A DNA stretch of 32,048 bases, taken from assembly GCA_012798935.1 (NCBI GenBank), contig JAAZMG010000024.1, forward strand, positions 1 through 32,048. The letters are read 5' to 3'. A program made the translations under genes and the position numbers. This stretch comes from Tissierellia bacterium (GTDB taxonomy: Bacteria; Bacillota; Clostridia; Tissierellales; Tepidimicrobiaceae). This document shows, piece after piece, positions 1 through 32,048 of the stretch. The notes under the pieces were generated by a model. That model did not search any database. It had not been told where the DNA came from and was given only the letters and a program-made list of their open reading frames with translations. Every line of letters begins with the position of its first letter. The stretch's first letter is position 1.

Positions 1-87
1 ATTTGGATACCTAGGATAGACTTTGAAAAACGAGTAAGGAAGATTTTAGTGGATGGGAAATGGGAAAGTATAGTTAATGTAAAATAG
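1..87 (+). CDS. C-terminal end of an unidentified protein (partial)
   Basis: An open frame runs from the first base to a TAG stop at 85-87, giving 28 residues that begin IWIPRIDFEKR and end SIVNVK. The start lies outside the window. The stop codon sits inside the left arm of a strong terminator, which supports this frame as a real gene end. The fragment is too short for me to recognise a family, so no function is proposed. Confidence 0.5.
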   Translation: MWIPRIDFEKRVRKILVDGKWESIVNVK

Positions 88-126
88 GATCCAAACAAGA
101 GAAAGTTGTTTGGATCCTATTTTTTA
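81..126 (+). terminator. Rho-independent terminator of the upstream gene
   Basis: The arms ATAGGATCCAAACAA (84-98) and TTGTTTGGATCCTAT (106-120) are perfectly complementary around a 7-nt loop and are followed by a run of T. The preceding A-rich stretch also makes it a possible terminator in the other direction. Confidence 0.9.
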
Positions 127-141
127 TTATGTTTATTATAT

Positions 142-170
142 TAGACAAATTTTCAATTTAATGGTAAAAT
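142..170 (+). promoter_or_regulatory. Sigma-A type promoter for the aminotransferase gene
   Basis: TAGACA at 142-147 and TAAAAT at 165-170 are separated by 17 bases and lie 68 bases before the ATG at 238. Nothing else is visible in the 150-base gap between the terminator and the gene. Confidence 0.45.
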
Positions 171-237
171 GTATGTATTGGTATTTACATATATTTATTA
201 TATAGGAAAAGGCATTTAAACTTTAGGGGGTGTCTTA

Positions 238-1419
238 ATGACCTTGAATTATGCTAATCGCATTAGCAATATTAAAGCATCAGAGATTAGAGAATTGCTA
301 AAACTAACTCAAAGGCCAGATGTTATTTCTTTTGCTGGAGGACTACCAGCACCAGAGTTGTTTCCTATTGAGGAATTAAAAAAGATATCAAAGAAAGTAT
401 TAGAGGAAAATGGGACAGCTGCATTACAATATGGTCCTACAGAAGGGTATGAACCTTTAAGAGAAAAAATAACTGAAAGGATGGCAAAAGTTCATGTAAA
501 TGTTACTTCAGATGATGTTCTTATTACTAGTGGATCCCAACAGGGATTAGACTTTTCAGCAAAGGTTTTTATTAATCCAGGGGATATAATTATATGTGAA
601 AGTCCCACATATTTAGGTGCTATAAATGCTTTTAAAGCCTATGAACCTAATTTTATAGAGGTTGAAACTGATGATGAAGGAATGATTATGAAAGATTTAG
701 AAGAAGTACTTAGAAACAATGACAATGTGAAATTTATCTATGTTATTCCAGATTTTCAGAACCCTTCAGGTAAAACTTGGTCTATAGAAAGAAGAAAAAA
801 ACTTGTAGAGTTAGCAAATAAATATAATATAGCTATTGTAGAAGACAACCCATATGGAGAGTTAAGATTTGAAGGAGAAATCTATCCAGCTATTAAACAT
901 TACGATACTGAGGGAAGAGTAATCTTTTTAGGAACTTTTTCAAAGATATTTTGTCCAGGACTTAGATTAGGATGGGTAGTCGCAGATAAGGAAGTATTAA
1001 ATAAATATATTCTAGTTAAGCAAGGAGCAGACTTACAATCCAGCACTATATCTCAAATGGAAGTGGCTAAGTTTTTAGAAGAATATGATATAGAAAAACA
1101 TATTGAAAAAATAAAGGTGGTATATAAGAAAAGAAGAGATATAATGATGAAAACTATAGAAAAGGAATTTCCAAAAGAAGTTAAATACACTTATCCTGAA
1201 GGAGGATTATTTACCTGGGTAGTATTACCAGCTCATATAAATGGAAGGGAGCTAGCTGTAAAGATTTTAGAAAAAAATGTAGCTTTTGTTCCAGGAGGGT
1301 CTTTCTTCCCTAATGGTGGCAATGAGAATACCTTTAGGATGAATTATTCCAACATGGATGAAGAAAGAATAGGTGAAGGAATAAAAAGGCTTGGGATAGC
1401 AATAAAAGAAATGATGTAA
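238..1419 (+). CDS. PLP-dependent aminotransferase, LysN/MocR-aminotransferase type
   Basis: A 393-residue fold-type I aminotransferase (class I/II), cytoplasmic. Visible features are the N-terminal VISFAGGLPAPELFP segment, the SGSQQGLD phosphate-binding stretch (98-105), PDFQNPSG with the PLP-contacting Asn175, VEDNPYGELR with Asp203, and LGTFSKIFCPGLRLGW whose Lys236 forms the internal aldimine. There is no N-terminal GntR-type helix-turn-helix, so this is an enzyme rather than a MocR regulator. Relatives act as 2-aminoadipate transaminases or broad aromatic/branched-chain aminotransferases; the true amino donor cannot be read from sequence. The ATG at 238 follows an AGGGGG ribosome site at 225-230. 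It stands alone between a terminator and the rpsF promoter. Confidence 0.9.
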   Translation: MTLNYANRISNIKASEIRELLKLTQRPDVISFAGGLPAPELFPIEELKKISKKVLEENGTAALQYGPTEGYEPLREKITERMAKVHVNVTSDDVLITSGSQQGLDFSAKVFINPGDIIICESPTYLGAINAFKAYEPNFIEVETDDEGMIMKDLEEVLRNNDNVKFIYVIPDFQNPSGKTWSIERRKKLVELANKYNIAIVEDNPYGELRFEGEIYPAIKHYDTEGRVIFLGTFSKIFCPGLRLGWVVADKEVLNKYILVKQGADLQSSTISQMEVAKFLEEYDIEKHIEKIKVVYKKRRDIMMKTIEKEFPKEVKYTYPEGGLFTWVVLPAHINGRELAVKILEKNVAFVPGGSFFPNGGNENTFRMNYSNMDEERIGEGIKRLGIAIKEMM

Positions 1420-1456
1420 AATTAAACCCCTTTTTTAAGGGTGGACCTATTTCACC

Positions 1457-1485
1457 TTGAAAATTAGAAATATTAGTGATATAAT
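1457..1485 (+). promoter_or_regulatory. Promoter of the rpsF-ssb-rpsR operon
   Basis: TTGAAA (1457-1462) and TATAAT (1480-1485) are spaced by exactly 17 bases, a near-consensus sigma-A promoter. The predicted start of transcription is near 1492, giving a 5' leader of about 54 nt before the rpsF ATG. Confidence 0.75.
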
Positions 1486-1491
1486 CTTATA

Positions 1492-1528
1492 GATTAATCC
1501 TTGCTCTATTTATTAGGGCCGTCAGTCC
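1492..1528 (+). promoter_or_regulatory. Candidate S6:S18-binding leader motif upstream of rpsF
   Basis: Within the short leader, GATT (1492-1495) can pair with AGTC (1524-1527) and CCUU (1499-1502) with AGGG (1515-1518). This leaves an internal loop whose 3' side is CCGUC (1519-1523). An imperfect hairpin with an unpaired CCG on the 3' side just before rpsF is the known mRNA motif bound by the S6:S18 complex for autoregulation. I see the pairing and the CCG; assigning it to that motif is inference, and the helices are short and contain wobble pairs. Confidence 0.45.
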
Positions 1529-1545
1529 AAAAGGAGGTGAAAGAC

Positions 1546-1830
1546 ATGAGAAAATATGAAGGAGTTTTTATCTTTGCACCAAATATTGAAGATGAAAACA
1601 GAAATAAATTATTTGACAGATTAAAAGGTGTCATAGAAGGAAATGGTACTATTACAAACATTGATGAATGGGGAACGAGAAAACTAGCATATGAAATCAA
1701 CGATTTAACTGAGGGATATTATTTTATTGTTAATTTTGAAACTACCCCAGAAACTGTTCAAGAATTAGATAGAATATGTAAAATTTCTGACAATATAATG
1801 AGACATATGATAATTAGGGAAGATGAATAA
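1546..1830 (+). CDS. rpsF: 30S ribosomal protein S6
   Basis: A 94-residue S6 protein, which binds 16S rRNA in the central domain of the small subunit as a pair with S18. The N-terminus MRKYEGVFIFAPNIEDE and the DEWGTRKLAYEINDLTEGYYFIVNFE region are diagnostic. The frame stays open upstream to 1501, but the ATG at 1546 follows a perfect AAGGAGGTG site (1531-1539), so it is the start. It is first in the rpsF-ssb-rpsR operon, the usual bacterial arrangement that ties primary rRNA-binding proteins to single-strand DNA-binding protein. The CCG hairpin in its leader suggests feedback by S6:S18. Confidence 0.97.
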   Translation: MRKYEGVFIFAPNIEDENRNKLFDRLKGVIEGNGTITNIDEWGTRKLAYEINDLTEGYYFIVNFETTPETVQELDRICKISDNIMRHMIIREDE

Positions 1831-1850
1831 AGGCTAAGGTGGTGTTTTGG

Positions 1851-2285
1851 GTGAATAATGTAGTGTTAATTGGAAGACTTACAAGAGATCCAGAGTTAAG
1901 GTATATACCTAATACAGGTACTCCAGTATCTACTTTTTCTTTAGCGGTAGATAAACAGGTTTCTAAGGAAAAGAAACTGGAAATGGAATCGAAAGGACAA
2001 CCAACAGCCGATTTTATAAACATTGTTGTATGGGGAAGACAAGCAGAAAACTGTGCAAATTATCTAGCTAAAGGAAGACTTACTGCTGTTCAAGGAAGGA
2101 TTCAATCTAGGACTTATGATGGAAAGGACGGCATAAGAAGATATGTTACCGAGGTTGTAGCAGAAAGAGTTCAGTTTTTAGAATGGGGAGACGATGATAA
2201 CAGATCCAGATCTAATAATTTACAGGATGATTTCCCTGATATAGATGGTTTTGAACCCGTAGACGATGAAAATATTCCATTCTAA
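1851..2285 (+). CDS. ssb: Single-stranded DNA-binding protein
   Basis: A 144-residue SSB that coats single-stranded DNA in replication, recombination and repair. The OB-fold occupies roughly residues 1-110, starting [17 protein letters not shown] and containing [19 protein letters not shown]. It is followed by an acidic linker and the canonical tip DDENIPF, which recruits partner proteins. The frame is open from a GTG at 1839, but the GTG at 1851 is the better start: it gives the usual VNNVVLIG N-terminus and sits 8 bases after AAGGTGG. It lies 20 bases after rpsF and 16 before rpsR, in the conserved three-gene operon. Confidence 0.97.
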
Positions 2286-2301
2286 GAAGGAGGGAAAAGC
2301 A

Positions 2302-2526
2302 GTGCAAAGAAGATTTAGACCCAGAAAGCGAGTTTGTAGTTTTTGTGCAAATAAGACAGAAGTTATAGATTATAAAGATATAAATAATTTAAAAAAATAT
2401 GTTACTGAAAGAGGAAAAATTCTTCCAAGAAGAATCTCTGGTAATTGTGCAAAACATCAAAGAGAGCTAACAAGAGCTATAAAGAGGGCAAGACAAATAG
2501 CGCTACTACCATATAGTGCAGACTAA
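2302..2526 (+). CDS. rpsR: 30S ribosomal protein S18, zinc-ligand (C+) form
   Basis: A 74-residue S18, partner of S6 on the platform of the small subunit. [24 protein letters not shown] and the ending IALLPYSAD are typical. Cys12, Cys15, Cys49 and His52 (CSFC near the N-terminus and GNCAKH later) form a probable zinc-ribbon set, so this is the zinc-binding paralogue type rather than the cysteine-free form. The GTG at 2302 is chosen because AAGGAGGG at 2287-2294 precedes it; upstream in-frame codons overlap ssb. The operon ends in a strong terminator that begins at the stop codon. Confidence 0.96.
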
Positions 2527-2550
2527 GAGAGGAATATCCTCTCTTTTTTG
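2525..2550 (+). terminator. Terminator of the rpsF-ssb-rpsR operon
   Basis: AAGAGAGGA (2525-2533) pairs perfectly with TCCTCTCTT (2537-2545) around a 3-base loop, followed by a T run. The left arm starts inside the rpsR stop codon. Confidence 0.9.
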
Positions 2551-2551
2551 T

Positions 2552-2580
2552 TTGACATATAATATTTTACTCTGTATTAT
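2552..2580 (+). promoter_or_regulatory. Promoter of the MazG-like/DUF2232/gdpP/rplI/dnaB operon
   Basis: A consensus TTGACA (2552-2557) and TATTAT (2575-2580) are 17 bases apart, directly after the rpsR terminator. No other clear promoter or terminator appears before dnaB ends, so this probably drives the next five genes. Confidence 0.75.
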
Positions 2581-2626
2581 TCTAGTAAGGCTATTTTTTA
2601 AATTTTCAAATGGGTGGGATTATAAA

Positions 2627-2947
2627 ATGAAGCACATAAAAAAAGATGTGGATATAATAAAAAACCTTAAAACTATTGAATGGCTAAAAAGTGAAATGTT
2701 AACTTCCTTAGCCAATTTATATCAAATTTTGGCTAAAGGAGAAGATGATATAAAAGAAGATTTAGAAGATTTAATTTCTAATATTATACTTTTATCTTAT
2801 TTGCTAAGCAAAAGGTTAGGATTAAATTACGAAGACATAGACTCTAATCTTCAAGATAAAATAAAGCTAAGCTTAATAGAAGACCATAAAATTGAAAAGT
2901 GGCATGGAGATTTAAGTGAATTATTAGAGTTTATAATGTCTAAGTAA
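2627..2947 (+). CDS. MazG-like family protein
   Basis: A 106-residue helical protein resembling the clostridial MazG-like family, whose genes often follow rpsR. The segment KNLKTIEWLKSEMLTSLANLYQILAKGEDD, with a later acidic stretch, fits the all-alpha NTP pyrophosphatase-like fold. The full EXXE(12-28)EXXD metal-binding pattern is not obvious to me, so nucleotide pyrophosphatase activity is unproven. The frame is open from 2516, but upstream codons overlap the terminator and promoter; the ATG at 2627 lies after the promoter, although its ribosome site (GGGTGGGAT) is weak. It is followed 16 bases later by the DUF2232 gene. Confidence 0.75.
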   Translation: MKHIKKDVDIIKNLKTIEWLKSEMLTSLANLYQILAKGEDDIKEDLEDLISNIILLSYLLSKRLGLNYEDIDSNLQDKIKLSLIEDHKIEKWHGDLSELLEFIMSK

Positions 2948-2963
2948 GATAGGAGTGAGTAAT

Positions 2964-3914
2964 TTGAATATAGATGGAAAAAAAGGGAACAAGATCATAG
3001 AAGGTATATTTGTAATAGCCATAGCAACGGTTTTTATGTTAATAGGAATGTATTACCTACCATTGATTATTTTTTTATATCCGATTTTTTTTATAGTGTT
3101 AGGAGTTAGAAATGGAGTAAAATACAATATAATAAGCTTAATAATATCAAGCCTATTTGTGGGATTGATTATAGATAATGTATCTGGCATATTCATATTA
3201 TTAATCTTTGCACCTTTAAGTATTGGACTAAACTATATGATTAAAAAGAGAAGAAAATCTTTTGAGATTATAGCAATCTCCACTGTAATTTTATTGGTTT
3301 CGTTTTTATTGGTAATAAATATAATGGGTGATATGTCTGGTGTTAGTATTATCAGTCAGTTGGAGGATTCTTTTACTCAAGCTTTAAATTCTCAGATAGA
3401 AATATTAAAGGATATGGACTTATCTGCTTATGAAGTTTTAAAAATAAGGGACCTATTAGAAAATGCAATGGATTATGTTCTTTTGATTTTGCCAGCTATA
3501 GTGATTATATTTTCATTGGTTATATCTTATTTAAACTACTTAATTTCTTCATTAATACTTAGAAGATTAGGATACGGCATAGTTTCTATTCCTAAGTTTT
3601 CAAAATTTAAATTGCCTAACAATGTTCTATTAGGAACTGGGATTATGTTTTTAGGAGCATTTATAATAAAGGGTTTAAAGTTATTTTATTATGAAACCAT
3701 ACTTTTAAATATTACAGTTATTGCATCTTTTATGTTTTTTACACAAGGTTTATCGGTGGTAGATTACAAGCTTATTGAAAAAAACTTAGGGAGGATTCCT
3801 AGATTATTGATTATCTTATTTTTTACAATTATATTGCCTTTAGGATGGCTTATATCCTTTATAGGAATACTTGATGTAATAATAGACTTCAGAAAACTTA
3901 GGAGACCTGCTTAA
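2964..3914 (+). CDS. DUF2232 (YybS-like) multi-pass membrane protein
   Basis: A hydrophobic protein of 316 residues with about eight predicted membrane segments and a YybS/DUF2232 character. It occupies the standard place for that family, next to gdpP, rplI and dnaB. The two hydrophobic blocks are separated by a polar region (SQLEDSFTQALNSQIEILKDMDLSAYEVLK). Family members have no firmly established biochemical role; the layout resembles the membrane part of ECF-type or energy-coupling proteins. I prefer TTG 2964 over GTG 2955 because AGGAGTGAG at 2951-2959 would otherwise overlap the start. It is 20 bases from gdpP. Confidence 0.85.
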   Translation: MNIDGKKGNKIIEGIFVIAIATVFMLIGMYYLPLIIFLYPIFFIVLGVRNGVKYNIISLIISSLFVGLIIDNVSGIFILLIFAPLSIGLNYMIKKRRKSFEIIAISTVILLVSFLLVINIMGDMSGVSIISQLEDSFTQALNSQIEILKDMDLSAYEVLKIRDLLENAMDYVLLILPAIVIIFSLVISYLNYLISSLILRRLGYGIVSIPKFSKFKLPNNVLLGTGIMFLGAFIIKGLKLFYYETILLNITVIASFMFFTQGLSVVDYKLIEKNLGRIPRLLIILFFTIILPLGWLISFIGILDVIIDFRKLRRPA

Positions 3915-3934
3915 ATCTTAATGGGAGGATTAAA

Positions 3935-5935
3935 ATGGATGATAAAAATCTATTCAAATGGAAAGATGCAAAGGTATATTTAATAATAATTGGTTGTCTT
4001 ATAGCTATAATAGGCTATTACAAACCAGTATTAGCTTTGATTTGGGCTGTAGCTTTAGCTTATTTAATCTACCATTATATTAGAACTATTCATGATAAGG
4101 AAAAGGAATGGACTAAATATATTGAAGGGTTAGCAGAAGAATTTGATTCTGCAACTAAGCATGCTGTATTCAATATGCCTTTTTCTTTAGTAATGTTAGA
4201 GGTAGATGGTACTATATCTTGGTATAATACTAGATTTTTAGATATGATAGATGAGGAAGACATACTAAATAAAAAAATAGATGAACTTGTGCCTAAATTA
4301 GAAGTGGAAAACATTTTAAATAACCATAAGAAAACACCCTTAGATATAAAATATAAAGATAAATATTACAAAGTATATTATAATGTAGTAGATATCAAAA
4401 AGACTGTTAGCACAAAGAGTAATATTATTATGTTATACTGGGTTGATAATACTAGCCAGGTATTTTTAGATAATAAATACCAAGAGGAAAAAATGGCAGT
4501 TTGCTTAGCTTATGTAGACAATTATAATGAGGTAAAGAGCACTACTCCTGAGGTGACCAGACCTTTAGTATTAGCCGAAATTGATAAAACCATAGGTGCT
4601 TACGCAGCAACTAATAACGGGTTTGTAAGAAAATATGAAAATGATAAATATTTATTAATATTCGAAAACAAAGATTTAAAATCTATACAGAGTAAAAAGT
4701 TTGATATATTAGATAGAATTAGGGAAATTGATAAAGGAAATACTATATCTATAACATTAAGTATGGGAGTAGGGGTAAACGGGAAGGATCCAAATGAAAC
4801 CTATGAATATGCGAAAGCTTCTATAGATATTGCTTTAGGTAGAGGTGGAGATCAAGCTGTTGTTAAAGAAAATAATAGTTTGAGTTTCTATGGCGGCAAA
4901 ACCAAAGCTATAGAAAAGAGGAATAAGGTTAGATCAAGGGTTATATCTCATGCATTAAGGCAACTTATAGATCAATCTGAACAAGTATTTGTAATGGGAC
5001 ATAAAAATGCAGATATGGACTCCTTTGGTGCCAGTGTAGGAATAATTAAAGCTGCTAAAATTAGAAATAAAAAGGGTTATTTAGTTTTATCTGGGTCAAA
5101 TCCATCTATTAAGAATATCTATAGCAGAATGGAAAAGGAAGAACCTGAATATTTAAATATAATTATAACTCCAGAAGAGGCTATAAAAATGGCAGATAGG
5201 TTTTCTCTTTTAGTAGTGGTAGATAACCATAAGCCGAGCTTTACGGAGGCTCCAGAGCTTCTTAACTTAACGGACAAGATAGTATTAATTGACCACCATA
5301 GAAGAGGGGCTGAATTTATAAAAGACCCAGTGTTGACCTATTTAGAGCCCTATGCGTCCTCTACTTGTGAATTAGTTACAGAAATACTTTATTATATGTC
5401 AGATAGGTTGGAAATGACAAACTTTGAAGCAGATGCATTATTAGCAGGTATAACTGTAGATACTAAAAACTTTACTTTCCAAACGGGAGTAAGAACCTTT
5501 GAAGCTGCGTCTATACTGAAACGGGCAGGAGCAGACACTACCAGCGTAAGACAGCTTTTTAAAGACGATTTTAATACGTTTTTGTATAAAGCTGAGGTAG
5601 TTAAAAATTCTAAAATTGTATTCGAAAAAATTGCTATAGGTAGACTAAAGAAGGATATGGATGATTCTATATTAATTGCAGCTCAAGCAGCTAATGATTT
5701 ATTAAATATAAATGATGTAGAAGCCTCCTTTGTATTAACCTTATTCGAAGGGAGAATTCATATAAGCGGTAGGTCCTTAGGAAGTTTAAGCGTTCAATTA
5801 ATACTGGAGAGATTAGGAGGGGGAGGGCATTTAACCAGTGCTGGAACCCAGTTGGAGGGTATCTCCATAGAACAAGCAGAAGAGCTGCTTATTGATGCTA
5901 TAGACGAATATTTAATGGAAGGTGATGAAGAATGA
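3935..5935 (+). CDS. gdpP: Cyclic-di-AMP phosphodiesterase GdpP
   Basis: A 666-residue membrane enzyme that hydrolyses cyclic di-AMP and so sets the level of a messenger controlling potassium, osmolyte and cell-wall homeostasis. Two membrane helices occupy about residues 13-48, followed by a PAS-like sensor (about 70-180) and a degenerate GGDEF domain (about 185-315, with YENDKYLLIF where an active GGDEF would be). A DHH phosphodiesterase domain has His356, Asp360 and Asp362 in GHKNADMDSFG, Asp430 in VVDNH, and DHH at 453-455. A DHHA1 domain ends with the GGGGHLTSAG loop near residue 630. All metal-binding residues are present, so it should be active. The ATG at 3935 follows GGGAGG (3921-3926); its end overlaps rplI by 4 bases. 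Confidence 0.96.
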   Translation: MDDKNLFKWKDAKVYLIIIGCLIAIIGYYKPVLALIWAVALAYLIYHYIRTIHDKEKEWTKYIEGLAEEFDSATKHAVFNMPFSLVMLEVDGTISWYNTRFLDMIDEEDILNKKIDELVPKLEVENILNNHKKTPLDIKYKDKYYKVYYNVVDIKKTVSTKSNIIMLYWVDNTSQVFLDNKYQEEKMAVCLAYVDNYNEVKSTTPEVTRPLVLAEIDKTIGAYAATNNGFVRKYENDKYLLIFENKDLKSIQSKKFDILDRIREIDKGNTISITLSMGVGVNGKDPNETYEYAKASIDIALGRGGDQAVVKENNSLSFYGGKTKAIEKRNKVRSRVISHALRQLIDQSEQVFVMGHKNADMDSFGASVGIIKAAKIRNKKGYLVLSGSNPSIKNIYSRMEKEEPEYLNIIITPEEAIKMADRFSLLVVVDNHKPSFTEAPELLNLTDKIVLIDHHRRGAEFIKDPVLTYLEPYASSTCELVTEILYYMSDRLEMTNFEADALLAGITVDTKNFTFQTGVRTFEAASILKRAGADTTSVRQLFKDDFNTFLYKAEVVKNSKIVFEKIAIGRLKKDMDDSILIAAQAANDLLNINDVEASFVLTLFEGRIHISGRSLGSLSVQLILERLGGGGHLTSAGTQLEGISIEQAEELLIDAIDEYLMEGDEE

Positions 5936-6378
5936 AAATAATTTTGCTAAGAGACGTAAAAAGTTTAGGTAAAGAAGGAGATTTAGTTGAAGCTAAGGAT
6001 GGATATGCAAGAAACTTTTTATTTCCCAAAAATTTAGCTGTAGAAGCTACACCGGGAAATCGAAAAAAATGGGAGGAAAGAAAAAAGCTCCAAAGAGCAA
6101 AGGAAAAAGAAGAAGAAAAAGAAGCTCTTAAGTTAAAGAAAAAGATTGAAGGAATAACTTTAGAGTTAAAAGGCAAGGCTGGTGAAGGCGGTAGATTATT
6201 TGGCTCTATCACATCTAAAGATATTTCAGAGGCCTTAGTAAAACAACATAATATAAAGATTGATAAAAGAAAAATAGAACTTAAAGATAATATAAAAACT
6301 ATTGGTAAAACTCAAGTAGAAATAAGAGTTTATCCAGAAATATCTGCTAGTTTAAAAATAAAAGTAATAGAAGGATAA
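5932..6378 (+). CDS. rplI: 50S ribosomal protein L9
   Basis: A 148-residue L9, two globular domains joined by a long helix that extends from the large subunit near the L1 stalk. The N-terminal MKIILLRDVKSLGKEGDLVEAKDGYARNFLFP signature, the charged linker helix (about 48-78) and the C-terminal GGRLFGSITSKDISEAL domain are all visible. Its ATG overlaps the gdpP stop (ATGA), implying translational coupling, and dnaB starts 4 bases after it. The gdpP-rplI-dnaB order is conserved in Bacillota. Confidence 0.97.
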   Translation: MKIILLRDVKSLGKEGDLVEAKDGYARNFLFPKNLAVEATPGNRKKWEERKKLQRAKEKEEEKEALKLKKKIEGITLELKGKAGEGGRLFGSITSKDISEALVKQHNIKIDKRKIELKDNIKTIGKTQVEIRVYPEISASLKIKVIEG

Positions 6379-6382
6379 TGGG

Positions 6383-7729
6383 GTGGTCAAAATAGAAGCA
6401 CATGTATTAGGTAGAATTCCGCCACATAGTTTGGAAGCAGAGCAATCCGTATTAGGAGCTATGATCATCAATAAAGAGGCAATAAATGTAGCTATAGAAC
6501 AGCTTCATCCTGAGGATTTTTATAAAGAAGCAAATAAGGAAATATTTATAGCTATAATAGAATTATTTAATAGGAATGAACCAGTAGATATTATTACCCT
6601 ATCAGAAGAATTAAGAAGAAGAGGAAATTTAGAGAATGTTGGAGGAGTTACCTATCTTGCCAATCTATCAGGGGGAGTAGCTATAACCTCCAATATAAAA
6701 TATTACTGTGATATAGTTGAGGAAAAATCCATATTAAGACATCTAATAAAATCCTGTGATGAAATAATGGGAAAAAGCTATGAAGATAGTGAAGAAGTAG
6801 GTAGCATAATAGAACAGGCGGAAAAGAATATATTTGACATTACCCAAGGAAGACATAGGGAAGGATTTTCTCCTATAAAGGATGTATTATTGGATAGCTT
6901 TTCAAAAATAGAGGAAATGGCAGCAAATCAAGGGGAATTAACAGGACTTACTACAGGTTTCATAGATATTGATAATAAGCTTTCAGGTATGCAAAAATCA
7001 GATTTAATACTTTTAGCTGCAAGGCCATCTATGGGCAAAACAGCGTTAGGAATTAATATTGCTGTGAATTCTGCTATTAAAGCAGATGCCAGTGTAGCTA
7101 TCTTTTCATTAGAAATGTCTAAAGAGCAGTTAGTACAAAGGATGATTAGTTCCGTAGCTCATGTGGACTTACAAAAGATAATTAGTGGAAGGTTAGCTGA
7201 AGATGAATGGATCAAAATTATAGATGTTATGTCGCCTTTATCCCAAGCTAAAATATTTATAGATGATACAGCAGGTATATCTTTAATGGAAATGAAGGCA
7301 AAATGTAGAAGATTAAAAGTAGAGAAAGGTTTAGATTTAATAGTTATAGATTATTTACAACTAATGGAGTCTACAGGTAGGCAGGAAAATAGACAGCAAG
7401 AAATATCAGCCATATCTAGAGGGCTTAAAGGATTAGCCAAGGAAATGGAATGTCCTGTAATAGCTTTATCCCAACTTTCCCGAGCTCCAGAACTTCGTTC
7501 AGACCACAGACCTATACTTTCAGACTTAAGAGAGTCTGGTGCTATAGAACAAGATGCAGATGTGGTTTTATTTCTTTATAGAGATGAATATTATAATGAA
7601 GATTCAGACAAGAAAAATATTGGAGAAGTAATAATATCAAAACATAGAAATGGACCAACGGGAACTGTAGAATTAGTATGGAAAAAGGAATTTACTAAAT
7701 TTCTAAATAAAGAAAATATTAGAGGGTAG
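6383..7729 (+). CDS. dnaB: Replicative DNA helicase DnaB
   Basis: A 448-residue hexameric helicase that unwinds the chromosome at the replication fork (called DnaC in B. subtilis). The N-terminal primase-interacting domain begins RIPPHSLEAEQSVLGAM. The RecA-like core has Walker A ARPSMGKTAL (Lys219, Thr220), Walker B LIVIDYLQLM near 320-330, and the helicase motifs LSQLSRAPE and SDLRESGAIEQDADVV. No intein is present. The GTG at 6383 follows AAGGA at 6371-6375. It is the last gene of its operon; a long hairpin at 7744-7802 follows. The loader-like and DnaD-like genes lie downstream. Confidence 0.97.
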   Translation: MVKIEAHVLGRIPPHSLEAEQSVLGAMIINKEAINVAIEQLHPEDFYKEANKEIFIAIIELFNRNEPVDIITLSEELRRRGNLENVGGVTYLANLSGGVAITSNIKYYCDIVEEKSILRHLIKSCDEIMGKSYEDSEEVGSIIEQAEKNIFDITQGRHREGFSPIKDVLLDSFSKIEEMAANQGELTGLTTGFIDIDNKLSGMQKSDLILLAARPSMGKTALGINIAVNSAIKADASVAIFSLEMSKEQLVQRMISSVAHVDLQKIISGRLAEDEWIKIIDVMSPLSQAKIFIDDTAGISLMEMKAKCRRLKVEKGLDLIVIDYLQLMESTGRQENRQQEISAISRGLKGLAKEMECPVIALSQLSRAPELRSDHRPILSDLRESGAIEQDADVVLFLYRDEYYNEDSDKKNIGEVIISKHRNGPTGTVELVWKKEFTKFLNKENIRG

Positions 7730-7743
7730 TTAAAAAACTATAA

Positions 7744-7802
7744 TTAGATAAATTATTACTTCTAAGGGAAACTTTTCTCTTCGAAGTAATAATTTTATCT
7801 AA
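7744..7802. repeat. Long imperfect palindrome (59-nt hairpin) after dnaB
   Basis: The arm TTAGATAAATTATTACTTC (7744-7762) matches the reverse complement of GAAGTAATAATTTTATCTAA (7783-7802) except for one extra base. The interior AAGGGAA/TTCTCTT pairs for about seven more base pairs with one wobble. Almost the whole element can form a stem of roughly 26 bp. No T run follows on the plus strand, so it is not a textbook terminator. It may attenuate read-through from dnaB into the acetyltransferase gene or be a small dispersed palindromic element. Confidence 0.7.
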
Positions 7803-7825
7803 TATTAAAAAAGGAAGGAATTACT

Positions 7826-8419
7826 ATGGAAATAAAAGGGAAAAGAATAACAATAACTCCTATTGAACTAAAAGATGCCTATTCTATGAAAAAGTGGGGG
7901 AGGCATAAAAATCCTTTACTTTTTGATTATAATCTTCCCTCATTAACAGATGAAGAAATAAAAGAGTGGTACCGTTTTAAAACTAGAGGAAATAATAAAA
8001 AATATTATAGTGTCTTTAATGAACAAAATCGATTTATTGGATATATGGGAATTAAGAATATAAGAAAAATTTTAAGTCAAGCTACTTTCGGAATAGTATT
8101 TGACCCTAACTATGTAAATCAGGGTTATGGCACCGAGGCAATTATTGCATATTTATATTATTTTTTTAATGAGATGAAAATGAGAACTTTATATCTAGAA
8201 GTAGCTAAGTTTAACAAAAGAGCTATACAATGTTATGAAAAAAGCGGATTCAAGGTAGTGGATGTGTATTTAGAAGAGTTTTTTGATCAGAAAATAGATT
8301 TAGAAAATCCATATTTTTTAGAAGAAAAATCTTCTTTTGTAATAGAGGATGGAAAAGTATATAATTATATTTACAAGATGAAAATAGATAAAAAAACATT
8401 TTTAAAAGAGACAAAATAG
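7826..8419 (+). CDS. GNAT family N-acetyltransferase, RimJ/RimL type
   Basis: A 197-residue acetyl-CoA-dependent N-acetyltransferase. The segment GIVFDPNYVNQGYGTEAIIAYLYYFF carries the acetyl-CoA pyrophosphate-binding turn (QGYGTEA), and LYLEVAKFNKRAIQCYEKSGFK is the motif-B region seen in RimJ/RimL and ribosomal-alanine acetyltransferases. The substrate could be a protein N-terminus, an amino acid or an antibiotic; sequence does not say. The ATG at 7826 follows AAGGAAGGAA. It sits between dnaB and the DnaD-like gene, an unusual insertion in a replication block, and is preceded by a long hairpin, so it may be a late acquisition. Confidence 0.88.
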   Translation: MEIKGKRITITPIELKDAYSMKKWGRHKNPLLFDYNLPSLTDEEIKEWYRFKTRGNNKKYYSVFNEQNRFIGYMGIKNIRKILSQATFGIVFDPNYVNQGYGTEAIIAYLYYFFNEMKMRTLYLEVAKFNKRAIQCYEKSGFKVVDVYLEEFFDQKIDLENPYFLEEKSSFVIEDGKVYNYIYKMKIDKKTFLKETK

Positions 8420-8469
8420 AAATTCACTACGTAGGTATAGCAGAGGAAGGATATATTAATAAGAGTATG

Positions 8470-8497
8470 TTGTCCCATTTCAAACAAGTAGTATTGT
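8470..8497 (+). promoter_or_regulatory. Possible promoter for the dnaD-like/dnaI-like genes
   Basis: TTGTCC (8470-8475) and TATTGT (8492-8497) are 16 bases apart and 17 bases before the ATG at 8514. The rest of the 94-base gap after the acetyltransferase gene shows no recognisable feature. Confidence 0.35.
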
Positions 8498-8513
8498 AGG
8501 TAGAGGTGAAATA

Positions 8514-9608
8514 ATGAATTTTACTATTGAAACAACGGACATAGACTTAGGTGATACACCTATTGAAAATATTTTTATAAATGATTTTATGCCTATGGCT
8601 AATGGTACCTATGTCAAGGTATATCTATTAGGGTACAAAAATGCCCATGATAAGGATAGTAGCATTGAAGTGGACAATAAAACCATAGCTAAACATTTAG
8701 AGATACCTTTAACAGATGTGCTAAATGCCTGGGATTTTTGGGAGAAAAAAGGGATAATAGAAAAAATCATGAAGGATACAGACAACAAATTTGATTATAA
8801 GGTTAAGTTTTTAAACTTAAAACAGCTTTATATAAAGAACAATTATAAACCAATTAATATTAGACAAGAAACTGTTACAAAGCCCTATGCTTGTTCCGTA
8901 GAGGATTTAATAGATGCAAATCGTATTCCAGCAATTAATGAAATGTTTAATTCTATTGATTACATTATGAGGAGACAATTAGTCCCCAATGAAAAACAGA
9001 AGGTATTGGAATGGATACATAATTATAATATGAATCCAGACATTATTGTAAAAGCTTTCTTTTATTCAGTAGAGAAAAAAGGGAAAAGAAATATTAATTA
9101 TATAGGTGGTATAATAAGAAATTGGTACGACCAAGGAATAACCAGTGTAGAAGCCTTTCAAGAGCATCTTAAAGCTACAGATGAAAAATACTATAGATAT
9201 GAACAGATAATGAAACACTTAGGTTATGGAAATAGATTACCTAGTCAAGGAGAAATTAAAGTTATAAACAAGTGGTTTGAAGAATATGAGTTCACAATGG
9301 AAATGGTCCTTAGGGGATGTGAAAACTCTAAAAAAACCTCTAATCCAAGCATTAACTACATTGATGGGGTACTATCTTCTTGGTACCATAAAGGGATTAA
9401 AACTCCTGATGAAATAGATGAAAAGGATAAGAAACCGGAGAGAAAAGAGCATAAGAGAGATAAGACTGAAAGAAGACCCCGGGCAGTTAAGACTAGGTTT
9501 CATAATTTTGAACAGAGAACTTCCAATTATACAGCTGAACAATTAGAAGATGTTGCACGAAGGAAAAGGGAAGAGTACTATCTTAAGAAAGAAGGAGAAA
9601 GTAAATAA
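8514..9608 (+). CDS. DnaD/DnaB-domain replication initiation protein
   Basis: A 364-residue primosomal protein of the DnaD family, which helps load the replicative helicase. The N-terminal region (about 1-115) resembles the winged-helix oligomerisation domain (NKTIAKHLEIPLTDVLNAWDFWEKKG). Two copies of the DnaD-like DDBH2 domain follow, one at about 146-220 with NYIGGIIRNWYDQGI and one at about 228-300 with NYIDGVLSSWYHKGI; both keep the YxxxxxxxW signature. A basic, disordered tail contains KKPERKEHKRDK. The double DDBH2 is typical of clostridial members. ATG 8514 follows GAGGTGAAA. Its stop overlaps the next start by one base (TAATG), so it is translationally coupled to the helicase loader. 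Confidence 0.92.
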   Translation: MNFTIETTDIDLGDTPIENIFINDFMPMANGTYVKVYLLGYKNAHDKDSSIEVDNKTIAKHLEIPLTDVLNAWDFWEKKGIIEKIMKDTDNKFDYKVKFLNLKQLYIKNNYKPINIRQETVTKPYACSVEDLIDANRIPAINEMFNSIDYIMRRQLVPNEKQKVLEWIHNYNMNPDIIVKAFFYSVEKKGKRNINYIGGIIRNWYDQGITSVEAFQEHLKATDEKYYRYEQIMKHLGYGNRLPSQGEIKVINKWFEEYEFTMEMVLRGCENSKKTSNPSINYIDGVLSSWYHKGIKTPDEIDEKDKKPERKEHKRDKTERRPRAVKTRFHNFEQRTSNYTAEQLEDVARRKREEYYLKKEGESK

Positions 9609-10594
9609 TGTATAGTCAAATTCTAAAGGATATTTTAATGGAATATGAGAAAAAGAGAGATAGGGCAATTTATGAACAGAGGATAAGAACTGAAAAAGTC
9701 TATAAAAAAGTCCCTAGAATAAAAAAAATAGACAAGGAGATATGGGAAACAGGACTTTCTATGTCTAAAGCTGTAATTGAGAATCCTAAGAATTATAAAG
9801 AAGATTTACAAAGAGTAAAAGAAAAAATTGAAAATTTGAAAATGGAAAAAGCTTATTTGCTAACAGAAAATAATATTCCTTTAGATTATTTAGATACTTA
9901 CTATGAATGTAATGAATGTGAGGACAAAGGCTACCTAACAAATGGAGAGAAATGCAATTGTTTGAAACAAGCTCTTATAAATAAAGCCTATAAAATGTCC
10001 AATATTGAAAATGTTCTTAACAAGGAGAACTTTCAAACCTTCGATATAAATGTTTTCCCAGATGAGCCCTTTGATGATGAAAGTATGACTCCAAGAGAGA
10101 ATATGAAAAATATTTCAAGTATATGTGTAGATTTTATAAACAATTTTAATGAAAAAAACGAAGAAAACCTATTATTCTATGGAAGTACAGGATTGGGGAA
10201 AACTTTTATGTGTAATTGTATAGCCAAGTCCTTGTTAGATATGAATAAAATAGTAATATATCAAACAGCTTTTACAATATTGGAAATTATAGAAAAACGT
10301 AGGTTCGGAAGAGATATAGATAGATTTAAAGATTTTGAATATGATATATTATTTGATGCAGATCTTTTAATTATTGATGATTTAGGTACGGAAATATCCA
10401 ATGCATTTACAAATGCAGAAATATTTAATATTGTAAATACAAGATTAATCAATGGCACTAAAACCATAATATCTACTAATTTAACACCAAAAGAAATATC
10501 TGATATCTATACAGATAGAGTGTTTTCAAGAATTCTGGAAAAGTTTATTCCACTAAGATTTTATGGCCCAGATTTAAGGTGGGAATCTAAGTAG
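9608..10594 (+). CDS. DnaI/DnaC-like helicase loader ATPase
   Basis: A 328-residue AAA+ ATPase that probably loads DnaB. An N-terminal helical part is followed by a zinc-binding cluster Cys101, Cys104, Cys116, Cys118 (CNEC and CNC). The ATPase core has Walker A GSTGLGKT (192-199), Walker B LLIIDDLGTE (253-262), sensor-1 TIISTNL and the arginine-containing DRVFSRILEKF region. This layout matches B. subtilis DnaI and the clostridial DnaC family. The ATG at 9608 overlaps the upstream stop by one base, with an AAAGGAG site inside the preceding gene. niaR follows 25 bases later without a visible terminator. Confidence 0.93.
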   Translation: MYSQILKDILMEYEKKRDRAIYEQRIRTEKVYKKVPRIKKIDKEIWETGLSMSKAVIENPKNYKEDLQRVKEKIENLKMEKAYLLTENNIPLDYLDTYYECNECEDKGYLTNGEKCNCLKQALINKAYKMSNIENVLNKENFQTFDINVFPDEPFDDESMTPRENMKNISSICVDFINNFNEKNEENLLFYGSTGLGKTFMCNCIAKSLLDMNKIVIYQTAFTILEIIEKRRFGRDIDRFKDFEYDILFDADLLIIDDLGTEISNAFTNAEIFNIVNTRLINGTKTIISTNLTPKEISDIYTDRVFSRILEKFIPLRFYGPDLRWESK

Positions 10595-10619
10595 CATAAA
10601 AAACGAAAGGAGGGTTTTA

Positions 10620-11144
10620 ATGGAGACTTGGGAAAGAAGAAAAGAAATTTTAAAAACTTTAAATAGATCCAAAAAACCCATTAAAGGTACAGACCTTTCC
10701 CAGATGTTTGATGTTAGTAGACAAGTAATAGTTCAGGATATTGCCCTACTAAGAGCAAGAGGGGAAAATATACTGGCAACACCTCAAGGATACATAATTC
10801 CACACATATATGGAAAGAATAAGATCATTAAATCTATAGTTTGTAAACATGAAGGTTATGATCAAATAGAAGATGAGTTAAAAGCAATTATTGATATGGG
10901 GGGAAAAGCAGTAGACGTAATAGTTGAACATCCAGTATATGGAGAAATAAAAAGTCCCCTTGAGATCAGTTCTAGATTAGAATTAGAACAGTTTATGGAA
11001 AATTTAAAACAAACCAAAGCAGAACCTTTGTCTTCCTTAACAGGGGGAATACATATACACACTATAGAGGTAGAGGATGAGGAAAGTTTCAAAAAAATAA
11101 AGGAAATTTTAATGAAGAAAAAATACTTGATAAATGAAGAATAA
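10620..11144 (+). CDS. niaR: Niacin-responsive transcriptional repressor NiaR
   Basis: A 174-residue regulator with an N-terminal winged helix of the HTH_11 type (residues 5-58, including VSRQVIVQDIALLRARG) and a C-terminal 3H domain named for conserved histidines. Here they are His77 (CKHEGYD), His104 (VEHPVYG), and His145 and His147 (GIHIHTIE), which in the family bind a metal and shape the nicotinate pocket. Family members (B. subtilis YrxA) repress NAD synthesis and niacin uptake genes when nicotinate is present. ATG 10620 follows a strong AAAGGAGGG. A matching operator lies just downstream, before the permease gene, so that gene is the likely target. Confidence 0.93.
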   Translation: METWERRKEILKTLNRSKKPIKGTDLSQMFDVSRQVIVQDIALLRARGENILATPQGYIIPHIYGKNKIIKSIVCKHEGYDQIEDELKAIIDMGGKAVDVIVEHPVYGEIKSPLEISSRLELEQFMENLKQTKAEPLSSLTGGIHIHTIEVEDEESFKKIKEILMKKKYLINEE

Positions 11145-11155
11145 AATGGTATATT
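11127..11155 (+). promoter_or_regulatory. Promoter of the EIIC-like permease gene, inside the end of niaR
   Basis: TTGATA (11127-11132) and TATATT (11150-11155) are 17 bases apart, giving a predicted start near 11162. This coincides with the left edge of the palindromic operator at 11163. Confidence 0.6.
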
Positions 11156-11162
11156 TGTATAT

Positions 11163-11182
11163 ACAGGTGACAAGACACATGT
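11163..11182. promoter_or_regulatory. Probable NiaR operator
   Basis: ACAGGTGACAAGACACATGT is an imperfect palindrome: ACAGGTG and CACATGT are complementary except for one base, around ACAAGA. Its reverse complement contains the TGTCTTG core that I recall from the Bacillota NiaR motif. It covers the predicted transcription start of the permease gene and lies 19 bases after the niaR stop, which fits repression. The assignment rests on recalled motif resemblance plus position. Confidence 0.7.
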
Positions 11183-11209
11183 AAATACAAAACAAAAGAG
11201 GTGGCTCTA

Positions 11210-12238
11210 TTGGATAATAAACCAAGTAAAAAAGACACAGTAAAAGATTATTTAGTTAAGATTTTTAATGGGATGGCTTTAGGACTTTTTTCTTCATTAT
11301 TAATAGGTTTAATAATTAAACAACTAGGTACTTTTTTGAACATAGGTATAATGGTTAGATTTGGTCAAATATCTCAAATGCTTATGGGGCCTGCTATAGG
11401 AGCAGGGGTTGCTTACAGTGTAGGAGCTCCGCCCTTAGGGATTTTTGCTTCAGTAGTAACTGGAGCCATAGGAGCAGGTACTGTTACTTTTGAGGAAGGA
11501 GTTGCATTAATTAAAATAGGAGAACCAGTAGGAGCCTTTGTTGCTGGGCTTCTGGGGGCTGAATTTTCAAAGATAATAAAGGGAAAAACTAAAGTAGATA
11601 TTGTGTTAGTCCCTTTAACCACTATTATTATAGGTGGTTTAGCTGGAAATTATATAGGACCAGTTGTATCTTCTTTCATGACCCTTATTGGTAATATTAT
11701 AAATTTAGCTACAGAGCTGCAGCCTATTCCTATGGGAATAATTGTATCGGTAATAATGGGGATAGTATTAACTTTACCTATTAGTAGTGCAGCCTTGGCT
11801 ATATCTTTAGGCCTTAATGGATTAGCTGCTGGTGCTAGTACTGTAGGTTGTTGTGCTCAAATGATAGGGTTTGCAGTATGTTCCTATAGGGAAAATGGAT
11901 TTGGTGGATTTATTGCACAGGGAATAGGCACATCTATGTTACAAATTCCAAATATAATAAGAAACCCTAGAATATGGATACCCCCTATAATTACATCGGC
12001 TATCCTTGGACCTATTTCTACTACTCTATTTAAAATGGAAAGTAATATGATTGGAGCAGGGATGGGGACCAGTGGATTAGTAGGACAGTTTGCAGTAATT
12101 GAAGTTATGGGTTCTAAACTAGGAACTTTTATTAGTATAATATTAATGCATTTTATATTACCTGGAATTATTTCTTTTATTATATCGGAATGGATGAGGA
12201 AAGCAGGATATATAAAATTTGGTGATATGAAACTATAA
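11210..12238 (+). CDS. PTS EIIC-like (PTS_EIIC_2 type) membrane permease, candidate niacin-related transporter
   Basis: A 342-residue integral membrane protein with about nine or ten hydrophobic segments rich in Gly and Ala, matching the stand-alone PTS_EIIC_2 type family of Bacillota. Recognisable stretches are SVGAPPLGIFASVVTGAIGAG, the TELQPIPMGIIVSVIMGI segment and AGASTVGCCAQMIGFAVCSYREN. No EIIA or EIIB domain is fused or adjacent, so phosphotransferase sugar uptake is doubtful. I prefer TTG 11210 over GTG 11201 because AGAGGTGG (11197-11204) would overlap the latter. Its own promoter carries a NiaR-type operator, so the inferred cargo is nicotinate, nicotinamide or a related precursor. 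A hairpin ends the gene. Confidence 0.8.
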   Translation: MDNKPSKKDTVKDYLVKIFNGMALGLFSSLLIGLIIKQLGTFLNIGIMVRFGQISQMLMGPAIGAGVAYSVGAPPLGIFASVVTGAIGAGTVTFEEGVALIKIGEPVGAFVAGLLGAEFSKIIKGKTKVDIVLVPLTTIIIGGLAGNYIGPVVSSFMTLIGNIINLATELQPIPMGIIVSVIMGIVLTLPISSAALAISLGLNGLAAGASTVGCCAQMIGFAVCSYRENGFGGFIAQGIGTSMLQIPNIIRNPRIWIPPIITSAILGPISTTLFKMESNMIGAGMGTSGLVGQFAVIEVMGSKLGTFISIILMHFILPGIISFIISEWMRKAGYIKFGDMKL

Positions 12239-12240
12239 TG

Positions 12241-12266
12241 AGTCAAAGGCTTAGTCTTTGACTTAT
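12241..12266 (+). terminator. Terminator after the EIIC-like gene
   Basis: AGTCAAAG (12241-12248) pairs with CTTTGACT (12256-12263) around a 7-base loop, then TATTAT. The T tract is weak, so confidence is moderate. Confidence 0.6.
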
Positions 12267-12295
12267 TATATGGAAGTTTGTTTTCCTTTTAAAAA

Positions 12296-12324
12296 TTGAT
12301 ATTTTTGTCAAAATATGATATACT
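12296..12324 (+). promoter_or_regulatory. Promoter of the serS transcript
   Basis: TTGATA (12296-12301) and TATACT (12319-12324) are 17 bases apart. The predicted start near 12331 lies just ahead of the T-box leader. Confidence 0.65.
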
Positions 12325-12344
12325 AAATTATAAAATTTAATATA

Positions 12345-12532
12345 TTAGCTAAGAAAGGAACTAGTAAATAACAAAGTCTTTTTAGAGAGTCAGTGGTTGG
12401 TGGAAATTGACAAGACTTATTATTGAATCCAGCCTAGAGCTATTACATTATAAGTGAACCGAAAGGTTAACTAGGGTGGCAACGCGGGAGATACTCTCGT
12501 CCCTAATATTTTAGGGATTGAGAGTTTTTTTA
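12345..12532 (+). ncRNA. T-box riboswitch controlling serS (Ser, UCC specifier)
   Basis: A classical T-box leader that senses uncharged tRNA-Ser and allows read-through into serS when charging is low. Visible parts are the Stem I AG-bulge/loop region AGAGAGTCAGTGGTTGGTGG, the specifier triplet TCC at 12428-12430 in the context GAATCCAG, the T-box core TGGCAACGCG (12476-12485) and a terminator. The terminator stem is ACTCTCGTCCCTAA (12493-12506) with TTAGGGATTGAGAGT (12511-12525), followed by seven T. The UCC codon agrees with the downstream seryl-tRNA synthetase. Confidence 0.95.
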
Positions 12533-12536
12533 TTAA

Positions 12537-13838
<1,302 letters not shown>

Positions 13839-13847
13839 TAAAACAGC

Positions 13848-13892
13848 GGGGCTGTCCAAGACCACTGAAAAGGTCGTTCTAGGAAAGCCCTC
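13848..13892 (+). other. Structured hairpin region after serS
   Basis: GGGGCT (13848-13853) pairs with AGCCCT (13886-13891); inside it, TCC pairs with GGA and GACC with GGTC, closed by an 8-base loop. No T run follows directly. GGAAAG on its 3' side could instead pair with CTTTCC near 13918, which is followed by TTTTTT at about 13932-13937, so two alternative folds are possible. It could be a degenerate serS terminator or a switchable element; no known RNA family is recognised. The rest of the 180-base gap is AT-rich and holds nothing else clear. Confidence 0.4.
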
Positions 13893-14018
13893 ACTTATAA
13901 ATATTAATTAAAATGAACTTTCCATAGAAGCCTTTTTTATTGTATTAAAAACAATCATAATATTTATATAAAAATATACAATATTAATATATAAGTAGTA
14001 AAACCAGGAGGTATGTAA

Positions 14019-15515
14019 TTGAAAAGGCCAAGGCGCTTATATATTATATTAGTATTTATATTGATATTTACCACAATAGGCTGTGTTAACCAGGTAAAAA
14101 AGTATCCCACATTAATAGTAGATGATTATAATGGGATTGATTTAGATAGGATCAATCATTATAAAATAGACGTTAATTTTGACCCAGTTAATAGATCTTA
14201 TTCAGCTGAGCAGACAGTTACCTATATAAACAATACTAAAAAGGTACTAGGGGAAGTATATTTTCACATATATCCTAATGCCTATAAATCCCCAGAAACT
14301 GCCCCTATTTTATTTAGCAATGCTACAATATCTAAAGGGAACTATGTACCTGGTCATATGGAAATAAAGGAAGTTTTAATAGATAAAGAGAAAGTTGACT
14401 TTCAAATAAAGGGTGTAGGAGATACTATTTTAAAGCTAAGTTTATCAAATCTCCTCAACCCTAATGAAAAAATGAAAGTAGACCTTAAATATGAAGTAAA
14501 ACTTCCATTAAATGTAGATAGATTTGGATATGGTAAAGATGTATTTAATTTTGGCAATTGGTATCCCATAGCTTGTGTATATGATGAAGATGGTTGGAAC
14601 CTAGATCCTTACTATAGCATAGGAGATCCTTTTTATAGTGATATAAGTAGTTATGATGTAGTCATTACAACCCCTAAGGATATAATAGTTGCAACTAGTG
14701 GTAGCATAATTTCAGAAAAAACAAAGGGGAATAAGAAAATCCATACTATTAAAGGGGAACTTATTAGAGATTTTGCCTGGGTAGCTAGTACTGATTTTAT
14801 AGTAAAGAAGACAAAGGCAGAGGGAACCATAATAAAATTATATACCATGGAAAATAAACCGGATATGATAAATTTTGCCCTTCAAATAGGAGCAGATAGT
14901 ATAGAAATATTTAATAGAATATTTGGCAAATATCCTTATGGTGAATATTCTATAGTTATGACAGAATTTCCTACAGGTATGGAATATCCAGGGATAGTAT
15001 TTATAGGTAAGGATTATTTCAATTTATACTATAAAGATGAGTTAGAGAAAATAATTGTCCATGAAACAGCACATCAATGGTGGTATGGTATAGTTGGAAA
15101 TGATCAAATAGATGAAGCATGGCTAGATGAATCCCTTGCTAGTTATTCTGAAGTAATTTATATGGTTGAAAACTATGGAGAAATGGAAGGAGCAGATTAT
15201 TATAACTATTTTTATGAGATGAGTTATGAATATGGAAAAGCTCTTCTTTCTACAGACACTATAATAAACAAACCCTTAAATGAATTTAATAGTTGGGATG
15301 ATTATGGACTTTTAGTATATGTGAAGGGAGCTATGTTTTTAAATGAAATAAAAGAAGACTTTGGCATGGAAGTATTGTATGATATATTAAATAAATATTA
15401 CAGCACATATAAATTTTACAATGGAAACACACAAGATTTTATAAAGATTTGTCAAGAGGTAACCAACACCTCTTTTAAAGAAAGAGTTGATAGATGGTTT
15501 TATGGTATAGAATGA
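14019..15515 (+). CDS. M1-family zinc metallopeptidase, predicted lipoprotein
   Basis: A 498-residue surface-anchored aminopeptidase-like enzyme. The first 22 residues form a lipoprotein signal with a hydrophobic core and a lipobox-like TIGC (Cys22). The M1 fold shows a GAMEN-equivalent (EFPTGMEYPG) and the zinc site HETAHQWW (His348, His352) with the third ligand Glu371 in WLDESLASYSE, matching the HExxH-x18-E spacing. It is much shorter than PepN (about 850), as is common for clostridial M1 lipoproteins lacking the C-terminal domain. The TTG at 14019 follows AGGAGGT (14006-14012). It ends in a hairpin shared with a convergent small gene. Confidence 0.92.
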   Translation: MKRPRRLYIILVFILIFTTIGCVNQVKKYPTLIVDDYNGIDLDRINHYKIDVNFDPVNRSYSAEQTVTYINNTKKVLGEVYFHIYPNAYKSPETAPILFSNATISKGNYVPGHMEIKEVLIDKEKVDFQIKGVGDTILKLSLSNLLNPNEKMKVDLKYEVKLPLNVDRFGYGKDVFNFGNWYPIACVYDEDGWNLDPYYSIGDPFYSDISSYDVVITTPKDIIVATSGSIISEKTKGNKKIHTIKGELIRDFAWVASTDFIVKKTKAEGTIIKLYTMENKPDMINFALQIGADSIEIFNRIFGKYPYGEYSIVMTEFPTGMEYPGIVFIGKDYFNLYYKDELEKIIVHETAHQWWYGIVGNDQIDEAWLDESLASYSEVIYMVENYGEMEGADYYNYFYEMSYEYGKALLSTDTIINKPLNEFNSWDDYGLLVYVKGAMFLNEIKEDFGMEVLYDILNKYYSTYKFYNGNTQDFIKICQEVTNTSFKERVDRWFYGIE

Positions 15516-15543
15516 AATGGAGGGTTTTTTTATCCCTCCATTT
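15515..15543. terminator. Bidirectional terminator between the M1 peptidase and the small peptide gene
   Basis: AAATGGAGGG (15515-15524) pairs perfectly with CCCTCCATTT (15534-15543) around a T-rich loop. It lies between the ends of two convergent genes, the peptidase stop at 15515 and the peptide stop at 15548. Confidence 0.75.
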
Positions 15544-15547
15544 CTAT

Positions 15548-15664
15548 TTAGAATCTTCTAAAGCCAGATTCAAACCCGCCAAATAATATTACTAATAACA
15601 GGAAGAAAAATAGTAAACTAGAGTCTTCATTACAGAATCCGTCACGTCTTTGTAAATCAGTCAT
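15548..15664 (-). CDS. 38-residue hydrophobic small protein, YjcZ-like in style
   Basis: A short minus-strand gene starting with ATG at 15664 and preceded by the strong ribosome site AGGGAGG seven bases upstream (15672-15678). The peptide begins MTDLQRRDGFCNEDSS, continues into the membrane segment LLFFFLLLVILFGG (17-30) and ends FESGFRRF. Very short proteins with a polar N-terminus and an LLFFFLLLVILF core are common in spore-forming Bacillota and are often named YjcZ-like or spore-associated. No function is established. The well-placed ribosome site, convergent position and shared terminator argue that it is real. Confidence 0.75.
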   Translation of the reverse strand: MTDLQRRDGFCNEDSSLLFFFLLLVILFGGFESGFRRF

Positions 15665-15686
15665 ATTAAAACCTCCCTTTATTGAT

Positions 15687-15714
15687 TTGTATTTTACCTA
15701 ATATATTATATAAT
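15687..15714 (+). promoter_or_regulatory. Possible promoter of the D,D-carboxypeptidase gene
   Basis: TTGTAT (15687-15692) and TATAAT (15709-15714) are 16 bases apart, about 60 bases before the ATG at 15775. Confidence 0.45.
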
Positions 15715-15774
15715 TATAAGAGCATATTTGTGACTACTTGTAAGAAGGTTCAACATAAACAAGGGGGAAAATCT

Positions 15775-16962
15775 ATGAAGAAAAAGTTTATCAAAGCAAT
15801 GTCCTTATTTTTATTATTCATTTTAATATTAAGTTCTGCAGCATTTGCTACAGTAGGTATTGAGAATCAGGTGTCAGCATACTTATTGGGAGATTATGAA
15901 ACAGGGGAAATATTAGAAGAATATAATATATATAAACCTATAGAAATTGCTAGTATAACTAAATTAATGTCCTATTTAGTAATTATGGATGAAGTCCAAA
16001 AAGGGTCCATTTCATTAGAAGATATAGTTTATATAGATGAAGATACTGTCAAAGTGAGAGGTTCTAGTTTAGAATTAAAAGAAGGAGAAACATTTACAGT
16101 TAATGAGCTATTAAAGGCTCTTATGGTAGTTTCAGCTAATGATGCTACCTATGCTCTTTCAAAACATGTTGCAGGAGGCGAAGAGGCCTTCGTTAACATG
16201 ATGAATGATAAAGCAAAGAGCCTTGGACTTAGGAATACCATATATTTTAATTCTACAGGGCTTCCTGAAGGTAAAATACAGAATATGATGAGCCCGGAAG
16301 ATATTTTTATTCTATCAAGGCATATAATAAATAAATATCCAGAAATATTATTTTTATCCACTATTCCCTATATAGAAATACCTAGCAGGGATTATAAAGA
16401 ACAAAACACCAATCCTCTATTAAATGAAATAATAGGAGTAGATGGGCTTAAAACTGGCTTTACTAATAAGGCTGGTTATTGTTTAGTTTCCACTATAGGA
16501 GTCAATGGAATAACTGACCAAGATGAAGATTTTAGATTGATTAGTATAGTTATGGGAACAAAAAATGAAGATAAAAGAAAGGAGATGGGAGGGGCATTAG
16601 TTCAATATGGATTAAATAATTACTCTAAAAGGATATTAGCTAATGAAAACATCCCAATAGATACTATTTACTTGCCTAAGAGCAAAAATAAGGAGGTAGA
16701 AGTTTATCCTGCAAGAAGTTCTAGTGCTATAGTTAAAAATGAAGACATTATAGATAAGGATATTTTTATAGATGAGAAATTAAAACTTCCATTAAAGAAA
16801 TCAGATAGAATAGGAAAGTTAGTTATTTTAAAAAATGGCAAAGTTTTGGATGAAATGGATTTGATTGTTCATGAAAAGATAAAAAAAGAAGGATTATTTA
16901 GAGTAATAGGTAGATGTATGAAGAAATTTTTATCTTTTATATTTTCTAAGATAATAAAATAA
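15775..16962 (+). CDS. D-alanyl-D-alanine carboxypeptidase (S11 family, DacF-like)
   Basis: A 395-residue exported penicillin-binding protein that trims the terminal D-Ala from peptidoglycan stem peptides. A signal peptide covers residues 1-25 and ends SSAAFA. The active-site motifs are SITK (Ser60, Lys63), SAN (Ser120, Asn122) and KTG (226-228), followed by a C-terminal beta domain and a short hydrophobic, basic tail (MKKFLSFIFSKIIK) that may be an amphipathic membrane anchor. This is the low-molecular-weight DacA/DacF/DacB type. The frame is open back to 15682, but ATG 15775 follows AAGGGGGAAA and gives a clean signal peptide. A tRNA promoter follows 18 bases after the stop. Confidence 0.94.
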   Translation: MKKKFIKAMSLFLLFILILSSAAFATVGIENQVSAYLLGDYETGEILEEYNIYKPIEIASITKLMSYLVIMDEVQKGSISLEDIVYIDEDTVKVRGSSLELKEGETFTVNELLKALMVVSANDATYALSKHVAGGEEAFVNMMNDKAKSLGLRNTIYFNSTGLPEGKIQNMMSPEDIFILSRHIINKYPEILFLSTIPYIEIPSRDYKEQNTNPLLNEIIGVDGLKTGFTNKAGYCLVSTIGVNGITDQDEDFRLISIVMGTKNEDKRKEMGGALVQYGLNNYSKRILANENIPIDTIYLPKSKNKEVEVYPARSSSAIVKNEDIIDKDIFIDEKLKLPLKKSDRIGKLVILKNGKVLDEMDLIVHEKIKKEGLFRVIGRCMKKFLSFIFSKIIK

Positions 16963-16980
16963 GTTAAGGAAAAATTCAAA

Positions 16981-17009
16981 TTGACAACTAGAAGAAAATG
17001 ATGTAAAAT
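16981..17009 (+). promoter_or_regulatory. Promoter of tRNA-Arg (and probably tadA)
   Basis: A consensus TTGACA (16981-16986) and TAAAAT (17004-17009) are 17 bases apart, 23 bases before the mature tRNA 5' end. Confidence 0.75.
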
Positions 17010-17032
17010 ATATTAACGTGAGTACCTTTTGT

Positions 17033-17109
17033 GCATCCGTAGCTCAGAAGGATAGAGCAGCGCCCTCCTAAGGCGTGTGTCGGGGGTTCGATTCCTCTCG
17101 GGTGCACCA
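17033..17109 (+). tRNA. tRNA-Arg, anticodon CCT
   Basis: A complete 77-nt cloverleaf. The acceptor stem GCATCCG (17033-17039) pairs with CGGGTGC (17099-17105) with one G-T pair. The anticodon stem GCGCC/GGCGT flanks loop CTCCTAA with anticodon CCT, reading the rare Arg codon AGG. The T loop is GGGGGTTCGATTCC, the discriminator is A, and CCA is encoded (17107-17109). The tadA ribosome site begins about 10 bases later, so both probably share one transcript. Confidence 0.96.
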
Positions 17110-17131
17110 TATTTATTTTGGTGATGTGTTT

Positions 17132-17584
17132 ATGGATAATATCTATATGAGATTAGCCTTGGAAGAAGCATATAAAGCCTTTAGCACCTATGAAGTACCT
17201 ATAGGTGCTGTTATTGTTCATAATGGCAAAGTCATTGGGAAAGGATATAATAAAAGAGAAACATTAAAGGATCCCTTAGCCCATGCAGAGTTAATTGCTA
17301 TAAAAGAAGCTAGTAACTATTTGGGAGGGTGGAGGCTAATAGATTGCACTATGTATGTAACATTAGAACCCTGCGCTATGTGTGCAGGAGCCATAATGAA
17401 CTCAAGGATAGAAAGACTTGTAATAGGGGCAAAGGATCCTAAAATGGGCTGTTGTGGGTCTGTAGTAAATCTAGTAGATAATCCAAAATTTAATCATAGA
17501 GTAGAAGTAGAGACTGGGGTATTAGAAGATGAATGCAGCAACATAATTACCAACTTTTTCAAACAAATAAGAAAGAACAAATAA
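17132..17584 (+). CDS. tadA: tRNA-specific adenosine deaminase TadA
   Basis: A 150-residue zinc deaminase that converts A34 to inosine in tRNA-Arg(ACG), allowing it to read CGN codons. The zinc and proton-shuttle residues are HAE (His51, Glu53) and PCAMC (Cys81, Cys84), and the length is normal. The frame is open from 17075, but those codons lie inside tRNA-Arg. The ATG at 17132 has only a modest site (GGTGAT, 17120-17125). It is flanked by tRNA-Arg and tRNA-Ser genes, and no terminator is visible before the latter. Confidence 0.95.
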   Translation: MDNIYMRLALEEAYKAFSTYEVPIGAVIVHNGKVIGKGYNKRETLKDPLAHAELIAIKEASNYLGGWRLIDCTMYVTLEPCAMCAGAIMNSRIERLVIGAKDPKMGCCGSVVNLVDNPKFNHRVEVETGVLEDECSNIITNFFKQIRKNK

Positions 17585-17621
17585 ATTAACTTCTAATTTT
17601 TTATATCCCATATCTGTTTTT

Positions 17622-17713
17622 GGAGAGATGTCCGAGAGGTTGAAGGTGGTGGTCTCGAAAACCACTGTGCAGGCCATCCTGTACCGAGGGTTCGAATCCC
17701 TCTCTCTCCGCCA
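17622..17713 (+). tRNA. tRNA-Ser, anticodon CGA
   Basis: A 92-nt class II tRNA. The acceptor GGAGAGA pairs with TCTCTCC, the discriminator is G and CCA is encoded (17711-17713). The anticodon stem GTGGT/ACCAC holds loop CTCGAAA with anticodon CGA, reading UCG. The long variable arm TGTGCAGGCCATCCTGTACCG is the identity element for SerRS. A terminator hairpin follows 8 bases later. Confidence 0.97.
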
Positions 17714-17720
17714 AAAATTT

Positions 17721-17746
17721 CAACCTGGTATATACCAGGTTGTTTT
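17721..17746 (+). terminator. Terminator of the tRNA-Arg/tadA/tRNA-Ser unit
   Basis: CAACCTGGTATATACCAGGTTG (17721-17742) is a perfect palindrome able to form a hairpin, followed by TTTTC. After it, 17747-17907 is AT-rich with no gene or recognised RNA; ACACT/AGTGT around 17827-17853 is the only minor inverted repeat. Confidence 0.8.
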
Positions 17747-17907
17747 CGTATCAATTCCTATTAATTAATAAAAAAACAATAAAAATGGTTGAAATTTTTT
17801 TATTAATGCGTTAAAGTAATAAAGAGACACTCTAACCGAATAAACTAAGTGTAGGAGGACTATATCTAATATAATTTTGCAAATATTTAGAATATTAAAA
17901 AAACTAC

Positions 17908-17936
17908 TTGACATTTAAGGAACAAAGGTATATATT
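17908..17936 (+). promoter_or_regulatory. Promoter of the first NSS transporter gene
   Basis: TTGACA (17908-17913) and TATATT (17931-17936) are 17 bases apart, 34 bases before the ATG at 17970. Confidence 0.7.
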
Positions 17937-17969
17937 AAATAGTAATTTCAAAAAAAAGGGGTGAATAAA

Positions 17970-19340
17970 ATGAGTAACAAATCTAAAGTTAGAACAAAGG
18001 AAGGTTTTAAAAGTAGCTTTGGCTTACTTGCTGCAGCTATAGGTTCTGCAGTAGGCCTAGGCAATATATGGAGGTTTCCATATATTACTGGTAGGTACGG
18101 AGGTGGAGCATTTTTAATCGTTTATTTACTATGTGTGGCAATAATAGGCATTCCTGTTATGATAGCTGAATTTATAATTGGTAGGGAAGGAGAAAAGGAT
18201 GCAATAGGTTCTTACAAAAGATTGGCACCTGAAAGCAAATGGTATATAAGTAGTGTTCTAGGGGTAGGAGCAGCTTTTTTGATTCTAGCATTCTATGGAG
18301 TTGTAACTGGTTGGACTTTTGAATATATAGCTAGTGCAATTCTAAATAGATTTGCAGGTCAAAGTGCTGAAGCAATTGGGGATTATTTTGTAGGTTTTAT
18401 ATCTAGCCCTATGAAACCAATTATTTGGCAAATTATAGCTATGTCTATTACAGCTTTTGTAGTAGCTGCTGGTGTAGAAAAAGGGATTGAAAAGTCTGCT
18501 AAAATATTGGTGCCACTTTTATTATTGATTATTGTTATTTTAGATATTAGAGCTCTTACTTTGCCAGGAGGGAAAGCAGGTTTAGAATTCTTATTTAAAC
18601 CAAAATTTAATGAATTAACAGCAGAAGGTATTTTAGCCGCCTTAGGTCATGCATTTTTCTCTTTAAGTTTAGGTATGGGTATTATGATAACCTATGGTGC
18701 GTATATACCAAAAGATGAAAACCTAGGCAAAACAGCATTAAATGTAAGCATTGCCGACACTTTAATAGCAGTATTAGCTGGTATAGCTATATTCCCAGTG
18801 GTATTTGCATTTAATATAGAGCCTAACAGTGGAGCAGGGCTTGTGTTCATCACCTTACCTAATATTTTTGGTCAAATGCCAGGTGGATATTTATTCTCTA
18901 TCATGTTCTTTGCATTATTAGGTTTAGCAGCTTTAACATCTACCATATCCTTACTAGAGGCAGTAGTTGCTTATGTAATACAAAGGTTTAATATGGAAAG
19001 GGTAAAAGCTACTGTTATCACAGCCACTTTGATTACATTACTTGGCATAGTAGCCTCATTATCCAACGGTGAACTGTCAAATATATCTATAGCTGGATAC
19101 AATATATTTGATTTTCTAGATAATTTAACGGCTGATTTCTTCTTACCTATATCAGCATTGATAAGCTCCTTATTTGTTGGATGGGTGCTAGATAAACAAA
19201 TAGTAGAAAATCAACTTACTAATAACGGAACTATTCAGGTAGGCTATATAAAGGTACTAAGCTTTTTATTTAAAATATTATCTCCAATAGCTATAATAAT
19301 AGTATTTGTTTCCGGAGTAACACAAAGGTGGATAATGTAG
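17970..19340 (+). CDS. Sodium-dependent transporter, NSS (SNF) family, copy 1
   Basis: A 456-residue secondary transporter of the neurotransmitter:sodium symporter (LeuT) fold, expected to import an amino acid or related amine together with Na+. The unwound first helix motif GSAVGLGNIWRFPYITG (about 25-41) holds the sodium and substrate backbone contacts. About eleven or twelve membrane helices follow, with the TM6 region HAFFSLSLGMGIMITYG and the TM8 region LTSTISLLEAV. The start ATG 17970 is chosen over GTG 17961 because AAAGGGGTGA precedes it. A hairpin separates it from a close paralogue. The substrate cannot be called; Trp/Tyr, small neutral amino acids and others are transported in this family. 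Confidence 0.94.
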   Translation: MSNKSKVRTKEGFKSSFGLLAAAIGSAVGLGNIWRFPYITGRYGGGAFLIVYLLCVAIIGIPVMIAEFIIGREGEKDAIGSYKRLAPESKWYISSVLGVGAAFLILAFYGVVTGWTFEYIASAILNRFAGQSAEAIGDYFVGFISSPMKPIIWQIIAMSITAFVVAAGVEKGIEKSAKILVPLLLLIIVILDIRALTLPGGKAGLEFLFKPKFNELTAEGILAALGHAFFSLSLGMGIMITYGAYIPKDENLGKTALNVSIADTLIAVLAGIAIFPVVFAFNIEPNSGAGLVFITLPNIFGQMPGGYLFSIMFFALLGLAALTSTISLLEAVVAYVIQRFNMERVKATVITATLITLLGIVASLSNGELSNISIAGYNIFDFLDNLTADFFLPISALISSLFVGWVLDKQIVENQLTNNGTIQVGYIKVLSFLFKILSPIAIIIVFVSGVTQRWIM

Positions 19341-19347
19341 ATTGGTC

Positions 19348-19386
19348 AATGAGACAGTAGATTATTCTCCTGTCTCATTTACTTTT
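19348..19386 (+). terminator. Terminator/attenuator between the two NSS genes
   Basis: AATGAGACAG (19348-19357) pairs with CTGTCTCATT (19370-19379), then TTACTTTTT. No clear promoter separates it from the second gene, so partial read-through is possible. Confidence 0.7.
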
Positions 19387-19407
19387 TAATTAACAAGGGG
19401 GAATTAG

Positions 19408-20751
19408 ATGGAAAAACGGGAAAGTTTCAAAAGTAGTTTTGGGTTATTTGCAGCAGCTGTTGGTTCAGCTGTAGGACTAGGTAATATTTGGCGTTTTCCA
19501 TATATTACTGGTATGAATGGTGGAGCCGCATTTATTTTAGTTTATTTAATATGTGTTGCTATTATCGGTTTACCTGTATTATTGTCAGAATTTATTATTG
19601 GAAGGGAAGGTAAATCTAACCCTATAGATTCTTTTAAAAATCTTATGCCAAAAGGAAAATGGTATATAAGTGGAATATTAGGAGTTATGGCTGCATTTTT
19701 AATTTTATCTTTTTATAGTGTAATTGCAGGATGGACATTGGAGTATATGATAAAGGCTATAGGAAACCAATTTGCCGGGAAGGATGTCAACCAAATTGAT
19801 GCTATGTTTGGGGACTTTATTAGTAACCCTATAAGACCCATTTTTTGGCAGTTTATTATCCTAAGCTTAACTTGTTATATTGTAGCTAGCGGTGTAGAAA
19901 AAGGGATTGAAAAATATTCTAGCCTATTAGTTCCAGCTTTAATAGTAATTATTATAATCTTAGATATTAGAGCTTTAACTTTACCTGGAGCTTCCGAGGG
20001 ATTAAGTTTTTTATTCAAGCCAGATTTCTCAAAGGTAAATGGAAAGGTTATACTTGATGCTTTAGGTCACTCATTTTTTTCTTTAAGTTTAGGAGCAGGG
20101 ACTATGATTACTTACGGTTCATATATTAAAAACAATGAAAGATTAGGTTCTTCCGCTTTAAATATTGCTATAGCAGATACTCTAATTGCTATTTTAGCAG
20201 GTATAGCTATATTTCCAGTAGTATTTGCTTTTGGTATAGAGCCTGATAATGGGCCAGGCCTTGTATTTATTACATTGCCTAATGTATTTCCCAAAATTCC
20301 AGGAGGATATATATTTGGAATACTATTCTTTTTATTATTAGCTTTAGCTGCTTTAACTAGCACTATATCTATGTTAGAAGTTGTAGTAGCTTTTGGGGTG
20401 GACAGGTTTAAGGCTAGTAGAGAAAGGGTAGCCATTATATCTACAATTTTAATATTTATAGTTGGAATATTTGCCTCTTTGTCCCAAGGCGTTTTAGGGC
20501 ATATATCATTTTTGGGTACGGATTTCCTAGATTTTCTAGATAAGCTAACTGCCAATTACTTTATGACTGCAGGCTCCTTAATAACCATATTGTTTGTAGG
20601 ATGGAAGTTGGATAGAAAAATAACAGATAGGCAATTAACCAACGAAGGTATGCTGGATATAGGATATGTAGATACATTTTACTTTGTAGCTAAATATATC
20701 TCGCCAATAGCTATAATATTAGTATTTTTAGCAAGCGTTGGCATAATATAA
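19408..20751 (+). CDS. Sodium-dependent transporter, NSS (SNF) family, copy 2
   Basis: A 447-residue paralogue of the gene just upstream, with the same LeuT-fold signatures: GSAVGLGNIWRFPYITG (about 19-35), HSFFSLSLGAGTMITYG and LTSTISMLEVVVA. Long stretches are identical or conservatively changed between the two, including SGVEKGIEK, ILDIRALTLPG and FLFKP, so this is a tandem duplication that has diverged. ATG 19408 follows AAGGGGGAAT. The polar loops differ most, for example the region between TM3 and TM5, which may mean different substrates or affinities. A strong terminator follows. Confidence 0.94.
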   Translation: MEKRESFKSSFGLFAAAVGSAVGLGNIWRFPYITGMNGGAAFILVYLICVAIIGLPVLLSEFIIGREGKSNPIDSFKNLMPKGKWYISGILGVMAAFLILSFYSVIAGWTLEYMIKAIGNQFAGKDVNQIDAMFGDFISNPIRPIFWQFIILSLTCYIVASGVEKGIEKYSSLLVPALIVIIIILDIRALTLPGASEGLSFLFKPDFSKVNGKVILDALGHSFFSLSLGAGTMITYGSYIKNNERLGSSALNIAIADTLIAILAGIAIFPVVFAFGIEPDNGPGLVFITLPNVFPKIPGGYIFGILFFLLLALAALTSTISMLEVVVAFGVDRFKASRERVAIISTILIFIVGIFASLSQGVLGHISFLGTDFLDFLDKLTANYFMTAGSLITILFVGWKLDRKITDRQLTNEGMLDIGYVDTFYFVAKYISPIAIILVFLASVGII

Positions 20752-20755
20752 TTTT

Positions 20756-20797
20756 AAAAAAGGTGGTAGGTTTCTCTAAATCTACCACCTTTTTTTA
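20756..20797 (+). terminator. Terminator after the second NSS gene
   Basis: AGGTGGTAG (20761-20769) pairs with CTACCACCT (20782-20790), extended by an A run before and a T run after, giving a long stem with a seven-T tract. Confidence 0.92.
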
Positions 20798-20836
20798 AAT
20801 TTTAAAACAATAGTTTTTATGAGAAAACGTGAAGAA

Positions 20837-20853
20837 GGTCAAGGAAAGTCAAG
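20837..20853 (+). promoter_or_regulatory. Upstream CtsR-like heptad repeat of hsp20
   Basis: GGTCAAG-GAA-AGTCAAG is a direct heptad repeat close to the CtsR operator GGTCAAA-NNN-GGTCAAA, centred about 85 bases upstream of the predicted start of transcription. Confidence 0.6.
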
Positions 20854-20893
20854 GTTTTTCAAAAAAACAGCTGGTTAACATAAAATACGAGAC

Positions 20894-20922
20894 TTGAATA
20901 TTAATATAGTAGATGGTACAAT
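20894..20922 (+). promoter_or_regulatory. Promoter of hsp20
   Basis: TTGAAT (20894-20899) and TACAAT (20917-20922) are 17 bases apart, with a predicted start near 20929, just ahead of the proximal CtsR box. Confidence 0.65.
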
Positions 20923-20932
20923 TTAATTGAAA

Positions 20933-20949
20933 GGTCAAAGAAAGTCAAA
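20933..20949 (+). promoter_or_regulatory. Proximal CtsR operator of hsp20
   Basis: GGTCAAA-GAA-AGTCAAA matches the CtsR heptad direct repeat with one change in the second copy. It covers the start of transcription, the position expected for a repressor released on heat or protein stress. Confidence 0.85.
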
Positions 20950-20977
20950 GTTTAATTTATACAGGGAGGTTGATTTA

Positions 20978-21418
20978 ATGTTTGGAATAACACCTTATAG
21001 AGGATGGCAAAGAGGAATGCCAAGAAGATTTGACTGGGGATTTGACAGAATGTTTAATGCTATGTTAGAAGAATTTGATGACAAATCATCTTATTACCCA
21101 CTTAGAGTTGATATTAAAGAAAAGAATAAGGAATATTTATTAGAAGCAGAAATTCCAGGAGCAAACAAAGAAGAAATATATCTTAAAATTAAAGACGATA
21201 TTTTAACAATAGCTGTAGAAAGAAAAGAAGAAATAAATGAAGAAAAAGAAAATTATATTAGACAAGAAAGAAGATATGGTTCTTTCAAAAGAAGTTTTTA
21301 TGTAGAAGATGTAGACCAAGAAAAGATTAAAGCTAAATTTAAAAATGGAGTATTACAAGTAAAATTACCTAAAAAAGAGTCAGCTCCCCAAAAAGAAAAC
21401 AGAATTCCTATAGAATAG
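20978..21418 (+). CDS. Small heat shock protein, Hsp20/alpha-crystallin family
   Basis: A 146-residue holdase chaperone. The N-terminal arm is short and Arg/Phe-rich (MFGITPYRGWQRGMPRRFDWGF). The alpha-crystallin domain (about 40-130) starts YPLRVDIKEKNKEYLLEAEIPG and ends with the GVLQVKLPK strand, and the C-terminal IPIE is the I-x-I motif used in oligomer assembly. The frame is open from 20927, but ATG 20978 follows AGGGAGGT; the earlier codons lie in the operator region. Two CtsR boxes place it in the CtsR regulon. It is followed by a 45-nt palindrome. Confidence 0.95.
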   Translation: MFGITPYRGWQRGMPRRFDWGFDRMFNAMLEEFDDKSSYYPLRVDIKEKNKEYLLEAEIPGANKEEIYLKIKDDILTIAVERKEEINEEKENYIRQERRYGSFKRSFYVEDVDQEKIKAKFKNGVLQVKLPKKESAPQKENRIPIE

Positions 21419-21427
21419 GCAAAATGC

Positions 21428-21472
21428 AATAACTTTCTTTTTCGGTGCCAGGCACCCAAAAAGAAAGTTATT
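21428..21472. repeat. 45-nt palindromic element with GGTGCC-A-GGCACC core (copy 1)
   Basis: AATAACTTTCTTTTTCGGTGCC (first 20 nt of the arm start at 21428) and the arm 21451-21472 are complementary over 22 positions with one C-C mismatch and a single A between them. It lies between the ends of hsp20 and pncB, which converge, and can terminate transcription from both sides. A sister element with different but compensated arms is at 29045-29089. Confidence 0.85.
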
Positions 21473-21478
21473 TATAAT

Positions 21479-22933
21479 TTATTTATTCTCTTTTAATAAT
21501 CGATCTTTTATATCCCATAATGGTTTAGATAAATCTACAAAATACTCATGAGGACTTTCAAATCTCCGTACCTCTTCCCAAAGAGTATCGATTTGTTGAC
21601 TACAATAATTTCTTATTTCATCTATAGGTGGGTTTTCATAAATACATTTTCCTTTATCAAATATTTTAACTAATAATTTTTTAGCATAGAAATTTGTTAA
21701 GGTTTTTTTCTTCCAAGTATAAAGAGGATGGAATATTTCATAGGGTTTTGTTACATCAATTTTTTCATCATGTAAGGTTACTACGTCGGCAATAGCCTTA
21801 CCAGTATTTTTATTAAACAATCTATAAAGTTGTTTAAATCCAGGAGTAGTAATCTTCCCTACATTTTCGCTGACTTTAATCTTAGGGATTATTTCTCCGT
21901 TTTCTTCAATAGCAGTTAATTTATAGACTCCTCCAAATACAGGTTCGGATCTAGCTGTAATAAGTCTTTCTCCTACACCAAAGGAATCTATTTTTGCTCC
22001 CTGGTTCAATAAGTCTCTTATTACATATTCATCTAAACTACTAGAAGCTACAATAGGACAATCTTCAAATCCAGCTTCATCCAACATCTTTCTTGATTCT
22101 TTAGATAAATATGCAATATCACCACTATCAATCCTTATACCTTTAGGTCTAAATCCCCTAGGTACTATTTCCTCATTGAAGACCTTGATTGCATTTGGAA
22201 CTCCAGAGGTTAGAACGTTATAAGTATCCACTAATAATACGCAATTATCCGGGTAAAGCTCTGCATAAGCTCTGAATGCTTCTAATTCCGTAGGAAAGAT
22301 TTGAATCCAACTATGGGCCATAGTGCCTAATGCAGGGATATTAAAATCTCTATCTACAATAGTGCAAGCAGTACCTATGGCGCCACCAATATATGCAGCT
22401 CTTGCGCCTAGTATGGCTCCTCCGTATCCTTGAGCCCGTCTTGAACCAAATTCCATTACAGGTCGTCCATCGGCAGCTCTAACTATTCTATTAGTTTTTG
22501 TTGCAATAAGACTTTGGTGGTTGATGGTAAGTAAAATCATGGTTTCAATTATTTGAGCTTGGATAATAGGTCCCTTTACTATGACTATGGGTTCACCGGG
22601 AAATATAGGAGTTCCTTCAGGAATAGCCCATACATCACATTGGAAATTAAAATTTCTTAAATAGTCTAAAAAACCTTCGCTGAACATATTTCTACTTCTA
22701 AAATATTCAATATCATCATTGGAAAATCTTAAATTCTTTAAGTATTCTATAAGTTGTTCCACCCCAGCCATTATAGCAAATCCCCCGCCATCGGGAATGG
22801 TTCTAAAAAACATATCAAAATAGGCAATTTTGTCTTCCATGCCTTTTTCAAAATATCCATTGGCCATGGTAAATTCATAGAAATCTGCTAACATAGTTAG
22901 ATTTCTCTTTTCTTTCCAGTCAATACTGTTCAT
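21479..22933 (-). CDS. pncB: Nicotinate phosphoribosyltransferase
   Basis: A 484-residue enzyme that joins nicotinate to PRPP with ATP hydrolysis, giving nicotinate mononucleotide for NAD salvage (Preiss-Handler pathway). Visible features are the N-terminal LADFYEFTMANGYFEKG, the EFGSRRAQG region (161-169), the GTMAHSWIQIFPTELEAF segment with the phosphorylated His207, and the RIDSGDIAYLSKESRKMLDEAGF phosphate-binding stretch. The length fits the longer Bacillota group. The ATG at 22933 follows AAAAGGAG. The promoter region shows no NiaR-type palindrome, unlike the permease gene at 11210, although both belong to niacin use. Confidence 0.96.
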   Translation of the reverse strand: MNSIDWKEKRNLTMLADFYEFTMANGYFEKGMEDKIAYFDMFFRTIPDGGGFAIMAGVEQLIEYLKNLRFSNDDIEYFRSRNMFSEGFLDYLRNFNFQCDVWAIPEGTPIFPGEPIVIVKGPIIQAQIIETMILLTINHQSLIATKTNRIVRAADGRPVMEFGSRRAQGYGGAILGARAAYIGGAIGTACTIVDRDFNIPALGTMAHSWIQIFPTELEAFRAYAELYPDNCVLLVDTYNVLTSGVPNAIKVFNEEIVPRGFRPKGIRIDSGDIAYLSKESRKMLDEAGFEDCPIVASSSLDEYVIRDLLNQGAKIDSFGVGERLITARSEPVFGGVYKLTAIEENGEIIPKIKVSENVGKITTPGFKQLYRLFNKNTGKAIADVVTLHDEKIDVTKPYEIFHPLYTWKKKTLTNFYAKKLLVKIFDKGKCIYENPPIDEIRNYCSQQIDTLWEEVRRFESPHEYFVDLSKPLWDIKDRLLKENK

Positions 22934-22981
22934 TTTTAAAATCTCCTTTTATTTTAATCGTTTATTGTAGCACTTATATTG

Positions 22982-23010
22982 ATTATATTCCTTAAATAAA
23001 GAAAATTCAA
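22982..23010 (-). promoter_or_regulatory. Promoter of pncB
   Basis: Reading the minus strand, TTGAAT (23010-23005) and TATAAT (22987-22982) are 17 bases apart, about 48 bases before the ATG. Confidence 0.65.
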
Positions 23011-23049
23011 CAAAACATATAAAACTTAAAGTGGCAATAATTTATTTAA

Positions 23050-23096
23050 AAAAATAATAGACGGAGGGACCTTGTTTCATTTTAGCCCTCCGTCAT
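23050..23096 (-). terminator. Terminator of an unassigned minus-strand transcript
   Basis: On the minus strand GACGGAGGG (23094-23086) pairs with CCCTCCGTC (23068-23060) around an 18-base loop, followed by TATTATTTTTTT. The T tract is on the minus-strand side only, so it ends transcription coming from about 23390. Confidence 0.75.
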
Positions 23097-23393
23097 TTAA
23101 AATAGAACCAACTACAGTTATTCCAACCCCTAATATCTTTTAAATTTTGAATCTGCAACTTTTTGTAACTCTCCTAACCGTCAAATACCTTACTACTCGA
23201 AAAGAACTTGACTTTTATTTTTTACCTTTACTCCTTATATTATTTTACTTCTTTAAACTACTTTCAACCCCATAAACTTAATACTTTTCAATTGACTCAT
23301 CTAAATAAATTTTGCAATCAAAGGAACTTATAGATACTTAACTGTATTCTTATATTTTACCTATTAGGTTGGAGATAACTATTAGTTCTATTT
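23060..23393 (-). ncRNA. Candidate noncoding RNA or decayed locus, about 340 nt
   Basis: A minus-strand unit bounded by a near-consensus promoter (23400-23428) and a strong terminator (23050-23096) but lacking any open frame of more than about 20 codons with a ribosome site. The longest ATG-started frames encode 15 and 12 residues. It matches none of the RNAs I know by eye (tmRNA, 6S, SRP, RNase P). It could be an independent small RNA or the remains of a dead gene. The stretch 23100-23530 is otherwise AT-rich with nothing else clear. Confidence 0.35.
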
Positions 23394-23399
23394 GCCTTA

Positions 23400-23428
23400 A
23401 TTATATACCAAAATAAGGAATTTGTAAA
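23400..23428 (-). promoter_or_regulatory. Promoter of the unassigned minus-strand transcript
   Basis: On the minus strand TTTACA (23428-23423) and TATAAT (23405-23400) are 17 bases apart, with a predicted start near 23393. Confidence 0.55.
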
Positions 23429-23519
23429 GAAAAATTTTGAAAATTCTAAAAACATCTTTTTAATATAGTGTTTGTATTATATATATACCCATTTATTTAG
23501 AATTAAACATATAAATATA

Positions 23520-23544
23520 TACTTTTAAAAGGGACTATCTCCCT
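23520..23544 (-). terminator. Probable terminator of the feo operon
   Basis: On the minus strand AGGGA (23544-23540) and TCCCT (23534-23530) flank a 5-base loop and are followed by TTTT. The stem is short and overlaps the stop codon of the last gene. Confidence 0.5.
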
Positions 23545-23795
23545 AGTAGTTTTTTCCCTTTTTCAGTAACTGTTATAGATTTTATAGGAATATTATTACA
23601 GGAATTAGAGTAGGGGCAATTGCTACATTTTAGATTACAGCTATTTATAGTTTTTTCCTCTTTGATATAGCCCATTCTATTTAACTGGAAAAAGGCATCT
23701 TCTATTAAACCTTCTGATTTATTTAGTTTTGCAGCAATATTGGTTTTGGATATATAATCTGAATCGTTAATTTCCTTTAGCACATCTTTTAACAA
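23535..23795 (-). CDS. FeoC-like regulator with a cysteine cluster
   Basis: An 86-residue protein with an N-terminal winged helix (about 1-48: VLKEINDSDYISKTNIAAKLNKSEGLIEDAFFQLNRMGYI) and a C-terminal cysteine cluster Cys53, Cys57, Cys60 and Cys66. This is the layout of FeoC-type proteins, which carry an iron-sulfur cluster and associate with FeoB in ferrous iron uptake. The ATG at 23795 lies 19 bases after the feoB stop, completing a feoA-feoB-feoC order. A free-standing Fe-S DNA-binding regulator is the alternative. Confidence 0.8.
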   Translation of the reverse strand: MLKDVLKEINDSDYISKTNIAAKLNKSEGLIEDAFFQLNRMGYIKEEKTINSCNLKCSNCPYSNSCNNIPIKSITVTEKGKKLLGR

Positions 23796-23814
23796 AATAT
23801 CATCTCCCTAAAAT

Positions 23815-25824
23815 CTAACTAAAACCTAGTAGACTACCAATTTGGAATACTAAAACAGCTCCTAACCACCCAATGGCAAAGGTATATACTACGGTAAATA
23901 TTGCCCATTTATAAGAATTAGTTTCCTTTTTTATGGTACCTATAGTAGCAGCACAAGGGATATATAGCAAGGTCATAACCATAAAAGATGCAGCAGTTAA
24001 AGGGGTGAATACCTCCTGTATTGTAGAAACAAGTTCTGCCCCTTGGCTTACACCAGCATATACCATTCCTAAAGTAGCAATTACTGCTTCCTTAGCTGCT
24101 ATTCCTGAAAACAATCCTACTGCGGCCTGCCATGTGCCAAATCCAGCAGGTCTAAATATTGGAGCAATAAATAGGCCAATTTGTCCTAATATACTGCTTT
24201 GCCCATAAGGTTCAACGCCTAAAGGTAGCATGGCTAGAACCCAAAGTACAGTAACTACGGCAAATATAGTGGTTCCAGCTCTTTTTAAAAACCCAGATAC
24301 ATTGTCCCACATATTTCTTAAAACATTTCTAAGGGTAGGTAATCTGTAAGGTGGAAGCTCCATAATAAAATAAGAAGATTCACCTTTAAACAGAGTTTTA
24401 CTAAAGATTTTACCCATTAACAATGCTACAACTATTCCTAAAAGGTAAAGGAAGAATAAAACTAATCCACCGTTATTAGGGAAAAATGCTGCAATAAATA
24501 CTAAATAAATTGGAAGTTTAGCTCCACAGGACATAAAAGGATTAATTAAAATAGCAATCATTCTATCCTTTTTATTTTCTAAAGTTCTCGTGGACATTAT
24601 TCCAGGCACATTACATCCAAAACCTACTATCATAGATATAAAAGTTTTTCCCTGAAGGCCTAAGGCTCTCATTATATTATCCATCACATAAGCAGCTCTA
24701 GCCATATAGCCACTATCCTCTAAAAACCCCATTAGCATATATAAAACTACTATTAATGGAACAAACTCCACAACTGCCCCAACTCCACCAATGATTCCCT
24801 CTGTAACAAAGGATATTATCCAACTAGGAGAGTTTATTATAATAAGTAGATTCTCTATAATTTCACTCAAAATTTCAATACCTCTACCCATAAGCTCACC
24901 AAATAAATCTTCACCAACGGTAAAAGTTAACTGAAACACTATAAGCATAATTAATGCAAATATAGGCAGCCCTAACCATTTATGGGTTAATACCTTATCT
25001 ATTTTATCGGTTATGGTCTCTTCTGCCTCATCAGGTAATGTAACGGTAAGATCTGCTATGTTACTTACAAACTCATATCTTTTATCTACAATTTCCAACT
25101 CATAATCTTCTGTATTGTTTTTAATATTATGGATTACATTTTTAAACTCATTAGATGAATTTACATTTTCATCCTTGTTTACAAGTTCATATATATATTT
25201 ATCTCCTTCTAGAAGCTTTATAGCAATCCATTGGGAAGGATATTCTAAATCTTTATTATTTAAAAATCCTTTTAGTTTTTCAACTTCCTTATCGATGTTT
25301 TCTCCATAGCTTATATTGGCTTTGAAATCTATATCTTTTTCAATTAATTCAATAGATTGTTTAATAAGTTCTTCTATACCTTTTCTTTTAGAAGCCACAG
25401 TAGGAATAACAGGTGCTCCTAGTTTTTCAGATAGAGCCTTAATATCAAACTTAATATTTCTTTCCTTTGCTTCATCGATCATATTTAATGCAACGACTAC
25501 CTTAGCCCCCATTTCTAACAATTGAGTAGTTAAATATAAGTTTCGTTCAATATTGGTTGCATCTACTACATTAATAACCACATTTGGATTACCTTTAAGA
25601 ATATAATCTCTGGCCACTATTTCATCTTCTGAAAAGGCTCCTAAACTATAGGTGCCTGGTAAATCTACAATATTATATATTTTTTCATTAAATTTTAAAA
25701 CACCTTCTTTTTTTTCTACGGTGACTCCTGGCCAGTTTCCCACATGTTGATTAGAACCTGTAAGGGCGTTAAACAAAGTGGTTTTACCGCTATTAGGGTT
25801 ACCGACTAAAGCAATAGTATTCAA
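23815..25824 (-). CDS. feoB: Ferrous iron transporter FeoB
   Basis: A 669-residue membrane GTPase that imports Fe2+. The N-terminal G domain has G1 GNPNSGKT (8-15), the G2 region WPGVTVEKKEG, G3 DLPG (54-57) and G4 NMID (114-117). A helical regulatory domain follows, then a membrane core of two Gate/nucleoside-recognition modules with GFGCNVPGIMSTRTLENKKDR and SCGAKLPIY. The start is TTG at 25824, preceded by AAAGGAGAG; no ATG is in frame nearby. Its own Fur-type palindrome lies in the 67-base gap after feoA, so it may be expressed both from the feoA promoter and separately. Confidence 0.96.
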   Translation of the reverse strand: MNTIALVGNPNSGKTTLFNALTGSNQHVGNWPGVTVEKKEGVLKFNEKIYNIVDLPGTYSLGAFSEDEIVARDYILKGNPNVVINVVDATNIERNLYLTTQLLEMGAKVVVALNMIDEAKERNIKFDIKALSEKLGAPVIPTVASKRKGIEELIKQSIELIEKDIDFKANISYGENIDKEVEKLKGFLNNKDLEYPSQWIAIKLLEGDKYIYELVNKDENVNSSNEFKNVIHNIKNNTEDYELEIVDKRYEFVSNIADLTVTLPDEAEETITDKIDKVLTHKWLGLPIFALIMLIVFQLTFTVGEDLFGELMGRGIEILSEIIENLLIIINSPSWIISFVTEGIIGGVGAVVEFVPLIVVLYMLMGFLEDSGYMARAAYVMDNIMRALGLQGKTFISMIVGFGCNVPGIMSTRTLENKKDRMIAILINPFMSCGAKLPIYLVFIAAFFPNNGGLVLFFLYLLGIVVALLMGKIFSKTLFKGESSYFIMELPPYRLPTLRNVLRNMWDNVSGFLKRAGTTIFAVVTVLWVLAMLPLGVEPYGQSSILGQIGLFIAPIFRPAGFGTWQAAVGLFSGIAAKEAVIATLGMVYAGVSQGAELVSTIQEVFTPLTAASFMVMTLLYIPCAATIGTIKKETNSYKWAIFTVVYTFAIGWLGAVLVFQIGSLLGFS

Positions 25825-25848
25825 TTCAACATCTCTCCTTTAATCATA

Positions 25849-25863
25849 TGATAATCATTATCA
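25849..25863. promoter_or_regulatory. Fur box between feoA and feoB
   Basis: TGATAATCATTATCA is a perfect 7-1-7 inverted repeat, the Fur consensus core. It sits 25 bases upstream of the feoB start. Confidence 0.88.
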
Positions 25864-25891
25864 ATATCTGACAAAAAATAAAGAACCTTAA

Positions 25892-26116
25892 CTAATTACC
25901 TATTATTATTTTTTGTGCTAATCCGCGACCTAATGCGATCTTATTGCCAGATAAAGAAACTATTATAGGACCAGCATCATTTTTTACAACTTTAACTTTA
26001 GCTCCTGTGTTAAAGCCCATTTCATACAATCTTTTAGTAGCACAGCCTCCTGCGCATATTTTTTTAACTTTTCCCTGCTCTCCTGAGTTTAATTGAATTA
26101 AGGATATATCTGCCAT
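25892..26116 (-). CDS. feoA: Ferrous iron transport accessory protein FeoA
   Basis: A 74-residue SH3-like protein that assists FeoB in the cytoplasm. The sequence has the family features LNSGEQGKVKKI, then RLYEMGFNTGAKVKVV and a C-terminal GNKIALGRGLAQKIIIG. Two cysteines precede the MGF motif (CAGGCATKRL). The ATG at 26116 follows AAAGGGGGAAAT. It is the first gene of the operon, with a Fur-type palindrome over its promoter start. Confidence 0.94.
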   Translation of the reverse strand: MADISLIQLNSGEQGKVKKICAGGCATKRLYEMGFNTGAKVKVVKNDAGPIIVSLSGNKIALGRGLAQKIIIGN

Positions 26117-26171
26117 AATTATTTCCCCCTTTATAAAAACTTATAATTAGAATAAGGCCACTAAACGAAAC

Positions 26172-26186
26172 TGATAATCGCTATCA
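26172..26186. promoter_or_regulatory. Fur-type box at the feoA promoter
   Basis: TGATAATCGCTATCA is a 7-1-7 palindrome with five of seven pairs. It overlaps the predicted feoA transcription start (near 26182), so an iron-loaded repressor would block initiation. Confidence 0.78.
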
Positions 26187-26188
26187 AT

Positions 26189-26217
26189 ATAATAATATAT
26201 TTTTATAATAAAAGCAA
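26189..26217 (-). promoter_or_regulatory. Promoter of the feo operon
   Basis: On the minus strand TTGCTT (26217-26212) and TATTAT (26194-26189) are 17 bases apart. Confidence 0.6.
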
Positions 26218-26273
26218 TACTTTGAGGTAAGATAATTAAAATAATGGATAATAACATAATACATTAAAGTGTG

Positions 26274-26302
26274 TTTACAAAGATATAAAAATAAGTTATA
26301 AT
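26274..26302 (+). promoter_or_regulatory. Promoter of the copA-copZ-csoR operon
   Basis: TTTACA (26274-26279) and TATAAT (26297-26302) are 17 bases apart; the GC-rich operator begins seven bases after the -10 element. Confidence 0.75.
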
Positions 26303-26308
26303 AATAGC

Positions 26309-26328
26309 ACACCTACCCCGGGGGTGTA
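26309..26328. promoter_or_regulatory. Probable CsoR operator
   Basis: ACACCTACCCCGGGGGTGTA is a GC-rich pseudo-palindrome in otherwise AT-rich DNA, with the ACCCC/GGGGT core seen at CsoR copper-repressor sites. It lies over the transcription start of an operon that itself encodes CsoR, implying copper-responsive autoregulation. Confidence 0.8.
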
Positions 26329-26352
26329 TTGTAAGGGAAAAGGAGTGATATA

Positions 26353-28521
26353 ATGGCAAAGGAAAAGGTTACTATAGATATAGTAGGTATGAGCTGTGCA
26401 GCTTGTTCTGCTAGGGTAGAAAAAGCTTTAAGTAGACAAAAGGGGGTAATTAATGTAGCAGTTAATCTACTTCAACAAAAGGCTACTATCGAATTTGACT
26501 TAGAAAAGATTAAAATAGATGAGTTAATTAAAACTATTGAAAAGGCTGGATATAAAGCAGAAATTGAAGTAGAAAGAGATACAGATAGGGAAAAAGAATT
26601 AAGGAAAAAGGAAATAAAATCTCTTAAAACTTCATTTACAATATCAGCAATATTAAGTATACCTTTATTTTCAGCCATGTTTCTCCATATGTCAGGAATA
26701 GATAATATACTTACCAATGGATATTTTCAACTATTATTAGCTACTCCTGTCCAATTTATAATTGGATACAGATTTTATAAAGGAGCATTTAACTCTTTAA
26801 GGGGTGGAGGAGCCAATATGGATGTGTTAGTATCCATGGGAACTTCAGCAGCATATTTTTATAGTTTATATAATCTTTATGCTGGAGTTCATGAATACTA
26901 CTTTGAAGCTTCAGCAGTTATTATTACATTAATACTATTAGGAAAAACCTTTGAAGCAGTAGCAAAAGGAAAGACTTCGGAAGCTATTAAAGAGTTAATG
27001 GGTCTTCAACCTAAAACTGCAAGAGTTATTAAAGATGGGGTAGAGAAGGATATTCCAATAGAAGAGGTAGAAATAGCAGATATTATAGTTGTTAGGCCAG
27101 GGGAGAGGATACCTGTAGATGGTGTGATTATAGAGGGGAATTCTGCCATAGATGAGGCTATGATAACTGGGGAAAGTATCCCTATAGATAAAACCATAGG
27201 AGATGAGGTAATAGGAGCTACTATAAATAAATTTGGTTCCTTTAAATTTGAAGCAACAAAGATAGGAAAAGATACGGTTCTATCCCAGATTATAAAATTA
27301 GTAGAAGATGCTCAAGGTTCTAAAGCTCCAGTCCAAAGATTAGCAGATAAGATATCCGGAATATTTGTTCCGGTTGTAGTAATTATAGCACTAATAACCT
27401 TTTTAGGATTTTACCTAATTAAGGGTAGTTTTAATGTGGGGTTAATAAATGCAGTAGCTGTTCTTGTAATAGCATGTCCTTGTGCATTAGGATTAGCAAC
27501 ACCTACAGCTATTATGGTAGGAACAGGTAAAGGTGCTGAAAATGGAATACTGATTAAATCTGGAGAGCATCTGGAAAGAGCCCATAAAATAGATACCATA
27601 ATATTTGATAAGACAGGAACTATTACCAAAGGGGAACCAGAGGTTACGGATATAATAACTTTTAATTCTATGGATAGAGATGAACTACTAAGGATAACAG
27701 CTACTGTGGAAAAGGTTTCGGAACATCCTTTAGGTCAAGCTATAGTTAGAAAAGGTGAAGAAGAACTACTAAAAATAACAGAACCAGAAACCTTTATGGC
27801 AGTACCAGGGAAAGGATTAAAAGCTAAACTAGAAGGAAAAGAAGTATATATTGGAAATAGAAAACTAATGGTAGATGCAGATATACCTATAGAAGAAGCA
27901 GAAAAAGAGCTATTAAGATTAGAAGAAGAAGGAAAAACTGCTATGATCGCTGCCATAGATAGGAAGGTTTCAGGGATAATTGCAGTAGCTGATCAAATTA
28001 AAGAAAGCTCAAAAAAAGCTATAGAAGATTTAAAAGATATGGGCCTTGAAGTATATATGATAACAGGGGACAATGAAAGAACAGCTAAAGCTATTGGAAA
28101 GGAAGTAGGTATAACCAATGTTTTGGCAGAGGTATTACCTGAGAATAAGGCAGAAGTAGTCGAAAAGATAAAGAAAGAAGGAAAGCAGGTAGGCATGGTA
28201 GGAGATGGAATCAATGATGCACCAGCCTTAGTAGCAGCTGATGTAGGATTTGCTATAGGAACAGGAACAGATGTGGCTATGGAAGCAGCAGATATAACCC
28301 TTATGAGGGGAGATCTAAATAGTATTGTTACAGCCATAAGACTTAGCCATAGAACTATGAGAACTATAAAACAAAATTTATTCTGGGCGTTTTTCTATAA
28401 TTCTATAGGAATACCTTTTGCAGCTTTAGGCTTTTTAAACCCAATGGTAGCAGGGGCAGCTATGGCTTTTAGTTCAGTATCTGTAGTTACTAATTCATTA
28501 AGGCTTAAAAAATTTAAATAA
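26353..28521 (+). CDS. copA: Copper-exporting P1B-type ATPase CopA
   Basis: A 722-residue membrane pump that expels Cu+ with ATP. A single N-terminal heavy-metal domain (about 4-72) has the GMSCAAC copper site (Cys15, Cys18). Membrane helices lead to the transport motif CPC (Cys375, Cys377), followed by DKTGT with the phosphorylated Asp419, the SEHPLG nucleotide-binding motif and GDGINDAP. The CPC motif, the YN in FFYNSIG and MAFSSVSVVTNSLRL at the end are typical of Cu+ rather than Zn2+ or Cd2+ pumps. One metal domain instead of two is a common shorter form. ATG 26353 follows AAGGGAAAAGGAG. Confidence 0.96.
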   Translation: MAKEKVTIDIVGMSCAACSARVEKALSRQKGVINVAVNLLQQKATIEFDLEKIKIDELIKTIEKAGYKAEIEVERDTDREKELRKKEIKSLKTSFTISAILSIPLFSAMFLHMSGIDNILTNGYFQLLLATPVQFIIGYRFYKGAFNSLRGGGANMDVLVSMGTSAAYFYSLYNLYAGVHEYYFEASAVIITLILLGKTFEAVAKGKTSEAIKELMGLQPKTARVIKDGVEKDIPIEEVEIADIIVVRPGERIPVDGVIIEGNSAIDEAMITGESIPIDKTIGDEVIGATINKFGSFKFEATKIGKDTVLSQIIKLVEDAQGSKAPVQRLADKISGIFVPVVVIIALITFLGFYLIKGSFNVGLINAVAVLVIACPCALGLATPTAIMVGTGKGAENGILIKSGEHLERAHKIDTIIFDKTGTITKGEPEVTDIITFNSMDRDELLRITATVEKVSEHPLGQAIVRKGEEELLKITEPETFMAVPGKGLKAKLEGKEVYIGNRKLMVDADIPIEEAEKELLRLEEEGKTAMIAAIDRKVSGIIAVADQIKESSKKAIEDLKDMGLEVYMITGDNERTAKAIGKEVGITNVLAEVLPENKAEVVEKIKKEGKQVGMVGDGINDAPALVAADVGFAIGTGTDVAMEAADITLMRGDLNSIVTAIRLSHRTMRTIKQNLFWAFFYNSIGIPFAALGFLNPMVAGAAMAFSSVSVVTNSLRLKKFK

Positions 28522-28537
28522 TAGGGAGGATAGAAAA

Positions 28538-28744
28538 GTGGAGAAGATTATAACAGTAGAAGGTATGTCTTGTAATCATTGTGTAATGGCAGTTAAAAAT
28601 GCATTAAGTAGTATAGAAGGAGTTTACAAGGTGGAAGTAGAATTGGATAATAGTAGGGTAGTAGTAGAAGGGGAAAAATTAGTAGATAAAGTTTTAAAGA
28701 AAGGAATAGAAGAAGCTGGGTATGATGTATTAAAAATAAAATAG
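28538..28744 (+). CDS. copZ: Copper chaperone CopZ
   Basis: A 68-residue free-standing heavy-metal-associated domain that carries Cu+ to CopA. GMSCNHC (Cys12, Cys15) is the metal site, and the beta-alpha-beta-beta-alpha-beta pattern is complete (VYKVEVELDNSRVVVEG). The start is GTG 28538, seven bases after GGGAGGA. It lies 16 bases after copA and 15 before csoR. Confidence 0.93.
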   Translation: MEKIITVEGMSCNHCVMAVKNALSSIEGVYKVEVELDNSRVVVEGEKLVDKVLKKGIEEAGYDVLKIK

Positions 28745-28759
28745 GAATTTGGTGAAAAT

Positions 28760-29029
28760 ATGAATCCAGGCAAAGAAAAAGCAGCTAAAAAGCTAAAAAC
28801 CGTAAGAGGCCAAATAGATGGTATAATTAAAATGATAGAAGAAGATAGATACTGTGTAGATATATCAACTCAGATTCTTTCTGCCATAGGTTTACTCAAA
28901 AAAGCCAATATAGATGTATTAAATTCCCATATAAGATCCTGTGTAAAAGATGCAATACTAGAAGGTGAAAAAGAAGGGGAAGAAAAAATAGAGGAGATAA
29001 TTACCATAATAGATAAATATATAAGATAA
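28760..29029 (+). CDS. csoR: Copper-sensing repressor CsoR
   Basis: An 89-residue all-helical repressor of the CsoR/RcnR family. The copper ligands Cys32 (RYCVDIS), His57 and Cys61 (NSHIRSC) form the C-H-C set of true CsoR, and RTVRGQ-like KTVRGQIDGIIKMIEEDR is the DNA-facing first helix. On Cu+ binding the protein releases its operator, expected at 26309-26328. ATG 28760 is preceded by a weak GGTGA site. It is the last gene of the copper operon, ended by a long palindrome. Confidence 0.93.
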   Translation: MNPGKEKAAKKLKTVRGQIDGIIKMIEEDRYCVDISTQILSAIGLLKKANIDVLNSHIRSCVKDAILEGEKEGEEKIEEIITIIDKYIR

Positions 29030-29044
29030 GTTAATGATTTCACA

Positions 29045-29092
29045 AATAACTTCTCTTTATGGTGCCTGGCACCATAAAGAGAAGTTGTTTTT
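29045..29092. repeat. 45-nt palindromic element with GGTGCC-T-GGCACC core (copy 2), also csoR terminator
   Basis: The 22-nt arms 29045-29066 and 29068-29089 are complementary throughout (one T-G wobble), separated by a single T, and a T run follows to 29092. The outer AATAACTT and inner GGTGCC match copy 1 at 21428-21472, while five middle positions differ with matching changes on the other arm. Confidence 0.87.
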
Positions 29093-29107
29093 AGCATAAA
29101 ATAATAG

Positions 29108-29136
29108 TTGCCAACCAGAACAAAAAACATTATTCT
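29108..29136 (+). promoter_or_regulatory. Possible promoter of the Spo0E-like gene
   Basis: TTGCCA (29108-29113) and TATTCT (29131-29136) are 17 bases apart, 55 bases before the start codon. Confidence 0.5.
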
Positions 29137-29191
29137 AGTATATGAGAATAAATTATAAATGCTGAAGAAAGCGTAATAAGGAGGAGGCAAG

Positions 29192-29356
29192 TTGCTAGAT
29201 AAAATTATGAAGAAAAGAGAACAATTATATAAACAACTTAATTCAAAACCCATTGATTCTGAAGAGATTTTAAAAACAAGCCAGGAACTAGATAAGCTTA
29301 TGTTAGAGTATTACAAAAACAAGGAAATAGATTATAAAAAGGATAATAGAATTTAG
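29192..29356 (+). CDS. Spo0E-like aspartyl-phosphate phosphatase
   Basis: A 54-residue two-helix protein starting at TTG 29192, seven bases after AAGGAGG (29178-29184). The segment SQELDKLMLEYYK holds the S-x-x-L-D-x-x-I/M signature of the Spo0E family, which removes the phosphate from Spo0A and so delays sporulation. The first helix is KIMKKREQLYKQL. The length (50-60 residues) is normal for clostridial members. It sits between the copper operon and a minus-strand regulator, with its own likely promoter. It implies an organism with the Spo0A phosphorelay. Confidence 0.85.
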   Translation: MLDKIMKKREQLYKQLNSKPIDSEEILKTSQELDKLMLEYYKNKEIDYKKDNRI

Positions 29357-29423
29357 ATTAAATTATGTTTATTCCGGTAATTGAACACATAGTATTTTAA
29401 ATATCGTAATTGAGATCTTATCT

Positions 29424-29630
29424 TTAGTTTTCTGAATATTCTAATATATCACCAGGTTGACATTCTAATTCCCTACAAATTGCTTCTAGGGTAGAAAATC
29501 GTATGGATTTAGCTTTATTGTTTTTCAAAATGGATAGATTAGCATTGGTAATTCCCACTTTTTCTGCCAATTCTATTAGAGACATTTTCCTTTTTGCCAT
29601 TATAACATCTAAATTTACGATAATTGCCAT
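29424..29630 (-). CDS. Small XRE-family (YozG-like) transcriptional regulator
   Basis: A 68-residue protein that is essentially one Cro/CI-type helix-turn-helix. It begins with the strand MAIIVNLDVIMAKRKMS and continues SLIELAEKVGITNANLSILKNNKAKSIRFSTLEAICRELECQPGDILEY. The pattern matches the small HTH_26/YozG type that often partners a neighbouring membrane protein. No such partner is seen here; the convergent neighbour is the Spo0E-like gene. The ATG at 29630 follows AGGAGGG. Confidence 0.92.
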   Translation of the reverse strand: MAIIVNLDVIMAKRKMSLIELAEKVGITNANLSILKNNKAKSIRFSTLEAICRELECQPGDILEYSEN

Positions 29631-29739
29631 AGTATCCCTCCTATATAGTTAAAAGGCCTGTTAAAACAATTTTTATCTAGATATGATAATGTATAAAACA
29701 GCTTTCCCAAGGATAGTGTAAAAACAAAGTCTAATTATT

Positions 29740-29768
29740 AATATATTAAACTATTTATCGTTTGTCAA
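29740..29768 (-). promoter_or_regulatory. Promoter of the XRE regulator gene
   Basis: On the minus strand TTGACA (29768-29763) and TATATT (29745-29740) are 17 bases apart, leaving a leader of about 100 nt. Confidence 0.6.
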
Positions 29769-29815
29769 TAAATAGTTATTGAAAAAAGATAAAGATACTT
29801 TATTTAAAGGTGATA

Positions 29816-29844
29816 TTGATTTTTTTGACTAAAAAGGCTATAAT
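29816..29844 (+). promoter_or_regulatory. Promoter of the dnaJ-like/clpB operon
   Basis: TTGATT (29816-29821) and TATAAT (29839-29844) are 17 bases apart, with a predicted start near 29851 that abuts the CtsR box. Confidence 0.65.
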
Positions 29845-29853
29845 AAATATGAA

Positions 29854-29870
29854 GGTCAGAGAAAGTCAAA
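29854..29870 (+). promoter_or_regulatory. CtsR operator of the dnaJ-like/clpB operon
   Basis: GGTCAGA-GAA-AGTCAAA is a heptad direct repeat differing from the hsp20 proximal site at one base, located over the transcription start. Confidence 0.8.
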
Positions 29871-29912
29871 TTAAATAATCCTCCTATTTTCAAGGAAAGG
29901 GGACTTGAGTTA

Positions 29913-30842
29913 ATGGAATATAAAGATTATTATAAAATTTTAGGAGTAGATAAAAATGCAAGTAATGATGAAATAAAAAAGGTTTATAGGAAATTAGCTA
30001 AAAAATATCATCCCGATTTAAACCCAAATGATAAAGAGGCTCAAGAAAAATTTAAAGATATAAATGAAGCTTATGAAGTCCTAGGAGATGAGGATAAAAG
30101 GAAGAAATATGACACATTTGGTAGTGGATATAATTTTACTAATGGTCAAAACTTCGATCCATCTCAATTTGGATTTGAAAACTTTGGCAATGGCTATAGA
30201 TATACTTACACTACAGGGGGAGGCGGGGAAGGCTTTAGCGATTTTTTTAATATGTTCTTTGGAGGAGATAATTTTGGTATAAGTGATTTATTTGGAGGTA
30301 GAACCAAAAGGGGTACCTATTATAAACCTAAGCCTGAAAGATATGAAAGTGAAATTAGTATAACCTTGGAAGAAGGATATAAAGGTACAACTAAAACCAT
30401 ATCTTTTAGAGTAGGAAATGAAACTAAATCCTTGTCGGTAAAGGTACCAAAAGGAATATTGCCCGGGAAAAAAATAAAGATTAAAGGCGAAAAAGCAGGA
30501 ATCCATGGGGATATCTATTTAAAGGTAAACTTTATTAAGGATTCAAAACTTAGACTTGAAGGGTTAGATATTTATAAAAGAATAGATTTACTTCCTTGGG
30601 AGGCAGCTTTAGGGGCAAAGATAGTAGTTGATACTTTCACAGGAAAAATCAAAATAGCCATTCCTCCAAGTATAGAAGGAGGTAAAAAGATAAGAATACC
30701 TAGAAAAGGCTATAGGGATATGAAAGGAAATACTGGAGATTTGTATATTGAAGTAAATATAGTAAATCCTCCTGACTTAACAGAAGAACAGAAAAAACTA
30801 TATGAAAGGTTAAGAGAAATATCTCAATACAATCCAAGATAA
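29913..30842 (+). CDS. DnaJ-family co-chaperone, CbpA-like (no zinc domain)
   Basis: A 309-residue Hsp40. The J domain (1-70) has HPD at 33-35 (KYHPDLNP), which stimulates DnaK ATPase. A Gly/Phe-rich linker follows (about 75-135), then directly the two-part substrate-binding C-terminal region ([22 protein letters not shown] to the end). The four CxxCxGxG zinc repeats of true DnaJ are absent, so this is a type II (CbpA/DjlA-like) co-chaperone. ATG 29913 follows GGAAAGGGGA. It lies 16 bases before clpB under one CtsR operator, so it probably works with ClpB and DnaK in disaggregation. Confidence 0.94.
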
Positions 30843-30858
30843 GAGAGAGGTGATATTG

Positions 30859-32048
30859 ATGGATTTTAATAAATTTACTCAAAGAAGTATAGAAATAGTG
30901 CAAAATTCCCAAGAGACAGCTATTAAAAACGGGAACCCTCAGTTAGAGGAAATTCATATTCACTATGCTTTAATAAATCAAGAAGAGGGGTTAATACCAA
31001 AAGTATTATCCTATATGGGTGAAAATGTAGACCTTATTAAAAACGATGTAGAAAGAGAAGTAGAGGCTCTTCCTAAACAATCAGGTAGTGGAGGTGCTCT
31101 CTATCCTAGTAGGATTTATACCAAAATACTTTTAAACTCTGAAGACGAAGCCAAAAAGTTTGGGGATGAATATATAGGAGTAGAGCATATATATATATCC
31201 TTACTTAAGGAAAGAGGAATACCTTCAGAGAAAATATTTAAAAGATATAATATAAACTTACAGAGGTTTTTAGAGGCCCTAAAAAAAATAAGAGGCAGTC
31301 AAACCATTACCTCTGACAATCCAGAAGCAACCTATAATGCTCTAAAAAGATTTGGAAGAGATTTAACAGAAGAGGCAAGGACAGGAAAGCTAGATCCAGT
31401 TATAGGAAGGGATGAGGAGATAAGAAATACTATCCGAATTCTTTCAAGAAGGACTAAAAACAATCCAGTTCTAATAGGTGAACCTGGGGTAGGTAAGACT
31501 GCCATAATAGAAGGATTAGCTCAAAGGATAATAAATAGAGATGTACCAGATGGATTAAAAGATAAAACCATATTTGCTTTAGATATGGGAGCGTTAATTG
31601 CAGGCGCTAAATATAGGGGAGAATTTGAAGAAAGGCTAAAAGCTGTATTGAAGGAAATAGAAGAATCTGATGGAAGGATTATAATGTTTATAGATGAAAT
31701 CCATAATATTGTCGGTGCAGGTAGAACAGAAGGCTCTATGGATGCATCAAACCTATTGAAACCAATGCTTGCTAGGGGAGAGATCCTTTGTATAGGAGCA
31801 ACTACTTTAGATGAATATAGAAAATATATAGAAAAGGATGCAGCTTTAGAAAGAAGATTCCAAAAGGTGCTAATAGACGAACCTACAGTAGAAGATACCA
31901 TATCCATACTTCGAGGAATTAAGGAAAAATATGAAATTCACCATGGTATAAGGATATCGGATAATGCAGTTATAGCCTGCGGCACTTTATCCGATAGATA
32001 TATTAGCGATAGGTATTTACCAGATAAGGCAATAGATTTAATGGATGA
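30859..32048 (+). CDS. clpB: ATP-dependent disaggregase ClpB (N-terminal part)
   Basis: The first 396 residues of ClpB; the gene continues past the window edge. ATG 30859 follows AGAGAGGTGA. The N-domain (1-145, [21 protein letters not shown]) is followed by the first AAA+ module with Walker A GEPGVGKT (207-214) and Walker [10 protein letters not shown] (Glu280). The [14 protein letters not shown] segment and [16 protein letters not shown] at the edge are also visible. The ClpB-defining middle coiled coil and the second ATPase module are outside; ClpC is an alternative, but the N-domain and [22 protein letters not shown] fit ClpB. It rescues aggregated proteins with DnaK. Confidence 0.93.

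Follow-up and report, generated by a model that had tools for sequence, protein, structure and literature searches.

What does a permease with a sugar-phosphotransferase type of fold transport when its gene directly follows niaR, the gene for a niacin-responsive repressor? The question is raised by a 32,048-nt stretch of DNA from a Tissierellia bacterium, hereafter the window. The genes around the locus are arranged in the order dnaB-like helicase, GNAT, DnaD-like, DnaC-like, niaR, permease, T-box leader and serS, with unprofiled neighbours named by reading of their ORFs; the niaR-permease intergenic gap is 56-65 nt. The analysis relies on the following features of the window:

10620..11144, plus strand: niaR, niacin-responsive repressor (Pfam HTH_11 and 3H; PDB matches; ligand-residue alignment)
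11127..11155, plus strand: predicted promoter, TTGATA-17-TATATT with TG before the -10 element (motif score, 10/12 matches)
11156..11189, no strand assigned: predicted NiaR operator with three TGT-N4-ACA type boxes (nad-operon-trained matrix, score 27.1)
11210..12238, plus strand: predicted niaY, PF13303 (PTS_EIIC_2) permease, 342 aa from TTG (Pfam; AlphaFold; Foldseek)
21479..22933, minus strand: pncB, nicotinate phosphoribosyltransferase (NCBIfam NF006695, 732.7 bits, cut-off 469; PF17767)

We infer, with a probability of roughly 0.8, that the gene at 11210-12238 encodes NiaY, a secondary, non-phosphorylating niacin importer that has an EIIC fold and is repressed by NiaR. The niacin-transporter reading is well supported but indirect, and the transporter family itself had already been predicted.

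The assignment of niaR just before the permease gene, made in the initial annotation, was borne out. Its product contains the HTH_11 and 3H domains, both above the Pfam cut-offs, and matches the solved NiaR structures 9ebr, 1j5y and 7cv0 in a PDB sequence search (E-values from 4e-45 to 7e-33). Alignment to the TmNiaR/BhNiaR residues described in PMC7713382 reveals that the metal and niacin ligands His77, Glu86, His145 and His147 are kept.

The promoter claimed at 11127-11155 is present as drawn: TTGATA (11127-11132), located within the 3' end of niaR, and TATATT (11150-11155) are separated by a 17-nt spacer, with TG preceding the -10 hexamer. This hexamer is directly abutted by the 5' edge of an array of three boxes, TGTATATACA (11156-11165), TGACAAGACA (11168-11177) and TGTAAATACA (11180-11189), which follow an exact 12-bp period and reach ~27 nt beyond the predicted start site. 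The triple-box array is unique in the window and did not appear in any of 50 first-order Markov sequences. A 20-bp palindrome had initially been placed exactly over the transcription start. The 20-mer ACAGGTGACAAGACACATGT is indeed found at 11163-11182, and its pattern, with up to two mismatches, has three matches in the 32 kb (two of them being both strands of this one site) versus 0.02 expected; however, most of it falls inside the array, so that it represents the centre of a three-box operator whose coverage is wider than the start point. The location of the array right after the -10 hexamer fits repression by blocking of RNA polymerase.

Comparison with published NiaR sites revealed both shared and distinct features. 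The outer boxes of the window fully match the type I operator TGT-N4-ACA of NiaR (YrxA) as given in PMC7713382, and the central box matches it at five of six positions; over the first 22 positions of the pneumococcal NiaR consensus TACWRGTGTMTWKACASYTRWAW as given in PMC5343564, the central 22-mer agrees at 19. The difference from the published type I operator is the presence of three phased boxes, the central one being TGACAAGACA in most relatives. The three-box site was considered as a novel operator type, and this idea was dropped: the nad operons of relatives share the 12-bp phasing, which the published 22-bp motif already implies. Overlapping operator matches spaced by 12 bp were also observed at five nad-operon loci (L260, L261, L270, L277 and L281). 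The occurrence of phased arrays at both niaY and nad promoters suggests that several NiaR dimers may bind side by side.

Conservation of the operator was assessed with a matrix trained on 18 operators of nad operons only, all from niaR-bearing genomes, a choice made to avoid circularity. The 150 nt upstream of PF13303 genes were scored, and a site was accepted at the 99% null threshold. Sites were found in 29 of the 36 close homologues adjoining niaR, whereas none was found at the 11 close homologues in genomes without any 3H gene (Fisher p = 3e-6, which overstates independence given that the species are related); the lack of conservation upstream of orthologues that would have spoken against the initial annotation is thus not observed where niaR is present. 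The same matrix gave no site at the one close homologue with niaR elsewhere in its genome, nor at any of 43 PF13303 genes that are more distant. The window operator has the top score of the set, without an equal in the shuffled null. Of the 29 site-bearing relatives, 22 have a box at -12 and 22 a box at +12 (5 or 6 of 6 positions matching); apart from the central box itself, boxes at any other offset occur at most twice. Seven niaR-adjacent relatives have no site of their own: three are genomes with a nad cluster (G034, G059 and G067; see below), and four (G047, G049, G060 and G094) contain no site recognisable by the nad-trained matrix.

On a tree of 189 sequences, sites are distributed over several separate branches (14/46 in Bacillaceae, 32/62 in the clade of the window) and are absent from the distant paralogue clade (0/14). 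A pattern scan with RGGTGACAAGACA yielded matches in 21 of 61 relatives versus three matches for the reversed control; most of them are located upstream of the permease gene, two upstream of nadA, and one within an unrelated gene (G024:C54).

Genomic context points in the same direction. Among 100 relatives surveyed, niaR lies directly 5' of the permease gene in 36 of ~49 close homologues, in line with the co-occurrence that had been anticipated. In the three nad-cluster genomes, a single strand carries the series nadA-nadB-nadC-niaR-permease, and the operator precedes nadA. A consistent association with sugar operons was not observed: neighbourhood reading of about a dozen more distant PF13303 members revealed no recurrent sugar operon. 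In two niaR-less genomes (G023, L253; G091, L255), gene-by-gene reading places the permease gene directly after the DnaC-like gene and without an operator, as if niaR and the operator had been lost together and the transporter kept. Homologues in niaR-less genomes, including those of Staphylococcus, Photobacterium and Weeksella, could move something else.

The substrate is suggested by the metabolic setting. In the host assembly (~90% complete), a search for nadA gave no hit. Since pncB is present in the window and nadA was undetected, the host is probably a niacin auxotroph that needs niacin. The expected co-occurrence of the permease with pncB extends beyond the window, with nicotinate phosphoribosyltransferases found in nearly all genomes tested. 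The canonical PncB (PF17767-type) is missing from ten homologue-bearing genomes. An NF006415 enzyme over the cut-off is present in six of these, and a more remote member in two; in the fragmented assemblies G009 (78% complete) and G097, neither type of the enzyme was found. Replacement of canonical PncB by an NF006415-type enzyme was seen at six loci (L283-L288, in G026, G029, G030, G042, G059 and G067); the copy in G042 has two stop codons within the match.

NiaR control as such leaves the substrate unfixed, because pnuC (ribosylnicotinamide) in streptococci is also NiaR-controlled according to PMC5343564. The permease might move another NAD-related compound, such as quinolinate, nicotinamide riboside or a pyridine by-product, or might serve for export, still under NiaR. 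This alternative gains from a distant homologue (L070 in G043), which, by sequence reading, follows two molybdenum-hydroxylase-like ORFs (xanthine/nicotinate dehydrogenase-like), a context with a possible link to nicotinate or purine catabolism. However, the near-universal company of nicotinate phosphoribosyltransferases and the pncB gene of the nadA-less host favour niacin itself, and repression under plentiful niacin would be a better fit to a niacin importer than to an exporter; we therefore regard another substrate or direction as unlikely.

Uptake of niacin would have to be accomplished by a protein of the EIIC type. The permease ORF (11201-12238) matches PF13303 over its full length at 356 bits (cut-off 28.9). 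The end of the gene at 12238 stands, whereas the start initially set at GTG 11201 (345 aa) does not, TTG 11210 being likelier given the ribosome-binding site AAGAGGTGG at 11196-11204. Pfam detected no second domain on the permease, EIIA and EIIB included, in agreement with its earlier description as a PTS_EIIC_2-like permease lacking these components; an EIIA/EIIB partner is neither fused nor adjacent, as the direct neighbours are niaR and serS by ORF reading. No NCBIfam model matched the permease, and a sequence search of PDB returned no relative. The AlphaFold model (mean pLDDT 92.4) describes an almost wholly helical membrane protein, and its top Foldseek matches are glucose-type PTS IIC structures (PtsG IIC and ChbC; probability 1.00, TM-score up to 0.62). 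The predicted fold is EIIC-like, and, because the top matches are glucose-type EIIC structures, elevator-type alternating access is our best guess for its mechanism. The permease shares its predicted fold with the PTS EIICs of the glucose superfamily at ~12-14% identity and differs from them by the lack of EIIA/EIIB. In a weak local alignment of low confidence, the GITE stretch of sugar EIICs corresponds to GTSMLQIPNI of the permease, conserved as GTSMLQ-PNI and devoid of Glu; tentatively, the GITE Glu seems to be missing. Niacin is not known to be a PTS substrate, and, together with the absence of EIIA/EIIB, this makes secondary transport the natural reading.

Two further explanations concern the role of the protein. 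It could be a membrane regulator or sensor rather than a carrier, similar to PfoR, a related family named for its proposed regulatory role in Clostridium perfringens; this is very unlikely, as the EIIC transporter fold is predicted with good confidence by both AlphaFold and Foldseek and Pfam finds no signalling domain on the permease. Least credible of all is a true sugar EIIC of the PTS that relies on EIIA and EIIB from other loci, a view to which the Pfam family name PTS_EIIC_2, the Foldseek matches to PtsG IIC and ChbC, and the additional PTS_EIIC score of the Bacillus halodurans member (E 1.9e-12) lend themselves, but which is disfavoured by the predicted NiaR operator, the clustering with nad genes, the absence of sugar operons from the contexts examined and, with low confidence owing to the weak alignment, the missing Glu in the GITE-equivalent stretch.

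A niacin importer under NiaR agrees with an earlier prediction. NiaP, NiaX and NiaY are listed, after Rodionov et al. 2008, as three NiaR-controlled niacin-uptake families (PMC5343564, PMC7713382, PMC6593275); NiaY, the predicted third niacin-transporter family (also cited in PMC12735969), is recorded there in five genomes of Bacilli and Clostridia. The passages on NiaY in the papers citing Rodionov et al. 2008 do not name its protein family, and the corresponding parts of the literature on NiaR and niacin uptake contain no measured NiaY transport activity.

The link between NiaY and PF13303 is provided by B. halodurans (G323), whose genome contains the published 34-bp EMSA oligo without mismatch and encodes a NiaR with a match to PDB 7cv0 along all 179 residues. 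It has a single PF13303 gene, a neighbour of ytpP, and the reverse complement of the upstream site of this gene contains the TGACAAGACA core. The PF13303 gene of B. halodurans is presumably BH3254, annotated as a 'predicted nicotinate-regulated transporter'. Because the sole PF13303 gene of this genome carries a NiaR site, and considering the presumed annotation, NiaY very likely corresponds to the PF13303 family. The window permease is likewise a PF13303 protein under a predicted NiaR operator and is about half-identical to the Bacillaceae members. The lineage and the position of the gene differ, however: in Bacillaceae, it is flanked by ytoP/ytoQ-like genes on one side and ytpP on the other, at a distance from niaR, whereas in the window it directly follows niaR. 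With NiaP and NiaX, NiaY has NiaR-regulated niacin uptake in common (PMC5343564), while the protein families, as described in the literature, are unrelated. Thus, the idea of a carrier from a non-standard family holds as to the fold and fails as to novelty, since NiaY is on record and the B. halodurans evidence indicates that it is the PF13303 family. The lp2514 protein of PMC12301409, an MFS NiaP, has no bearing on this fold.

For NiaY at this locus, we infer the following regulatory cycle. When niacin is plentiful, NiaR would bind it via the 3H domain, and the niacin-loaded repressor would sit on the three-box operator at 11156-11189, downstream of the -10 hexamer, blocking niaY transcription. 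When niacin is scarce, NiaR would be released and niaY expressed, and NiaY would bring in niacin (nicotinate and/or nicotinamide). PncB would then convert the imported nicotinate to nicotinate mononucleotide on the way to NAD. As for the broader proposal that a PTS EIIC elevator fold has been repurposed as a phosphotransfer-free carrier of an aromatic vitamin, with its gene controlled by cooperative binding of several NiaR dimers to three boxes, we consider the odds to be about even.

Niacin uptake is a recognised gap: according to PMC6593275, among predicted B3 auxotrophs from the human gut, just 25% have a member of a known B3 transporter family. To NiaY as a predicted niacin-transporter family, the present analysis adds the likely link to PF13303. 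The combination of this link with a clear operator, clean presence and absence, and a simple host context offers a straightforward uptake test. If the prediction is true, a sugar-PTS fold would be at work as a plain vitamin carrier.

Several other observations concern PF13303 proteins and the surroundings of niaY. A clade of paralogues at ~30% identity (L092, L084, L085, L088, L095 and similar loci) has no NiaR sites and occupies varied neighbourhoods. The host assembly (G000) contains a second, partial PF13303 match of 40 bits at a contig end (C33:49-258), probably a cut-off paralogue. Downstream of the permease gene, the serS-like gene is preceded by an ordinary T-box leader at 12342-12507 (Rfam RF00230, 100.6 bits).
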